From Pseudomonas putida (GTDB taxonomy: Bacteria > Pseudomonadota > Gammaproteobacteria > Pseudomonadales > Pseudomonadaceae): a stretch of DNA of 64,000 nt. Position 1 is the stretch's first letter. Every line of letters starts with the position of its first letter. The DNA lies in contig NZ_CP109603.1 in assembly GCF_025905425.1 (NCBI RefSeq), positions 532,001-596,000 on the forward strand, given 5' to 3'. Below are positions 1 to 64,000 of this stretch, piece by piece. A model generated the notes under the pieces. It saw only the letters and a program-made list of their open reading frames with translations, did not search any database and was not told where the DNA came from. The position numbers and the translations under genes are program-made.

Positions 1-1
1 G

Positions 2-655
2 GTCAGCAATGCCAGCGTGGTGGTACAGCTGGTAATGCTGATCCTGGTGGCCGCCTCGGTCACCTCATGGATCATGATCTTTCAGCGCAGCACCATGCTG
101 CGCGCCGGTCGTCGTGCGCTGGATGCCTTCGAGGAGCGCTTCTGGTCGGGTATCGACCTGTCCAAGCTGTACCGTCAGGCAGGCAGCAACCCAGACCCGG
201 ATTCGGGCGTGGAGCAGGTCTTCCGCGCAGGTTTCAAAGAGTTCTCGCGCCTGCGCCAGCAGCCGGGTGTCGACCCGGACGCGGTCATGGAAGGCGTTGG
301 CCGGGCCATGCGCGTGGCCATTTCGCGTGAGGAAGAAAAGCTCGAGCAGAGCCTGCCATTCCTCGCCACCGTTGGTTCGACCAGCCCGTACATCGGCCTG
401 TTCGGTACCGTGTGGGGCATCATGAACTCCTTCCGCGGCCTGGCCAGCGCCCAGCAGGCCACCCTGGCCACGGTTGCCCCAGGTATCGCCGAAGCCCTGA
501 TCGCCACCGCCATCGGCCTGTTCGCGGCAATCCCTGCGGTTATCGCCTACAACCGATTCGCCGCGCGCAGCGAAGTGCTGATCGGTCGTTACTACACCTT
601 CGCCGACGAGTTCCAGGCGATCCTGCACCGCAAAGTGCACACCAGCGAAGAGTAA
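2..655 (+). CDS. tolQ: TolQ, Tol-Pal proton channel subunit (5' end outside window)
   Basis: TolQ is the inner-membrane subunit that forms, with TolR, the proton-driven motor of the Tol-Pal envelope system. The reading frame is already open at base 2 (residues VSNAS before the first GTG at 17), so the true start lies upstream of the window and only about the first dozen codons are missing. About 217 residues are visible, against about 230 in the family. A first membrane segment near the visible N terminus and two more in the C-terminal half (around residues 125-190) fit the MotA/TolQ/ExbB fold. tolR follows 14 bases later and the rest of the operon runs in order, so the call is secure. Confidence 0.97.
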   Translation, partial: VSNASVVVQLVMLILVAASVTSWIMIFQRSTMLRAGRRALDAFEERFWSGIDLSKLYRQAGSNPDPDSGVEQVFRAGFKEFSRLRQQPGVDPDAVMEGVGRAMRVAISREEEKLEQSLPFLATVGSTSPYIGLFGTVWGIMNSFRGLASAQQATLATVAPGIAEALIATAIGLFAAIPAVIAYNRFAARSEVLIGRYYTFADEFQAILHRKVHTSEE

Positions 656-669
656 TCAGGTAGAAGCCC

Positions 670-1122
670 ATGGCCCGAGTTCGCCACAAACGCAAGCCGG
701 TCGCCGAGATGAACGTGGTGCCCTACATCGACGTGATGCTGGTGCTGCTGGTCATCTTCATGGTGACGGCCCCCATGCTCAACCAGGGCGTGAAGGTCGA
801 CCTGCCCAAGGTTTCCAGTGAAGCCTTGCCGCAGGACAACAACGTCCAGATCCTCACCATCTCCATCAAGGCCGACAAAACCTACTACTGGAACCTCGGC
901 AGCGAAGTCGATACCGACAAGCAGATGGACAAGGCCATGACCTTGCCCGACATGACCAACGCAGTGACCAAGATCATTGCCGCCGGCCGTGACCAGGGCA
1001 AGCAGACCCAGGTCTTCATTCGTGGCGACAAGGCTGTCGACTACGGCGCCGTCATGGGCGCCATGGGCGGGTTGCAGAAGGCCGGTGTCGGTAACGTTGG
1101 CCTGATTACCGAGGCGCCCTGA
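670..1122 (+). CDS. tolR: TolR, ExbD/TolR-family motor subunit
   Basis: TolR couples proton flow through TolQ to movement of TolA. The 150-residue protein has a basic cytoplasmic N terminus, one membrane segment at about residues 19-38 that begins YIDVMLVLLVIF, and a periplasmic C-terminal domain. Asp21 in that segment matches the conserved proton-handling aspartate of the ExbD/TolR family. The stop codon overlaps the tolA start (ATGA at 1119-1122 region), which suggests translational coupling. Length and context are typical and nothing looks disrupted. Confidence 0.97.
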   Translation: MARVRHKRKPVAEMNVVPYIDVMLVLLVIFMVTAPMLNQGVKVDLPKVSSEALPQDNNVQILTISIKADKTYYWNLGSEVDTDKQMDKAMTLPDMTNAVTKIIAAGRDQGKQTQVFIRGDKAVDYGAVMGAMGGLQKAGVGNVGLITEAP

Positions 1123-2270
1123 TGCAACAGCGAGAGCCATCCGCCTCGGAAAGCTACTTCTGGCCCAGTGTCTGGGCCATCGGCCTGCATGTGCTGGTGT
1201 TCGCCATGCTGTTCGTCAGTTTTGCCATGACGCCTGAACTGCCGCCTTCCAAGCCGATCGTCCAAGCTACCCTGTATCAGCTCAAGTCCAAGAGCCAGGC
1301 GACTACCCAGACCAATCAGAAGATTGCCGGGGAAGCGAAGAAAACCGCCTCGCGCCAGACCGAAGTCGAGCAGCTTGAACAGAAGAAGGTCGAGCAAGAG
1401 GCCGTGAAGGCCGCGGAACAAAAGAAAGCCGACGCCGCTCAAAAGGCCGAGGAGGCTCGCGAGGCTGCCGAGGCCAAGAAGGCTGAGGCCGCCGAGGCCA
1501 AGAAAGCTGAAGCCGCCGAAGCCAAGAAGGCTGAGGAAGCTGCCAAGGCCACCGAGGCCAAGAAAGCCGCCGAAGCCAAGAAAGCCGAGGAGGCGAAGAA
1601 GGCCGCCGAGAAGCAACAGGCCGACATCGCCAAGAAAAAGGCTGAGGAAGAGGCCAAGAAGAAAGCCGCCGAGGACGCCAAGAAAGAGGCTGCCGAGGAA
1701 GCGAAAAAACAAGCCGCCGAGGACGCCAAGAAAAAGGCAGCCGAAGAGGCCAAGAAGAAAGCAGCCGAGGACGCCAAGAAGAAAGCGGCGGCCGAGGATG
1801 CGAAGAAGAAGGCAGCTGAAGAGGCCAAGAAAAAGGCCGCGGCAGACGCCCAGAAGAAAAAGGCACAGGAAGCGGCCCGCAAGTCGGCGGAAGACAAGAA
1901 AGCCCAGGCCCTGGCCGAGCTGTTGTCCGACACCACCGAGCGGCAGCAGGCACTGGCTGATGAGCAAGGCGACCAGGTGGCCGGCAGTTTCGACGACCTG
2001 ATCCGTTTGCGAGCGGCCGAAGGCTGGGCGCGTCCGCCTTCCGCGCGTAAGGGCATGACGGTGGTCCTGCAGATCAACATGTTGCCAGATGGCACCATCA
2101 CCAATGCCAGCGTTCTGCGCTCCAGTGGCGACGGTCCGTTCGACAGTTCGGCGGTGGCAGCAGTGAAGAACATCGGTCGTCTGACCGAAATGCAGGGTAT
2201 GAAGCCGAGCGATTTCAATCAGTATCGTTCGTTCAAGATGACATTTACACCTGAGGATCTAGCGTTGTGA
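1122..2270 (+). CDS. tolA: TolA, periplasm-spanning Tol protein
   Basis: TolA bridges the inner membrane motor and the outer-membrane Pal complex. The 382-residue protein shows a membrane anchor at about residues 15-37, then a long Ala/Lys/Glu-rich helical stalk (about residues 70-260) made of repeated [12 protein letters not shown] units, and a globular C-terminal domain (about 285-382) of the TolA/TonB type. The stalk DNA (about 1380-1900) is low-complexity and repetitive, so length variation between strains would be expected there. The ATG overlaps the tolR stop, and the GTG of tolB overlaps its own stop, keeping the operon coupled. Confidence 0.96.
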
Positions 2271-3568
2271 TTAAACGTCTGAGAGGACTGCTGGTCATGC
2301 TCTGCTGCGTAGCAGGCATGGCGGTGGCAGATGAAAAGAACATCCTGGTCACCAGTGGCAGCGACCGGGCCACGCCCATCGCGGTAGTGCCGTTCGGTCT
2401 GCAGGGCGGCAGCGTGCTGCCCGAAGACATGGCCGACATCATTGGCAACGACCTGCGCAACTCCGGCTACTACTCGCCGATCCCACGGCAGAACATGATC
2501 AGCCAGCCATCCCAGGCCAGCGAAGTCATCTTCCGCGACTGGAAAGCGCTGGGTGCCCAGTACGTGATGGTCGGCAGCATCGTGCCGTCGGGCGGGCGCC
2601 TGCAGGTGCAGTACGCCCTGTTCAACGTCGCCACCGAGCAGCAAGTGCTGACCGGTAGCGTGGCGGGCAGCGTTGACCAGCTGCGCGACATGTCGCACTA
2701 CATCGCCGACCAGTCGTTCGAAAAACTCACCGGTATCAAGGGTGCGTTCTCGACGCGCATGCTGTACGTGACGGCCGAGCGTTTCTCCACCAACAACACC
2801 CGTTACACCCTGCAGCGTTCGGACTACGACGGTGCTCGGGCGGTGACCCTGCTGCAATCGCGTGAGCCGATCCTGTCGCCACGCTTTGCACCGGATGGCA
2901 AGCGTATTGCCTATGTGTCGTTCGAGCAGAAGCGCCCGCGCATTTTCGTTCAGCACATCGATACCGGTCGCCGTGAGCAGGTCACCAACTTCGAAGGCCT
3001 CAACGGTGCGCCGGCCTGGTCGCCTGACGGTTCGCGCCTGGCGTTCGTGCTGTCCAAAGATGGCAACCCGGACATCTACGTGATGAACGTGGCTTCGCGT
3101 CAGATCAGCCGTGTCACTGCCGGCCCCGGTATCAACACCGAGCCGTTCTGGGGCAAGGATGGCAACACCCTGTACTTCACCTCCGACCGTGGTGGCAAGC
3201 CACAGATCTACAAACAGTCGGTCAGTGGTGGTAGCGCCGAGCGCGTAACTTTCGTCGGCAACTACAACGCCAACCCGAAACTTTCGGCGGACGAAAAGAC
3301 GCTGGTGATGATCCACCGTCAGCAGGGCTTCACCAACTTCAAAGTGGCGGCACAGGACTTGCAGCGCGGAAGTGTAAAGATTCTCTCTGAAACAAGTCTT
3401 GATGAGTCTCCCACTGTTGCGCCAAACGGCACCATGCTAATCTACGCCACCCGCCAGCAGGGCCGGGGAGTCTTGATGCTCGTGTCGCTTAATGGCCGCG
3501 TGAGGCTCCCACTTCCTACCGCTCAAGGCGAAGTCAGAGAACCGTCCTGGTCCCCTTTCCTGAACTGA
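2267..3568 (+). CDS. tolB: TolB, periplasmic beta-propeller protein
   Basis: TolB is the soluble periplasmic partner that binds Pal and the TolA C-terminal domain. The GTG start at 2267 overlaps the tolA stop. Residues 1-21 form a signal peptide ending near GMAVA before DEKNILV. The N-terminal domain (about 22-165) is followed by repeats with the pattern SPDGxRLAF/xPDGKRIAY typical of the six-bladed TolB propeller. At 433 residues it matches the family length (about 430). The gene sits between tolA and pal, as usual. Confidence 0.97.
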
Positions 3569-3622
3569 TTGCGGCGTAATACGTTTTGCTTAACACACTG
3601 GGGTTTCATTAGGAGTTTCACG

Positions 3623-4123
3623 ATGGAAATGCTGAAGTTTGGTAAATTCGCTGCGCTGGCTCTGGCCATGGCTGTAGCTGTAGGTTGCTCCTCGAAGGGC
3701 GGCGACAACGCTGGTGAAGGCGCTGCTGTCGATCCGAACGCTGGCTACGGTGCAAACACCGGCGCCGTTGACGGTTCCCTGAGCGAAGAAGCCGCCCTGC
3801 GCGCAATCACCACCTTCTACTTCGAATACGACAGCTCGGACCTGAAGCCAGAAGCCATGCGCGCTCTGGACGTTCACGCCAAGGACCTGAAGTCCAACGG
3901 CAACCGCGTTGTTCTGGAAGGCAACACCGACGAGCGCGGCACCCGCGAGTACAACATGGCTCTGGGTGAGCGTCGTGCCAAGGCCGTTCAGCGTTACCTG
4001 GTTCTGCAGGGCGTTTCCCCTGCTCAACTGGAACTGGTCTCCTACGGTGAAGAGCGTCCTGTTGCCACTGGCAACGACGAGCAATCCTGGGCTCAGAACC
4101 GTCGCGTAGAACTGCGTAAGTAA
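3623..4123 (+). CDS. pal: Pal (OprL), peptidoglycan-associated lipoprotein
   Basis: Pal anchors the outer membrane to peptidoglycan. The ATG at 3623 is chosen because it has AGGAG eight bases upstream and begins the signal sequence. The open frame continues upstream to 3569 but that part lacks signal-peptide character. The lipobox AVAVGC puts the lipidated cysteine at residue 22. A flexible Gly/Ala-rich linker follows, then an OmpA-like domain (about 55-166) with the FEYDSSDL and DERGTxEYNxxLGxRRA motifs that bind diaminopimelate. The protein is 166 residues. In Pseudomonas it is also called OprL. Confidence 0.97.
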
Positions 4124-4129
4124 GTTCCT

Positions 4130-4945
4130 ATGCGAATGTGCCGCCGTGTTGTAACCGTCCTCGCACTCAGCCTGCCGCTCGCGGCCTGGGCTGAGATCCC
4201 TGTAGTAGATGACAACGCAGGCGGTTATCCGCCTGCGGGTTATGGCACGAGCGGCGCCTATGCCGGGGCAGGGGCTTCGGCCCCTGCCTCTGCGCAGGGG
4301 CAGCTGTTCATGCAGCTGCAACAGATGCAGGATCAGCTTTCCCGCCAGCAAGGCATCATCGAAGAGTTGCAAAACGATGTGTCGCGCATGAAGCAGGAGA
4401 ACCTGGAGCGTTACCAGGATCTGGACCGTCGCATCAACAGTGGTGCCGCGCCTGCCGCGACCCCTGACAATTCCGCTACCGGTGGTGCATCCAATGCCGC
4501 CCCCGGTGCAGCAGCAGGCGCCGCTGGCGCTGCTGCACAACAACCGGCCGCCAGCAGCGAGCCCGGTGATCCGGCGAAAGAGAAGCTCTATTACGATGCC
4601 GCTTTCGACCTGATCAAGCAGAAGGACTTCGACAAGGCCAGCCAGGCGTTCAACGCCTTCCTGCGCAAATACCCCAACAGCCAGTACGCCGGCAACGCCC
4701 AGTACTGGCTGGGTGAGGTGAACCTGGCCAAGGGTGACCTGCCAGGTGCCAGCCAGGCATTTGCCCAGGTGAGCCAGAAGTACCCCAAGCACAGCAAAGT
4801 GCCTGATTCGCTGTACAAGCTGGCCGACGTCGAACGCCGCATGGGCCACACCGACAAGGTCAAAGGCATTTTGCAGCAAGTCATCACCCAGTACCCCGGC
4901 ACGTCTGCCGCGCAACTGGCGCAGCGTGACCTGCAGAAGCTCTAA
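4130..4945 (+). CDS. cpoB: CpoB (YbgF), cell-division coordinator
   Basis: CpoB is the periplasmic TPR protein that links peptidoglycan synthesis with outer-membrane constriction and binds TolA. Visible parts in order: a signal peptide (residues 1-about 22, ending LAAWA), a coiled-coil trimerisation segment (about 60-105, rich in Gln and heptads), an Ala/Gly/Pro linker, and three TPR-like repeats (about 150-271, with the pattern YxxAFxLIKQKDFxxAxxAFxxFLxxYPxSxYAxNAQYWLGE). It starts six bases after pal and ends the operon, just before a strong terminator. Confidence 0.95.
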   Translation: MRMCRRVVTVLALSLPLAAWAEIPVVDDNAGGYPPAGYGTSGAYAGAGASAPASAQGQLFMQLQQMQDQLSRQQGIIEELQNDVSRMKQENLERYQDLDRRINSGAAPAATPDNSATGGASNAAPGAAAGAAGAAAQQPAASSEPGDPAKEKLYYDAAFDLIKQKDFDKASQAFNAFLRKYPNSQYAGNAQYWLGEVNLAKGDLPGASQAFAQVSQKYPKHSKVPDSLYKLADVERRMGHTDKVKGILQQVITQYPGTSAAQLAQRDLQKL

Positions 4946-4962
4946 GCTGCACCCTTCGAAAG

Positions 4963-4988
4963 AAACCCGCGCCAGTCGCGGGTTTTTT
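4963..4988 (+). terminator. Rho-independent terminator of the tol-pal operon
   Basis: A 9-bp perfect stem (AAACCCGCG / CGCGGGTTT) with a 5-base loop is followed by a T run. It lies 17 bases after the cpoB stop. Confidence 0.9.
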
Positions 4989-5104
4989 CGTTAGAATTAC
5001 TGCCCTTTTTCTTAAACACGCTGCTGCGGATAACGCCATGTCGAGTCCGCGACAGTGCCTGACGGAGGCGGACAGCCTGTTTAGCTGTCACGCCCGTGGC
5101 GATC

Positions 5105-5752
5105 ATGCAAGACACATTACGCATCACCGAAGTCTTTTACTCTTTGCAGGGTGAAACACGAACGGCTGGGCTGCCCACGGTATTCGTGCGCCTGACCGGT
5201 TGCCCCCTGCGCTGTCAGTACTGCGACAGTGCCTACGCGTTCACTGGCGGCACCCTTCGCACCCTCGATTCGATCATGGAACAGGTGGCCGGCTTCAAAC
5301 CGCGCTATGTCTGCGTCACTGGCGGTGAGCCGTTGGCCCAGCCCAATGCTTTGCCGTTGCTCCAGCAGTTGTGCGATGCCGGCTACGAAGTCTCGCTGGA
5401 GACCAGTGGCGCGCTGGATATTTCGGGTACCGACACCCGCGTCAGTCGCGTGGTCGACCTGAAGACCCCAGGCTCCGAGGAGTCGCACCGAAATCGCTAC
5501 GAGAACATCGAGCACCTGACCCGCAATGACCAGGTCAAGTTCGTGATCTGCTCCCGCGAGGATTATGACTGGGCCGTGTCCAAGCTGATCCAGTACAACC
5601 TGGCCGAGCGTGCCGGCGAGGTGTTGTTCTCGCCTAGTCACCATCAGGTGAGCGCGAGCGACCTGGCTGACTGGATCATTGCCGACAACCTGCCCGTACG
5701 TTTCCAGTTGCAGCTGCACAAGCTTTTGTGGAACGACGAACCCGGACGTTGA
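5105..5752 (+). CDS. queE: QueE, 7-carboxy-7-deazaguanine synthase
   Basis: QueE is the radical-SAM enzyme that makes 7-carboxy-7-deazaguanine from 6-carboxy-tetrahydropterin in queuosine synthesis. The ATG at 5105 gives a 215-residue protein starting MQDTLRITEVF. An earlier in-frame GTG at 5096 exists but adds only three residues. Cys33, Cys37 and Cys40 form the CxxxCxxC cluster (CPLRCQYC), followed by the GGEPL motif. queC follows 17 bases later on the same strand, so the two pathway genes are probably co-transcribed. Confidence 0.95.
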   Translation: MQDTLRITEVFYSLQGETRTAGLPTVFVRLTGCPLRCQYCDSAYAFTGGTLRTLDSIMEQVAGFKPRYVCVTGGEPLAQPNALPLLQQLCDAGYEVSLETSGALDISGTDTRVSRVVDLKTPGSEESHRNRYENIEHLTRNDQVKFVICSREDYDWAVSKLIQYNLAERAGEVLFSPSHHQVSASDLADWIIADNLPVRFQLQLHKLLWNDEPGR

Positions 5753-5769
5753 TTGAGGAGTAGCAGTAC

Positions 5770-6444
5770 ATGACTGAGAAACGCGCGGTAATCCTGCTGT
5801 CTGGCGGCCTGGACTCGGCCACCGTCGTGGCCATGGCCCAAGCTGAGGGCTACAGCTGTTACACCATGAGTTTCGACTACGGCCAGCGTCATCGGGCTGA
5901 GCTCGATGCGGCCGCCCGCGTCGCGCGTGATCTGGGCGTGGTCGAGCACAAGGTCATTGGCCTGAGCCTGGACGGTATTGGTGGCTCAGCCCTGACCGAC
6001 AGCAGCATCGATGTACCGGAAGCCCCCGGTAAGGGTATCCCGGTCACCTACGTGCCTGCGCGCAACACGGTCTTCCTGTCCTTAGCCCTGGGCTGGGCGG
6101 AGGTGCTTGAAGCGCGTGACATCTTCATCGGCGTCAATGCCGTGGATTATTCCGGTTACCCGGACTGCCGCCCAGAATTCGTCGAAGCCTTCGAGCGTAT
6201 GGCCAACCTGGCGACCAAGGCGGGTGTCGAAGGGCAGGGCTTCCGTATCCAGGCGCCATTGCAGAACATGAGCAAGGCGCAGATCGTACAGGCCGGCATC
6301 GCCCGTGGTGTGGACTACAGCCTGACGGTTTCCTGCTACCAAGCCGATGACCAGGGCCGTGCCTGCGGCAAGTGCGACAGCTGCCGCCTGCGTGCCGATG
6401 GTTTCAAGGCCGCCGGCATTACGGACCCGACGCGTTATTTTTGA
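5770..6444 (+). CDS. queC: QueC, 7-cyano-7-deazaguanine synthase
   Basis: QueC converts 7-carboxy-7-deazaguanine to preQ0 using ATP and ammonia. The 224-residue protein shows the ATP-binding PP-loop SGGLDSAT at residues 11-18 and a C-terminal zinc-binding cysteine group (CYQADD..., [10 protein letters not shown]) near residues 190-207. GAGGAG stands about ten bases upstream of the ATG. It follows queE directly. The tRNA-Lys gene begins about 60 bases after its stop. Confidence 0.96.
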
Positions 6445-6463
6445 AAAATTTTATGATGAGGTG

Positions 6464-6491
6464 TTGATTTCTCGTTAGAAATCAGTATTAT
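6464..6491 (+). promoter_or_regulatory. Probable sigma70 promoter of tRNA-Lys with embedded dyad
   Basis: TTGATT (6464-6469) and TATTAT (6486-6491) are separated by 16 bases and followed by a GC-rich discriminator, 15 bases before the tRNA. A perfect 8-bp inverted repeat (TGATTTCT 6465-6472 / AGAAATCA 6477-6484) sits inside the spacer. It could be an operator or the queC terminator stem. Confidence 0.6.
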
Positions 6492-6505
6492 ACGCGCCAT
6501 CCAAC

Positions 6506-6581
6506 GGGTCGTTAGCTCAGTTGGTAGAGCAGTTGGCTTTTAACCAATTGGTCGTAGGTTCGAATCCTACACGACCCACCA
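6506..6581 (+). tRNA. tRNA-Lys (anticodon TTT)
   Basis: The acceptor stem GGGTCGT pairs with ACGACCC, the D arm is GCTCAGTTGGTAGAGC, the anticodon loop is CTTTTAA (anticodon TTT), and the T arm contains GTTCGAATC. The 3' CCA is encoded. It is 76 nt long. Confidence 0.98.
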
Positions 6582-6594
6582 TACGCAGTAAGTC

Positions 6595-6626
6595 AAAGCC
6601 CGCTACCGGCAACGGTCGCGGGCTTT
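6595..6626 (+). terminator. Terminator after tRNA-Lys
   Basis: AAAGCCCGC (6595-6603) pairs with GCGGGCTTT (6618-6626) and T-rich sequence follows. It lies 13 bases after the tRNA. Confidence 0.8.
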
Positions 6627-6673
6627 GTCGTTTCTGGCTTGTGCTGCCGCCGATGGGCCGCAAAGCGGCCCGA

Positions 6674-7633
6674 TTACTCGGCCCACTCCGGATCACCGGT
6701 AAACACCACGGTCAACCAGCGGTCCGGCCCTTCGCCGCCCACGGCGTCGCCGATTTCATTGCGCAGCGCATCCCACTCATCGATGGTCTTCGCGCCCATG
6801 CCCGTAGGCACGATGAAGTACAGCTCGATTTCCCGCGAGCGCCCGACCTTGGCCACATAGGCGCGGTACGACTGCAGCCCGTGGCGGGCGACGAATGCCT
6901 TGGCGACTTCGTCGACATGCAGTTTGAGGTCGCTTGGCGTCACCAGGAAAATTTCCGAAAACGCCTGGCGTACCACCGACAGCGGCAATGGAATGATCAC
7001 CAGGCAGACCAGCGCCAGCACCGCTGGGTCGATGTATGGAGACATCCACTCCCACTGCGTGCCTTGCACCGCATAACCAAAGCAGAAGGCGATCAGCAAC
7101 GCGGCGGTAATGCTTGCTGACATCACCCAGCCCTTGACGTCCATGCGCACGAAGTCCGAACCCAGTTTGCGGTTGGCGCGTGCTTCGACGACCGCGATGG
7201 TGGCGCAGGCAATCACGGTCAGTAACGCGTAAACCATGGCAATGCCAAACTCCAGATGCCGCCCGCCCTGCAGCACGCTGCTGACGGCGTTGATCAGCGC
7301 ATACAGGGCCACACCGCTAAGCAGGATGCCATTGAGCGCCAGGACCATCGGTTCCAGGTGCCAGAAGCCCATGGTGAACCGCTCGCGCAATTTGCGCGAC
7401 ATCTGCAGGCTGGTGGCGTGCGAGGTAATCAGTTTGACCACCACCAGCGACAGGCCGCTCATGCTGGCGTCGACCAGGGAATAGACGCCGTCGAAAATGA
7501 TCGAGAACGAACCGGATGCCAGGCCGAAGGCGATGCCGATGGTGGCGATGAACAAGGTGACGGCGATCGAGGTGCGTAGCAGGCCTTGCTCGCTGGTGAT
7601 GTCGAAGAAGGGGGTTTTGTTTGCTGCTTCCAT
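6674..7633 (-). CDS. Cation diffusion facilitator-like transporter
   Basis: The 319-residue protein has five or six predicted membrane segments in residues 20-215 and a cytoplasmic C-terminal ferredoxin-like domain (about 225-319), the layout of cation diffusion facilitators that export divalent metals in exchange for protons. The canonical HxxxD metal site of helix II is replaced by an Asp-rich version (FDGVYSLVDASMS), and the helix V motif reads RMDVKGWVMSA, so substrate choice cannot be inferred. The ATG at 7633 has AAAGAGC about seven bases upstream. It is convergent with tRNA-Lys and separated from the chemoreceptor gene by a REP pair. Confidence 0.8.
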   Translation of the reverse strand: MEAANKTPFFDITSEQGLLRTSIAVTLFIATIGIAFGLASGSFSIIFDGVYSLVDASMSGLSLVVVKLITSHATSLQMSRKLRERFTMGFWHLEPMVLALNGILLSGVALYALINAVSSVLQGGRHLEFGIAMVYALLTVIACATIAVVEARANRKLGSDFVRMDVKGWVMSASITAALLIAFCFGYAVQGTQWEWMSPYIDPAVLALVCLVIIPLPLSVVRQAFSEIFLVTPSDLKLHVDEVAKAFVARHGLQSYRAYVAKVGRSREIELYFIVPTGMGAKTIDEWDALRNEIGDAVGGEGPDRWLTVVFTGDPEWAE

Positions 7634-7667
7634 GGGTAAAGCTCTTTCAAAAAGGTGGGTTGCCTGT

Positions 7668-7773
7668 ACTGGCTTCTTCGCGGGGCAAGCCCGCTCCTAC
7701 AGGTGCGACACCGCCCTCAAGGCTGGCGACCATCCTGTGGGAGCGGGCTTGCCCCGCGAAGAGGCCAGTACAG
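7668..7773. repeat. REP pair (BIME), inverted
   Basis: Two P. putida-type REP units face each other: GGCTTCTTCGCGGGGCAAGC... at the left and ...GCTTGCCCCGCGAAGAGGCC at the right, joined by about 30 bases. Confidence 0.9.
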
Positions 7774-7774
7774 A

Positions 7775-9841
7775 CTAAACGCGGAACTGCTCCATCAAGG
7801 CTTGCTGCTGATTGGCCAGCCGGTTCAGCGCCTGGCTGATCCGCGCCGATTCATCAGCCTGGCCAGACAGCGATTCTGTCACATCGCGAATGCCAGCCAC
7901 GTTACGGTTCACTTCTTCGGCCACTGCGCTCTGCTCTTCCGCCGCCGAGGCGATCTGCAGGTTCATGTCGCTGATCACCGCCACCGCTTCGCCGATACGC
8001 TGCAGCGCTGGCAGCGCCTGCTCCATGCGCGTTGCGCTGGCCTGGGCCTGGCGCTGGCCTTCATGCATGGCGCCTACCACATCCTGGGTGCCTTGTTGCA
8101 GGCCTTCGATGACCTGGCGGATCTCCTCGACCGACACCTGAGTACGTTGCGCCAGGCTGCGCACTTCATCGGCGACCACGGCAAAGCCGCGTCCGGCCTC
8201 GCCGGCGCGTGCCGCTTCGATCGCGGCATTGAGCGCGAGCAAGTTGGTCTGCTCGGCAATCGCGCGGATCACATCCAGCACCGTGCCGATCTGCTCGCTG
8301 CGGCTTTCCAGGGCGCGGGCCTCGTCCATCGCGGTGTTCATGTCGGCTGCCAGGCGGTCGATGGCCTGGCGGGTGCTGGCAATCAGCTGCAGGCCGTCGC
8401 GGCTGGCCTGGTCGGCGCCACGCGCGGCCTGGGCTGCCTGCGAGGCATTGTGGGCGACGTCCAACGCGGTGGCGCTCATTTCGTTGGCGGCCGTGGCCAC
8501 CTGCTCGATTTCCCGGTGTTGCTGCTGCATGCCGTTGCTGGTCTGGCTGGCGATGGCTGCGGACTGGTCGGCGGTGCCGCGGGCCTCCTGTAGCGAACCT
8601 TTGACCTGGGCGATCACCGGTTGGAGCTTGTCGAGGAAGCGGTTGAACCAGCCGGTCAGCTGGCCCAGTTCGTCCTGGCGGGCGTAGTCCAGGCGGCGCG
8701 TCAGGTCGCCTTCGCCGCTGGCGATGTCTTCCAGGCGCGCCGCTACGGCAAGGATCGGCCGGGTTACGCCGCGGGCGGTCAGCCAGACCAGCGCCAGGCC
8801 CAGCACAGCAGCGCCGAGGCCGATCAGCAGGCTGGTAATGTTGGCGCGCTGGTTGTGCGCGTCCAGGCGTTGGTTGAGGGCGACTGCTGGCGCTTGCAGC
8901 ACGCTTTCCGGCAACTCCAGCAACACCTGCCAGGGGGCGGCGTCGGGGATGGGGGCGAACGGGTGGGCAACGCGCAGCAGGCCGCTTGCCACGGCCTTGT
9001 CCAGCACCTTGCCGAGCTGGGTGCTGTCACGGCTGTGGCCCGCCAGCAGGCCGGCGGGGCTGACTATGCTGACTTGGCCCTGGCCATCGAACAGTTCCTC
9101 GCGACCGTCCAGGCTTAGTTGTTGCAAGTTGTCCAGGCCAATGTCCAGGCCTACCACGCCGATGACCTTGCCGTTGTCCAGCAGGGGCAGGGCAATGCTG
9201 GTCATCAGCACCTGACGGCCATTGACCTCGTCGAGGTACGGCTCAAGCATGCAGGTCTGGGCCGTCTCTTGCGGGCAGGTCAGCCAGCGGTTCTGGGGGC
9301 TGCCGCTGGTGCTGATACGGGTATCGGCCAGCATCGACTCAGGCATGGCCTCGTGTTCCAGGGTGCCGGGGCGGGGTTGTGACCAGTACAGCGAGAAGCG
9401 CCCGCTGTCGTTGCTGCCCACGGCATCCTGGCCAACGAACTGGCTGTCCTGGTGGTCCAGGGCATTGGGCTGGAACACCAGGTACAGGCCGATCACATCT
9501 GGGTTGCCGGCCAGGCTGGCACGCGCTTCGCGGGTCAGTTCGGCGCGCAGGTCGCTGCCGCCACGGGCTTTCAGCACCTGCACCAGGCGGCGAAAGCCAT
9601 TGCCATATTGATAAGCGTCCATGACGTAGCGCTGGATGCGCAGCGCCTGGGTTTGGGCGTGAGCCTGCAGGCGCAGGCGCGCGCTCTGGTCGAGCATTTC
9701 GGTATTGGCCTGGTTGACCAGTGCTGCGCTGCGCCGGGCCTGGGTCAGCGAGGTGGCGACCAGCAGGGCGACAATGGCCAGCAGGCACAGGCCGGCAAGC
9801 AGGGTGATCTTCCACTGGATGGAGAGGCGGCGCAGCGGCAT
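7775..9841 (-). CDS. mcpU: Methyl-accepting chemoreceptor, probably McpU-like (polyamines)
   Basis: This 688-residue receptor has a first membrane segment at about residues 11-30, a large periplasmic dCache-type sensor (about 35-325), a second membrane segment (about 335-360), a HAMP domain (about 360-415) and a signalling domain containing the hairpin tip [26 protein letters not shown]. The ligand domain and the adjacent PuuP-type importer match what I know of P. putida McpU (PP_1228), which senses putrescine and other polyamines; the name rests on that context and memory, not on an alignment. No C-terminal NWETF CheR-binding pentapeptide is present. It is preceded by a 12-bp hairpin. Confidence 0.8.
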
Positions 9842-9865
9842 GAGGGCTTTCCTTTTCGATCAAGG

Positions 9866-9895
9866 ACAACGCCCGCGATCAGGCGCGGGCGTTGT
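9866..9895 (-). terminator. 12-bp perfect hairpin between puuP and mcpU
   Basis: ACAACGCCCGCG (9866-9877) pairs perfectly with CGCGGGCGTTGT (9884-9895). Both neighbouring genes read leftward. The T run on the minus strand is weak, so it may attenuate rather than stop transcription. Confidence 0.6.
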
Positions 9896-9907
9896 CGGCG
9901 GCGGGGG

Positions 9908-11260
9908 TCATTCAGCGATGCAGTTCGGGGGTGCGACCCTGAAGGCCTTGGTCAGCCAGGCCAGGTAGATCACCCCGAGCAATGCCCAGAGACCGCCAAA
10001 CATCAGCGAGTGCTCGTTGAGGTCCAGCCACAGCGAAACAATGATGCAAAAGCCGATGGTCGGCAGCACCAGGTACTTCAGCTTGTTGGCCAGTCCCTTG
10101 CGATTGCCTTCGCGCAGGTAGCAGTGGTTGATCACCGACAGGTTGACGAAGCTGAACGCGACCAAGGCGCCGAAGTTGATGATCGACGTGGCGGTAACCA
10201 GGTCGAAGAAGATCGCCGACAAAGCGATCAGCCCGACCACGGCGATGTTCATGACGGGCGTTTTGTAGCGCGAATGCAGGCGGGCGAAGATGCTGGCCGG
10301 GATCACGTTGTCGCGCCCCATCACGTACAGCAGGCGCGATACGCTGGTCTGCGAGGCCAGGCCCGAGGCGATGGTATTGATCACGGTGCAGGCGATGAAC
10401 ACTGACTGGAACAGCTTGCCGCCGACGTACAGGGCGATTTCCGGCAGCGCCGCTTCCTGGTCATGGAAGCGCGCCATGGTCGGGAAGTAGGCCTGAATGA
10501 AGTACGACACCAGGATGAACACCATCCCGCCGATCAGCGCGGTGAGGAAGATTGCCCGGGGAATGGTCTTGCCTGGGTCGCGGGTTTCTTCCGACAGGCA
10601 GGTCACTGCATCGAAGCCCAGGAACGAGAAGCACAGGATGGTTGCGCCAGCCGCCAGGGCGCTGAGATGGGTCTGGCTGTCGGCGAAGGGCAACAGGCTC
10701 CAGGTGGTGCCCAGCCCTTCGCCGTGGTCCAGGCCCCGTACGCAGAGGTAGATGAACACGGCAATGATCGCGACCTGCACCGCCACGAACAACAGGTTGA
10801 AGTGTGCCACCAGGTTGATGCTGCGCATGTTGATCAGGCTGATCAGGCTGACGAACCCAGCCACCCACACCCACGCCGGCACTTCGGGGAACATGGCCGA
10901 CAGGTAGAGCTTGGCCAGCAGTGCGTTGACCATGGGCAGGAGCAGGTAGTCCAGCAACGATGACCAGCCCACCAGGAAGCCTACGTGCGGGTTGATGGCG
11001 CGCTGGGTGTAGGTATAGGCCGAGCCCGATTGTGGGAAGCGTCGTACCAGGGTGCCGTAGCTCACTGCAGTGAAAAGGATGCCGGCCAGCGCCAGGAGGT
11101 AGGCGCTGGGCACATGCCCGGCGGTGATGCCGGAGACAATGCCGAAGGTGTCGAACACGGTCATCGGTGTCAGGTAGGCCAGGCCGATGATCACCACGTG
11201 CCAGAGGCGCAGGGATTTGTGGAATTGTCCGCTGCCGGAACCGCTGTGATCAGGCTGCAT
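9908..11260 (-). CDS. puuP: PuuP-type putrescine importer (APC family)
   Basis: The 450-residue permease has about twelve membrane segments. Its N-terminal region ([41 protein letters not shown]) and later stretches ([48 protein letters not shown]) closely follow E. coli PuuP as I recall it, so putrescine:proton uptake is the best call. The ATG at 11260 is preferred over the in-frame codon at 11314 because AGGAG lies ten bases upstream of it. The gene is upstream of the McpU-like receptor on the same strand, pairing uptake with chemotaxis toward the same compound. Confidence 0.88.
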
Positions 11261-11697
11261 GCTGGCATGGCTCCTGCGGCTGGGCGTGAACGGCAGGCGC
11301 AGGGGATTGCGCATGCGGCAAGGGCGAGCGGGTGGGCTCCATGTTGTTCACCTTTTATTGTTTGGAGCAAAGGGAGGCGCGTGCGGGGCGCCGCAAGTGG
11401 TGAAAATAAAAAACGATGGCGCGATGAGTGTCAAGTTAAACATGACAAGATGTTGCTATATTGAAATATTTATCGATTTTAACGGGGGTTTCTTCGCTTT
11501 TTGCGCGTTTATGTGCGTTTTTGATCGATTTTACTGTTCGTAAAATTTAACGAATGAGGTGTTTCCCTCTAACCTGTCAGACGCTGCCCAAAGGTGGGAT
11601 TTCTCTGCTTCGACCCCTGGCTGCGGTGATATTCTTCAGGCCTTGTGCGGCAGCTTGGCCGTGTGTAAGCCCTTATGGACAGCAATCGGTTTTATTC
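11261..11697. promoter_or_regulatory. AT-rich intergenic control region of puuP and the ydgA-like gene
   Basis: There is no gene here. An AT-rich block (about 11400-11560) contains TGTCA-N9-TGACA (11429-11447) and an 18-base near-palindrome TTCGTAAAATTTAACGAA (11537-11554, 16 of 18 symmetric). Both are candidate operators for the divergent genes; the bound regulator is unknown. Confidence 0.45.
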
Positions 11698-13206
11698 ATG
11701 AAGAAATCAGTAGGCATCCTTTCCGGCCTGGCCATCGCCATCGCCGTCGCAACCACCGCTGGCGCCTGGTACACCGGCGAGCGCCTGCCTGCGGAGCTGG
11801 AGTATTCCATCAAGCGCAGCAACGCCGAACTGAAGAAAGCCCTGGTGGGCGTTGGTGGCAGCATGACCGTCGAACTGGTCTCGCTGGATCGGCACCTCTT
11901 CAGTAGCACTGCCCAGTACCGGCTCAAAGCCAAGGACATCAACCTTGGCGACGACGAAATGGCCAATTTCGACGTGGGCCTGACCGACCGTATCGAGCAT
12001 GGCCCGTTCCCTTGGTCGCGGGTCAAGGCGCTGAAGCTGATGCCTGTGCTGGCGGTCAGCAACAGCACGCTGCAGAAGGACGACTTCACCGCTCCCTGGT
12101 TCGCCGCAGCGGGCGAACAGGCACCGGTCAGCGCGCAGACCAGCCTGGGCTACGGCGGCGATGTCGACAGCCAGGTCCTGCTGGCGCCTGTCAAAGTCAA
12201 CGAAACCGATGGTAACAGCCTCGATTTCTCAGGCATGCACTTGCAACTGCGCGGTGACCGCGAAGGCAAGGCGACGAAATTCCAGGGAAGCGCCGAGCGC
12301 TTCGAGATGAAACTCGTGCGCGACGATCAGCCGCCTGCCACGTTCGAGCTGAAGGGCTTGAAAGTTGACGGCGACCTGGCGGCCACCGAGCATGACGCGA
12401 TCTATGTCGGCAACGTCGACCTGTCGCTGGCTGAAACCAAGGTCACCTTGGGGCCCAAGCAGCAGGTGCTGTCGATCAAAGGCTTTGAGCAGAATGCCGT
12501 GCAAGCCCTCGATGGCCCGGACACGGTGGGTGGGCGCGTGGATTACAAGCTGGCGGATATCACCTGGGATGGCCGTGCAGTCGGCAATGCTCAGCTGGCC
12601 GTGAGCATCAAGTCGCTCAACGCGCCGGCGTTGCAATCGCTGTCGCACTGGTATCAGGCGCATGTGCCGGAGTTCGAGGCGGCGGCCGCAGCGGGCCAGC
12701 CGGTGCCGCAAATCCAGATGAGCGAAACCGAGAAGGCCAAGTTCCAGGGCGACCTGCAACAGCTTCTGGCGTCCAAGCCCAAGTTGGCCGTGGAAAACCT
12801 GTCGTTGAAGACGGCCAACGGCGAGAGCCGCTTCAATCTGGCAATGGACTTTGCCAGCCCGACATCCTTCGACCTGCCGCCTGACCAGTTGAGCAAGCAA
12901 CTGATCACCGAGGTGAAGAGCAAACTGTCGCTGTCCAAGCCGATGATCGGCGATCTGGCCACCCTGCAGGCCTTGCTGGAAGGGCAGACCGATGCCCAGG
13001 CCATCGCCATGCAGTCCAGCCAGGCCGGTGAAATGGTCGGCATGATGGCGCTGCAGAGCGGCATGGCCACGGTGCAGGGCGATGATGTGGTAAGCAGCCT
13101 GCACTATGCCGATGGCATGGTCGATTTCAATGGCCAGAAAATGACTGTGGAAGCGTTCGCCATGTTCATGTCCCTGCGCCTTGCAGCCTTGCAGCCGCAA
13201 GGTTGA
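11698..13206 (+). CDS. YdgA-like DUF945 family protein
   Basis: The 502-residue protein begins MKKSVGILSGLAIAIAVATTAGAW, a membrane anchor or signal segment, followed by a long region of beta-rich repeats typical of the YdgA/DUF945 family (E. coli YdgA is about 500 residues). The biochemical role of the family is not established. The ATG at 11698 is chosen because it starts the hydrophobic segment; upstream in-frame sequence back to 11554 is not signal-like. It stands alone and ends at a strong hairpin. Confidence 0.8.
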   Translation: MKKSVGILSGLAIAIAVATTAGAWYTGERLPAELEYSIKRSNAELKKALVGVGGSMTVELVSLDRHLFSSTAQYRLKAKDINLGDDEMANFDVGLTDRIEHGPFPWSRVKALKLMPVLAVSNSTLQKDDFTAPWFAAAGEQAPVSAQTSLGYGGDVDSQVLLAPVKVNETDGNSLDFSGMHLQLRGDREGKATKFQGSAERFEMKLVRDDQPPATFELKGLKVDGDLAATEHDAIYVGNVDLSLAETKVTLGPKQQVLSIKGFEQNAVQALDGPDTVGGRVDYKLADITWDGRAVGNAQLAVSIKSLNAPALQSLSHWYQAHVPEFEAAAAAGQPVPQIQMSETEKAKFQGDLQQLLASKPKLAVENLSLKTANGESRFNLAMDFASPTSFDLPPDQLSKQLITEVKSKLSLSKPMIGDLATLQALLEGQTDAQAIAMQSSQAGEMVGMMALQSGMATVQGDDVVSSLHYADGMVDFNGQKMTVEAFAMFMSLRLAALQPQG

Positions 13207-13214
13207 TCGGCTGA

Positions 13215-13244
13215 GCCTGTACCGGCCCTATCGCCGGTACAGGC
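13215..13244 (+). terminator. Terminator-like hairpin after the ydgA-like gene
   Basis: There is a 12-bp perfect stem GCCTGTACCGGC / GCCGGTACAGGC with a 6-base loop, eight bases after the stop. No long T run follows. Confidence 0.7.
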
Positions 13245-13421
13245 TGCACAAAAACCCCTTTTGAATTCCCTCGATTGTCTGTAGCCTTCGGCGTCCGATA
13301 ATAATCCGCGCCCGCAGAGGGCCGTGATGGCCTGTTCGCCGTCCGGCGCCCCTAGCCGATCTGCCAGGGCCGGGTGATACACTCGATTTGACGCGCGCAC
13401 GCGCCTGCAGGTCCAGCGATC

Positions 13422-14480
13422 ATGACCCAGATTTCCGAACGCCTGTTGGTTCAGGCTCACCTCGACGCCAAACAGCCCAACCCGCTGACAGCCGAGCAGG
13501 AGGCCGAATACCGTGCGGCCATCGCTGCCGAGCTCAAGGCCCAGAATGCCGTGCTGGTCGCCCACTACTACTGCGACCCGGTGATCCAGGCGCTGGCCGA
13601 AGAGACTGGCGGCTGCGTATCCGACTCGTTGGAAATGGCCCGCTTCGGCAAGAACCACCCCGCCCAAACCGTGATCGTCGCCGGCGTGCGCTTCATGGGC
13701 GAGACGGCAAAAATCCTCACCCCCGAAAAACGCGTGCTGATGCCGACCCTGGAAGCCACCTGCTCCCTCGACCTGGGGTGCCCGGTCGAAGAGTTTTCGG
13801 CGTTCTGCGACCAGCACCCGGAACGCACCGTAGTGGTCTACGCCAACACCTCGGCGGCCGTTAAGGCCCGTGCCGACTGGGTGGTGACATCGAGCTGCGC
13901 ACTGGAAATCGTCGAAAGCCTGATGGACAACGGCGAGACCATCATCTGGGGCCCGGACCAGCACCTGGGCCGTTACATCCAGAAGCAGACCGGCGCCGAC
14001 ATGCTGCTGTGGGACGGCGCGTGCATCGTCCACGAAGAATTCAAGTCGCGCCAGTTGGCCGACATGAAGGCGCTCTACCCGGATGCCGCGATTCTGGTTC
14101 ACCCCGAATCGCCGGAATCGGTCATTGACCTGGCCGACGCAGTAGGCTCCACCAGCCAGTTGATCAAAGCCGCGCAGACCCTGCCGAACAAGACCTTTAT
14201 CGTCGCCACCGACCGCGGCATCTTCTACAAGATGCAGCAGCTGTGCCCGGACAAGGAATTCGTCGAAGCTCCGACTGCCGGTAACGGCGCGGCGTGCCGT
14301 AGCTGCGCGCACTGCCCGTGGATGGCGATGAACACGCTGGAGCGGGTGCTGGATTGCCTGCGCACTGGCAGCAACGAGATTTTCGTTGATCCGGCGCTGG
14401 TGCCCAAGGCGATCAAGCCGCTTAACCGCATGCTGGACTTCACCCAGGCGGCGCGTTTGAAGCTCTCGGGTAACGCCTGA
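13422..14480 (+). CDS. nadA: NadA, quinolinate synthase
   Basis: NadA condenses iminoaspartate with dihydroxyacetone phosphate to quinolinate in NAD synthesis and needs a [4Fe-4S] cluster. The 352-residue protein contains HYYCDPVIQ near residue 48, the TCSLDLGCP region, SSCALE, and the C-terminal [18 protein letters not shown] segment, which include the conserved cluster cysteines. Length is normal for the family. It is a single gene convergent with the M48 protease across a REP pair. Confidence 0.96.
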
Positions 14481-14486
14481 TAGTGC

Positions 14487-14600
14487 TGGGGCCGCTCTGC
14501 GGCCCATTCGCGGGGCAAGCCCGCTCCCACAGGTACTGCACTCGCCTTATGGGCACTGGAGATTTTGTGGGCGCGGGCTTGCCCCGCGAATGGGCCGGTT
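14487..14600. repeat. REP pair, variant flanks
   Basis: Two facing REP units (GGCCCATTCGCGGGGCAAGC and GCTTGCCCCGCGAATGGGCC) have the usual CTCTTC replaced by CATTC symmetrically in both arms, a compensated change. Confidence 0.85.
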
Positions 14601-14609
14601 CAGGTGGCC

Positions 14610-16046
14610 CTAACGGCCCATCATCTCCCTGACCATCCGCTGCTGCTCCATGACTTCGCGCTGGCGCTGATCAATCTGCGACGCCAGCGGGAAGTTGCTC
14701 CCCGCACGACGCTTGGCGTAATCCAACTGCTGGATAGCCTGGTCGAAGTCCCCGACCAAGGTGAAGTACTCGGCCCGTGCCCGGTGCAAGCCGATGGTAT
14801 TGCCCGACAACCCTCGCACTTCGGCCACGTCGTACCATACATCCGGATCATCCGGCCGGCTCTTGAGCAGGTCGTTCAGGACCTTTTCCGCCTCGGCCGG
14901 CTTGTTCTGCTTGACCAGCAGGTCGGCCCGCACCTGTTTCAGTGGGTAGTTGCCCGGATACAGCCCCTGCATGCGCTCGGCGCGCTGTTGTGCATCAGCG
15001 AGGCGGTTGTTGGTGATGTCCAGGTCGATCTGCGCCAGGTTGTAGGTGATGTCGTTGGGCGCTTTGGCCAGCAGCGGCTTGAGCAGTTCGCGGGCTTCGT
15101 TGAGCTGCCCGCCCTTGATCTGGGCCAAGGCCAGGCCATAGCGTGCGGCGTCCAGCTTGGGGTCTTCGTCAAGCTGGGCGCGGAAGCGCTTGGCGGCAAG
15201 GCCCGGGGTGCCCTCATAAGTGAGTGCCACGCGGGCACGGATCAACTGGTAGCGCTGGGTGTCCTCGATGCCGCCCTTGGGCGCCTGCTCGGCGCGGTTG
15301 CGGGTGTCGGCAACACGCGATTCGGTAACCGGGTGAGTCAGGAGGAACTCTGGCGGCTTGGCATCGTAGCGGTATTGGCGCGCCAGGCGCTCGAACATGC
15401 TCGGCATGTTGCGCGGGTCGTAGCCGGCCTTTTCCAGGTTCTGAATACCGACACGGTCGGCTTCCTGTTCGTTCTGTCGCGAGAAGCGCCGCTGCTCCTG
15501 GATCGCCGCCGCCTGGGTGCCGGCAATCATGCCGATGCCCGCATCGCCAGCGCCCCCGGCAGCCAGCACGATGCCCGCCAGTAGCGCGGCCATCATCGGC
15601 AACTGCATGCGTTGCTGGGCTTCGACGCCACGGGCGAAGTGGCGCTGCGACAAGTGCGCCAGTTCGTGGGCCAGTACCGAGGCGTATTCGCCCTCGGTCT
15701 GGGCATTGAGGAACAAGCCGCCGTTGACCCCGACAATACCGCCAGGGGCTGCGAAGGCGTTGAGCTCGCGGCTGTCGATCAGGATGAACTCCAGGCGCCG
15801 GTCCTGCAGCTGGCTGGTTTCGGCCAGGCGGTACACGCTGGTTTCGACGTAGTCCTTGAGCTGCGGGTCGTTCAACTGGTTGACCTGGCCACGCAACAGG
15901 CTGAGCCAGGCACGGCCGAGCTGGTGTTCCTGTTGCGGCGAGACGATCGCGGAGCTGGCATCACCCAGTGATGGCAGGTCGTCAGCATGGCCGGGAAGGG
16001 CCATCAGGCAGGCCAGCGTCAACAGGGTAGGGCGCAGTAGATTCAT
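14610..16046 (-). CDS. bepA: M48 family metalloprotease with TPR domain (BepA-like)
   Basis: BepA-type periplasmic proteases help assemble and quality-control outer-membrane proteins. From the ATG at 16046 the protein is 478 residues: a signal peptide (1-about 21, ending ALPGHA), a peptidase domain with the zinc motif HELAH at residues 127-131 and a downstream NEQEADRVG glutamate region, then TPR-like repeats (about 270-478). The frame is open upstream to 16358 but that part is not signal-like. The length is close to E. coli BepA (487). Orthology to BepA rather than to another M48-TPR member is likely but not certain. Confidence 0.88.
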   Translation of the reverse strand: MNLLRPTLLTLACLMALPGHADDLPSLGDASSAIVSPQQEHQLGRAWLSLLRGQVNQLNDPQLKDYVETSVYRLAETSQLQDRRLEFILIDSRELNAFAAPGGIVGVNGGLFLNAQTEGEYASVLAHELAHLSQRHFARGVEAQQRMQLPMMAALLAGIVLAAGGAGDAGIGMIAGTQAAAIQEQRRFSRQNEQEADRVGIQNLEKAGYDPRNMPSMFERLARQYRYDAKPPEFLLTHPVTESRVADTRNRAEQAPKGGIEDTQRYQLIRARVALTYEGTPGLAAKRFRAQLDEDPKLDAARYGLALAQIKGGQLNEARELLKPLLAKAPNDITYNLAQIDLDITNNRLADAQQRAERMQGLYPGNYPLKQVRADLLVKQNKPAEAEKVLNDLLKSRPDDPDVWYDVAEVRGLSGNTIGLHRARAEYFTLVGDFDQAIQQLDYAKRRAGSNFPLASQIDQRQREVMEQQRMVREMMGR

Positions 16047-16166
16047 GCACGAAGCTCGCGTCGGGTCAAAGACCTCTACTGTAGCCCGCTCACACGTTGG
16101 CGACCAGTGGCGGTATCCTAGCGGGCCTGTTACCAAAGACGTCTGCCCCGCACGTGGAGAACCCCG

Positions 16167-16406
16167 ATGAGTGACACCCTGACCTGCGACGCCGAACTCG
16201 ATGCCAGCGGGCTGAACTGCCCCCTGCCACTGCTCAAGGCGAAGATGGAGCTCAACCGGCTGGCCAGCGGCGCGGTGCTCAAGGTGATTGCCACCGATGC
16301 CGGCTCGCAGCGTGACTTCCGCACTTTTGCCAAGTTGGCCGGTCATACGCTGCTGCACGAAACGGCCGAGGCCGGTCTCTATACCTACTGGCTGCGCAAG
16401 GCCTGA
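16167..16406 (+). CDS. TusA/SirA-like sulfur-carrier protein
   Basis: This 79-residue protein has the family hallmark CPLP (GLNCPLPLLKAKMEL, Cys19) early in the chain and the alpha/beta layout of the TusA/YedF fold. TusA proteins carry persulfide sulfur to partners in tRNA thiolation or cofactor synthesis. Which pathway this copy serves is not shown by context: it is followed 20 bases later by an AI-2E family permease and has a GGAG site about nine bases before its ATG. Confidence 0.85.
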   Translation: MSDTLTCDAELDASGLNCPLPLLKAKMELNRLASGAVLKVIATDAGSQRDFRTFAKLAGHTLLHETAEAGLYTYWLRKA

Positions 16407-16426
16407 GTCTTAACCAAGGATCGTCA

Positions 16427-17497
16427 ATGTTCAAAGTGCTTCGCGACTGGATGCAGCGCTACTTCTCCGATGAGGAGGCGGTGGTGCTGGCGGTCCTGCT
16501 GATACTGGCGTTTACCGCGGTACTGACCCTGGGCGGCATGCTGGCGCCGGTGCTGGCGGGGATGGTCCTGGCGTTTCTGATGCAGGGCCTGGTCAACGCC
16601 CTGGAGCGCCTGCGTGTCCCTACCCGGCTGGCGGTGGCAGTGGTGTTCGCGCTGTTCATGGGGGCGTTGGCGGTCATCCTGCTGGTGCTGGTGCCATTGC
16701 TCTGGCATCAGCTGATTACCCTGTTCAACGAGTTGCCGGGCATGCTGGGCAAATGGCAGTCGCTGTTGCTGCTCTTGCCTGAGCGCTACCCGCACCTGGT
16801 GTCGGATGAGCAGGTATTGCGTGCCATCGAGTCGGTGCGCGGTGAAATCGGCAAGTTCGGCCAGTGGGCACTGACGTTCTCGCTGTCGAGCCTGCCACTG
16901 CTGGTCAATGCCATGATCTACCTGGTGCTGGTACCGATCCTGGTGTTCTTCTTCCTCAAGGACCGCGAGATGATCGGGCGGTGGGTGGTTGGCTATCTGC
17001 CCCGCGAGCGCACGTTGCTCAACCGGGTGGGCAACGAGATGAACCGGCAGATCGCCAACTACATTCGCGGCAAGGGCATTGAGATCCTGATCTGCGGGGT
17101 TGCCACCTACATCGCGTTCATCAGCCTGGGGCTCAATTATGCGGCCTTGCTGGCGCTGCTGGTGGGGTTGTCGGTGGTGGTGCCCTATGTGGGCGCGGTG
17201 GTGGTAACCGTGCCGGTGACGCTGATCGCCTTGTTCCAGTGGGGCTGGGGGGACCAGTTCATCTACCTGATGACGGTGTACGCGATCATTCAGGCGCTGG
17301 ATGGCAACGTGCTGGTGCCGCTGCTGTTTTCTGAGGCGGTGAGCCTGCACCCGGTGGCGATCATCTGCGCGGTGCTGCTGTTTGGCGGGCTGTGGGGCTT
17401 TTGGGGGATTTTCTTCGCGATCCCGCTGGCGACGCTGTTCAAGGCGGTGCTGGATGCCTGGCCGCGGCAGGAGCCCAGTGTTTCGCCATTGCTCTGA
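16427..17497 (+). CDS. AI-2E/PerM family transporter
   Basis: The 356-residue protein has paired hydrophobic segments near residues 20-80, a soluble central part, and further segments at about 150-180 and 205-340, including the family-typical GLNYAALLALLVGLSVVVPYVGA region. AI-2E family members export small molecules or exchange ions; the substrate cannot be named here. It likely forms a unit with the TusA-like gene and is convergent with bcp. Confidence 0.88.
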   Translation: MFKVLRDWMQRYFSDEEAVVLAVLLILAFTAVLTLGGMLAPVLAGMVLAFLMQGLVNALERLRVPTRLAVAVVFALFMGALAVILLVLVPLLWHQLITLFNELPGMLGKWQSLLLLLPERYPHLVSDEQVLRAIESVRGEIGKFGQWALTFSLSSLPLLVNAMIYLVLVPILVFFFLKDREMIGRWVVGYLPRERTLLNRVGNEMNRQIANYIRGKGIEILICGVATYIAFISLGLNYAALLALLVGLSVVVPYVGAVVVTVPVTLIALFQWGWGDQFIYLMTVYAIIQALDGNVLVPLLFSEAVSLHPVAIICAVLLFGGLWGFWGIFFAIPLATLFKAVLDAWPRQEPSVSPLL

Positions 17498-17532
17498 ATG
17501 AAACAGGGGCTGCAGAGCAGCCCCAATCAATC

Positions 17533-18006
17533 TCAAGCCTTGTTCAGGCCCTGTGCCGCCGCCAAAACGGCATCCACATGCCCCGGTACCTTCACCCCGC
17601 GCCATTCCTGGCGCAGCACACCGTCCTTGTCGATCAGGAAGGTGCTGCGGTCCACGCCCATGTATTCCTTGCCATACAGCTTCTTCAGCTTGATCACGTC
17701 GAACAGTTGGCACAGGGCCTCGTCCTTGTCGCTGATCAGCTCGAACGGGAAGCCTTGCTTGGCCTTGAAGTTCTCATGTGACTTGATGCCATCGCGCGAC
17801 ACGCCGAACACCACGGTGTTGGCAGCGGCAAAGGCCTCATGCTGGTCACGGAAACCCTGGCCTTCTGTGGTGCAGCCTGGGGTGCTGTCCTTCGGGTAGA
17901 AGTACACCACCACCTGGCGGCCCTTGAGCTCGGCGAGGCTGACCGTCTGGCCGCTGGTGGCCTGGGCCTGGAAATCGGCGACGGGTTGATCGAGTGCTAC
18001 GGCCAT
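17533..18006 (-). CDS. bcp: Bcp/PrxQ-type thioredoxin-dependent peroxiredoxin
   Basis: Bcp reduces hydrogen and organic peroxides. The 157-residue protein has the peroxidatic motif STPGCTTEGQGFRD with Cys49. The usual resolving cysteine five residues later (CTxExCxFRD) is a glycine here (TTEGQGFRD), so resolution must use another thiol or an external reductant. It lies nine bases downstream of gcvR on the same strand, a linkage common in gammaproteobacteria. Confidence 0.93.
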   Translation of the reverse strand: MAVALDQPVADFQAQATSGQTVSLAELKGRQVVVYFYPKDSTPGCTTEGQGFRDQHEAFAAANTVVFGVSRDGIKSHENFKAKQGFPFELISDKDEALCQLFDVIKLKKLYGKEYMGVDRSTFLIDKDGVLRQEWRGVKVPGHVDAVLAAAQGLNKA

Positions 18007-18015
18007 GGGGCTTCC

Positions 18016-18576
18016 TTACATGGGGTTCTGTGGGCGCCAAGGCTCGATCAGCGCGTCCAGGTTCAAGGCATCGGCAAAGTCCAGGAACTGGTCACGCAGC
18101 CAGCTGATCTGGGTGCCGGCCGGCAGGATCACGGTGAACTGGGCGTTGAGCATGCTGCTGCCGGTCTGCGGCGCCAGGTAGGTGTCGCAGGTCATGGCTT
18201 CGAGCTCGACGCGGTGGTCGAGGAAAAACTGGCACAGCTCGTTGATGATGTCCGGGCGGTAGGCCGCACTGACATAGGCCACGTAAGGCAGCGCCTGCGG
18301 GCGTACCTCCTGGTCGGCACTGCGTACCACATCGAGGGTCAGGCCGTGCTTTTTGCCCAGGCTCGGCAGGGAAGCTTCAAGACGCGCCAGGGCGTCCCAG
18401 CTGCCACCGACCTGCAGCACCAGGGCGCTGGTCTCGCCATGGCGGCTCAGGCGCGAAGTGACCACCGCGCAGCGGTTCTCGAAGGCAGCGCGGCTGAGGA
18501 CGTTGGCCAGTTCCATGGGGTTTGGGCCCAGGGCACTGATGACAAGGAATTGTTCGCGGACGGTGGGGGTGGACAT
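18016..18576 (-). CDS. gcvR: GcvR-like glycine cleavage regulator (ACT domains)
   Basis: The 186-residue protein has two ACT-like domains (about 8-80 and 95-175) and the family opening EQFLVISALGPNP. GcvR represses the glycine cleavage system by binding GcvA in enterobacteria; in Pseudomonas that role is inferred. It is divergent from dapA across 259 bases that contain no other recognisable gene, the arrangement seen widely (gcvR-bcp next to dapA). Confidence 0.88.
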   Translation of the reverse strand: MSTPTVREQFLVISALGPNPMELANVLSRAAFENRCAVVTSRLSRHGETSALVLQVGGSWDALARLEASLPSLGKKHGLTLDVVRSADQEVRPQALPYVAYVSAAYRPDIINELCQFFLDHRVELEAMTCDTYLAPQTGSSMLNAQFTVILPAGTQISWLRDQFLDFADALNLDALIEPWRPQNPM

Positions 18577-18835
18577 GCAGCATTCCTAAAGCGATGAGCG
18601 GTCGGTGCAGGACAGGCAAAAGCCTCCAGTCGGCAGGGCCCGGGGCTCGCATGCGAGGTCGTGGACGCCGGCGGGGAGCAAGGTCGACGGCCCGGCGGGC
18701 CGCGCTGCACCGATCAAAGGGTCAAGGGTAGCGAAATAAGCCGCCGAGGGGAATGCTCCGCCCGCCTGCTTCGCTTGTGCAAGGCCGATGCCCCCAGTAC
18801 CATTACCGCTCTCTTTTTCCGGCAGGAGCAGTTAC

Positions 18836-19714
18836 ATGATTGCGGGCAGTATGGTGGCATTGGTCACACCCATGGATGCACAAGGGCGTCTTGATTGGGA
18901 CAGCCTCGGCAAACTTGTAGACTTCCACCTGGAAAACGGCACCCATGCGATCGTCGCCGTCGGTACCACCGGCGAGTCGGCCACCCTGACTGTCGAAGAA
19001 CACATCGAGGTCATCGAGTTCGTGGTCAAGCGTGTCGCTGGCCGCATTCCGGTCATCGCGGGCACTGGCGCCAACTCCACCTCGGAAGCCGTGCACCTGA
19101 CCCAGAACGCCAAGAACGCTGGCGCCGATGCCTGCCTGCTGGTCGTGCCGTACTACAACAAGCCGACCCAGGAAGGCTTGTACCAGCACTTCAAGCACAT
19201 CGCCGAAGCCGTCGACATCCCGCAGATCCTCTACAACGTACCCGGCCGCACCTCCTGCGACATGCAGGCCGAGACCGTGATCCGCCTGTCGACCGTACCG
19301 AACATCATCGGCATCAAGGAAGCCACCGGCGACCTGGCCCGTGCCAAGGCCATCCTCGATGGCGTCAGCAAGGACTTCATCGTCATGTCCGGCGATGACC
19401 CGACTGCGGTCGAGCTGATCCTGCTGGGCGGTAAGGGCAACATCTCCGTGACCGCCAACGTCGCCCCGCGCGAAATGGCCGATCTGTGCGAGGCCGCCCT
19501 TGCGGGCAATGCCGAGAAGGCCCGCGCGATCAACGAAAAACTCATGCCGCTGCACAAAGACCTGTTCTGCGAAGCCAACCCGATTCCGGTGAAGTGGGCG
19601 CTGGTCGAAATGGGCCTGATGCACAAGGGCATTCGCCTGCCGCTGACCTGGCTGAGCGAAGGCTGTCACGAAAAAGTCCGTACTGCCTTGCGCCAGTCCG
19701 GCGTACTGGTTTAA
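18836..19714 (+). CDS. dapA: DapA, 4-hydroxy-tetrahydrodipicolinate synthase
   Basis: DapA condenses pyruvate with aspartate semialdehyde in lysine and diaminopimelate synthesis. The ATG at 18836 follows GGCAGGAGCA and gives 292 residues. Visible motifs are GTTGESATL, the catalytic tyrosine region ILYNVPGRT, and the Schiff-base lysine in GIKEATGDL. bamC starts 17 bases later; dapA-bamC linkage is conserved in gammaproteobacteria. Confidence 0.97.
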
Positions 19715-19731
19715 TCGAGGAAGTACACCGC

Positions 19732-20850
19732 ATGAAGCGACTGGCTGGTCTTTCCGCCCTTGCCCTGATCATTTCCAGCACCAGCGGTTGCGGCTGGCTG
19801 TGGGGCGACGAGGGTTATTTCCGCGACCGCGGCAGCGATTACCTGCAGGCGCACCCGACCGCGCCGATGCAACTGCCGCCGGACGCCAGCAACGTCAAGC
19901 GTCTCGACCCGCTGTTGCCTATTCCGCGTAACGTTGCTGATGACCGTGCCACCGGCGAGTTCGAAGTCCCGCGTCCACAACCCCTGACGGCCGGTGCCGA
20001 GGTCAGCGACTTCAGCCTGCAGCGCAGCGGTAACAGCCGTTGGGTCCTGGCCCAGCGCTCGCCGGCCGAAGTCTGGCCAGCGGCCCGTCAGTTCTTTGAA
20101 GACAATGGTTTCCGCATTGCCGAAGAGCGCCCACAGACAGGCGAATTCAACACCACCTGGCAGCGTTTCGACGAACTCTCCGCGTCCCTCGGTCAGCGCC
20201 TGGCGAGCACCGCCAGCAGCGGTGACAGCGAAGTGCGCGTGCGTGTACGCATGGAACCCGGCGTGCAGCGCAACACCTCCGAGGTGTACGTCGTGAGCGT
20301 CGAACGCCCGGCAGGCAGCACTGCCGAGCCTGGTTTCCCGTCCACCTCCAGCAATACCGGCGCCGATGCCCTGCTGGTCGACGAAATGCTCGCCAGCATG
20401 AACCGCGGCGCCGAGAAGGGCGGTTCGGTCTCGTTGCTGGCCGCGCGCGATTTCGATGCCCCGAGCCGCGTCAGCCTGAGCGAAGACGGCAGCGGCAACC
20501 CGGTGCTGTACCTGGGCGCCGACCTGGATCGCGCCTGGTCCAGCGTGGGTCGTGCCCTGGAGCAGGGTGGCGAGTGGCGTGTCGAAGACATCAACCGCAG
20601 CCTGGGCCTGTACTACATCAACCTGTCCGAAAAGCCTGACGACAAGCAGAACGAGCCTGGCTTCTTCAGCCGCATGTTCGGCAGCGCACCGACCAAGGAA
20701 GAGCGTGAAGCCCGTGCCGAACGCTACCAGGTGCGCCTGAGCAAGGTTGGTGAAAGCGTCCAGGTAACGGTCGAGAAGAACATCAACACCGTGGCTCCGG
20801 CCGATGTCGCCCGCCGTGTGCTGAGCGCCATTCAGGACCACCTGGGTTAA
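19732..20850 (+). CDS. bamC: BamC, outer-membrane assembly lipoprotein
   Basis: BamC (NlpB) is an accessory lipoprotein of the BAM complex. From the ATG at 19732 the 372-residue protein has a signal peptide and lipobox ISSTSGC (lipidated Cys20), the unstructured N-terminal segment with a YFRDRGSDY motif that in E. coli contacts BamD, and two helix-grip domains. It follows dapA and abuts the next gene with no spacing. Confidence 0.93.
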   Translation: MKRLAGLSALALIISSTSGCGWLWGDEGYFRDRGSDYLQAHPTAPMQLPPDASNVKRLDPLLPIPRNVADDRATGEFEVPRPQPLTAGAEVSDFSLQRSGNSRWVLAQRSPAEVWPAARQFFEDNGFRIAEERPQTGEFNTTWQRFDELSASLGQRLASTASSGDSEVRVRVRMEPGVQRNTSEVYVVSVERPAGSTAEPGFPSTSSNTGADALLVDEMLASMNRGAEKGGSVSLLAARDFDAPSRVSLSEDGSGNPVLYLGADLDRAWSSVGRALEQGGEWRVEDINRSLGLYYINLSEKPDDKQNEPGFFSRMFGSAPTKEEREARAERYQVRLSKVGESVQVTVEKNINTVAPADVARRVLSAIQDHLG

Positions 20851-21609
20851 GTGCGCTTCGCAGTACTCGGAAGCGGCAGCCAGGGAAACGGCACGCTGAT
20901 CGCCAGTGGTGACACGTTCATCCTGGTCGATTGCGGGTTTTCCCTGCGTGAGACCGAGCGGCGCCTGGCGCTGCTCGGGGTCACGGCGGCACAGCTGAGC
21001 GCGGTGCTGGTCACCCACGAACATGCCGACCACGTGCATGGGGTGGGGCTGCTGTCGCGGCGCTACAATGTACCGGTCTACCTCAGCCAAGGGACCTTGC
21101 GCGGTTTGCGCAAGCCGGTGGAGGTGGCCGGTTTTCTCGCGTGTGGCGACAGCCTGCGCATCGGTGGCCTGGAGGTGACGGCAGCGCGCGTCGAACACGA
21201 CGCCTACGAGCCGTTGCAGTATGTGCTCAGCGACGGTCGGCGGCGCTTTGGCATGCTCACCGACCTGGGCTCGTACGATGCCTTGTTGCTGGAGCGCTAT
21301 CAGGGCCTGGATGCCCTGCTGATCGAGGCCAATCACTGCCGCGACATGCTGGCACGCGGTCACTATCCGTCTTTCTTGAAGCAGCGGGTAGGTGGCGCGC
21401 AAGGACATTTGAACAATCATCAGGCTGCGCGCCTGGTGGACGAGTTGGGCTGGAGCAACCTGCAACACCTGGTGCTGGCCCACCTCAGCAGCAAGAACAA
21501 CCTGCCACAACTGGCCCGCCAGTGCTTCGTCGACACCCTTGGGTGCGACCCGGACTGGCTTCAGGTGGCGAATCAGGAACACGGGCTCGACTGGCGCGAA
21601 ATCGCCTAG
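20851..21609 (+). CDS. MBL-fold metallo-hydrolase (YycJ/WalJ-like)
   Basis: This 252-residue protein starts at a GTG immediately after the bamC stop. It contains the metallo-beta-lactamase motif THEHADH at residues 55-61 and later histidine/aspartate positions (TDLGS, EANHC, HLSSKN) of the family. The opening [11 protein letters not shown] is typical of YycJ-like phosphodiesterase-type members. Physiological substrate is unknown. It lies between bamC and purC, as in related Pseudomonas. Confidence 0.88.
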
Positions 21610-21638
21610 CCCAACTACTCAAGCAAGCGGAGCCCATC

Positions 21639-22349
21639 ATGGAAAAACGCGAAGAACTTTACCGCGGCAAGGCCAAATCGGTTTACAAGACCGACGACGC
21701 CGACCGCTTGATCCTGCTGTTTCGCAACGACACCTCGGCGTTCGACGGCAAGCGCATCGAACAGCTCGACCGCAAAGGCATGGTGAACAACAAGTTCAAC
21801 GCCTTCATCATGCAAAAGCTCGAAGAAGCCGGCGTGCCGACCCAGTTCGACAAGCTGCTGGGTGACAACGAGTGCCTGGTGAAGAAGCTCGACATGATCC
21901 CGGTCGAGTGCGTGGTGCGTAACTATGCGGCGGGCAGCCTGGTCAAGCGCCTGGGCGTGGAGGAGGGCATCAAGCTGGAGCCGTCCACCTTCGAACTGTT
22001 CCTGAAGAACGACGAGAAGGGCGACCCGTTCATCAACGAATCCCACGTTGTTGCGTTCGGCTGGGGCACCGCCGAGCAGCTGGTCGAAATGAAAAAGCTG
22101 TCGCTGAAAGTCAACGAAGTGCTGAACAAGCTGTTCGATGACGCCGGCCTGCTGCTGGTCGACTTCAAGCTGGAGTTCGGTGTATTCCACGGCCAGATCG
22201 TCCTGGGCGACGAATTCAGCCCAGACGGCTGCCGCCTGTGGGACAAAGAAACCCGCAAGAAGATGGACAAGGACCGCTTCCGCCAGGGTCTGGGCGACGT
22301 AATCGAAGCCTACGAAGAAGTTGCCAAGCGCCTGGGCGTGCCGCTGTAA
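21639..22349 (+). CDS. purC: PurC, SAICAR synthetase
   Basis: PurC joins aspartate to CAIR in purine synthesis. The ATG at 21639 gives a 236-residue protein with the opening [13 protein letters not shown], the RNDTSAFDG motif, the [15 protein letters not shown] segment and the C-terminal [14 protein letters not shown] motif. All are typical. It is the last gene of the housekeeping block before tRNA-Ser. Confidence 0.97.
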
Positions 22350-22403
22350 GCGGCCCGTTCACGCAAGCGCCTGATACCACGCGAATTTTTTTGAAATAAA
22401 GGT

Positions 22404-22431
22404 TTGCGTTTCAAGAATTCGCTGGTATGAT
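22404..22431 (+). promoter_or_regulatory. Probable sigma70 promoter of tRNA-Ser
   Basis: TTGCGT (22404-22409) and TATGAT (22426-22431) have a 16-base spacer and are followed by the GC-rich discriminator GCGCGCC, as at the tRNA-Lys promoter. Confidence 0.6.
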
Positions 22432-22441
22432 GCGCGCCATT

Positions 22442-22531
22442 GGAGAGATGCCGGAGTGGTCGAACGGGACGGATTCGAAATCCGTTGTACTGGCAACAGT
22501 ACCTAGGGTTCAAATCCCTATCTCTCCGCCA
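22442..22531 (+). tRNA. tRNA-Ser (anticodon CGA)
   Basis: This is a 90-nt class II tRNA. The acceptor GGAGAGA pairs with TCTCTCC, the anticodon loop is TTCGAAA (anticodon CGA), there is a long variable arm (GTACTGGCAACAGTAC), a T arm with GTTCAAATC, and an encoded CCA. Its 3' end is the island attachment site. Confidence 0.98.
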
Positions 22532-22534
22532 TAT
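22515..22534 (+). repeat. attL core repeat
   Basis: This is the left copy of the 20-bp direct repeat. It comprises the 3' end of tRNA-Ser plus TAT. Confidence 0.88.
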
Positions 22535-22542
22535 CGGAAAAA

Positions 22543-22576
22543 GCCTCGTAAATCGTTGATTTACGGGGTTTTTTTT
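22543..22576 (+). terminator. Island-borne terminator serving tRNA-Ser
   Basis: CGTAAATC (22547-22554) pairs with GATTTACG (22558-22565), followed by eight Ts. It lies inside the island just past attL, so integration supplied a new terminator; the presumed original one is now at 30805-30836. Confidence 0.85.
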
Positions 22577-22594
22577 CGTCTCCGATTTTTTGCG

Positions 22595-22617
22595 TTTGAC
22601 CACTGGGTTTGACCACT
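22595..22617 (+). repeat. Left arm-type direct repeats of the integrase
   Basis: TTTGACCACT occurs at 22595-22604 and 22608-22617 with a 3-base gap. The same doublet in the same orientation lies at 30695-30717. These are likely arm-binding sites. Confidence 0.75.
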
Positions 22618-23025
22618 CAATCCCGTAGACGCTCGATGTCCTCGGTGATTGCTCCTGCGTCGTATCGAGCGCCTACAGTGCCGTCATCGTGTTGTCGTGA
22701 ACGTTAGTCGAACCGCGTCGACGTACCCATATACTGACTTCCACAATCGCCGCCCGTATGGCTATTTGGTTCAGATGCAGCAGTTCAAGGGTGACAGCGG
22801 TGATGGTGGCTTTGTCCATGTGCAAGGCTCATGCAGGGGAGGGGAGTGAGCTTAGGCTATCAACTCCCCCCCTGAATCCAGAATCTGGATTTTGGTTGGT
22901 CAACCAAGGCACGTTGAGGCAAAACTGCTACTGCCAAATCTCATGCCGTGTCCTACCTAGCGAATGGCATCATGCTAACCTGCGCATCAGCGTCAGTACC
23001 GTCACATAAATCAAGGAGATAGGGC
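22618..23025. other. Noncoding left end of the island
   Basis: No convincing gene is seen. The short open frames here lack ribosome sites and coding character. A C7 tract is at 22866-22872. Confidence 0.5.
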
Positions 23026-23355
23026 ATGACAGACCAAAATCACTGCCAAACAGTGAACTACTTCTATGTATGGGAGGGCAAGGAGCAAGAGGGAGGAATC
23101 GAGATTCCTGGAGAAATCCTAAAGCACACCGACATCGCTAGATCCCGTGTTTTGAGAGCTGTCGCAGAGGAATTTTCTAAGCTTGGTAAAGTAGTGGAAT
23201 ACCATGGAAATGTGGTGCCAAGCGGTCCTGCTCGCCATTACGACCGGAAAAAATCAGTAGACCTTTCTGTGCAGATTGACGGTAGTGAACCCTTGGAGCT
23301 TTCGATTTTCGACGCGGGCGCGAGTGTTCAGCTGTTAACAGATAAAGAGCGCTAA
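23026..23355 (+). CDS. Island hypothetical protein, 109 aa
   Basis: I do not recognise this protein. It starts MTDQNHCQTVNYFYVWEGKEQEGG and is predicted soluble, acidic to neutral, with alternating beta-like segments (KSVDLSVQIDG, EPLELSIFDAG) in the second half. An AAGGAG site eight bases before the ATG makes translation likely. It is the only rightward gene at the left end of the island and stands apart from the recombinase, which reads the other way. Confidence 0.65.
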   Translation: MTDQNHCQTVNYFYVWEGKEQEGGIEIPGEILKHTDIARSRVLRAVAEEFSKLGKVVEYHGNVVPSGPARHYDRKKSVDLSVQIDGSEPLELSIFDAGASVQLLTDKER

Positions 23356-23663
23356 CAATGAGGTGGGGGAGGAATGATCAACGCTGCGATTTTACCCCCC
23401 CCCATTCCAGCCAGCCCATTCAAAGACGGCCTAGATATCTCAATGGTCAGAAATCCCCCTGCGACATAGCACCACCGCTGAGCCGTCTGCGCTTTTCGGG
23501 CTGGCCTATCCGTCAAGGATTCTCCAAATCCGGTGGACACATACAAGAACGCCCCGCAGAAGCTCCAAATAAGCTCAATACGGGGCCTTTGGTATGGAAG
23601 TCATGGCGGGGGGTTATGTGCTGGTGTCGAGCGCTCTCAGATCGAAGCTGAGAGCCTCATGCC
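23356..23663. other. Noncoding stretch with hairpins between convergent island genes
   Basis: There is a C9 tract at 23395-23403, a GCCCCG...CGGGGC stem around an AGCT/AGCT inner pair (about 23554-23587), and a perfect 8-bp hairpin GCTCTCAG / CTGAGAGC (23633-23655) near the recombinase stop. The hairpins could end both convergent transcripts. No gene is seen. Confidence 0.5.
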
Positions 23664-24218
23664 CTAGAACACAAACTGGTGATAGGTGGCATCAACCTCG
23701 GCTTGAGTGATACCGATGTACGCCATGGTTACGGCGGGGCTGCTGTGATTCAGTGTCTTGCAGATCAACTCAATTGACGTACCGGCACTGTACATGAGCC
23801 AACCCCTTGTTTTGCGCATGGAGTGCGTGCCTAGTTGTAGGCTCATTTCATCGCCTACGGCCTTAAAGGCATTGGCTACTGCCACACGAGACACAGGCTT
23901 ACCCTTCGCGCGGTTGCTATCAACTTCAAACAAGTAGGTGTGAGCAGGGTGTGCTGCCCTACGACGCTCAATGATGGCCTTGGCTGCAACGTTGAGTTCG
24001 ATGTCACGGGTCTTACCCGTCTTGCTTTCCTTAACCACTAGGCGACTGCCTTGGACTTCCTCAAAGGTGATGCTCAGCAGGTCACTGATGCGGAGGGCAG
24101 TGTTCACACCAAAACGCCAGATGTCGGCGTAAAGCGTGTTGCCTTTCGCATTCTTGATCAGCTTTCGGCTGATGGTTTCGGCTTCACCCTGTGTCTTGAC
24201 CGCCTCGACAGTGTTCAT
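23664..24218 (-). CDS. Short tyrosine recombinase (catalytic domain only)
   Basis: About 184 residues carry a nearly complete tyrosine-recombinase catalytic domain without an arm-binding or core-binding N-terminal domain. Visible residues are Arg in NTALRISDLL, Lys in SKTGKTRD, HSMRKTRG, LNHSSPAVT and the nucleophile Tyr in MAYIGIT. The size resembles FimB/FimE-type invertases and small phage integrases. The ATG at 24218 follows GGAGTGTTAATTAGG; a GTG at 24230 is possible. An inverted repeat overlaps its start. This is the second recombinase in the island, and which one integrates the element is inferred from position only. Confidence 0.85.
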   Translation of the reverse strand: MNTVEAVKTQGEAETISRKLIKNAKGNTLYADIWRFGVNTALRISDLLSITFEEVQGSRLVVKESKTGKTRDIELNVAAKAIIERRRAAHPAHTYLFEVDSNRAKGKPVSRVAVANAFKAVGDEMSLQLGTHSMRKTRGWLMYSAGTSIELICKTLNHSSPAVTMAYIGITQAEVDATYHQFVF

Positions 24219-24219
24219 C

Positions 24220-24262
24220 CTAATTAACACTCCATGGAATTCTCTGGTGATGTGTTAATTAG
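24220..24262. promoter_or_regulatory. Inverted repeat over the recombinase start
   Basis: CTAATTAACAC (24220-24230) and GTGTTAATTAG (24252-24262) form a perfect 11-bp inverted repeat with a 21-base spacer. A third half-site, GTTAATTAG, is at 24327-24335. It is a likely operator or recombinase binding site. Confidence 0.6.
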
Positions 24263-24468
24263 ATCATAGCCAACGGTGCCAAGTCCAGTGTTTTCGGGGG
24301 TTGGCTAATTTACAAAATACCATTCTGTTAATTAGGGGTGATCAGCGTAAATAGCAGGATTAGATTGTTGGCAAATGACTGACAACCGAAACTGGAATCA
24401 GTAGCTAATCGAATCGGCCTATAGCGGAATCTGTAGAGGGCGTATAGGGGAATCTGAGGCGGTGTGGC

Positions 24469-24702
24469 TCAGCTACCAGCGCCAACCAGCATCTCCACAT
24501 CCTCAACAAGGCAGGACGGGCTGCATCCTAAAGCACCGGCTAGCTTGAAGATAATGGTTATGGTGGGCTGATTAAGGCCGCGCTCAATGAGGCTGACGTA
24601 ATTCCGCTGAATGTCAGCTTCAAGAGCTAGCTGCTCCTGTGTGAGTCCCGCGTCCTTCCGCCTTTTGCGAAGAACCTTCCCAAATGCCAGCCCGATGTCC
24701 AA
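24469..24702 (-). CDS. Xre-family HTH regulator
   Basis: This 77-residue protein is a single helix-turn-helix of the Xre/Cro type (LAFGKVLRKRRKDAGLTQEQLALEADIQRNYVSLIERG, residues 5-43), followed by PTITIIFKLAGALGCSPS. The only start in frame is TTG at 24702, and it is preceded by a run of ten Gs on the coding strand (24710-24719 read as C10), which must serve as or overlap the ribosome site. It reads toward the short recombinase and probably controls island genes. Confidence 0.82.
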   Translation of the reverse strand: MDIGLAFGKVLRKRRKDAGLTQEQLALEADIQRNYVSLIERGLNQPTITIIFKLAGALGCSPSCLVEDVEMLVGAGS

Positions 24703-24902
24703 AGCCTGTCCCCCCCCCCGTGATGAAGAGAGGGACTGTCGGACGTAGGGGAAATCAGGTCTTCACAATATACTGTGAAAAAATGGTTGATGTGGCATCA
24801 TTGGAATGAGGATGATGGCCGTCCGCCACTGCTCAGCGCTTAGGTTTGAGCATTTGCTGATGAATGGACGCTTGAGGCCAATGGCCTAACTGGAGGGGGT
24901 TT

Positions 24903-25490
24903 ATGGAAGTAAGAAAGGCACTCTTGTTGGCAGTAGTATTTACTGCTACCGCAGCTCATGGGGCTAAGAAAAACACAGAAGCAGAAGTGTGGGCTCAAGA
25001 GCCAACCAGTTTTATAGGCATCCAGCTAGATGAAAATCTAATTTATCAGCTAAAGCAGTGCCCTGAGGACTATGACTTTAACGCTCCAGAAGAGATGTGC
25101 TACGAGCGACCGTACGTCACAAATTACTACTCTCTACGTTATACACCAGCGCTAGGGATAGGTTACGGTGCGGCGGTGATGACGCACGAGTCTCAGATTC
25201 GAGAAATACGGCTTACAACGAAAGAGGAAAACTACGACACGGTCAAGTCCATGCTATTGCAAAAGTATGGAAAGCCTCTAAAACAATCCTCAGAGACTGT
25301 TAAGACAAAAGTTGGCGCCGCATTCAGAAATGAGAAAATCTATTGGGATGGGAAAAAAGTCACGATAGTGCTGGAAAGATATTATGACACCATTGATAAA
25401 AGCAGGGTGTCAGTGATAAACAAAGATGTTGCTCACAAGGCAATCAAGGCAGAAAACGACAAGATGACAGATAGCGCCTCTAAACTTTAA
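24903..25490 (+). CDS. Island exported hypothetical protein, 195 aa
   Basis: I do not recognise a family. Residues 1-about 20 (MEVRKALLLAVVFTATAAHG) form a Sec signal peptide with a cleavage site after AHG. The mature part contains two cysteines (QCPEDYDF, EEMCYERPY) that could pair in the periplasm, and a Lys-rich C-terminal half. GGAGGGGG precedes the ATG closely. The DNA is AT-rich compared with the chromosome flanks. As a secreted protein in a small island it is the most obvious cargo candidate, but its function is unknown. Confidence 0.65.
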   Translation: MEVRKALLLAVVFTATAAHGAKKNTEAEVWAQEPTSFIGIQLDENLIYQLKQCPEDYDFNAPEEMCYERPYVTNYYSLRYTPALGIGYGAAVMTHESQIREIRLTTKEENYDTVKSMLLQKYGKPLKQSSETVKTKVGAAFRNEKIYWDGKKVTIVLERYYDTIDKSRVSVINKDVAHKAIKAENDKMTDSASKL

Positions 25491-25926
25491 TCCTGTCAAT
25501 TACACTTACCTACTGACCTTAATCCTGTGGGACCACAAAGGATGTGCTCCCACAGCAAGGTGCTGTGAGTACATCATCTAGGAGCGTTGCCCATTAGAGG
25601 CAATCTCTGCATTCATGCTCCACTGCAAGTGCTTTACCCTGTGTTGCAGGGTATTGGATCAGCAGTGCGGCAGGGACTGGCTATCGCTCAGTCTTATTGA
25701 TTGGTTTAGTTGAATGAGAATCCCACCTGCGATCCTATCGTAGAACTATGTTGTCTTTCTTGAGGTTCCCCCGTGGCCACCTTGCCCACAAGTGAAGAAA
25801 ACTCTTTTTTATAGTATAAGGAATTTTGCTTACCCCTTGATTTTCGTGGCCTGCAGAGCATTTCTCGCGTAGCTTTTTTGGAAAAGTGATGAGAAGCTAC
25901 GCAAGGTCACCAGCCAGCATTTAGGG
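25491..25926. other. Noncoding island stretch
   Basis: No gene was found on either strand. The sequence is AT-rich around 25800-25840 and separates two convergent genes. Confidence 0.5.
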
Positions 25927-26694
25927 TCAAGCGGCAAGAGCTTCTACGGCAGCGGTGCTGTCATTCCATCCACCTTTATTCATGCTTGATGCTGATTGAG
26001 GGTGGACGGTTGTCCAGTCACGATACCAGTGCTTGATGTAGTCATCCCGCTTGGCATCATCACCTCGGAAGATCAGCCGTGGATTGATCGTCAGCTTGAC
26101 CTCACCCGAGCGAATGCCGCCATTTCTTGAGGTGCTGACTCTGACCATGTTGCTGCTGATCAACGTGCTCAGCTTATTCATCAGGTTTGAGGTTGTCGTA
26201 CCCAATGCCTTCGCCAGATCGGTTTGGGACATGAGGATAATGTTCCGGTACAGAACCAGTTCGTGCAGTTGGCTCAGTGTGTTCATCATCGGGACTGTAA
26301 TACGGCAGTCAACCTGTTTATGGCTACGGACCCATGTACCAAGACCTGCATCTTGAGCGTCAGTCAGGGAGTGGAGTGTATGTGGTGGCAGCTTACGTCG
26401 ATCAACGTATTTCAGGTGCTGCTCTAGGTCGTCAGCACTCCGACACTTGCTGAGTTCTGGTCGGTAGTCAGGGCGTTCGCTGAAAGCGGAAGGCTTGTCA
26501 TCGTAGCCAAAGATTTCGCCTGTTGTTGGACTGATCAACAGTCCGTCGACGTTAAGGAACGGAGCAACGTAAGCCTTCCCCTTGCGTGCATTTGGTACTT
26601 CCAATTCCGCTTGGGAAAGAAGGATGGCCGGGTGGACAGTGGTGGGGTGGGATGCGGTATTGCTTGGGGGATTCGAGGCAAGTGGGTACGACAT
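25927..26694 (-). CDS. Winged-helix protein resembling RepL plasmid replication proteins
   Basis: The 255-residue protein has a Pro/Ser/Thr-rich N terminus, a middle region with a DRRKLPPHTLHSLTDAQDAGLG segment, and a C-terminal winged-helix-like part: ILMSQTDLAKALGTTTSNLMNKLSTLISSNMVRVS followed by GEVKLTINPRLIFRGDD. The last motif resembles the end of RepL/MarR-like plasmid replication proteins (wing, then xINPxLIFxGDD). Replication initiation is therefore a hypothesis; a transcription regulator is the alternative. AAGGAG lies seven bases before the ATG, and a 620-base noncoding region lies upstream. Confidence 0.6.
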   Translation of the reverse strand: MSYPLASNPPSNTASHPTTVHPAILLSQAELEVPNARKGKAYVAPFLNVDGLLISPTTGEIFGYDDKPSAFSERPDYRPELSKCRSADDLEQHLKYVDRRKLPPHTLHSLTDAQDAGLGTWVRSHKQVDCRITVPMMNTLSQLHELVLYRNIILMSQTDLAKALGTTTSNLMNKLSTLISSNMVRVSTSRNGGIRSGEVKLTINPRLIFRGDDAKRDDYIKHWYRDWTTVHPQSASSMNKGGWNDSTAAVEALAA

Positions 26695-27313
26695 TTTTGA
26701 TTCTCCTTTTCAAGTTCAGTTCATAGGCATTCCTCTCGGTGGTGCCGTTTCAGTGTGGTGGTGTAACTGCTCAAATCGCAGGCATGACAAAACCTCCTAC
26801 GATGCGCAGTTCGTAAAACGAAAGCGGTCGTGTGGAGATTGGGTGCTGAAATTAGAGGTGGTGCTTATACTCTTATAGCCCCGGAAAGTCAATAAATTTC
26901 TTGCTCATGGCGAACCGGCCGGTCCGTAATCTACCGCTGCCGCGTTGATTCCTCCCTAAAACCACTCCCCAGCTACGGCTTAAACCGAGCCGATTGCAGC
27001 GCCTCTCCTATAACCCGCTAGCCCTTTAATACCACCAAGGCCAGATCGTGCCAGAATCGCCTGAGAATGCGTCCTAGGCCTGTGGTCGCTGGGGATCGTT
27101 CACGATTTCATAAAAAACCTGTTGAATCCGTTGTATCCACTCATAAATGAGAGTGGAAACTGACTGTGCGTTTAGCACCCACACCGGCCATCCCCAGCAT
27201 TTATCGGGATCAAAAGGGTTTGGAAACCTTTTTGTATACACAAAAAAAGCCCACCAGCAATAGCTAGCAGGCTTTTTAATCCTGTTGTTTTCATTGTTAA
27301 CGCTCAGGTTGGA
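26695..27313. other. Long noncoding region upstream of the RepL-like gene
   Basis: No gene is seen in about 620 bases. It contains a hairpin CCACTCAT / ATGAGAGTGG (27137-27156), a dyad AAAGGGTTT / AAACCTTT (about 27211-27232), the palindrome ACCGGCCGGT near 26915, and a terminator at its right end. It could hold a promoter, a small RNA or a replication origin; no iteron array is visible. Confidence 0.45.
27244..27277 (-). terminator. Terminator of the three-gene small-protein operon
   Basis: AAAAAGCC (27244-27251) and GGCTTTTT (27270-27277) flank a short loop, giving a T run on the minus strand after the 27314 stop. Confidence 0.8.
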
Positions 27314-27790
27314 TTACGCAGGGATCTCCAAAGGCGAGTAACAGGCTTGCACTTCTGCCTCTATCTGAGCCAGCTGTTTGGCTTTAGCTGTCTCAGCAGC
27401 CTTGCGCTCTTTCTCTTGTAGCTTCTGGATTAGTTGCTGCCGCAGTAGATCTTGATAACGGGAGTGTTCCGCTTCCAACCATTCGACGTACTCAAATTTC
27501 ACTTTTATTTTTAACTCTGCAATATCTTGCTCTTGCAGATGTTCTGGTTTTATGAGCATGCAGCTGTAATGGAGTGGGTCCGTAGCTACCGCATGATTGC
27601 GGGCGATGGTGTATCCCTCTGCAAATTTGGCAGCAACAAGCTCAAGGAAGTCATGTGGCAAGGGTGCATATACCCCTTGCTTTGATTGCGTGGTGAGCTT
27701 GTAGAGCTTCACAGCATCTTCTAGGCGACGCTTAAATTCAGCATCATTCCATTTCGGTGGGGCACCGTTAATTTGGATCTTCTCAGACAT
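27314..27790 (-). CDS. Island hypothetical protein, 158 aa, helical
   Basis: This is an unrecognised soluble protein. Its C-terminal half (about residues 90-150) is strongly helical and charged (EYVEWLEAEHSRYQDLLRQQL, QEKERKAAETAKAKQLAQIEAE) and probably forms a coiled coil. Its start codon overlaps the stop of the upstream gene (TAATG), so it is translationally coupled as the last gene of a three-gene unit ending at a terminator. Confidence 0.65.
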   Translation of the reverse strand: MSEKIQINGAPPKWNDAEFKRRLEDAVKLYKLTTQSKQGVYAPLPHDFLELVAAKFAEGYTIARNHAVATDPLHYSCMLIKPEHLQEQDIAELKIKVKFEYVEWLEAEHSRYQDLLRQQLIQKLQEKERKAAETAKAKQLAQIEAEVQACYSPLEIPA

Positions 27791-28017
27791 TATTTTATTC
27801 CTCTTTTGTGCATATATTGATAAAACGCAGTCATTACTTTGGCCCTGTGTTCGGCGGGATCGAACTCTTTGGGTTTAATAACTGCTGGAGCGGTGTGTGT
27901 AATCGGTGCTTTTGCAATGGGCGCCCTAATTTCTTGTGCCACGCTCTGCCTGTGTGGCTTTCGTTTATGACGTTCTACAACTCTCGCAAAAGCTGTCATA
28001 AAGTTGTTTTGTTTCAT
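27790..28017 (-). CDS. Island hypothetical protein, 75 aa, basic
   Basis: I do not recognise this protein. It begins MKQNNFMTAFARVVERHKRKPHRQ and is rich in Lys/Arg/His at the N terminus, with an Ala/Pro-rich middle and a second helix (EHRAKVMTAFYQYMHKRG). The start overlaps the previous stop by ATGA (28014-28017) and the end overlaps the next start. The tight overlaps argue that it is real despite its size. Confidence 0.6.
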   Translation of the reverse strand: MKQNNFMTAFARVVERHKRKPHRQSVAQEIRAPIAKAPITHTAPAVIKPKEFDPAEHRAKVMTAFYQYMHKRGIK

Positions 28018-28193
28018 TCAGATTCCCCATGTCTGTTTAGGTGTAGGTTGTGCTTGGTAGTGAGAATGTCAATCTGATCTACACGGCGGCGATATTCAGC
28101 CTTATCCCCACTTGCAGCAGCTGCTGCCTGTAAACGGCGGTAGTGAGTCACCTGCTCAATTGCAAGCTGTCTTTCAAAATCATGTAAGCTCAT
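28014..28193 (-). CDS. Island small protein, 59 aa
   Basis: An ATG at 28193 with AAGGAG six bases upstream opens a 59-codon frame (MSLHDFERQLAIEQVTHYRR... ending HLNRHGESE) that stops in ATGA overlap with the next gene. The chain is mostly helical, with an AAAASGDKAEYRRRVDQIDIL segment. It heads the three-gene operon. No family is recognised. Confidence 0.6.
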   Translation of the reverse strand: MSLHDFERQLAIEQVTHYRRLQAAAAASGDKAEYRRRVDQIDILTTKHNLHLNRHGESE

Positions 28194-28297
28194 AAGTACT
28201 CCTTTTAATATAAGGTGGATAAACGTCTCGGACTCGGCTGTTTTGGGTTATTGAGCCCCCGTAAATCAAAGGCTGGAGAGGTGCAAATATAGGGGGT

Positions 28298-28385
28298 GCG
28301 TAGGGTAGCCTTGCCTAAAGAAACATCGCTCTAAACGCACCGTAGAGCGCTCTAGAGGCATGTAGGGTGTAGGGCAGATGTAGGA
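28298..28385. promoter_or_regulatory. Repeat-rich control region of the small-protein operon
   Basis: GCGTAGGG occurs near 28298, TGTAGGG in tandem at 28361-28367 and 28368-28374, and TGTAGGA at 28379-28385. The perfect palindrome TAGAGCGCTCTA is at 28343-28354. These are candidate operators or iteron-like sites. Confidence 0.45.
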
Positions 28386-28613
28386 TTAAGAGGCATTGAG
28401 CGCTTCGAGGAAGCTTGGGCTGATTAATGCGAACTCACCAGAGTCCACACACGAACCATCCGTGTGCTTGGCCAGCGTTGCAAAGTACTTATTTAGTACG
28501 AACTCTGACACCTCTATCAATTTATGTTGGGCAGCAATTCTTTCTGGCTTGCAGTCTTCAAAGCAGTTAACGATTAGGTTGGATTGACGATGGATGACTA
28601 GCCAGTTATTCAT
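28386..28613 (-). CDS. Island hypothetical protein, 75 aa
   Basis: An unrecognised small protein (MNNWLVIHRQSNLIVNCFEDCKPERIAAQ...) with two cysteines in CFEDC. Its ATG overlaps the stop of the upstream zinc-ribbon gene (ATGA at 28610-28613), so the two are coupled and may act together. Confidence 0.6.
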   Translation of the reverse strand: MNNWLVIHRQSNLIVNCFEDCKPERIAAQHKLIEVSEFVLNKYFATLAKHTDGSCVDSGEFALISPSFLEALNAS

Positions 28614-28843
28614 TGATTCACCACCAGATCGCTCAAGTACTCATTGATGGTTTGATTGGCCGAGAAAGCCTTAACTGTAAGCTCGGTAAAGATGATGTGC
28701 GGCACATGAAACTTTACCAACATTGTTTGATTTCTGTTGGAGCGAAAGAGTTTCGATCTGCAAGAGCTAGAGCAGGTTCGACTGTCTGATCGTCTATGTT
28801 GAAGCGATTTGTTGCAGATACAGCAGGTACGGGTATTCGTCAT
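28610..28843 (-). CDS. Island small protein with Cys4 zinc-ribbon motif
   Basis: This 77-residue protein begins TRTCCICNKSLQHRRSDSRTCSSSCRSKLFR, a CxxC...CxxxC cluster that looks like a zinc ribbon with a basic finger, followed by a domain (MLVKFHVPHIIFTELTVKAFSANQTINEYLSDLVV) that resembles a short ribbon-helix-helix-like segment. DNA binding is possible but unproven. AAGGAGGT lies five bases upstream of the ATG, a near-perfect ribosome site. Confidence 0.65.
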   Translation of the reverse strand: MTNTRTCCICNKSLQHRRSDSRTCSSSCRSKLFRSNRNQTMLVKFHVPHIIFTELTVKAFSANQTINEYLSDLVVNQ

Positions 28844-29155
28844 AAGACCTCCTTGGGTTATGAATTGAGTGGTTATGTTGTGTTATATAGAGCCCGGAAC
28901 GGGTAATCCGTTGGACAAAAAGAAGCCCTCAAACCGCAAGCGGTAGAGGGCATAAGGAAAGAATAGGTGACTTTGGGGAAATTAGAGGGAACCCAAAGGC
29001 GTGAGAGCTGCGCAGAGATGAGAAATACAGCACTCAGCAAATGTCAGACGACATAGAGGAATATCTGAAATCGAACTTAAAACAATTTCAGATATTGATT
29101 AATAATATCAATTGAACTCGGTTTTTGTCAATAGATGTTGCATGTATTTGAGCAT
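28844..29155. other. Noncoding stretch after the integrase with hairpins
   Basis: No gene was seen. It contains an 11-bp perfect inverted repeat ATATCTGAAAT / ATTTCAGATAT (29061-29095) just downstream of the integrase stop, a nearby ATTGAT/ATCAAT dyad, and a terminator at 28925-28951. Confidence 0.5.
28925..28951 (-). terminator. Terminator-like hairpin in minus orientation
   Basis: GCCCTC/GAGGGC outer and ACCGC/GCGGT inner stems are followed on the minus strand by TTCTTTTTG. Confidence 0.7.
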
Positions 29156-30679
29156 TTAATTGAATTTGAATGACAGCTTAGATAGCGCATCTAGTTTCTG
29201 CTGCGGGCTGGCACCTTCATCATACACATCATATGTAACAGTGCCGGTTTCATGCCCCACAATGTTTGCAATGGTAGGCCCGGGTACATTTGCTCGGACC
29301 AATAGAGTAACCACCATGGATCGTACACTGTGGAATACATACTGCGTGCCATAACCTTCCGCTTTTTTAAGTCTACCGAATGCCTTGCTGAGTGAGTCTG
29401 ATCTGATGCCGTATTGGTTGCCTGCTGAGCTGGGGAGTAAGAATCCATCAGCACTATCTGCAATCAGTCGAGCTACCGTGCTTTGGATTGCTGGATGTAT
29501 TGGTATTTCCCTAATGCCGGCAGCGGTTTTACTTTCGCCAATTTTGAAGCTTAATACACCTTCAATTTTCGAAATTGATTCTTTTCGAAGTTGTGCAATT
29601 TCCTCAATTCGGCATCCGGTGTACGCGCCAAGCATTATTAGGTCACACAATTTTTGATTTTTTTGTGCCTGAGCGACTGTGTAGAGACCTTCGATCTGCT
29701 CTCGGGTGAATGCCTTCCGTGATGCATCTACTTTAGCTTTGCCACGCACTTTTGGGAGTTCTTGTTCTTTGAATGGGTTGTCCTGACCTTTATGCAATTC
29801 CTGCCAGTGTGATTCGGTTTTCATCGCCCATTTCCAGAATGTTGAACCGGCTAATAGATACTGGGCTTTGGTCTTGCTTGATAAATTGAGCGTTTCCAGC
29901 CATCCAGCGACAGTCTCATTGGTCAAGGGTTTCCCTTGATCGCGTAGATGCTGGGAGAGCTTCTTGAGCTTGCTTTCCTGCTGGTCTATGGTCTTGTTTG
30001 CAATGCCTTCCTTAACTCGGTAAGCACGGAATTTCTCTAAGCGACCATCTGTAATGGGGCTGACAGGTTTGTATATTGCTGGGTTATGCACGATTGCCTT
30101 TGCTTCCTGATGCTCAGCGTCAGAAAGACTGTACTCTTCTGCAATACATGCTGCTTCCATGTCTGCTGTAATCATCAGAAGATCGTTTTGTAGTTCGAGA
30201 CCTTCGAGTGGCGTTATGCCTTTCTCAAAGAGCCGCAACATCTTATCCGCATGGTTAATAAATCTATCCGCAAAATCGTTGATCCCATCTGATCTTAAAT
30301 CATCAGCCATGCGGTGAAGGTCTTGTATCAGGGCAGCCCGTCCCCTAGGTGGTGGGGGCGGTGGTGTGCTTAAGTCAGGTGGTGTGAGCAGGAAGTTGAC
30401 AGCCTTACTCCGGCTCGTCTGAATGCCCAGTCCTGCTTGGTGCTGAGCAAGTCGCCACTGGTCGCCTGATACGAGCTTCCGCTCCCTTGCTGCTGCAATT
30501 TGAGCCTTCCACTGTGCGAGGATCGGTAGTCGTCTGTCCATCGCTTCGGCCCGGTTGCTGGTGCCGGTGGTCTTGATTAGCTTGGCACGCCCACCAAAGG
30601 CATGCCGCACATCGGCAGGCACTGCCATACGGACATACCATGTCGATTCTCCATCTTTCTGGGTGAGGTGGTCGGCCAT
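29156..30679 (-). CDS. int: Site-specific tyrosine integrase (DUF6538-type N terminus)
   Basis: This 507-residue integrase starts at the ATG at 30679 (GGAG nine bases upstream), preferred to the codon at 30703. The N-terminal region (HLTQKDGESTWYVRMAVPAD) resembles the DUF6538 arm domain, a core-binding SAM-like domain follows (about 200-310), and the catalytic domain has Arg in GAYTGCRIEEIAQL, HSVRSMVVTLL and the nucleophile in TYDVYDEG. The right arm repeats lie 16-38 bases before its start and may let Int control its own gene. Its place next to attR makes it the likely integrase of the island. Confidence 0.92.
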   Translation of the reverse strand: MADHLTQKDGESTWYVRMAVPADVRHAFGGRAKLIKTTGTSNRAEAMDRRLPILAQWKAQIAAARERKLVSGDQWRLAQHQAGLGIQTSRSKAVNFLLTPPDLSTPPPPPPRGRAALIQDLHRMADDLRSDGINDFADRFINHADKMLRLFEKGITPLEGLELQNDLLMITADMEAACIAEEYSLSDAEHQEAKAIVHNPAIYKPVSPITDGRLEKFRAYRVKEGIANKTIDQQESKLKKLSQHLRDQGKPLTNETVAGWLETLNLSSKTKAQYLLAGSTFWKWAMKTESHWQELHKGQDNPFKEQELPKVRGKAKVDASRKAFTREQIEGLYTVAQAQKNQKLCDLIMLGAYTGCRIEEIAQLRKESISKIEGVLSFKIGESKTAAGIREIPIHPAIQSTVARLIADSADGFLLPSSAGNQYGIRSDSLSKAFGRLKKAEGYGTQYVFHSVRSMVVTLLVRANVPGPTIANIVGHETGTVTYDVYDEGASPQQKLDALSKLSFKFN

Positions 30680-30694
30680 CTGAGTAATCTCCAA

Positions 30695-30717
30695 TTTGAC
30701 CACTCATTTTGACCACT
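30695..30717 (+). repeat. Right arm-type direct repeats of the integrase
   Basis: TTTGACCACT occurs at 30695-30704 and 30708-30717, same orientation and spacing as the left pair, directly upstream of int. Confidence 0.75.
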
Positions 30718-30777
30718 CAAGCCTACAAAAGCCAATAGATGCCGTGGTTTGTGGGCTGTAGAACTGAAATCTTAGAG

Positions 30778-30797
30778 TCCCTATCTCTCCGCCATAT
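30778..30797 (+). repeat. attR core repeat
   Basis: This is the right copy of the 20-bp sequence from the 3' end of tRNA-Ser; it marks the right end of the island. Confidence 0.88.
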
Positions 30798-30804
30798 ATC
30801 GAGA

Positions 30805-30836
30805 AGCCCCGCAGATGAAAATCTGCGGGGCTTTTT
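30805..30836 (+). terminator. Presumed original tRNA-Ser terminator, displaced
   Basis: AGCCCCGCAGAT / ATCTGCGGGGCT is a 12-bp perfect stem with loop GAAA and a T run, eight bases past attR. Confidence 0.9.
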
Positions 30837-30848
30837 CGTTGTCTGGCG

Positions 30849-31124
30849 TTAATGCTTCATCATCCCGAGCTCCGCATCATCCAGCAGTGCCTTGGCCATC
30901 GCGCTCAGGTAATGCGAAGCCCAGATCAACTTCTGATCGCCATCCATCAACCCGGTCAGGGTCATGTCGCGTACGTAGCCCATCAGCTCGGATGCCTGTT
31001 CGCGGGCGCTTTGGCAGCAGATGCCGGGTTCGATGCGAAAGAGTGGGTGGGTTTGGTTTTCGCCTTGGTAGAACGTTGTCAGGCCGACGGTAGTGGGCGG
31101 CTTTGGGGTGGCTGTAGTCGTCAT
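30849..31124 (-). CDS. DUF3077-like small protein
   Basis: A 91-residue soluble protein, MTTTATPKPPTTVGLTTFYQGENQTHPLF..., with a helical C-terminal half (AREQASELMGYVRDMTLTGLM). It fits the DUF3077 family common in Pseudomonas, usually found near DUF6124-type genes as here. Function is unknown. The gene is host, just outside the island. Confidence 0.7.
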   Translation of the reverse strand: MTTTATPKPPTTVGLTTFYQGENQTHPLFRIEPGICCQSAREQASELMGYVRDMTLTGLMDGDQKLIWASHYLSAMAKALLDDAELGMMKH

Positions 31125-31154
31125 TTGAACTCCCTGGAATCTTTAGTGCCGGGT

Positions 31155-31194
31155 CGGGCCTCTTCGCGGGCAAGCCCGCGAAGGGGCCGGGCCT
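31155..31194. repeat. Collapsed REP hairpin
   Basis: GGCCTCTTCGCGGGC and CCCGCGAAGGGGCC meet at AAG. The two arms of a REP unit are joined directly without the usual spacer. Confidence 0.75.
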
Positions 31195-31216
31195 GGCTAC
31201 GCAGCTTTTCGAATGT

Positions 31217-31480
31217 TCAATGCACCGTGCCCGGCGCTGCGGGGATGTGCGGCTGCATCTGCAATTGCATCAAGGCGGACTCCACCAGGCTTTGTACTGC
31301 CTCCATCTCGTGGATGACTGCCTGCATCACGATCGAGCTGGGGGAGGTGGGTTTGAGTTGCACGGATTGGCGGGCTACGAAGAGGGCACAGAGGACGTAC
31401 TCTGTGGATTGGATCAGGGTGTCCTGCAGTATCTGCGAGGAATCGAGGGAGTAGGGCGGATCGGGGACTATCTTGCGCAT
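31217..31480 (-). CDS. DUF6124-like small protein
   Basis: An 87-residue soluble helical protein, MRKIVPDPPYSLDSSQILQDTLIQ..., with a helix-rich body (VMQAVIHEMEAVQSLVESALMQLQM). It resembles the DUF6124 family of Pseudomonas. AAGGAG precedes the ATG. It shares strand and orientation with the DUF3077-like gene, separated by a REP hairpin. Function is unknown. Confidence 0.65.
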   Translation of the reverse strand: MRKIVPDPPYSLDSSQILQDTLIQSTEYVLCALFVARQSVQLKPTSPSSIVMQAVIHEMEAVQSLVESALMQLQMQPHIPAAPGTVH

Positions 31481-31912
31481 GAAAGCTCCTTGGGTAAGTG
31501 GAGCTGCCTGGCAACGCTGTCAAACGAATGGAGGCAGCTATACACAGGTTGACAGACCGGTACCCAAGCAACCCGGCGCACACGAATGTGCCCTATGTAC
31601 AGCCGCCATGAAGCGCTGTAACGGAAACTTGGGTTGTCGGCCTGTCAAAGCCAGTCGTTGATTTGGCAACGACAGGGCGAGACTAGAGCGCGACCCAAGC
31701 ACTCGCAACAGTTTGAGCGGATCGGCAGTATGTTTGGGAAATGGACTACAAGATAGGGGAAAAAACTGAAGGTTAGCTGTAGGGCGGAAGGCTGATTTGC
31801 CATCCTTTATAGTCCAGGAAATGAGAACTGCGCTCTCCTGTTGTTTATGCGTTCTGGATAAACCCTGGGGCTGCGTAGCAGCCCCGGCAATCTCGAACCC
31901 GAATGACAACCC
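31481..31912. other. Noncoding host stretch
   Basis: About 430 bases hold no supported gene. A perfect hairpin GGGGCTGC / GCAGCCCC (31867-31885) lies just past the lysE-type stop and may end that transcript. Confidence 0.5.
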
Positions 31913-32530
31913 TCAGCGCATCGCCGCCAGCTTGATCCCGAACCCGACCAGGCAAGCCCCCGCCAACCGCTCGAACAGGTTGGCAATCCGTGGGTTCGCG
32001 CGCATGCGTTCGGCCAGCTTGTGGGTCAGCACCACCGCAATCAACCCATACAGGAACGTCACCACCGCCACGGTCGCCGCCAGGAAGCCAAAGGTCACCA
32101 ACCCTTGGTGCTTCACCGGGTCGACAAACAGCGGGAAAAACGCCATGTAGAACATGATCGCCTTGGGGTTGAGCAAGGTGATCATCATCGTCTGGCGCAA
32201 GTAATGGCCGTTGTCCATGCGGCTCGCACGCGGGGCGCCGCCAGGTTTGCTCAGCAGCATGCGCAGCCCCAGGTAGGCCAGGTACGCAGCCCCCGCCCAT
32301 TGCACCACGTGGAAGGCGGCGGGGTAGGCGGCAAGCAGGGTGGCAACGCCGGCCACGGCCAGCCACAGCAGCACCTGGTCACCCAGAATCACCCCGCAGG
32401 TTGCCGCAAGCCCAGCTTTGATGCCGCCCTTGCCCGTGGCAGTGATCAAGGCAAAGTTGCCCGGGCCGGGGATGGCCAGGACGATGATGAAGGCGATGAC
32501 AAAGGCGCCGTAGTCGGTAACACCGAGCAT
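31913..32530 (-). CDS. LysE/RhtB family amino-acid exporter
   Basis: The 205-residue protein has six hydrophobic segments and the family opening FVIAFIIVLAIPGPGNFALI. LysE/RhtB members export amino acids or derivatives; the substrate is not shown by sequence or context. The ATG at 32530 has AGGAG seven bases upstream; the frame extends to 32602 without a better start. Confidence 0.87.
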   Translation of the reverse strand: MLGVTDYGAFVIAFIIVLAIPGPGNFALITATGKGGIKAGLAATCGVILGDQVLLWLAVAGVATLLAAYPAAFHVVQWAGAAYLAYLGLRMLLSKPGGAPRASRMDNGHYLRQTMMITLLNPKAIMFYMAFFPLFVDPVKHQGLVTFGFLAATVAVVTFLYGLIAVVLTHKLAERMRANPRIANLFERLAGACLVGFGIKLAAMR

Positions 32531-32734
32531 GGGGAAACTCCTGTAAGCGTGCAGATGCGGGGCAGAACTACAGACTATCTTCCGCTGCGGCCTACTTTTC
32601 AACTGTCCATTAATACGGCGATAACGCGACGTATTGTTACATCACGGCCTGAGCGACTTGGATCCAATGCCTTGGTTCTGTATGATTCGGACGCCATCAG
32701 TACGATGGCCGACGATTCATTTAAAGGACTTAGT

Positions 32735-32926
32735 ATGAAAAAGCTGTTGAAAGCCACTGTTGCCGTTGCTGTCGTTTCGGGCGTTGCCCTGCTGTCCGGC
32801 TGCACTGGTCAAGTCTACAACCAGCAGAAGAACTGCTCGTACGACTACCTGTTCCACCCTTCGGTTTCCATCTCCAAGGTCATCGGTGGCTGCGGCCCAA
32901 TCGATAAACTGCCTCAGCAGCAGTAA
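32735..32926 (+). CDS. Small outer-membrane-type lipoprotein, 63 aa
   Basis: MKKLLKATVAVAVVSGVALLSGC is a signal peptide with lipobox LLSGC (lipidated Cys23). The mature 41 residues contain two further cysteines (NCSYDYLF, GGCGPIDK) likely to form a disulfide. The function is unknown. A strong terminator follows. Confidence 0.85.
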   Translation: MKKLLKATVAVAVVSGVALLSGCTGQVYNQQKNCSYDYLFHPSVSISKVIGGCGPIDKLPQQQ

Positions 32927-33274
32927 TCTTGGCGATACCCTGATCGCGGCGCTTGCGGCGTGATCCAAGGACCCCGGTCATGCAAATGGCCGGGGTCTTT
33001 TGTTTTTCCAGCAGTCGTCCACGTATCCACTTTTCCGTACACCTGGGACAACCTGTCGCCTTGACGCACAGCCCCTCAATTTGTTTGTGCTGGCAATTCA
33101 GTTACAATCGGAAAATCGTTTCAGCCATGGCGGGTCAACTCGACCATCGGCTGTGCGTTGACTGTTTCTCTTGGCTGCTGACTCCAATGATCAATAACAA
33201 GCGCGCGCTAAAGGACAGAGAGATACGAGGCCCAGCCTAGGCCTCCCTTACGTGCTAATCATTGGAATCGATCA
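32927..33274. other. Upstream region of mqo, no gene
   Basis: It begins with the lipoprotein terminator. It holds possible promoter sequence around 33095-33125 (GTTACAAT) but no gene. Confidence 0.5.
32970..33004 (+). terminator. Terminator after the small lipoprotein gene
   Basis: GACCCCGG and CCGGGGTC pair around TCATGCAAATGG, followed by a T-rich run. Confidence 0.88.
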
Positions 33275-34912
33275 ATGTTCAAGAAAGCTGGCAAGACCTT
33301 GCTGGGTCTGGCTGTCGCGGCGAGCGTCATGCAAGCGCACGCGGCAGAAACCAAGAAAGTCGACGTGCTGCTGGTCGGCGGCGGCATCATGAGCTCCACC
33401 CTGGCGGTCTGGCTGCACGAGCTGGAGCCGAGCTGGTCGATGGAAATGGTCGAGCGCCTGGACGGCGTCGCCGAAGAAAGCTCCAACGGCTGGAACAACG
33501 CCGGTACCGGCCACTCCGCGCTGGCCGAGCTGAACTACACCCCTGAAGACAAAGACGGCAACGTCAACATCACCAAGGCCATCGAAATCAACGAAGCCTT
33601 CCAGATCTCCCGCCAGTTCTGGTCGTGGCAGGTGCGTCAGGGTGTGCTGAAGAACCCGCATTCGTTCATCAACAGCACCCCGCACATGAGCTTCGTCTGG
33701 GGCGATGACAACATCAAGTTCCTCAAGAAGCGTTATGACGCGCTGCAGGCAAGCCCGCTGTTCCGCCCGATGCAGTACTCCGAGGACCACGCGCAGATCG
33801 CCAAGTGGGTCCCGCTGATGATGCAAGGCCGCGACCCGAACCAGAAGCTGGCCGTGACCTGGACGCCGATTGGCACCGACGTCAACTTCGGCGAGATCAC
33901 CCGCCAGTTCGTTGGCCACCTGAAGACCCAGGACAAGTTCGACCTGAAGCTGTCCAGCGAAGTGCAGGACATCACCCGCAACAAGGACGGCTCCTGGCAC
34001 GTCGAGTACAAGAACCTGAAGGACGGTACCGAATCGGCCACCGACGCCAAGTTCCTGTTCATCGGTGCCGGCGGCGGCGCGCTGAAGCTGCTGCAGAAGT
34101 CGGGCATCCCGGAGGCCAAGGAATACGCAGGCTTCCCGGTGGGTGGCTCGTTCCTGGTGACCGAGAACCCGACCGTTGCCATGCAGCACATGGCCAAGGC
34201 CTACGGCATTGCCTCGACTGGCGCACCGCCCATGTCGGTACCGCACCTGGACACCCGCGTGCTGGACGGCAAGCGGGTGATCCTGTTCGGGCCATTCGCC
34301 ACCTTCTCGACCAAGTTCCTGAAAAACGGCTCGTACCTCGACCTGCTGGGCAGCACCACGCTGCACAACGTGTGGCCGATGACCAAGGTCGGTATCGAAC
34401 AATACCCGCTGGTGGAGTACCTCGCTGGCCAGCTGATGCTGTCTGACGACGACCGCTTCGAAGCCCTGCGCACCTACTTCCCGAACGCCAAGAAAGAAGA
34501 TTGGCGCCTGTGGCAGGCGGGCCAGCGCGTGCAGATCATCAAGCGTGATGCCGAGAAGGGCGGCGTGCTGAAGCTGGGCACCGAAGTCGTGGCCTCCGAA
34601 GACCGCACCATTGCCGGCCTGCTGGGTGCCTCGCCAGGTGCATCGACTGCTGCACCGATCATGCTGACCGTGCTGGAAACCGTGTTCAAAGAGAAAGTGG
34701 CAACGCCTGAGTGGCAAGCCAAGATCAAAGAAATCGTGCCGAGCTATGGCACCAAGCTCAATGATTCGGCAGCCGCCACGCAGAAAGAGTGGAACTACAC
34801 CGCTGAAGTGCTGCAGCTGGAGAAGCCGCCAGTGATCGACGCGAGCGTTGATTTCGGCGGTGCGCCAACCCAGCCGGTTGAAAGCAAGCCTGAGAACGAC
34901 ATGGCGCTGTAA
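33275..34912 (+). CDS. mqo: Malate:quinone oxidoreductase
   Basis: Mqo oxidises malate to oxaloacetate and passes electrons to quinones at the cytoplasmic membrane. The 545-residue protein has the FAD-binding [16 protein letters not shown] motif at residues 32-47, [17 protein letters not shown], and SPGASTA near the C terminus. Unusually, residues 1-23 ([23 protein letters not shown]) look like a signal peptide or membrane anchor in front of the dinucleotide fold. Pseudomonas putida carries several Mqo paralogs, and this is one of them. Confidence 0.95.
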
Positions 34913-34930
34913 GCGACACTGTTGTGAACG

Positions 34931-34961
34931 AAAGCCACGGGGGTGACCTCGTGGCTTTTTT
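34931..34961 (+). terminator. Terminator after mqo
   Basis: AAAGCCACG and CGTGGCTTT flank GGGGTGACCT; a T run follows. Confidence 0.9.
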
Positions 34962-35069
34962 GTTTCCGGGCAAAGCCGCTGATCGGAAACCCAGGCGGGA
35001 ACTAATAAAAACATATTTTGATGCTTAAATTAATCTTGTCAGTCGATCCCCCTCCAGGAGGGTGCCGTC

Positions 35070-35708
35070 ATGAACCTCAAGATTGCTGCCTTACTGCTGC
35101 TAGCGCTGTGCGCACAGCCGGCATGGAGCCAGAGTTACTCAACCGCTACCCCCGCCGCCAAACCCGCCGCAGCTGGTGCACTGACCACGCGCCTGGCCCT
35201 GCGCGACCTCTGGGTCGAGCACATTTTCTGGGTCCGCAACTACGCTGTGGCCAACCAGGCCGGCAATGCCAAGCAAGCCGAAGTCGCGGCCAACGAAGTG
35301 GTCGCCGATGCCACCCGGATCGCCAACAGCATTGCGCCGTTGTACGGCCAGACGGCAGCCGACCAGTTGCTCAAACTGCTCGCCGGCCACTGGGGTGCCA
35401 TCAAGCACTACAGTGATGCCACCGTGGGCAAGGACAAAAAAGGCCAGCAGGCCGCCGTCGATGACCTGACCAGCAACGCCAAGGCGATTGCCGCGTTCCT
35501 GGCCAAGGCCAACCCCAACCTGCCCGAGCAGACGCTGATCACCATGCTGGGCGCCCATGGCGGCCATCATATTGCGCAGATCGACCAGCTTGCCGCGGGC
35601 GACTACGCCGGTGAGGCACGCACCTGGGGGATGATGCGCGAGCATATCCTGGCACTGGCGGACGCCTTGACGGCAGCGCTGGTCAAGCAGTTCCCGGACA
35701 AGTTCTGA
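35070..35708 (+). CDS. Exported His-rich helical protein, 212 aa
   Basis: Residues 1-20 (...LLLALCAQPAWS) form a Sec signal peptide. The mature part is helical with spaced histidines (VEHIFWVR, GHWGAIKHYSD, GAHGGHHIAQID), a pattern that could bind metal in a four-helix bundle, but no family can be named with confidence. Its stop overlaps the start of the downstream regulator by ATGA, so the two are co-translated and probably functionally linked. Confidence 0.75.
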   Translation: MNLKIAALLLLALCAQPAWSQSYSTATPAAKPAAAGALTTRLALRDLWVEHIFWVRNYAVANQAGNAKQAEVAANEVVADATRIANSIAPLYGQTAADQLLKLLAGHWGAIKHYSDATVGKDKKGQQAAVDDLTSNAKAIAAFLAKANPNLPEQTLITMLGAHGGHHIAQIDQLAAGDYAGEARTWGMMREHILALADALTAALVKQFPDKF

Positions 35709-36325
35709 TGCTCGAAGGGCTTGGCCGTACCCAACAGGACCTGCTCCATGCGTTGTTGCACCAGCCGGCAGGCATGAGCATCGACGACCTGGCGCAGGCC
35801 CTGGCCATTACGCGTACGGCCGTGCGTCAGCACCTGGCCGCACTGGAGCGCGACGGCCTGGTGATGCGCGGCGCCACCCGGCCCACCGGGCGGCGCCCGG
35901 AGCAACTGCACCAGCTCACCGAGCATGCCCGTGAGCTGTTCCCACGGCAGTACCCGCTGTTGGCCAATCTGCTGATCGGTGAAGTGGCCGGGATCATCGG
36001 CCATGACGCCCTGCGGGTGCTGATGCGCCAGTTGGGGCGCAAGCTGGCGGCGGACCTGGAACAGCAGGTGGTGGATGAGGCGCGCATCGTGCAGCACATG
36101 AACACGGCCGGGTATGAGGCCGAGGTGTTCTTTCGTTCAGCCGGGGAGCCGCAGATCGTGGCGCACAATTGTGTGTTCCATCACTTGGCCAAGGCGCATC
36201 CCGTGGTCTGCGAGCTGGACCTGGCGTTGATCGGGGCGTTGGGAGGCGCAGAGGTCAGCCATGAGGAATGCATGTTGAGGGGAGGGCAGGTGTGCAGGTT
36301 TGCACTGATCAAGAAAGACCTGTGA
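35708..36325 (+). CDS. HTH regulator with four-cysteine C-terminal domain (SufR-like)
   Basis: The 205-residue protein has an N-terminal winged helix (MSIDDLAQALAITRTAVRQHLAALERDGLV, residues 23-52) and a C-terminal domain with Cys155, Cys168, Cys188 and Cys196. The C-x12-C spacing and fold resemble the iron-sulfur repressor SufR, so cluster or redox sensing is a reasonable hypothesis. It is the downstream partner of the His-rich exported protein. Confidence 0.75.
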   Translation: MLEGLGRTQQDLLHALLHQPAGMSIDDLAQALAITRTAVRQHLAALERDGLVMRGATRPTGRRPEQLHQLTEHARELFPRQYPLLANLLIGEVAGIIGHDALRVLMRQLGRKLAADLEQQVVDEARIVQHMNTAGYEAEVFFRSAGEPQIVAHNCVFHHLAKAHPVVCELDLALIGALGGAEVSHEECMLRGGQVCRFALIKKDL

Positions 36326-36339
36326 TGTTGTTCATGCCT

Positions 36340-36423
36340 GCCTCTTCGCGGGCAAGCCCGATACCACAGATACCCCGCTAATCTCCTGTGGGAGCGGGCT
36401 TGCCCCGCGAAGAGGCCCGCACA
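36340..36423. repeat. REP pair
   Basis: A left unit CCTCTTCGCGGGCAAGCCCG is truncated after the core; a right unit CTGTGGGAGCGGGCTTGCCC is complete. Confidence 0.85.
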
Positions 36424-36427
36424 GGAA

Positions 36428-36736
36428 TTATTGCTGCCGAAGAATGCACGTCAGTAACCCAGGGAACCGTTCGTCGAGCATTTCACTGCGCAACGAGTTC
36501 ATATGGGTAGTGCCGACATTACGCGTATGCACCAGCCCCGCATCGCGCAACACGCGAAAATGGTGCGACATGCTCGACTTCGGCCGGCCGCCATCCAGCT
36601 CGCCGCAGCTGGCCTCGGCAACGCCCGCCAAGTGGCGCACGATCTCCATGCGCACGGGGTCGCTCAGGGCGTAAAGCAGGCGCTCGAGGATCAGGTCTTC
36701 AGGGTTGGGATGTTTGTAGGCTCGCATGGTCGACAT
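36428..36736 (-). CDS. ArsR-family regulator, divergent from xenA
   Basis: From the ATG at 36736 (AAAGG nine bases upstream) this 102-residue protein is an ArsR-type winged helix: LERLLYALSDPVRMEIVRHLAG, then KSSMSHHFRVLRDAGLVHTR as the recognition helix. It has Cys residues (ASCGEL, LLTCIL) but no classic ELCVCDL metal site, so it may sense something other than metal. It is transcribed away from xenA across a near-perfect palindrome, so it very probably controls itself and xenA. Confidence 0.85.
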   Translation of the reverse strand: MSTMRAYKHPNPEDLILERLLYALSDPVRMEIVRHLAGVAEASCGELDGGRPKSSMSHHFRVLRDAGLVHTRNVGTTHMNSLRSEMLDERFPGLLTCILRQQ

Positions 36737-36761
36737 GATAACGGGCCTTTCAATTATTGCC

Positions 36762-36785
36762 ATAGTTCGATTATGATCGAACTAT
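36762..36785. promoter_or_regulatory. Palindromic operator between arsR and xenA
   Basis: ATAGTTCGAT (36762-36771) and ATCGAACTAT (36776-36785) are perfect 10-bp inverted arms with spacer TATG. It lies 26 bases from the arsR start and 28 from the xenA start. Confidence 0.85.
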
Positions 36786-36812
36786 CGTATTCAAATGACC
36801 CCGGAGTCCCTC

Positions 36813-37904
36813 ATGTCCGCATTGTTCGAACCCTATACCCTCAAAGACGTCACCCTGCGCAATCGCATTGCCATCCCGCCAATGTGCCAGTACATGGCCG
36901 AAGACGGCATGGTCAACGACTGGCACCACGTGCACTTGGCCGGTTTGGCCCGTGGCGGTGCCGGCCTGGTGGTGGTCGAGGCCACGGCGGTAGCGCCGGA
37001 AGGGCGCATTACCCCCGGCTGCGCCGGTATCTGGAGTGACGCCCATGCCCAGGCGTTCGTGCCGATGGTGCAGGCGATCAAGGCTGCAGGCTCGGTGCCG
37101 GGCATTCAGATCGCCCATGCCGGGCGCAAGGCTAGCGCCAACCGCCCGTGGGAAGGTGACGACCATATCGCCGCCGACGATGCCCGCGGCTGGGACACCA
37201 TCGCCCCATCGGCCATCGCCTTCGGCGCCCACCTGCCGAAAGTGCCGCGCGAGATGACCCTGGACGACATCGCCCGGGTCAAGCAGGACTTCGTCGATGG
37301 CGCCCGCCGTGCACGTGATGCGGGCTTTGAGTGGATCGAGCTGCACTTTGCCCACGGGTACCTGGGCCAGAGCTTCTTCTCTGAGCATTCCAACCAACGT
37401 ACCGACGCCTATGGCGGCAGCTTCGAGAACCGCAGCCGCTTCCTGCTGGAGACCCTGGCCGCCGTGCGTGAGGTTTGGCCAGAAAATCTGCCGCTGACGG
37501 CCCGCTTTGGTGTGCTGGAGTATGACGGCCGCGATGAGCAGACCCTGGACGAATCCATCGAGTTGGCCCGAATGTTCAAAGCCGGTGGCCTGGACCTGCT
37601 GAGTGTCAGCGTCGGTTTCACCATCCCTGAAACCAACATCCCCTGGGGCCCGGCGTTCATGGGGCCGATTGCCGAGCGCGTACGCCGCGAGGCTGGCCTG
37701 CCGGTGACGTCGGCGTGGGGCTTTGGTACGCCGCAGTTGGCTGAAGGCGCGCTTAAAGCCAATCAGCTCGACCTGGTGTCGGTAGGGCGTGCGCACCTGG
37801 CTGACCCGCACTGGGCGTACTTCGCGGCCAAGGAATTGGGCGTGGATAAAGCGTCGTGGACCTTGCCGGCGCCTTATGCGCACTGGCTTGAGCGTTATCG
37901 CTGA
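36813..37904 (+). CDS. xenA: XenA-type old yellow enzyme (NADPH-dependent ene-reductase)
   Basis: This flavoprotein reduces activated C=C bonds and nitro compounds. The ATG at 36813 gives 363 residues, the length of P. putida XenA, and long stretches match XenA as I remember it (MSALFEPYTLKDVTLRNRIA, PPMCQYMAEDG, ELHFAHGYLGQSFFSEHSN, GPIAERVRREA). Cys25 in PPMCQY and the paired His in HFAHGYL are the flavin-proximal residues of the YqjM/XenA class. An ArsR-type gene sits divergent with an operator. Confidence 0.93.
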   Translation: MSALFEPYTLKDVTLRNRIAIPPMCQYMAEDGMVNDWHHVHLAGLARGGAGLVVVEATAVAPEGRITPGCAGIWSDAHAQAFVPMVQAIKAAGSVPGIQIAHAGRKASANRPWEGDDHIAADDARGWDTIAPSAIAFGAHLPKVPREMTLDDIARVKQDFVDGARRARDAGFEWIELHFAHGYLGQSFFSEHSNQRTDAYGGSFENRSRFLLETLAAVREVWPENLPLTARFGVLEYDGRDEQTLDESIELARMFKAGGLDLLSVSVGFTIPETNIPWGPAFMGPIAERVRREAGLPVTSAWGFGTPQLAEGALKANQLDLVSVGRAHLADPHWAYFAAKELGVDKASWTLPAPYAHWLERYR

Positions 37905-37927
37905 GTTGCTGATTATTCAGTAGCCTG

Positions 37928-38033
37928 GGCCGGCCTCTTCGCGGGGCAAGCCCGCTCCCACAAGTAGCCGCCAACCTCAAGGCCAGCGGGGAGCCTGTGG
38001 GACCGGCTTGCCCCGCGAAGAGGCCGGCCCTGA
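37928..38033. repeat. REP pair
   Basis: GGCCGGCCTCTTCGCGGGGC at the left and GCCCCGCGAAGAGGCCGGCC at the right face each other between convergent genes. Confidence 0.9.
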
Positions 38034-39290
38034 TCAGAACCGGTCCAGCCGGTAAGCCTCCATGTGCGGCCCTCTCTCCCGGTCAGCCAACCGCCCCACC
38101 CATTCCGCCGTCACCGCTGCCTGGGTCAGCCCCAGGTGCTGATGCCCGAACGCAAGCATCACCCGCCCATCACACACCCGGTCGATCACCGGCAGTGAGT
38201 CCGGCAACGACGGCCTGAACCCCATCCACGGTGTCGCCCCTTCGGCATCCAGATCTTGCTGAAACAAGCCCTTGCTCAGCCGATGCAACTGCCACGCCCG
38301 CTGCATGCTCGGCGGCGCATCGAGCCCGGCGAACTCCACCGTGCCGGCCAGCCGTAAGCCTTCGGCCATGGGCGTCATGATGAACTTGCGCTCCAGCGAG
38401 GTGACGGCAAACGGCAGCCGTTGATGTTCACCCGGCAACATCAAGTGGTAGCCACGCTCGGTGTCCAGCGGTACCCGCTTGCCGGTGAGGGCTGTGGTGA
38501 GCTTCGCCGAATGCGCGCCGCAGGCCACCAGCACCTGACGGGCTTTCAGCGGGCCCTGGTCGCTGCTCAAGGTGACGCCGGCAGCCTCCACTTGACCGTC
38601 ACTGACCGCTGCCCGAACGAAGCGCACACCACAGGCCTTGGCCGCTTCGAACAGTTCGCAGACCAACCGGTAGGGGTCGAGAAAGTGCCCGGTACGCGGG
38701 AAGAACAGGCCACCCAGAAGCGACGGGCTCAACTGCGGGGCCGCTGTGCGCACCGTTTCGGCCGACCAGAAGTCCACCGGCACGGCCTGCTGGCGCATAC
38801 GCGCACGCAAGGCCTCCAGCGCCTGGCGTGATTGTGGGCGTTCGAACACCAGCAACGAGCCATCTTCCTTGAGCAGGTTGCCGCGCTCGATGGATGCCAG
38901 CAAACGCTGCCAGGCCCCCAGGCTGCCTTCGTTCAGCGCACGGATGCCGGCCACGCTGCGTTGAAACGGCGCCGCCCGCAGGTTGAGCAGCAGGCGGGTG
39001 AACCAGGGCATGGCCTTGGGCAGGTATTTCCAGTCCAGGCGCAGCGGGCCCATGGGGTCCATGAGCATGCTGGGCAGGCGTTTCAGGATCGACAGGTCGG
39101 CGATCGGGAATACTTGCTCGGTAGCCAAGTGCCCGGCGTTGCCAAAAGAGGCGCCGTGGCCGGGTTGTTCGCGGTCGATCAACAGCACCCGACGGCCCTG
39201 CCTTGCCAGCTGCAGGGCACAGGCGACGCCGACGATGCCGGCGCCGACCACGGCGATGTCTGTTTCAGCAGCGTTAAGCGGCTCGACCAT
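38034..39290 (-). CDS. FAD-dependent D-hydroxyproline dehydrogenase
   Basis: This 418-residue DadA-like flavoprotein has the FAD motif AVVGAGIVGVACALQLARQGRRVLLIDRE near residues 14-42 and C-terminal HQHLGLTQAAVT. In P. putida the enzyme of this cluster oxidises cis-4-hydroxy-D-proline to the pyrroline carboxylate. The substrate is inferred from the neighbours (epimerase, deaminase, semialdehyde dehydrogenase, permease). It starts three bases after the aldehyde dehydrogenase stop. Confidence 0.88.
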   Translation of the reverse strand: MVEPLNAAETDIAVVGAGIVGVACALQLARQGRRVLLIDREQPGHGASFGNAGHLATEQVFPIADLSILKRLPSMLMDPMGPLRLDWKYLPKAMPWFTRLLLNLRAAPFQRSVAGIRALNEGSLGAWQRLLASIERGNLLKEDGSLLVFERPQSRQALEALRARMRQQAVPVDFWSAETVRTAAPQLSPSLLGGLFFPRTGHFLDPYRLVCELFEAAKACGVRFVRAAVSDGQVEAAGVTLSSDQGPLKARQVLVACGAHSAKLTTALTGKRVPLDTERGYHLMLPGEHQRLPFAVTSLERKFIMTPMAEGLRLAGTVEFAGLDAPPSMQRAWQLHRLSKGLFQQDLDAEGATPWMGFRPSLPDSLPVIDRVCDGRVMLAFGHQHLGLTQAAVTAEWVGRLADRERGPHMEAYRLDRF

Positions 39291-39293
39291 GGC

Positions 39294-40871
39294 CTAGCCT
39301 TCCCGCTTGCCGTCGAGCAACCGGCGCAGTTGCAGTGGGTTGCCGTGTTGCAAGGCCGCTGGCAGCAGAGCGTCAGGGAAGTCCTGGTAGCACACCGGGC
39401 GCAGGAAGCGCAGGATCGCCGCTGTGCCCACCGACGTGGTACGGGCATCGGAGGTGGCCGGGAACGGCCCGCCGTGGACCATCGCATCGCACACTTCGAC
39501 CCCGGTCGGCCAACCGTTGACCAAGATGCGCCCGGCTTTGCGTTCAAGGGTCGGCAGCAGTGCGCGGGCACTGTCGATATCCGCCTCGTCCAGTTGCAGG
39601 GTAGCGGTCAGTTGGCCTTCCAGGTGCTCGGCAACCTGACGAATCTGCGCGTCGCTGTCGCACGCCACCACCAGTGATGCGGCACCGAAGACTTCGGCTT
39701 GCAGCGCCGGGTCGGCCAGAAACGCGCTGGCCTGGGTCACGAACAACTGGGCCTGGCATTGGTTAGGGCCTTGCGCTGGCTGACCGCTGGCGACAACCTG
39801 GGCATGGCTGTTCTCGGCCAGTGCGCCGACACCTGTTTCATAGGCGTTGAAAATGCCGGGGGTGAGCATGGTCTGGGCGCCAGTGCGTTGCACCTGTTCG
39901 CTGGCGGCGGTGACGAAGCGTTGCAGCGCCGGCCCTTGACGGGCGATCACCAGGCCAGGGTTGGTACAAAACTGCCCGGCGCCTTGTGTCAGCGAAGCGA
40001 CGAAACCTTGCGCCAGTGCTTCGCCGCGGCTTTGCAGGGCTGCCTCAAACAGGAATACCGGGTTGATCGAGCTCATCTCGGCATACACCGGGATTGGCTC
40101 CGGGCGTGCCTGAGCGGCGTGGCACAACGCAACGCCACCGCTGCGTGAGCCGGTAAAACCGACGGCCTTGATACGCGGGTCACTGACCAGTGCAATCCCC
40201 ACCTCACGGCCTGCGCCGTACAACAGCGAGAACACGCCTTCGGGCAGGCCGCATTGCTTCACGGCGTGGGCCACTGCCCGGCCAACCAGCTCGCTGGTGC
40301 CAGGGTGGGCGCCGTGCGCTTTGACCACCACAGGGCAGCCAGCGGCCAGCGCCGAAGCGGTGTCGCCGCCGGCCACCGAGAAGGCCAGGGGGAAGTTGCT
40401 GGCGCCAAACACCGCCACCGGCCCCAGGGCCACCTGGCGCTGGCGCAGGTCGGGGCGCGGCTGAGGCTGGCGTTCGGGCAGGGCATTGTCGACCCGCACG
40501 TCCAGCCACTCGCCGGCACGTACCACACGGGCAAACGTGCGCAGTTGCGTGCAGGTGCGGCCGCGTTCGCCCTGGATGCGTGCCTTGGGCAGGCCCGTCT
40601 CGGCGACGGCGCGGTCGATCAGGGCATCGCCCAGGGCTTCGATCTGTTCGGCGATGGTTTCAAGAAAGTGTGCCCGTTGTTCGAGCGAGGTCTCGCGGTA
40701 TTCATCGAACGCCGCCCAGGCCAGTGCGCAGGCCTGGGCCACGTGCTCACCGGTACCGCCGAGGTAGGCGGGTTCGAGCGCTTGGCCGGTGGCCGGGTCG
40801 ATGGCGCGGATGGCGTCGTGGCTGCCGGTTACCGGCGTTTGGCCAATCAGCAGGTTGCCTGTCAGGGGCAT
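39294..40871 (-). CDS. 2-oxoglutarate (alpha-ketoglutaric) semialdehyde dehydrogenase
   Basis: From the ATG at 40871 (AGGAGG upstream) this is a 525-residue aldehyde dehydrogenase superfamily member with the catalytic [12 protein letters not shown] motif (nucleophilic Cys) and [12 protein letters not shown]. In the hydroxyproline route it oxidises alpha-ketoglutaric semialdehyde to 2-oxoglutarate, the last step. The function follows from the cluster. The frame is open upstream to 41108 only by chance through REP sequence. Confidence 0.9.
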
Positions 40872-40917
40872 GGAGCCTCCTATGGAGTCAGATTCAGGTG
40901 CAAGGGTGTAGCGCTTA

Positions 40918-41008
40918 CCCTGTGGGGGCGGGTTTACCCGCGAAGCAGGCACCACGGTGCATGGCATCGGCTTTGCCGGTGTTCGCGGGGCAAGCCCGCT
41001 CCCACGGT
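40918..41008. repeat. REP pair inside the hydroxyproline cluster
   Basis: Units are arranged back to back (CCTGTGGGGGCGGGTTTACC first, TTCGCGGGGCAAGCCCGCTC second), the reverse of the other pairs, and lie between two co-directional genes of one pathway. Confidence 0.85.
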
Positions 41009-41022
41009 TATTCCCACAGTGA

Positions 41023-41970
41023 TCAGGCGACGTTCTGCTCGGCCGACCAGTTGGCGTACCACTGACGGAACAGCGCGTATTGCTGCTCGGCGTAGTTGCG
41101 CTGGGCATCGGTGAGGGCGTCGGTTTCGTTGAAGTGCAGGCTGTACTCGCGGTCGCCGTTGAGCACCATCAGGTGCTTGTAGTACAGCACCAGGTCGCAG
41201 CCTTCATCGAACGACGACAGCACCGCCAGCGCCGCTTCCAGTTCGCGGGCCAGGCGCCGGGCCTTGGCATCACCTTTGGCGGCCTGCTTGCTCAGGCTTA
41301 CCAGTTGCAGCACTTCACGGGGCAGGGCATTGCCGATCCCGGTGATGGCGCCGGTGGCATTGCAGTTGACGAAGCCATGTACCACCTGGGTGTCGACGCC
41401 GACCATCAGGGTCACGTCATCGTCTTTGGAGGTGATGTGCTCGGCGGCGTAGCGCAGGTCGGCGCCACCGCCGAACTCCTTGAAGCCGATCAGGTTCGGG
41501 AATTCGCGGCGCAGTTCGAAGAACAGGTCGGCGCGGGTGGCGAAGCCGTAGTAAGGGCTGTTGTAGATCACCGCCGGCAGCTTCGGTGCGGCGGCCAGAA
41601 TGGCCGAAAAGTGGTGCTTCTGGGCGATCAGCGAGGCGCCGCGGGACAATACACGCGGGATCACCATCAGGCCGGCGGCGCCGACCTTGGCGGCATGGGC
41701 CGCGTGGGCGACCGCTTCACGGGTATTCACCGCGCCGGTCCCGACGATGGTCGGGATGCCGGCAGCCACCAGGCGCGCCACGCCTTCCTGGCGTTCGGCC
41801 TCGGTCAGCAGCGGCCAGTCGCCCATCGAGCCGCAGTACACCACGGCGCTCATGCCGGCTTCGATCAGCTCAAGGCCTTTGCGTACCAGGGCGTCGAAGT
41901 CCGGTGTGCGCGCGGCGGTGCAGGGGGTCATCAGGGCAGGCATGCAGCCGGTGAAGATGTTGTCGCTCAT
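41023..41970 (-). CDS. Pyrroline-4-hydroxy-2-carboxylate deaminase (DapA superfamily)
   Basis: The 315-residue protein belongs to the DHDPS/NAL superfamily: [14 protein letters not shown] at the start, [10 protein letters not shown] and the Schiff-base lysine in IGFKEFGG. In the hydroxyproline cluster the enzyme deaminates the cyclic imino acid to alpha-ketoglutaric semialdehyde. The ATG at 41970 has AAGGAG eight bases upstream; a GTG three codons earlier is too close to that site. Family is sure; substrate is by context. Confidence 0.88.
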
Positions 41971-42025
41971 GGGTGTCACTCCTTGCAGTATTCAGTCGGG
42001 GTGCGAATAAAAAGGCCTGGGCGGG

Positions 42026-42952
42026 TCAGATGCCCCAGGCGAAAGGATCCTGTTCGTCGATCAGCAGCGTGCTGTCGGCGGTCATGTGGGCGCGGCCAGT
42101 AATGAATGGGCGAATGCGCTCGCCCTCGCGCTGGTAGCGGCCCTGGAACTGGCTGCCGGTGATGCTCGCCTGGACCCAGGTCTGGCCTTCGTCGAGCTTG
42201 CCGTCAGCGGCCAGGCAGGCCAGTTTGGCGCTGGTGCCCGTGCCGCAGGGGGAGCGGTCGTAGGCCTTGCCGGGGCACATGACGAAGTTGCGGCTGTCGG
42301 CGTCGGGGTCGTCGGCGAACAGCTCGACATGGTCGATCGGCTCGCCGTGCTTGCCCGTGATGCCCTGGGCCTCAAGGGCCTTGAGCATCGCCCAGGTGTA
42401 GTGGGTGAGTGCCTCGACGTTGTCCAGCTCGATGCGCTGGCCGTGTTCGGACACCAGGAAGAACCAGTTGCCGCCCCAGGCAATGTCGCCGTACACCACG
42501 CCATGGCCCGGTACTTCGACAGGCACCTGCTGGCGATAGCGGTAGGCGGGCACGTTGCCTACGGTGACTGCGCCGTCTTCATGCAGGGTGGCGCTGACCT
42601 GGCCAACCGGCGTGTCTATCTTGTGCACGCCGGGCGCGATCAGGCCCAGGTGTTGCAGCGAGGCGATCAGGCCGATGGTGCCGTGGCCGCACATGTTCAG
42701 GTAGCCGGCGTTGTTGAAGAAAATCACCCCGCAGGTGGCGTCTTGCGACACCGCTGGGCAGTACAGCGCGCCGACCAGCACATCGTTGCCGCGTGGCTCC
42801 AGCAGGCAGGCGCGGCGCCATGGGTCGTGCAGTTCGCGCAGTTCGTCACGCTGTTCGGCCATGGTGCGGCCGTTGAGCTGCGGGAAACCTTTCATGACCA
42901 GGCGGGTCGGTTCGCCGCCGGTGTGCGAGTCGATGACGTGAATGTGTTTCAT
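42026..42952 (-). CDS. lhpA: 4-hydroxyproline 2-epimerase
   Basis: This proline-racemase family enzyme epimerises trans-4-hydroxy-L-proline to the cis-D form, the first catabolic step. The 308-residue protein has [17 protein letters not shown] at the start and both catalytic cysteines, in NMCGHGTIG and SPCGTGTSA. Two Cys mark it as a bifunctional epimerase or racemase rather than a dehydratase, which has Thr in the second site. The start at 42952 has AAGGG eight bases upstream; a second ATG at 42958 is possible. Confidence 0.92.
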
Positions 42953-42980
42953 GGGCATGTCCCTTGAATGGTGGCCGGGG

Positions 42981-44597
42981 TCAGGAAGCGACAGCGGCAG
43001 GGCGTTGGCCCGGGTAGGTGTCGGCGGCGGCTTCGCTTTCATCTTCACCATCCAGGCGTACCAGGTGCGCTGGCACGCCAGTCGCGGCGCCCCAGTAGTA
43101 GATGCCCAGGGCACAGGCAGCCACGACCACGGTGTCGAACGGGTGGCCGATCACGCCCAGGCCGCCGAAGCTGCCTAGCCACGACAGCAGGATGGTCACG
43201 GCGTAGAAGCCGATCAGCCAGGCCGACGAGCGCACTTGCTGGCCGATGGACAGGTGCTGGGTCGGCACGAAGCGGGCGCACAGCAGGTACAGCACGAACA
43301 TCACGATTTGCAGGGCCAGCAGCCACGACACGGTGTTCCAGCCAGACCAGTAGACGATCAGCGCGGCGATGATGAACGACAGCGGGCCGAGCACGCCCAT
43401 GCCCTTGACCCGGAACGGGCGCGGCATGTCGGGTGCGTTGCGGCGCAGCGCGGCGACGGTGACCGGGGCCACGGCATAGCTCAGTACCAGGGCCGCCGAG
43501 ACCACGTTGATCAGCGCCTCCCACGACGGGAATGGCAGGGTCCAGAACACCGACAGGGCAAAGGTCAGCCATAGGGCCGGGCGGGGAATGCCGGACTGCT
43601 CGTCGATGCGGGTGAAGACTTTGAAGAAGGTCCCGGTCTGTGCCCAGCCATAGACCACGCGCGGGGTGGCGTTCATGTAGATATTGCCGCAACCGCTTGG
43701 CGAGATGACCGCGTCGGCCACCACCAGGTAGGCCAGCCAGCCCACGCCCAGTGCCAGGGCGATGTCACGGTAGGGCAGTGCCAGCTCTTTGGTCACGCCG
43801 GCCCAGCCGTTGGCCAGCATCTCGGTCGGTATGCTGCCGAGGAAGGCCAGTTGCAGCAGGGCGTAAATCGCGGTGGACAACAGCACCGACAGGATCAGCG
43901 CGATTGGAATGGTGCGCTGCGGGTTCTTCACTTCACTGGCCACCGAAATGATCGGCGTCAGCCCCAGGTAGGCGAAGATGATGCCACCCGCCGACACGGC
44001 CATTTCCACACCCGACAGGCCGAACGGCGCAAAGCCCTGGACTTCGAAGTTTGCCGGTTTGAAAAAGGTGAACAGCACACCGATCACCAGCAACGGCACG
44101 ATGAACTTGAACACGCTGACCAGGTTGTTGGCCTTGGCGAAGGTCTTGACACTGCGGTAGTTGAGCAGAAAAAACAGCCCCAGCAGTGCGAACTGCAGCA
44201 ACCAGCCGAGCACGCTCGGGTCACTGGACCCGGCCTTGGTCAGCTCGGGGAACCAGGCCGCGGCGTATTGGCGCGATGCGACCACTTCGATGGCGATCAG
44301 GCTGGAAAACGCGATCAGGGTGATGAAGCCCATCAGATAGCCGAGCAGCGGGCCATGGGAGTACACCGGGTAACGCACCACGCCACCGGCGCGGGGCAGG
44401 GCAGCGCCAAGCTCGCAGTAGACGATGCCCAGCAACAGCACGGCGAAACCGCCGAGGAACCAGGAGAGGATACCGGCGGGGCCGGCGATGGCCGAGACGT
44501 GGCTGGCAGCGAACAGCCAGCCGGAGCCGAAGATGGCGCCTAGGCCGATGAAGGTGAGGTCGAGCAGTGACAGCTGTTTTTTGAATTTGCCTGACAT
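42981..44597 (-). CDS. APC-family amino-acid permease (hydroxyproline cluster)
   Basis: A 538-residue permease with about twelve to fourteen membrane segments, beginning [30 protein letters not shown]. It is likely the importer of hydroxyproline or a related amino acid, from its position at the head of the pathway genes and same strand; substrate is not shown by sequence. The ATG at 44597 is chosen over upstream frame that extends to 44825 without permease character. Confidence 0.86.
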
Positions 44598-44855
44598 GGG
44601 TGCGCCTTTTTGTAGGTTTTGGATAGGCAGGTCTGATGTCACGAGGTGCGGCTTTTTGGGCCGCGTTCTTGTAGGTCTTGGGCGGCTTGCGTGGGGCATA
44701 GAGTGGACCGATCGGGGCATCGGTTCTTGATGGTTTTCTGCAGGGCGGGTGACGAAATCGGCACAGTTGCAGAAAAGGCTGGCGGCTAGCGGGGCGGGTT
44801 GGATAGGCTGGAGGCCATGTCGCACAAGGGCTGCAGAGATGCATCAGCAGTGCTG

Positions 44856-44950
44856 GCCTCTTCGCGGGCAAGCCCGCTCCCACAGGTACACCACTCTCTT
44901 CAGGTTCAGTGGTTTACCTGTGGGAGCGGGCTTGCCCGCGAAGAGGCCAG
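44856..44950. repeat. REP pair
   Basis: CTGGCCTCTTCGCGGGCAAG and CTTGCCCGCGAAGAGGCCAG face each other at the start of the PAS-AraC gene. Confidence 0.9.
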
Positions 44951-44974
44951 TCGCCTAAACCCCCGAGAATCGAG

Positions 44975-45757
44975 ATGACAAAAGCCCCCCTGGCAACCCT
45001 CTACCAGTCCTTGGACCAGCACCGCCCCGCCACTCTGGAGGCCTTGCTTGCCGGGGTCTCCCTGATGCTGCCGATTCTCGACGCGATCCCCAACGCCGCG
45101 ATCTTCATCAAAGACCCCGACGCCCGCTACGTGCTGGCCAACGACACGCTGGTCCAGCGCTGCGGCCTCAAGCGTCTGCAGCCCTTGCTGGGCAAGACCA
45201 GCGCCGAAGTCTTCCCGGCGCAACTGGGCCCTGGCTACACCGAGCAGGACCGTCGCGTGCTCAAGGATGGCCTGGTCCTGCAAGACCAGCTCGAACTGCA
45301 CCTGTACGGCAGCCGCGAACCCGGCTGGTGCCTGACCCACAAGCGGCCGTTGCGCAACCCCGAAGGCGCCATCATCGGCCTGGTGGGCATCTCGGTCGAC
45401 CTGCAGTCAGCCGCCGACACCCACCCTGCCTACCAGCGCCTGGCAGCCGTGGATGAGCACATTCGACGGCATTTTCACCAACCGATCAGCCTGGGCGAAC
45501 TGACCCGCATCGCGGGTATTTCCGTGGCGCAACTGGAGCGCTACTGCAAGCGGGTGTTCCACCTCACGCCGCGGCAGATGATCCACAAGGCGCGACTGGA
45601 GCACGCCCATCGCTTGCTGCACAGCGACTTGCCGATCACCGAGGTGGCGATGCAGTGCGGCTACACCGACCACAGTGCCTTCAGCCGCCAGTTCAAGCAA
45701 TTGACGGGGTTCACCCCGCGCCAATACCGTCTGGCGACGGCGAATCAGGTGGGCTGA
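44975..45757 (+). CDS. AraC-family regulator with PAS domain (probable hydroxyproline regulator)
   Basis: This 260-residue protein has an N-terminal PAS-like domain (about residues 30-145; DAIPNAAIFIKDPDARYVLAND...) and a C-terminal AraC helix-turn-helix pair (about 155-255; DEHIRRHFHQPISLGELTRIAGIS..., LPITEVAMQCGYTDHSAFSRQFK). It is divergent from the permease of the hydroxyproline cluster, matching the position of LhpR-type activators. The activator role is inferred. The start lies just after the REP pair, leaving little promoter space. Confidence 0.86.
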   Translation: MTKAPLATLYQSLDQHRPATLEALLAGVSLMLPILDAIPNAAIFIKDPDARYVLANDTLVQRCGLKRLQPLLGKTSAEVFPAQLGPGYTEQDRRVLKDGLVLQDQLELHLYGSREPGWCLTHKRPLRNPEGAIIGLVGISVDLQSAADTHPAYQRLAAVDEHIRRHFHQPISLGELTRIAGISVAQLERYCKRVFHLTPRQMIHKARLEHAHRLLHSDLPITEVAMQCGYTDHSAFSRQFKQLTGFTPRQYRLATANQVG

Positions 45758-46632
45758 AACAGCAACTTCGCTTCGTCAAAGCACTGCTCGGCAATCGCCG
45801 AACGCGGCTCGCTGCGTCGCAGCAGCAGGCCCACCGGGCTGTGGATGCTGGCGTCGACGATGGGCAGGATGCGCATGTGGTCGCTCAAGTCTTCCAGCCC
45901 GCAATCGAGGGGCATGATCGCGCAGCACACGCCGGTGTTGATGGCCTGGATCAGCTGGAAGCTCGAGTCGCTTTCCAGCACGGCGTTGGGTTCCAGGCTG
46001 CGGCTGCGGAAACTCAGGTCCAGCGACTGACGGTAGTGCATGCCTTTGCTCAGCAAGCCCAGCGGAATCTCGCCGAGGTCTTCCCAGCGCAGGGTGTCGG
46101 CCTCGAACTGGAAGTGCCGGGTATCGTGCAGCAGGCCCATGGTGGTGGTGCCCAGCTCGATCACTTCGAAGAAGCTTGCGTTGACCTGGTCGAGGTAGCA
46201 GATGCCCAGGTCGAGCTGGTTGCGGCTCAGGCCATCCATGATCTGCTCGGTGCTGTGCGAGCTGAGCTGAAACTGCAGTTCGGGGTATTTTTCGCGCAGC
46301 GGCAACAGCAATTGCATGGGGTTGAAGCTGGCCAGCGGCACGGTGCCCAGGCGCAGGCTGCCGACCACCTGGCCGCGACAACTGGCGGCTTCGGCCTGCA
46401 GGCCGTCGTGGGCGGCCAGCAGCGTGCGGGCCCAGGCCAGAATGCGCTCGCCAGCTTCGGTGAAGCCTTCGAAGCGCTGGCCGCGTTTTACCAGCACCAG
46501 GTCCAGTTCGTCTTCCAGGTTGCGCAGGCGCATCGACAGCGTCGGCTGGGTGATGTGGCACAGTGCTGCGGCCTGGCCGAAGTGGCGGGTCTGGTCGAGC
46601 GCGATGAGGAACTTGAGTTGCTTGATGTCCAT
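45745..46632 (-). CDS. LysR-family regulator
   Basis: A 295-residue LysR protein: N-terminal winged helix (MDIKQLKFLIALDQTRHFGQAAALCHITQPTLSMRLRNLEDEL) and a substrate-binding domain (about 90-290). It ends 13 bases inside the convergent PAS-AraC gene. It is divergent from moaB, next to moaA and an FdhF-like oxidoreductase, so it may govern the molybdoenzyme cluster; this is inference from position. Confidence 0.85.
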   Translation of the reverse strand: MDIKQLKFLIALDQTRHFGQAAALCHITQPTLSMRLRNLEDELDLVLVKRGQRFEGFTEAGERILAWARTLLAAHDGLQAEAASCRGQVVGSLRLGTVPLASFNPMQLLLPLREKYPELQFQLSSHSTEQIMDGLSRNQLDLGICYLDQVNASFFEVIELGTTTMGLLHDTRHFQFEADTLRWEDLGEIPLGLLSKGMHYRQSLDLSFRSRSLEPNAVLESDSSFQLIQAINTGVCCAIMPLDCGLEDLSDHMRILPIVDASIHSPVGLLLRRSEPRSAIAEQCFDEAKLLFQPT

Positions 46633-46772
46633 GGGAGTGCCTGGCGTCTGGTTGTGCTGACCTTAACCAAGTCAGCGATAGATGTCATTGATCACCCGGT
46701 ACGCCATATCGATTGGACGCCCTTTGGCCGTGCCTCTAGCGTGGTGACAATGCCCTTTCAGGAGTAGCCCAC

Positions 46773-47312
46773 GTGAGCGTCAAACCCGACGCGGTCTTCG
46801 TACCGCTCAACATCGCCGTGCTGACCGTCAGTGACACCCGCACCTACGACAACGACACCTCCGGCGAGCTGCTGGCCAGCCGCGCGGTGGAAATCGGCCA
46901 TCGCCTGGTGGCGCGTGCGCTGCTCAAGGACGACCTGTACAAGATCCGCGCCCAGGTCGCCACCTGGATTGCCGACGAGCAGGTGCAGGTGGTGCTGATC
47001 ACCGGCGGTACCGGCTTCACCGGGCGTGACAGTACGCCTGAAGCCGTTGAATGCCTGTTGGACAAACGTATCGATGGCTTTGGCGAGCTGTTCCGGGCGT
47101 TGTCCATTCTCGATATCGGCACGTCGACCATTCAGAGCCGGGCATTGGCCGGCCTGGCCAACGGCACGTTGGTGTGCTGCCTGCCAGGTTCGACCGGGGC
47201 CTGCCGCACGGCGTGGGAAGGGATCCTGGCCGAGCAGTTGGATGCGCGGCACCGGCCGTGCAATTTCGTGCCGCACCTGAAATCCATCGAGGCCTGTGCA
47301 AGCCGCGGGTAA
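46773..47312 (+). CDS. moaB: MoaB, molybdopterin adenylyltransferase-type protein
   Basis: The 179-residue protein has the GGTGFTGRDSTPEAV motif and the TSRALAGL/GST region of the MoaB/Mog fold (residues about 75-150). MoaB/Mog proteins act in molybdenum cofactor assembly. It starts at GTG 46773 with CAGGAG about ten bases upstream. It sits near moaA and the molybdoenzyme gene. Confidence 0.92.
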   Translation: MSVKPDAVFVPLNIAVLTVSDTRTYDNDTSGELLASRAVEIGHRLVARALLKDDLYKIRAQVATWIADEQVQVVLITGGTGFTGRDSTPEAVECLLDKRIDGFGELFRALSILDIGTSTIQSRALAGLANGTLVCCLPGSTGACRTAWEGILAEQLDARHRPCNFVPHLKSIEACASRG

Positions 47313-47323
47313 TGGTTAGCCTG

Positions 47324-47413
47324 TGCTGGCCTCTTCGCGGGCAAGCACGCTCCCACAGGTTCAGTGTTGATGCGAAACTTGTGGGAGCGGGCTTGCCCGC
47401 GAAGAGGCCAGCA
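47324..47413. repeat. REP pair
   Basis: CTGGCCTCTTCGCGGGCAAG and CTTGCCCGCGAAGAGGCCAG face each other; the left unit has one changed base (GCACG). Confidence 0.88.
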
Positions 47414-47428
47414 CAAGCAGTAGAAAAC

Positions 47429-48328
47429 TCAGCTCAACACATACCCCACCGGCTCCAGCGCCGGTGGCAGTGGCTCAACCCCCAACCCCGCCAGCACATC
47501 GCGTTCCACGGTACGCACCAGCGCATCGGTGGGCAGGTCGTTCTCATCCCGCCCAAACGGGTCCTCCAGCTCATTGCCAATCGCATCCAGCCCAAAGAAC
47601 GTGTAACCGACGATGGTGGTAAACAGCGGTGCCAGCCAGCCCAGCGGTTCAGCCAAGGCGAACGGCAACAGCAGGCAGAAGATGTAGATGGTGCGGTGCA
47701 GCAACAAGGTATAGGGGAACGGCAACGGCGTGCCTTTGATCCGTTCGCAGGTGGCCTGTACTTCCGTCAGCCCCACCAGCCGCTGCTCCAGCACGCTGTA
47801 GCGCCAATCGCTGATCTGCTGCTGCTCGGCTAACCGCGAGCAGTGCCCGCCGACCTCACGCAAAATGGCGTCGCAGACATTGTGCGGGCTGATTGCGTCG
47901 GGGTTGGCCAGCCAAGGCCGGGCGGCTGCCAGGTCATCCTCGTTGCGCAGCCGGGCATTGAGCGCATGGGCAAAGCCGCACAAGCTGCGCAGCAACGCGG
48001 CACGTAGCGCCGGGTCGGCGATTACCACGCTTTCGCGCACGAACGAGCGGGTCTCGATGATCAGCTTGCCCCAGGCCTTGCGGCCCTCCCACCAGCGGTC
48101 GTAGCAGGCGTTGTTGCGAAAGCTCATGAAGATCGACAGCGACAGGCCCAGCAAAGTGAAAGGCGTGGCGCTGACCGGGTAGAAAAATGCCGGGTAGTGA
48201 CGCTCGACCAGCACGATCAGCGCGGCCAGCAGGGTGACCATCAGGCAGCGCAAGGCAATGCGCTTGATGATCGAACCCTTGAGGGTGAACAGCACGCGCA
48301 GCACATCAGGGCGGGGGTGGACGATCAT
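47429..48328 (-). CDS. Bestrophin-family (UPF0187) membrane protein
   Basis: A 299-residue protein with membrane segments near residues 25-65 and 215-250 and the bestrophin-type SIFMSFRNNACYDRWWEGRKAWG motif. Bacterial bestrophins form pentameric ion channels. The gene is 20 bases downstream of moaA on the same strand, which gives no functional clue. Confidence 0.88.
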   Translation of the reverse strand: MIVHPRPDVLRVLFTLKGSIIKRIALRCLMVTLLAALIVLVERHYPAFFYPVSATPFTLLGLSLSIFMSFRNNACYDRWWEGRKAWGKLIIETRSFVRESVVIADPALRAALLRSLCGFAHALNARLRNEDDLAAARPWLANPDAISPHNVCDAILREVGGHCSRLAEQQQISDWRYSVLEQRLVGLTEVQATCERIKGTPLPFPYTLLLHRTIYIFCLLLPFALAEPLGWLAPLFTTIVGYTFFGLDAIGNELEDPFGRDENDLPTDALVRTVERDVLAGLGVEPLPPALEPVGYVLS

Positions 48329-48348
48329 GGAAATCCAGAGGTGGCTGT

Positions 48349-49353
48349 TCAGCCGCCGGTCATGTTCATGAAACGCAGGATCTGCACCTCGCCACCCACC
48401 TCGAAGTGATGGCGGTAGGGTTTGAGGTGCAGCGAGTCACGGATGGCTTTCTCCAGGCGCCCGGCGTCGCCCGGGTGGGCACGCAGAACCTGCTTGAGGT
48501 CCACCGAATGCTCGTTGCCCAGGCACAGCAGCAGGCGGCCTTCGACGGTCAGGCGCACGCGGTTGCAGGTGGCGCAGAAGTTGTGGCTGTGCGGCGAGAT
48601 GAACCCCACTCGGGTATGTGCCGCTTCGGCCAGGCGCCAGTAACGTGCCGGGCCTTGAGACGACTCGGTCGACTCGATCAGGGTGAACTGTTCGGCCAGC
48701 CTGTCGCGCACTTCGTCACTGGAATAGAACGACTCACCGCGCTGGTGTTCGCTGATGGCACCCAGGGGCATTTCTTCAATGAAGGTAATGTCCAGCTCGC
48801 GGTCGATGGCAAAGCGCACCAGGTCTGCCAGCTCGTCATCGTTGCGGCCTTTGAGCACCACGCAGTTGAGCTTGGTTTTGCGAAAGCCTGCCTGGCGCGC
48901 GGCGTCGATGCCGGCGATTACCTGGTTGAGGTCGCCGGTGCGGGTCAGTTGCTTGAAGCGCCCGGCGTCCAGGCTGTCGAGGCTGATGTTCAGGCGCGAT
49001 ACGCCGGCGTCGAACAGCGGCTGGGCCAAGCGCCCGAGCTGCGAGCCGTTGCTGGTCAGGCACAGTTCGCGCAGGCCGGGCAGGGCGGCGATGCGCCCGC
49101 ACAGCTCGACGATGCCCTGGCGTACCAGCGGCTCGCCACCGGTCAGGCGGATTTTGCGGGTGCCTAAAGCGACGAAGCGCTCGGCCACCTGGAACAGTTC
49201 TTCGAGGCTGAGGATCTGCTGGCGCGGCAGGAACTGCATGTCTTCGGCCATGCAGTACACGCACCGGAAGTCGCAGCGGTCGGTGACTGACATCCGCAGA
49301 TAGTCGATTTTCCGGTTGAAGCCGTCGATCAGGGCCCGGCTGTTCTGTTCCAC
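48349..49353 (-). CDS. moaA: MoaA, GTP 3',8-cyclase
   Basis: MoaA is the radical-SAM enzyme that starts molybdopterin synthesis. From the GTG at 49353 the protein is 334 residues: Cys27/Cys31/Cys34 (CDFRCVYC), GGEPLVR, a C-terminal cluster ([18 protein letters not shown]) and the final Gly-Gly needed for activity (MNMTGG). The start is inferred from the family opening [18 protein letters not shown]. The frame stays open for 2.6 kb upstream, antisense to the molybdoenzyme, which is not coding. Confidence 0.95.
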
Positions 49354-49584
49354 GATTGCGCTCGAATGGGATGGACTCAGCTCCAAGCTATAACCTGGCC
49401 GCACCCCCGTCAAATTGCTTTCCCCGACTGGTTGATCAATCTCGTCTATCACGGTTGCGGGGGGCGCGAGGCAATGACCAAACCATGATCGAAACGGCTT
49501 ATCAGGCCGTAAGATCTTTCGATTGGACGGCGCTGCCCCACGCTCAATAGTCTGGAAAAAACACCGAGTGTGAGGATTCACCGC

Positions 49585-51915
49585 ATGAGCCAGGACGAAC
49601 ATATCAGGGACTACAAAGGCGCCGCCGCCGGCTGGGGGGCGCTCAAGAGCGTGACCAAGAGCTGGCTGGGCAGCGAAAACGCCTTCAAGAACCTGCGGGC
49701 CATGCTCAAGACCAACCAGAACGGCGGCTTCGACTGCCCCGGCTGCGCCTGGGGCGAGTCGCCGGAAAACGACATGGTCAAGTTCTGCGAAAACGGCGCC
49801 AAGGCGGTCAACTGGGAAGCCACCGGTCGCTCGGTAGACCCTGCATTCTTCGCCAAGTACAGCGTCAGTGCGCTGGCCGAACAGACCGACTACTGGCTTG
49901 AATTCCAGGGTCGGCTGACCCACCCGATGCGCTACGACGCGGCCACCGACCACTACGTCGAAACCTCCTGGGATGATGCTTTCGCCCTGGTCGCCAAGCA
50001 CCTGCAAGCGCTCGACTCGCCCGATCAGGCCGAGTTCTACACCTCGGGGCGGGCCAGCAACGAAGCAGCGTTTCTGTACCAGCTGTTCGTCCGCGCCTAC
50101 GGCACCAACAACTTCCCCGATTGCTCGAACATGTGCCACGAGGCCAGCGGTGTGGGCATGTCGGAAACCCTCGGCGTGGGCAAGGGCACTGTGGTGTTCC
50201 ATGACCTGGAACTGGCCGACGCCATTTTCGTCATCGGCCAGAACCCCGGCACCAACCACCCACGCATGCTCGAACCGCTGCGTGAGGCGGTCAAGCGTGG
50301 CGCTCAGGTGGTGTGTTTCAACCCGCTGAAGGAACGTGGCCTGGAGCGCTTCCAGCACCCGCAGCACCCCTTCGAGATGCTCAGCAATGGCTCCGAGCCG
50401 ACCAACACCGCGTATTTCCGCCCGGCCCTGGGCGGCGACATGGCGGCCATGCGTGGCATTGCCAAGTATTTGCTGCAGTGGGAGCGTGAGGCCCAGGCCA
50501 AGGGCGAGCCGGCGGTGTTCGACCATGCCTTCATCGCCGAGCACACCAGCGGCGTCGATGCCTACCTGGCGGCGGTAGAGGCCACCTCTTGGGCGCATAT
50601 CGTCGAGCAGTCGGGCCTGACCCAAGCCGAGATCGAACTGGCTGCGCGTATGTACCGCAAGGCTGAGCGGGTCATCATGTGCTGGGCCATGGGCATTACT
50701 CAGCACCGCCACTCGGTGCCCACCGTGCAGGAAATCGTCAACCTGCAACTGCTGCGCGGCAACGTTGGCAAACCCGGCGCTGGCCTGTCGCCGGTGCGTG
50801 GCCATAGCAACGTGCAGGGCGACCGCACCATGGGTATCGACGAGAAGCCCAAGGCCGGGTTGCTCGATGCCCTGGAAAAACGCTTCCAGTTCCGTGTGCC
50901 CCGCGCCCATGGGCATAACGCTGTGCTGGCGATCAAGGCCATGGAAGAAGGGCAAGCCAAGGTGTTCATCGCCCTGGGCGGCAACTTCGCCCAGGCAACC
51001 CCGGACACCCCGCGCACCCATGCAGCCCTGCGCAACTGCGCATTGACCGTGCAGATTTCCACCAAGCTCAACCGTTCGCACCTGGTCACCGGCCGCGATG
51101 CGTTGATCCTGCCGTGCCTGGGCCGTACCGAGATCGACCTGCAGGGCAGCGGGCCGCAGGGCGTCACCGTGGAAGACACGTTCAGCATGGTGCACATCTC
51201 CCACGGCCAGTTGCGCCCACGCTCGCCGCACTTGCGTTCGGAACCGGCCATCGTTGCCGGCATGGCCCAGGCGACCTTGGGCAAGCAGCCGATCGATTGG
51301 GACTACGCCATTGCCGACTACGGCCGTATCCGCAGCATGATCGCCGATGTGATCCCAGGCTTTGCCGACTTCAACGAGCGCCTGCAGCACCCGGGCGGCT
51401 TCCACCTGGGCAACAACGCGGCGGATCGCAACTGGCGCACCGCGACCGGCAAGGCACGTTTCAGTGCCAGTCAGTTGCCGGAGCAACTGGTCAATGCCCA
51501 GGTGCTGGCCCGTGGCGACAAACCGGACCTGATCCTGCAGACCTTGCGTTCGCACGACCAGTACAACACCACCCTGTATGGCCTGGATGACCGCTACCGT
51601 GGGGTGTTCGGCCTGCGTGAGGTGGTGTTCGTCAATGAGGCCGACATTCGCCGCCTGGGGTTCGAGCCTGGCGAGCACGTGGACCTGGTGTCGCTGTGGG
51701 AGGACGGGCGCGAGCGGCGTGTATCCGGGTTCCGCCTGGTGGCGTATGACGTGCCCGAGGGGCAGGCCGCGGCGTATTACCCGGAAACCAACCCGTTGGT
51801 GCCGCTGGAGAGTTATGGCGAGGGGACGTATACCCCGACCTCGAAGTTCATCGCGATCAGGGTAGAGAAAGCCAAGGCGGGGAACCGGATCGAGGCGGTG
51901 CAGGCGGCGGAGTAA
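49585..51915 (+). CDS. FdhF/YdeP-like molybdopterin oxidoreductase
   Basis: A 776-residue molybdopterin oxidoreductase alpha subunit of the YdeP/FdhF-like class: [12 protein letters not shown] near the N terminus, [36 protein letters not shown] and the C-terminal molydopterin-guanine-dinucleotide domain ([23 protein letters not shown]). The N-terminal cluster motif has only CxxC, as in YdeP relatives, not the four-Cys iron-sulfur motif of true formate dehydrogenases. Substrate is unknown. It is divergent from moaA. Confidence 0.88.
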
Positions 51916-51928
51916 AGGTTTGCCTGAT

Positions 51929-52026
51929 CCGGCCTCTTCGCGGGCAAGCCCGCTCCCACAGGTATATCTCAAGGCTTGAGCAGTGTGCCACCCTGTGGGA
52001 GCGGGCTTGCCCGCGAAGAGGCCAGC
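51929..52026. repeat. REP pair
   Basis: CCGGCCTCTTCGCGGGCAAG and CTTGCCCGCGAAGAGGCCAG face each other between convergent genes. Confidence 0.9.
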
Positions 52027-52031
52027 ACCGA

Positions 52032-52493
52032 TCAGGGGCGGTGCACTGGGTAAGCCGTGGTGTATTTCATCTGTTCCATGGCAAAGCTAGAGGTAATGTT
52101 GGAAAGCCCATCCGTGCGGGTGATCAGCTTCTTGTAAAACCGGTCATACGCGCCAATGTCACTCACCACCACCCGCAGCATGTAATCCCAATCCCCAGAC
52201 ATGCGGTAAAACTCCATCACCTCTTCGAAACCGGTCACGGTGGCGGCAAACTGCTCAAGCCAGGCGCTGTCGTGGCGCTGGGTCTTGAGCTGGACGAACA
52301 CGGTCAGGCCCAGCCCCAGGCGCGTGGGGTCGAGCAGGGCGACGCGGCCAAGGATGTAACCCTCTTCTTCCAGGCGCTTGACCCGCTTCCAGCAGGGCGT
52401 GGTGGACAGGTTCACCGCCTCGGCCAGGTCCTTGAGGGAAATGGAGGCGTCACGCTGCAGCAAGGTGAGGATGTGTTGGTCGAAATTGTCCAT
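52032..52493 (-). CDS. Lrp/AsnC-family regulator
   Basis: From the ATG at 52493 the protein is 153 residues: N-terminal winged helix ([39 protein letters not shown]) and C-terminal RAM domain ([14 protein letters not shown]..., [11 protein letters not shown]). It is divergent from the PLP-dependent lyase across about 140 bases. By analogy with Lrp-type regulators beside sulfur amino-acid lyases it probably controls that gene. Confidence 0.9.
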
Positions 52494-52633
52494 ATCGATT
52501 ACGGGCTGGCCAGAGAATGATTTTCTCCAGATTACTGCAAAACCAGAAAAATGCATGACCTCTGCTGCGTGTCCTTGCCGCCCGCACTGGTTGTGCGATA
52601 GTTGCAGGCTTACCTCAGTCAATGGACCGGATC

Positions 52634-53806
52634 ATGTCCGACAAGCCGCGTAATTTCGCCACCCGCACCATCCACGCCGGCGAGCAGCATAGCGTCGCCG
52701 ACAACGCGATTTTCCCGCCCATCTATACCGCCAGTTCCTACATCAAACGCAGCCTGGACGACAACCCCGAGTATGCCTACAGCCGTGTCGGCAACCCGAC
52801 TCGGCATGCCTACGAAAGCTGTGTCGCAGCGCTGGAAGAAGGCGTCGGCGCGGTAGCCTGTGCCTCCGGCGTGAACGCCACCGCGACGGTGCTCGAACTG
52901 TTGCCCAAGGATGCCCACGTGGTGGTGATGAACGGTGTCTATGGGGGTACCTTCCGTATCCTGGAGGACTACCGCGGCCATACGTCGGGGCTGACCACCA
53001 CCTACGTCGACCTCAACGACCTGCAGGCCGTGGCCGCAGCGATTCGCCCAGAAACCCAGCTGATCTGGATCGAATCACCGACCAACCCCTTGCTGCACTT
53101 GGTCGACATCAAGGCCGTCTGCGACCTGGCCCGCTCGCGGGGCATCCTTACCTGCATCGACAACACGTTCTGCTCGCCTTGGAACCAGCGCCCGATCACC
53201 CTGGGGGTGGACCTGGTGATGCACTCGGCCAGCAAGTACATCGGTGGCCATTCCGACCTGACCGGCGGTGTGGTGGTCGCGGCCAATGACGCGCTGCTGG
53301 CACGTCTGCGCAAGATCAGCATGGCGGTCGGGGCGATTCAGGGCCCATTCGACTGCTACCTGGCCCTGCGCGGCCTGAAGACCTTGGATGTGCGCATGGA
53401 GCGCCAGTGCGCCAATGCCCTGCAGGTGGCGCGTTTTCTCGAAAGCCATCCGCAGATCGAGCAGGTCTTTTACCCGGGGCTTGAAAGCCACCCACAGCAT
53501 GACCTGTGCAAACGCCAGATGCGCGCGGGCGGGGCCGTGGTGGCAATGAAGGTCAAGGGCGGCGACCGGGCGGCGCTCAATCGCCTGGTGGAAGCCTTGC
53601 AGATCTTCGTCCTCGCCGACTCGCTGGGTGGGGTGGAAAGCATGATCAACCACTCCTGGAGCATGTCGCACAACTCGCTGAGCCCGGAGCAGAAGGGCGT
53701 GATGGGGATCAGTGAGAACCTGCTGCGGTTGTCGGTGGGGATCGAGGACTATCGGGACCTGATCGAGGACCTGGATTCGGCATTGCGGGCGTCGGCTGGC
53801 GTGTGA
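52634..53806 (+). CDS. Cys/Met metabolism PLP enzyme (gamma-lyase or synthase family)
   Basis: A 390-residue PLP enzyme of the trans-sulfuration family: YSRVGNPTRHAYE, ACASGVNATATV, IESPTNPLL, the PLP lysine in HSASKYIGGHSD, and SLGGVESMINHSWSMSH. It could be methionine gamma-lyase, cystathionine gamma-lyase or synthase; sequence motifs alone do not decide. It differs clearly from the P. putida MdeA sequence I recall. The start is uncertain between ATGs at 52622 and 52634. A divergent Lrp gene suggests amino-acid control. Confidence 0.87.
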   Translation: MSDKPRNFATRTIHAGEQHSVADNAIFPPIYTASSYIKRSLDDNPEYAYSRVGNPTRHAYESCVAALEEGVGAVACASGVNATATVLELLPKDAHVVVMNGVYGGTFRILEDYRGHTSGLTTTYVDLNDLQAVAAAIRPETQLIWIESPTNPLLHLVDIKAVCDLARSRGILTCIDNTFCSPWNQRPITLGVDLVMHSASKYIGGHSDLTGGVVVAANDALLARLRKISMAVGAIQGPFDCYLALRGLKTLDVRMERQCANALQVARFLESHPQIEQVFYPGLESHPQHDLCKRQMRAGGAVVAMKVKGGDRAALNRLVEALQIFVLADSLGGVESMINHSWSMSHNSLSPEQKGVMGISENLLRLSVGIEDYRDLIEDLDSALRASAGV

Positions 53807-53814
53807 AGGCTGCT

Positions 53815-53846
53815 GGCCCTATCGCTGGCTTGCCGGCGATAGGGCC
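53815..53846 (+). terminator. Hairpin between the PLP enzyme and the ydcH-like gene
   Basis: GGCCCTATCGC and GCGATAGGGCC form an 11-bp perfect stem. It lies between convergent genes and may serve both. Confidence 0.75.
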
Positions 53847-53867
53847 GGTTGACTTGGCAAAAATCCT

Positions 53868-54104
53868 TCAGGATTTCGGCGGATGAATGGTCCGTTCGAT
53901 CTTGTCCTTGATCAGTAGCCGCTCCTTGCGCAAGCGGGTGACGGTGTCGTCGGTGCTGGCGTTGCCTTCGGCGGCCAGCACTTCCTTGTCTTTGGCGTTG
54001 TACTCCTTGTGCAGTTTGTGCAGGTCATGGTCTTTGTCGATGCGCGCCTGGAAGTCCTCGGCAGTGATGTTCAGGTCAGCGAGCAGATCATGCGGAACGG
54101 GCAT
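53868..54104 (-). CDS. YdcH-like DUF465 protein
   Basis: A 78-residue helical protein (MPVPHDLLADLNITAEDFQARIDKDHDLHKLHKEYNAKDKEV...TRLRKERLLIKDKIERTI) of the DUF465/YdcH family, small coiled-coil proteins of unknown role. The ATG at 54104 is preceded by AGAGAGGTGAAG. The 299 bases upstream, before the EptA-like gene, hold no other gene that I can support. Confidence 0.85.
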   Translation of the reverse strand: MPVPHDLLADLNITAEDFQARIDKDHDLHKLHKEYNAKDKEVLAAEGNASTDDTVTRLRKERLLIKDKIERTIHPPKS

Positions 54105-54403
54105 TTCTTCACCTCTCTTGGGGGTTGGCGAATGGTCCTGACCTTTGAGGATAGTCGCCTTTGCGCGGGTGGGGGCCTGGGGTAGGCTGTCGCAGCCTGC
54201 CATCAATCGGGCGGCGAACGTGGCTGGCCAGGCACAATGGCGGCTGAATAAACTTAATTTAATGTTGGAAAAAGGCCACCTCACTGTTTTGTTGGCGTCT
54301 TTTTCACGAAAAATTGATGGTGCACTTTCTAGAGTTCAGCCAACTTTCCCTCCCGGTGCCGCACAGGCCGCGGGCTGATAATCACTCTTGATTGCGAACA
54401 CTG

Positions 54404-56041
54404 ATGCTCAACTTCAAATCCCTGCGGACTGAATGGGTCACGCTGCTGGCTAGCCTGTACCTGCTGATCGGCTTGAATGTCTTTCTCTGGCAGCACTTGG
54501 AACAGGTGGTTCCGCCAGGGCTGGCGGGGCTTTGGCTGGGCCTGGCGTTTGCCGTGCTGATGCTGTTCGCATTCAACCTGATCCTGACGTTGTTTGCCTT
54601 CCGGTATGTGTTGAAACCGGTGCTTGTCTTATTGTTCATGAGTGGTGCGGGTGTTGCTTACTTCATGAATCAATATGGGGTGCTTATTGACGCCGGTATG
54701 TTCCGTAATATCGCCGAAACCAATGTAACGGAAGTGCGCGACTTACTCTCGCTGAAGTTTGCTTTGTATATGCTGGGGTTGGGTGTCTTGCCGTCGGTGT
54801 TGCTGTGGAAAGCCCCGATCGCTTACCGCGCCTGGCACCGCGAACTGCTGGGCAAACTGGTGGTGAGCGGCGCTTGCGTGGTGGCCCTTGGGTCGGTGGC
54901 ACTGATCAATTATCAGGGGTTGTCTTCGCTGTTTCGCAATCACCATGAACTGCGCCTGATGCTCACCCCGAGCAATATCGTGGGGGCCTCCATTGGTTAT
55001 GTCAGCGAGCGCGTCGGTACTGCGGCCAGGCCCTTCCAGCTTTATGGCACAGATGCTCACCGTGATGCCGCCTGGCAGCACCATGAGCGCAAGTCGTTGA
55101 CGGTGCTGGTGGTTGGTGAAAGTGCACGGGCTGACCATTTCGGCGTGCTCGGCTATGACCGGGACACCACCCCCAACCTGGCCAAGGAGCAGGGCCTGCT
55201 GGCGTTTTCCGATGTGCATTCCTGCGGTACTGAAACCGCCGTTTCGGTGCCCTGCATGTTCTCGGGCATGCCGCGCAAGGACTACGACGCTCGCGTGGCG
55301 AAAAACCGTGAAGGGCTGCTCGATATCCTGCAGCGGGCAGGCCTGGCCGTGCAGTGGCGCGACAACCAGTCGGGCTGCAAGGGCACCTGTGATCGGGTGC
55401 AGTTCATCGATGTCAGCAACCTCACCGACCCGGCACTGTGCGCTAACGGCGAATGCCACGACGAGATCCTGTTGCAGGGCCTGGGCGAGCTGATCGACAC
55501 CCTCGACAAGGACACCGTGCTGGTGCTGCACCAGATGGGCAGCCACGGCCCCGAGTACTTCAAGCGCTACCCCAACGCCAGCGAGCGCTTCACCCCAGTG
55601 TGCCAGAGCAATGCGCTGAACCAGTGCAGCGAGCAGGACATCATCAACGGCTACGACAACACCTTGGCCTACACCGACAAGGTGCTGGCGTCCCTGATCG
55701 ACACGTTGCGCAGTAAACAGGACAAGGTCGACACGGCGATGATCTACCTGTCCGACCACGGTGAGTCGCTGGGCGAGTACAACCTGTTCCTGCACGGCAC
55801 CCCTTACGCCATTGCCCCGGAGCAACAGAAGCACGTGCCACTGCTGACCTGGTTCTCCGACAGCTACAAAGAGGACTTTGGCCTGGACACCGACTGCCTG
55901 GCCAGGCTCAGCGATGCCCCGCTGTCCCAGGACAACCTGTTCCACTCCATGCTCGGCCTGTTGCAGGTGCGCACCGAGGTGTACCAGCAATCGCTGGACA
56001 TGTTCGCCAGCTGCCGGCCTTGGCTGGCAGCCAAGCACTGA
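54404..56041 (+). CDS. eptA: EptA/CptA-like phosphoethanolamine transferase
   Basis: The 545-residue protein has five N-terminal membrane segments (about residues 12-175) and a periplasmic sulfatase-fold domain. Catalytic features: GESARADHFG (metal Glu), CGTETAVSVPCM with the nucleophile Thr, and SDHGESLGEYNLFLHG. EptA relatives add phosphoethanolamine to lipid A and can lower polymyxin binding; the exact acceptor here is not shown. The ATG at 54404 is chosen; a TTG at 54392 adds four residues. Confidence 0.87.
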   Translation: MLNFKSLRTEWVTLLASLYLLIGLNVFLWQHLEQVVPPGLAGLWLGLAFAVLMLFAFNLILTLFAFRYVLKPVLVLLFMSGAGVAYFMNQYGVLIDAGMFRNIAETNVTEVRDLLSLKFALYMLGLGVLPSVLLWKAPIAYRAWHRELLGKLVVSGACVVALGSVALINYQGLSSLFRNHHELRLMLTPSNIVGASIGYVSERVGTAARPFQLYGTDAHRDAAWQHHERKSLTVLVVGESARADHFGVLGYDRDTTPNLAKEQGLLAFSDVHSCGTETAVSVPCMFSGMPRKDYDARVAKNREGLLDILQRAGLAVQWRDNQSGCKGTCDRVQFIDVSNLTDPALCANGECHDEILLQGLGELIDTLDKDTVLVLHQMGSHGPEYFKRYPNASERFTPVCQSNALNQCSEQDIINGYDNTLAYTDKVLASLIDTLRSKQDKVDTAMIYLSDHGESLGEYNLFLHGTPYAIAPEQQKHVPLLTWFSDSYKEDFGLDTDCLARLSDAPLSQDNLFHSMLGLLQVRTEVYQQSLDMFASCRPWLAAKH

Positions 56042-56150
56042 TCGCCAATGGCCTGCAGCAGCACCGTTTATCTATTCCAGGGATGGCGCAGGTTTCACCC
56101 GCAGTGCCCGCGCCGTATATACTGCGCGCCAATGTTAGTGGGAGAGCCTC

Positions 56151-57284
56151 GTGGCCATCGAAATACACTGGATCCGTGACGACCAGACCCTGGCCGAACT
56201 CTGCCGAAGCTGGCGCGAACTGCCCTTCGTAGCGCTCGACACCGAATTCATGCGGGTAGACACCTTCTACCCCAAAGCGGGGCTGATCCAGATCGGCGAC
56301 GGTCAACGTGCCTTTCTGATCGACCCGCTGCTGATCAAGGACTGGCAGCCCTTGGCCGATCTGCTCGAAGACAGCGGTGTGGTCAAGGTGCTGCACGCTT
56401 GCAGCGAAGACCTCGAAGTGTTGCTGCGCCTGACTGGCAAGTTGCCTCAGCCACTGTTCGACACGCAGTTGGCCGCCGGTTACCTGAACCTGGGCTTCTC
56501 CATGGGCTACTCGCGCCTGGTTCAGGACGTGCTGGGGCTCGAGTTGCCCAAGGGGGAAACCCGCTCCGACTGGTTGCAGCGCCCGCTTTCCGAAACCCAG
56601 ATCAGCTACGCCGCCGAAGATGCCGTGCACCTGGCCGAGCTGTTCATCGCCCTGCGTCCGCGTCTGTCCGACGACAAGTACGCGTGGGTGCTGGAGGACG
56701 GCGCTGAACTGGTTGCCCAGTTGCGCCGCGAAGTCGTGCCCGAGAGCCTGTACCGCGACGTCAAGCTGGCCTGGAAGCTTGCGCCCCAGCAGTTGGCGGT
56801 GTTGCGCGAGCTGTGCGCCTGGCGCGAGCGCGAGGCACGCAACCGTGATGTGCCGCGCAACCGCATTCTCAAGGAGCACTCGCTGTGGCCGATGGCCAAG
56901 TCCCAGCCGTCCAACCTGTCGGCGCTGGCCAAGATCGACGAGATGCACCCGCGCACCATCCGCCAGGACGGTGAATGCCTCGTCCAGCTGATCAAGCGTG
57001 CTGCCAGCCTGCCCGCCGATCAGTGGCCGCAGGTTCTGCCCGAGCCGCTGCCGATCGAAGCGGCCGGCATCATCAAGCAGCTGCGCGCCATTGGCCAGGC
57101 CGAAGGTGAGCGTCTGGGCATTGCCCCAGAGCTGATGCTGCGCAAGAAGACCCTGGAAGCGCTGCTCAAGAGCGGCTACCCCAATGGCCCCTATCAACTG
57201 CCCGATTCGCTGCGCGGCTGGCGTCGCGAGCGCATGGGCCAGGCCCTGCTGGACAACCTGGCAGGTGCCGGAGAGACCCAATGA
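56151..57284 (+). CDS. rnd: Ribonuclease D
   Basis: RNase D trims the 3' ends of tRNA precursors. The 377-residue protein, starting at GTG 56151, shows the DEDD exonuclease motifs [20 protein letters not shown] and [12 protein letters not shown], then an HRDC domain (about 210-290). ycgL begins inside its last codons (ATGA), a linkage common in Pseudomonas. Confidence 0.95.
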
Positions 57285-57574
57285 AACGTATCTGCTCAAT
57301 CTACAAGAGCCCCCGCAAGAACGAAATGTACCTGTATGTGCTCAAGGCCGAAGGCCTGGAGCGCGTGCCCGAGGCCCTGCTGCCGTACTTCGGCACCCCG
57401 GTGCATGCCTTCGACCTGGTGCTGAGCCCCGAGCGCAAGCTGGCGCGCGAGGACATCGTCAAGGTGCTGGAAAACCTCGACAACCAGGGCTATCACCTGC
57501 AGATGCCGCCGGTCGAAGACGAGTACATCGAGCACCTGCCCGAAGAGCTGCTGCGCCGTAACGACCCGGTCTGA
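57281..57574 (+). CDS. YcgL-domain protein
   Basis: A 97-residue protein of the YcgL family ([20 protein letters not shown]..., [34 protein letters not shown]). Its start overlaps the rnd stop by four bases. The family's role is not settled. A hairpin (57603-57622) follows. Confidence 0.92.
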
Positions 57575-57602
57575 CCCAGGCCAGGTTCCCTTCTTTCGCC
57601 AA

Positions 57603-57622
57603 GTGGCCCGTGTGTCGGGCCG
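57603..57622 (+). terminator. Hairpin after ycgL
   Basis: GTGGCCCG / CGGGCCGC-type stem with loop TGTGT, followed by TTTCGTT. Confidence 0.7.
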
Positions 57623-57652
57623 CTTTCGTTGTCTGCCAAGGTTGTCTTCACG

Positions 57653-58585
57653 ATGCGCGTTCTGATCGCCGAACAGGATCATGCCAATTACGCCCAGCTG
57701 TTGGGCCAGGCGGCCCCTGACCTGGAAATCCTGACCAGCAGTGACTCTGCCGAGCTGGCGCTCCAGGCGCCGCAGTGCTCGGTGTGGCTGGGCCAGCCTG
57801 ACTTGCTGGCGAGCCTGCTGCGCCAGGGCCACACGCCAGCCTGGATGCAGTCGACCTGGGCGGGCATCACGCCGCTGCTGGCCGACGGTTTGCCACGGGA
57901 TTACCGCCTGACGCGTGCGGTCGGCATTTTTGGCCAGGTGATGGCGGAGTACGTGCTCACCTACCTGCTTGGCCACGAGCGCGAAGTGCTGTCGCGCCTG
58001 GTGAGCCAGGTCGAGCGGCGCTGGGACGACCGCCCTGGCGGGACGCTGGAGGGGCGCCAGGTGTTGATCGTCGGCACCGGCGATATCGGCCAGCGCGTGG
58101 CTGAGTTTCTCCAGCCATTTGGCGTCACCCTGTACGGTATCGCCAGCAGCGCCCGTGCGCAGGCGCCGTTCGTTGAGGTGGCCGGGCTGGCTGACCTACC
58201 GCGCAGGGTCGAACAGGCGGATTACGTGATCAACCTGCTGCCGGACACGCCCGCTACCCATGATCTGTACGATGCGGCGCTGTTCCAGCGCTTCAAGCCC
58301 ACGGCGTTGTTCATCAATGCCGGGCGTGGGGTGGCGGTGGTCGATGGCGACTTGGTCGAAGCACTCAAGCAAGGCCATTTGGCGGGCGCGGTGATCGATG
58401 TGTGCCGCCAGGAGCCGCTGCCCCAGCGTCATCCGTTCTGGACTGCCTGGGGGCTGCTGCTGACCGGGCACAGCTCGGCGCCCACCTCGCCGGCGGCGAT
58501 GGTGCGGTTGTTTGTCGAGAATGTGCGGGCGTATGAGGCGGGGCAGGGGTTGCGTGGGGAAGTGGACTTCACCCGGGGTTATTGA
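57653..58585 (+). CDS. D-2-hydroxyacid dehydrogenase (glyoxylate/hydroxypyruvate reductase type)
   Basis: A 310-residue member of the D-isomer 2-hydroxyacid dehydrogenase family: the NAD(P) motif GTGDIGQR near residue 140, INAGRGVAVVDGDL, and the C-terminal catalytic His in TGHSSAPTSP. Glyoxylate or hydroxypyruvate is the usual substrate of this subgroup, but that is inferred. The ATG at 57653 starts MRVLIAEQDH. Confidence 0.88.
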   Translation: MRVLIAEQDHANYAQLLGQAAPDLEILTSSDSAELALQAPQCSVWLGQPDLLASLLRQGHTPAWMQSTWAGITPLLADGLPRDYRLTRAVGIFGQVMAEYVLTYLLGHEREVLSRLVSQVERRWDDRPGGTLEGRQVLIVGTGDIGQRVAEFLQPFGVTLYGIASSARAQAPFVEVAGLADLPRRVEQADYVINLLPDTPATHDLYDAALFQRFKPTALFINAGRGVAVVDGDLVEALKQGHLAGAVIDVCRQEPLPQRHPFWTAWGLLLTGHSSAPTSPAAMVRLFVENVRAYEAGQGLRGEVDFTRGY

Positions 58586-58599
58586 TTTGTAGTGTCTGT

Positions 58600-58674
58600 A
58601 CTGGCCTCTTCGCGGGGCAAGCCCGCTCCCACTGGTACATCGCAGGGTTCAGAACTGCAGGGCGGTTGTGGGAG
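58600..58674. repeat. REP pair, right unit interrupted by the IS110 element
   Basis: The left REP (CTGGCCTCTTCGCGGGGCAAGC...) is intact at 58600-58634. The right unit begins TTGTGGGAG at 58666-58674 and resumes after the element at 59916 with AGCGGGCTTGCCCCGCGAAG. Confidence 0.88.
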
Positions 58675-58698
58675 CAACTGTCTTCTTGTGGAAGCTGG

Positions 58699-58760
58699 CC
58701 TTGCCGGCGATGGGGCGCGTAGCGCCCCAGGCCCGGCTGTGCCGGGCATCGCCAGCAAGG
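58699..58760. repeat. Cloverleaf-like repeat in the IS110 downstream end
   Basis: The outer stem CCTTGCCGGCGAT / ATCGCCAGCAAGG encloses two hairpins, GGGGCGC-GTA-GCGCCCC (58712-58728) and CCCGGC-TGT-GCCGGG (58732-58746). It resembles another common Pseudomonas intergenic repeat. Confidence 0.75.
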
Positions 58761-58767
58761 CTTGCTC

Positions 58768-59703
58768 CTACGAATGAGCTATTTGCTCCTTCCAGGGCGT
58801 TCCGGTCTTGAGCATCGCATTTAGCCTCACTATCAATACTCGCATACACGCCACCACCGATACTTTCGCGCACTTCCCCTGGGCTCGCAGTGCTTTGTAG
58901 CGCTCGCAGAAGTCCTTGTTGTGCCGTATCACCACCCAGCAGGCCATATAGAGCGCCCGCCTGACTTGTGAGCGCCCCCCCCAGATTGAACGCTTGCCCG
59001 ACTGCTTGCCGCTGTCCTGGTTGAACGGCGCAACACCGACCAAGGCGGCAATTTCCTTCTTATCCACCTGGCCCAGCTCTGGCAGCAAGGCCATCAGCTT
59101 TCCGGCAGTAATCAGACCAATTCCTTTGACTTGAGTGAGCTGTTTAACCCGGTCATCAGGCAAAGCTGCTGCCTGCTGTGCGATCTCTTGTTCCAGCGCT
59201 CGAATTTCACCCTTCAGATAGGCGATGTGTTGTTCCAACCGCAAACAAACACTGGGAGCCCGCGCCTGCTTCAGGCGCCGCTTGTCATCGTCGCGCTGTT
59301 GGACGAAGCGATCCCGCTGCATAAGCAGTTCGCGCAGCAAAGCCCGCTCGGGTGTCATCACCTGGCAAGGCCGTGGGGGCATAACTTCAGCCAGGTGAGC
59401 CAAAACAGCTGCGTCAATGGGATCGGTCTTGGCGCGTTTACCCATCGACTTGGCAAAGTCCCGGGCACGACTGGGATTGATCCGGCAAACCGGAAAATCG
59501 GCATCCTGCAGCGCTTTGAGGACATTGCACTCGTAGCCACCGGTAGCTTCGAGCAAGACCATTGAAATTGCATACCCGCCAAGCTTTTCGACGAGCAGTT
59601 GGAATCCCTTCAAGTCATTGGAAACACTGAAGTTCACCCCCTCAGGACGGATGTGAACAGCAAGTGTGGCACTGGAAACATCGATGCCGACAGAGGAAGA
59701 CAT
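58768..59703 (-). CDS. IS110-family DEDD recombinase (transposase)
   Basis: The 311-residue protein has the N-terminal RuvC-like DEDD domain (GIDVSSATLAVHI, LLEATGGYE, KTDPIDAAVLA) and the C-terminal Tnp domain with the serine motif DSGKQSGKRSIWGGRSQVRRALYMA. The ATG at 59703 (MSSSVGID) is preferred to a TTG six bases earlier. Upstream noncoding sequence (59704-59915) holds a likely bridge RNA, as in the IS110 subgroup where the RNA lies before the gene. Confidence 0.93.
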   Translation of the reverse strand: MSSSVGIDVSSATLAVHIRPEGVNFSVSNDLKGFQLLVEKLGGYAISMVLLEATGGYECNVLKALQDADFPVCRINPSRARDFAKSMGKRAKTDPIDAAVLAHLAEVMPPRPCQVMTPERALLRELLMQRDRFVQQRDDDKRRLKQARAPSVCLRLEQHIAYLKGEIRALEQEIAQQAAALPDDRVKQLTQVKGIGLITAGKLMALLPELGQVDKKEIAALVGVAPFNQDSGKQSGKRSIWGGRSQVRRALYMACWVVIRHNKDFCERYKALRAQGKCAKVSVVACMRVLIVRLNAMLKTGTPWKEQIAHS

Positions 59704-59734
59704 GGCCAAACCCTCTTAAACTCAAGGAGTGAGA

Positions 59735-59905
59735 GCGCTTTGGCTTGGCCCACGCTTGTGATTCGAGATTACGCCCCTCATCCAACTGTTCGGGCTCTCG
59801 CCAAAGTGGAACGGTGAATGGCAGCTTTTGCTCCCACACGTGCTCTGGGCACCTCGGGCTATCAGCTTGCCATTCACCGCTCTCACTTCAGATTCTATTC
59901 CCTCT
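59735..59905 (-). ncRNA. Predicted bridge RNA of the IS110 element
   Basis: Read on the minus strand, two hairpin loops are visible. The first (59814-59877, stem GTGAATGGCA / TGCCATTCAC) holds AGCCCG (59855-59860) and TGTGGGAG (59831-59838). These match the two halves of the REP site, one to each strand. The second (59738-59806, stem CTTTGGC / GCCAAAG) holds ACAGTTG (59783-59789) and CACAAG (59755-59760), which match the two ends of the element in the same pattern. Ends of the RNA are estimated. Confidence 0.8.
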
Positions 59906-59915
59906 CCAAGACACA

Positions 59916-59950
59916 AGCGGGCTTGCCCCGCGAAGAGGCCAGTACAGCCA
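59916..59950. repeat. Right remnant of the REP interrupted by IS110
   Basis: AGCGGGCTTGCCCCGCGAAG followed by AGGCCAGTACAG completes the REP unit whose start is at 58666. Confidence 0.88.
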
Positions 59951-59960
59951 ACAAAAATGC

Positions 59961-60554
59961 TTACAGGCTAAAATCACCCTCAGCCGCCAGCTCGCTCAGC
60001 GGCCGGCGCGGGCTCGGCACTTCACGCGCTTGCAACGCCTCGGCCAAGGTCGCCTTGTCGCCCAGTTTGCCGATCGCCACCATGGCATGCAGCTCGTAGC
60101 CCTCCGGCACCTTCAGTTCGCTGCGCGCCAGTGCCTTGTCGAAACCGGCCATGCCGTGGGTGTGCCAGCCGCTGATGCTGGCCTGCAGGGCCAAATGCCC
60201 CCAGGCGGAACCGGTGTCGAAGGTGTGCCACAGGGCCGGGCTTTCTTCGGCGGCGCCAGGCGCTGCGAAGGTGGTCTTGGAGATGATCAGCACCAACGCC
60301 GACGCCTGTTGCGCCCAGCTGCGGTTGAACGGCACCAGCAGGTTCAGGTAACGCTCCCAGTTCGGCGTATCGCGGCGGGCATAAAGGAAGCGCCAAGGCT
60401 GCGAGTTGTACGCCGAAGGCGCCCAGCGCGCGGCTTCCAGGAAGCTCAGCAGGGTCTCTTCGCTGATCGGCTCGGCAGTGAAGGCGCGGGGCGACCAGCG
60501 GTTGATGAACTGCTCGTTGATCGCGTAATCGGCAATACGGGGGGTGGCGCTCAT
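59961..60554 (-). CDS. Nitroreductase family protein
   Basis: A 197-residue flavoprotein of the nitroreductase family (RWSPRAF near residue 20, ARWAPSAYNSQPWRFLYARR, ELHAMVAIGKLGDK). It probably uses FMN and NAD(P)H; substrate is unknown. It reads toward the IS110 element, whose insertion point is about 45 bases past its stop, so the gene is intact. Confidence 0.87.
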   Translation of the reverse strand: MSATPRIADYAINEQFINRWSPRAFTAEPISEETLLSFLEAARWAPSAYNSQPWRFLYARRDTPNWERYLNLLVPFNRSWAQQASALVLIISKTTFAAPGAAEESPALWHTFDTGSAWGHLALQASISGWHTHGMAGFDKALARSELKVPEGYELHAMVAIGKLGDKATLAEALQAREVPSPRRPLSELAAEGDFSL

Positions 60555-60699
60555 GGCTGCTCCTGCAAGAGGATGGGGAAAACCGCACGCTACTGCGTCC
60601 CGTCGTCACTGACAAGCGGTCTGGCTTTGCCGAAGGCCAGGCTCTAGACTGGCGCCGCCGCGCGCCGCCCACTGAAGATGAATGCAGGAAACCCGTGTG

Positions 60700-61149
60700 A
60701 TGATCGCTGACAGCGCGCCGTTCTGGCGGCGCAAGACCCTTGAACAACTCAACCCGCAAGAGTGGGAATCGCTCTGTGACGGTTGCGGTTTGTGCTGCCT
60801 GCAAAAGCTTGAGGACGAGGACGACAACAGCATCTATTACACGCGCATTGCCTGCAAATTGCTGGACCTCAACACCTGCCAGTGCAGCGACTATCCCAAC
60901 CGCTTCGCTCACGTGCCCGACTGCATCCAGCTCACCCCGGGCAAGGCCGACCAGTTCAAGTGGCTGCCAAGCACCTGCGGTTACCGCCTGGTCAGCGAAG
61001 GCAAGGATTTGCCTGACTGGCACCACTTGATCTGCGGTGATCGCCAGCAGGTCCATGAACAGCGCATTTCCCAGTCAGGGCGTATGCTCAGTGAGCATGA
61101 TGTCGACGAAGACGACTGGGAAGACCACCTGATCTTTCGCGCCAGCTGA
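60700..61149 (+). CDS. YcgN-like UPF0260 cysteine-cluster protein
   Basis: From the ATG at 60700 the protein is 149 residues with the conserved cysteine pattern [26 protein letters not shown] and CGYRLV of the UPF0260/YcgN family. The cysteines probably bind zinc or iron-sulfur. An upstream ATG at 60682 is in frame, but AGGAAA suits the later one. In other Pseudomonas this gene is also near ycgL and rnd, as here. Confidence 0.9.
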
Positions 61150-61190
61150 CCGGCGCGCCCCGTCGCTTCTGGGAAACAAGGAGTTTCTGA

Positions 61191-62405
61191 ATGCGTTGCC
61201 AGCTGTTGTTGCTTTTGAGCCTGGTGGCCTGTTCACCGGCCTGGGCGAAGAACGTCGACCTGGACTATCACGTGCGCCTGCTGCCCGCCAGTGGCCAGGC
61301 CGAAGTACGCCTGACCCTGGCTGAAGGCAGCAGCGTTCGCAGCTTGGACTTCGACCTGGGCAAGGGCGGCACCTACAGTGGCTTCCAGGCTGACGGCCAA
61401 TGGCAGGTTGTAGGCAAGGGCGAGCGTGGTGTGTGGCACCCCGCGCCCGGCAAGACCAGCCTCAGCTACCGTGTGCAGTTGGACCAGAAGCTGCGCAGTG
61501 GCGCCTACTCATCGCGCATCACGCCCCATTGGGCCTTGTTCCTGGGCGATCAGTTGGTGCCGCCTGCGCACCTCGATCAACAGGACGGTACCGAGCTGGT
61601 GGCGCGCCTGTGGTTCGACCTGCCCGAAGGCTGGAAGAGCATCGAAACGTCCTGGCCACGTATCGGCAAGGACAAATTCCGCATCGACAACGTCTCGCGC
61701 CTATTCGACCGCCCCACCGGCTGGATGTTGGCCGGTGATCTGGGTAGCCGCCGCGCGCGCCTGGGCGAAACCGAGGTCACTGTCGCCGCGCCGGTCGGGC
61801 AGGGTATGCGCCGCATGGACAGCCTGACCCTGCTGACTTTTGTCTGGCCGCAATTGCAGGCGGTGTTCCCACGTAACCCTCCGAAACTGCTGTTGGTCGG
61901 CGCCCGTGACGGCATGTGGCGCGGGGCGATGGCGGCGCAGGGTTCGCTGTACATGCACAGCGCACGGCCGATGATCAGCGAAAGTGGCAGCAGCCCGTTG
62001 TTGCGCGAACTGGTGCAACTGTTTGCGCAGATTCACGGGCGCGAGGGCAGTGACTGGCTTGTCGAGAGCCTGACCGACTACTACGCCAGCGAGCTGCTGC
62101 GCCGGGCGGGCGGGGTGAGCGATGACCGCTACCAGGCTTGGCAGGCGCGCTTGAGCAAGCAGGGCGCCAAGGTCACCCAGCTCAAGGGCGAGCAGGCCAG
62201 CCCGGCGCAAGTTGCCCGTGGCGTGTTGCTGTTGCAGGCGCTGGACAAGGAGATCCGCATCCACACCCAGGCCAAGCGTTCGCTGGATGATGTGGCGCGG
62301 GCGCTGATGCGCTTGCCGAGTGTGAGCACCGAAGAGTTCGTGCAGATCAGCGAGAGTGTGCTGGGGCGCCGGTCCGAGGTGTTGCAGAGCAAGGCGTTGC
62401 GCTAG
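61191..62405 (+). CDS. Exported M61-like peptidase homolog lacking the zinc motif
   Basis: A 404-residue protein with a signal peptide (residues 1-19, CSPAWA). The C-terminal half recalls M61 glycyl aminopeptidases: LLRELVQLFAQIHGREGSDWLVESLTDYYASELLRR. At the place of the catalytic HExxH it has RELVQ, and WLVESLTDYYA stands for the usual EGFTDYYA, so it is probably not an active metalloprotease. A structural or binding role is possible. It is followed by a REP pair. Confidence 0.72.
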   Translation: MRCQLLLLLSLVACSPAWAKNVDLDYHVRLLPASGQAEVRLTLAEGSSVRSLDFDLGKGGTYSGFQADGQWQVVGKGERGVWHPAPGKTSLSYRVQLDQKLRSGAYSSRITPHWALFLGDQLVPPAHLDQQDGTELVARLWFDLPEGWKSIETSWPRIGKDKFRIDNVSRLFDRPTGWMLAGDLGSRRARLGETEVTVAAPVGQGMRRMDSLTLLTFVWPQLQAVFPRNPPKLLLVGARDGMWRGAMAAQGSLYMHSARPMISESGSSPLLRELVQLFAQIHGREGSDWLVESLTDYYASELLRRAGGVSDDRYQAWQARLSKQGAKVTQLKGEQASPAQVARGVLLLQALDKEIRIHTQAKRSLDDVARALMRLPSVSTEEFVQISESVLGRRSEVLQSKALR

Positions 62406-62422
62406 AGATCGGTGTCACCTGT

Positions 62423-62524
62423 GCCGGCCTCTTCGCGGGGCAAGCCCGCTCCCACAGTCGCTTCACTAGTCCTGGGGCAGTCCGGTCCTGTGGGGGCGGG
62501 CTTGCCCGCGAAGAGGCCGGCACA
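62423..62524. repeat. REP pair
   Basis: GCCGGCCTCTTCGCGGGGCA and TGCCCGCGAAGAGGCCGGCA face each other between convergent genes. Confidence 0.9.
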
Positions 62525-62535
62525 GGCAAAACACC

Positions 62536-62877
62536 TCAAAGGCCAGTCAGCGGATCCTTCCCCGTCACCGTCACCCCTCGGGTAGCCGCCTTGGCACTCG
62601 CCTTCAACGCCTGCAACTGCGCAGCACTCTGTTCGATGTCCGCGCGCAACCGGTTGTATTCCTGACGATGGCGCTGCCACCAGGCCTTGGTCGAGCAATG
62701 CCCGCTGACCCCGCGCGCAACCGCCAGGCCGCCCACCACCATCTGCAACAGCCCGACCAGGCCACCATGACGCAGCCCCTTGCTGAACATCAGTGCCCCG
62801 CCGGCCAGCGAGCCGACCCTTTCCAGACCCTGAACATTGTGCTCCGGCGATGCCGCAGCGGTATGGATATCGAGCAT
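62536..62877 (-). CDS. Small membrane protein, DUF2892-like
   Basis: A 113-residue protein with a Gly-rich hydrophobic segment (LAGGALMFSKGLRHGGLVGLLQMVVGGLAVARG, about residues 24-57) typical of YgaP/DUF2892 membrane domains and a charged helical tail (RQEYNRLRADIEQSAAQLQALKASAK). The function is unknown. A 16-bp palindrome lies 127 bases upstream. Confidence 0.7.
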   Translation of the reverse strand: MLDIHTAAASPEHNVQGLERVGSLAGGALMFSKGLRHGGLVGLLQMVVGGLAVARGVSGHCSTKAWWQRHRQEYNRLRADIEQSAAQLQALKASAKAATRGVTVTGKDPLTGL

Positions 62878-63201
62878 GGCAAGCCCTCCGTATCAAGTGT
62901 AAGCAGCTGACCGCAGGTCGCTTGCAGCCGTTCACTCACTGTGCCGAATGGTTGCCAGGCGCCCAGCCAAGCATTGCCATTCAGTGCCAGAAATGTCATG
63001 TCTGGACAAATATTTGTCCGGTTTGGCAATGCAGCCTGCCGGGGTGTTTAATCTCACCTAAAAACCCATGAATCCCTTTAAATACGGGCGATTCAGAGTT
63101 TAAGCCGCTCGTCCAAAATGCTGTAGACACATTGTCTAACAGTGCCCTATAGTCGTTATACAAATAGTAGACACAGCGCTATGACAACAAAAAAGGCCGC
63201 C
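62878..63201. promoter_or_regulatory. Intergenic control region before the GntR gene
   Basis: There is no gene. A perfect 16-bp palindrome GGACAAATATTTGTCC (63004-63019) and an operator-like TAGACA-CAT-TGTCTA (63124-63138), with a third half-site TAGACA at 63168-63173, stand out. A possible promoter is TTGTCT (63132-63137), 18-base spacer, TTATAC (63156-63161). Confidence 0.55.
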
Positions 63202-63918
63202 ATGAAAGCCACCGTTCAACCCATCAGCGAAGAAGCGCCGCAGGACCGCAAGGCCGTCCTCGCCGAAGCGCTGCGCCGCCGGATCCTCAGCATGGAGCTG
63301 GCCCCAGGCGCTGTGGTGGACGAGTTGGCCCTGTGCGATGAGTTCGGCCTGTCGCGCCCACCGGTACGTGAGCTGCTGCGCCAGATTGCTGCCGAAGGCT
63401 ATATCGAGCTTGAGGCCAACCGCGCGCCACGGGTTGCCGCGATGAACCACGATTCGCTGCACAGCTTCTTCGTCGCCGCGCCGCTTATCTATATTGCCAC
63501 CACCCAGTTGGCCGCCACCTACGCCAGCGCTGCGGAAATCGAGGCGCTCAAGGCTATCCAGGCACAGTTCCGCCAAGCCATCGAAGACCGCGACGTGGAA
63601 AACCGGGTCGTCCACAACGATGCCTTCCACCTGGAAATCGGCAAGATGGCGCACAACGACTACCTGATGCCGAGCCTGCGCCGTCTGCTCATCGACCATG
63701 CCCGCCTGGGCAAGATTTTTTATCGCCACCCGACCACCGATGACATGCAGCAGGACCTTGAAACCGCCTGCGATCAGCACGACCAGATGATCGATGCCAT
63801 CGAACGCCGCGACCCAGAGCGTGCCGGGCAACTGGTGCGCGAACACTTCGAGCTGTCACGTCGACGCATGGCCGAGTACGCCGCACCTCAAGGGCTGGAT
63901 GTGCCGATACAGCTATGA
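63202..63918 (+). CDS. GntR-family regulator, FadR/FCD type
   Basis: A 238-residue regulator with an N-terminal winged helix (ALRRRILSMELAPGAVVDELALCDEFGLSRPPVRELLRQIAAEGYIEL) and an all-helical FCD ligand domain with metal-type residues (HNDAFHLEIGKMAHND). The ATG at 63202 is preferred for AAAGG six bases upstream; one at 63181 lies beside an operator half-site. TAGACA sites in its upstream region suggest autoregulation. Target genes lie beyond the window. Confidence 0.86.
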   Translation: MKATVQPISEEAPQDRKAVLAEALRRRILSMELAPGAVVDELALCDEFGLSRPPVRELLRQIAAEGYIELEANRAPRVAAMNHDSLHSFFVAAPLIYIATTQLAATYASAAEIEALKAIQAQFRQAIEDRDVENRVVHNDAFHLEIGKMAHNDYLMPSLRRLLIDHARLGKIFYRHPTTDDMQQDLETACDQHDQMIDAIERRDPERAGQLVREHFELSRRRMAEYAAPQGLDVPIQL

Positions 63919-63978
63919 GTTCTCCAGGTCATCGCCGCTGGCGCTGATCGCTCGTCAACAACAAGATCCAGGTTAGTG

Positions 63979-64000
63979 ACATGACAAGAATAAGTTCGTT
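63979..64000 (+). CDS. Possible start of the next gene (3' end outside window)
   Basis: An ATG at 63979 opens a frame to the window edge (MTRISS...), with CCAGG about ten bases upstream. Too short to identify. Confidence 0.25.

Follow-up and report, generated by a model that had tools for sequence, protein, structure and literature searches.

An IS110-group insertion sequence of Pseudomonas putida with a predicted bridge RNA directed to REP units

Results

The element, its ends and its target

The window, by which we mean the whole stretch of 64,000 nucleotides of Pseudomonas putida DNA that was analysed, contains an IS110-group insertion sequence with its transposase gene, lodged in a REP unit (Table 1). 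The genome it belongs to (6.14 Mb, one contig) holds 27 copies of the element, and comparison of these near-identical copies gives CT-TGTGTCTTGG as the left end and ACAGTTG-CT as the right end. Since the flanks vary while the interior of the 27 copies is nearly constant, the ends can be taken as fixed. The CT core is present at both ends of all 27 copies, a short shared core at a precise site. The core of IS621 is also CT. The 217-nt left end is the same as that of the window in 24 of the 27 copies and carries one change in the other three. The noncoding end upstream of the transposase (212 nt, 59704-59915) is longer than the downstream one (93 nt, 58675-58767). This right end in turn forms a REP-like inverted repeat, though of a different type (GTAGGAGCAAGCCTTGCTGGCGA ... 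TCGCCGGCAAGGCCAGCTTCCAC), and in two relatives (G127 and G117) a whole REP with AAGCCCGCTCCCACA lies inside the right end.

Table 1. Features of the insertion sequence and its surroundings (window coordinates).
Feature	Position	Strand	Observation
IS110-group insertion sequence	58673..59917	-	core CT to core CT, 1245 bp
Interrupted REP target, left half AGCCCG	59918..59923	-	flank reading
Interrupted REP target, right half CCCACA	58667..58672	-	flank reading
Right element end ACAGTTG, left half of the donor	58675..58681	-	end reading
Transposase, 311 aa	58768..59703	-	ATG preceded by AAGAGGG (59711-59717)
Predicted bridge RNA, two stem-loops	about 59736..59885	-	covariance model R1, 158.3 bits (window sequence among those used to build the model); covarying helices
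Target-binding stem-loop (predicted)	59813..59878	-	helix 1: both sides changed in 6/14 pairs among relatives
Inner stem GTGC...GCAC separating the target guides	59840..59852	-	four pairs
Left target guide AGCCCG	59855..59860	-	equals left target half, 26/27 host copies over 6 nt
Right target guide TGTGGGAG, core AG included	59831..59838	-	reverse complement of CT-CCCACA, 26/27 host copies over 8 nt
Donor-binding stem-loop (predicted)	59738..59806	-	helices 3-5 of the covariation test
Left donor guide ACAGTTG	59783..59789	-	equals element right end ACAGTTG-CT
Right donor guide CACAAG, core AG included	59755..59760	-	reverse complement of CT-TGTG, element left end
Possible -10 box TAGAAT	59892..59897	-	weak consensus match
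Antisense match to Rfam sX15 (RF02234)	59728..59892	+	45 bits, under the gathering score of 55

The window copy is flanked by AGCCCG-CT on the left (59923-59916) and CT-CCCACA on the right (58674-58667). Joined, these flanks rebuild exactly the target AGCCCG-CT-CCCACA that the original prediction, made from the sequence of the window by itself, had read around the insertion point. All 27 copies in the host genome sit at this 14-mer with at most one difference, 25 of them exactly, which fits the accompanying proposal that an RNA leads the element to a repeat family. That most REP units of the window carry the same sequence proved too generous: the exact 14-mer is found in half of the unoccupied REP-like units (10 of the 20 picked by eye among 38 'TCGCGGG' feet), and two further unoccupied units differ from it in the last base only. 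Genome-wide, there are 674 exact unoccupied targets and none with the pattern read backwards.

The transposase matches PF01548 and PF02371 as well as the NCBIfam model 'IS110 family RNA-guided transposase', and its PDB matches include ISCro4 (E 8.8e-31) and IS621 (E 9.7e-29), the similarity to the latter being distant (103.9 bits). Residues D10, E54, D96, D99 and S233, numbered in a 313-residue frame, align with identical residues of IS621; we take them to be the catalytic ones. The protein combines a DEDD RuvC-like N-terminal domain with a PF02371 C-terminal domain and its conserved serine, as proteins of the IS110 group do, and its length falls within the range of recombinases of that group (about 300-460 aa). 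Transposase matches at E up to 1e-40 occur in 33 of 398 genomes drawn from the genus. A search of a plasmid collection gave 2350 records, every one below 60% identity, and a search of 144 close relatives gave no genomes beyond those already found. Several relatives show an apparent internal TGA in the transposase, which is probably due to the alignment extending beyond the normal stop.

A conserved fold with two loops

The left end has a more stable fold than its shuffles (z = -4.2). The structure that we tested, two stem-loops drawn by hand from the window sequence, was examined in an alignment of 24 left ends, the window's and 23 from relatives (the left end of G175 was excluded). Pairing is kept in 97.7% of cells, and both sides have changed in 10 of 32 pairs, a count reached by none of 500 shuffles, which excludes an absence of conserved structure. 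When the partner is slid by 1-3 columns pairing falls to at most 40.4%, a comparison that favours the unslid version on cells paired because the structure was drawn from the window sequence. The four pairs of the inner stem are invariant in the 24 aligned left ends and therefore speak neither for nor against it.

A covariance model built on the transposase strand from 22 of the aligned sequences finds 27 matches above 150 bits in the host genome, all on the transposase strand and at the 27 copies of the element; its scores on the opposite strand (18-21 bits) are low, as expected of a model built on the transposase strand. A conserved fold with two internal loops, as expected of a bridge RNA, is what the covarying helices show. 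In the draw of 398 genomes from the genus the model finds a match in 39 (E up to 0.001); where a genome has no transposase hit, many of the matches lie at contig ends, so we claim no orphan units. A search of the host genome for copies of the bridge RNA without transposase gave no further strong match among the 150 candidates scored. One locus elsewhere, L184, seems to hold a left end that lacks a transposase.

The 3' part of the left end (59704-59750) can also pair GGGCCAAGCC with GGTTTGGCC over the Shine-Dalgarno sequence, in competition with the donor stem. Such a fold might act as a switch between the guide function of the RNA and translation of the transposase.

Guides for the target and for the element's own ends

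The two words that the original prediction placed in the first loop of the minus strand, AGCCCG and TGTGGGAG, are present there on either side of the small inner stem, and their relation to the target is as it described: the left guide is the same as the left half and ends before the core, and the right guide complements CT-CCCACA with the core included. Both guides are exact in 25 of the 27 host copies. In two copies (L026 and L027) the usual REP foot is absent on the left, as judged by eye, yet the guide words fit. The left flank of L027, GGTTGAGGTGTCTAGCCCG, is not REP-like by eye and still matches seven loop letters, TAGCCCG; it could be either the product of a guide-directed insertion outside a REP or a flank that was rearranged.

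The second loop matches the element's own ends (Table 1), which the original prediction had not mentioned. Among 20000 versions of the left end shuffled by dinucleotides, the target word pair (words 5-40 nt apart) appeared once, the donor word pair once, and both together never. There is too little variation in the donor ends to test them for covariation, and the identification of this loop draws on the words and their chance of 1/20000. In two groups of relatives (G018 and G364) one more G stands ahead of the core at the right end (ACAGTTGG-CT) with no counterpart in the loop, and the fit of their right donor guide is shorter by one base.

Guides change with their targets

In the host genome and in relatives, guides were read by one rule, as the letters ending one nucleotide before the inner stem, in a chosen subset of 105 bridge-RNA places belonging to 29 groups, 100 of which had at least six letters of left flank. 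Outside this reading stand distant or cut relatives (G339, the second G188 family, G269, G132, G197, G229, G142, G068), matches at contig ends (G088, G095, G143, G285, G314, G319, G357, G148), further copies of G158, G228 and others, and the loci L124-L129, L133, L134, L140-L142 and L188-L197. Left guides are fully paired over 6 nt, by Watson-Crick or wobble pairs, at 68 of the 100 places, and right guides are exact over 7 nt, core included, at 96 of 98.

Comparing insertion sites across genomes, as had been proposed along with the original prediction, reveals guides that change together with their targets. For the left half, the pairing score is 138.67 of 162 over 27 groups (permutation mean 126.66) and 54.83 of 66 over the 11 distinct guides (mean 45.62); in either case none of 20000 permutations of the targets among groups, which ignore relatedness and count G126 as a misfit, reaches the observed value. 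The same is true (0/20000) when identity alone is counted. Scoring with wobbles of the opposite strand is matched by 4 of 20000 permutations; it too beats nearly all of them, since the signal is already contained in identity. In the right half, three of the four distinct guides match their own, differing targets. Examples are the left guides ATTCG (G018) and AGCCAG (G332), each equal to its target, and the right guides GTAGGAG with CTCCTAC (G364, G127) and TAGGAAG with CTTCCTA (G161). Among the 105 places read, none has the same loop at an unrelated target, though some mispair at one or more positions.

The first loop is thus complementary to both target strands and covaries with them, with a number of misfits. 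All three copies of G165 have CCCC where the guide has CCCG, one locus of G308 (L202) has one guide-target mismatch, and the guide of G117 mispairs with its target. The fit requires a register shift of one nucleotide in G126, G127 and G392, and the target of G188a is one base shorter. In G156 (L211 and L212) the right guide, the fourth of the distinct ones, has changed while the target is the usual one, and L208 has no readable loop.

A change of aim by one base can be followed in G265. The 217-nt left end of its closely related element carries three differences from that of the window. One falls in the guide, which is AACCCG in place of AGCCCG, and AACCCG is also what all three completely read left junctions show. 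Its transposase, whose frame is disrupted, is 98% identical to the window's over residues 1-245 and 99% over residues 195-313. Sites of the AGCCCG type number 127 in G265 and those of the AACCCG type 156; in the window's host the counts are 674 and 13. In G308, whose transposase is 97% identical, the guide is AGCCCG and the sites are AACCCG (three), AGCCCG (two) and AGGCCG (one). From this we infer that a guide with G could pair with AGCCCG or, through a wobble with the T of the bottom strand, with AACCCG, and that a guide with A would pair with AACCCG only.

At one G265 locus (L183, 840-1180) the left end is present twice in tandem, the right end is repeated (2387, 2538) and the transposase frame is disrupted. 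The second tandem junction reads NAACCCG, the N being at the join, and the arrangement is either an insertion beside an existing copy or an assembly artefact. At another locus (L185, 1240-1931), CRISPR repeats (CRISPR-DR4) form two opposed arrays, ending some 250 bp away from a related element's bridge RNA.

Strand, promoter and an antisense match

Guide-target complementarity is compatible with either strand, so we read the strand from wobble counts. The helices contain 12 G-U cells against 1 A-C (with 18 other unpaired cells). Differences between left guides and targets include 37 wobbles of the transposase-strand type and 0 of the mirror type, next to 46 other mismatches; by our reading many of the 37 come from shared descent and amount to about four independent changes. 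Right-half differences, 1 to 1, favour neither strand. The direction of the wobbles favours the transposase strand as the probable working strand, and the guide order published for IS110 elements agrees with the sense strand (PMC11187229; PMC11208160).

A standard promoter scan of the integrated region found none. A -35-like TTGCTT would stand 17 nt upstream of TAGAAT only in the excised circle, its TTG coming from the right end (58675-58677) and its CTT from 59915-59917. In all 18 groups examined this circle-junction site (TTGCTT/TTGGCT-17-TAnnnT) is the best one; it is weak, with 6-8 of 12 consensus letters, and integrated left flanks have 5-7 of 12.

The strand opposite the predicted bridge RNA resembles Rfam sX15. 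A whole-genome search with sX15 had 2 of the 27 copies among the matches listed (150 candidates scored), both at 45 bits. Eight loci were scanned: in seven, sX15 lies opposite the bridge RNA (E up to 0.01), L184 being without it, and the cut-off is passed at three of the eight (L201, L089 and L130). Across 369 genomes of the class, the search returned one match, L201 (1501-1662, 120 bits), under strict filters that missed the host genome itself. Just downstream of the RNA at L201 and on the other strand lies an IS110-type transposase fragment (38% identity, residues 6-136). The bridge-RNA model scores 57 bits on the strand of this fragment over the same stretch as sX15, and a weaker sX15 match (35.8 bits) is found on the other strand.

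Discussion

We consider it very probable that the transposase strand of the left end carries the gene for a bridge RNA, belonging to an IS110-group insertion sequence that targets REP units. The reading, which was that of the original prediction, is supported by the covarying helices, the covariation of guides with targets and the second, donor-binding loop. By analogy with published work on IS621, the RNA would act in a complex with the transposase, and the element would pass through a circle. The first loop would pair with both strands of the REP, the left guide with the bottom strand and the right guide with the top strand and the core, and the second loop would pair likewise with the joined ends of the excised element. 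Holding both DNAs on the RNA, the transposase would then catalyse their recombination at the CT core, and the element would thereby enter REP units at a single position with a fixed orientation.

Three other readings have to be weighed against a bridge RNA. The main role of the left end could be that of a regulatory 5' leader on the transposase mRNA, as in ISPpu9, the match to the target being a by-product. In ISPpu9, 5'-UTR structure and an antisense RNA regulate tnp (PMC8450116), and the 3' part of the left end studied here can indeed fold over the Shine-Dalgarno sequence. Yet a leader leaves unexplained both the guide-target covariation and the presence of two donor words matching both ends of the element; we regard it as very improbable as the main role, and a leader role and a guide role may coexist. 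Less probable still is a working guide RNA on the opposite strand, an idea that gains from the sX15 match to the antisense strand, from the abundance of the antisense RNA Asr9 of ISPpu9 (PMC8450116) and from the fact that both guides are complementary when read from the antisense strand too. Against it speak the wobbles, which favour the transposase strand 12 to 1 in helices and 37 to 0 between left guides and targets, together with the guide order stated for IS110 elements, which fits the sense strand (PMC11187229; PMC11208160).

The least probable of the three is that the transposase protein alone reads the palindromic REP, and that the loops resemble the target through captured REP DNA. REP-like inverted repeats do occur in the right end of the window element and of some related elements. 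However, between closely related elements a one-base difference in the loop is mirrored in the target, and the right guides TAGGAAG and GTAGGAG match changed targets. On the evidence of covariation, wobbles and re-aiming we reject a leader-only role, an antisense guide and recognition by the transposase by itself.

A bridge RNA in this place is of interest in that raw sequence is enough to read off guide and target, and comparison enough to check them. Its relatives form a natural series of re-aimed guides within one genus, including a single-base change between elements whose transposase pieces are 98-99% identical. The series reveals where wobble comes into play and which pairings may be tolerated, and is useful for understanding bridge recombinases.

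The antisense match opens a further question. Rfam sX15 (RF02234), which we found listed in a Herbaspirillum table (PMC6337395), overlaps the same locus in this family of elements and in one relative from the class but is annotated on the opposite strand. ISPpu9 is described as having an antisense RNA, Asr9, of about 180 nt, complementary to the 5'-UTR upstream of tnp (PMC8450116). sX15 and Asr9 may be mirror-strand RNAs of bridge RNAs, ISPpu9 being compared by its description only; sX15 itself may be a conserved antisense RNA or a strand misassignment. We tentatively suggest, while rather doubting it, that IS110 elements of at least two bacterial families could have a conserved antisense RNA exactly opposite the bridge RNA. 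If so, the elements would carry, in this antisense RNA, an antagonist or regulator of their own RNA-guided insertion, and a family already in Rfam would have gone unrecognised as the mirror strand of a bridge RNA. A limited literature search found no paper stating a link between sX15 and bridge RNAs. Such a link, with Asr9 included, would make antisense control of RNA-guided transposition directly testable.

Among known systems, IS621 is the element for which bridge RNAs were described; predictions of them cover 85.7% of the IS110 group and 93.0% of IS1111 (PMC11208160). Our element resembles IS621 in its DEDD transposase (311 aa here, 328 in the PDB chain), in an RNA located in a long left end with the target loop before the donor loop, in having a REP as target, and in the pairing of the left guide with the bottom strand and of the right guide with the top strand (PMC11208160). 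It differs in the REP sequence and in the guides, and the transposases are only distantly similar. The seekRNAs of IS1111/IS110 elements (ISPa11, ISEc21) likewise have one word per target strand, and ISPa11 also has a Pseudomonas REP as target (PMC11187229). In IS1111 elements, however, the RNA lies downstream of tnp (PMC11187229), and the position of the guide RNA upstream of the transposase rules out that group here.

Closer to home, ISPpu9 and ISPpu10 of P. putida KT2440 insert at one fixed position in P. putida REPs (PMC1525189). ISPpu9 is of the IS110 family, enters REPs with an AG (that is, CT) repeat and has small RNAs at its ends, one antisense and one sense (PMC8450116); it is set apart by its 2043 bp (PMC3056050), its 244-nt 5'-UTR and an extra ssr9 unit. 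In the available part of the 2021 paper on ISPpu9 (PMC8450116) we found no bridge-RNA reading. Its ssr9 units are flanked by the end boxes of ISPpu9 itself, joined by AG, and occur also at non-REP sites (PMC8450116); they look like mobile units consisting of a bridge RNA only, with another target. ISPpu10 is likewise an IS110 element within P. putida REPs (PMC1525189), and a predicted bridge RNA with target and donor pairing has been drawn for it (PMC11208160, Extended Data Fig. 10c). It measures 1314 bp (PMC3056050) against 1245 bp for our element, the two being compared by description only. The mechanism is thus already known, and what is new here is a further IS110-group element, possibly a close relative of ISPpu10.
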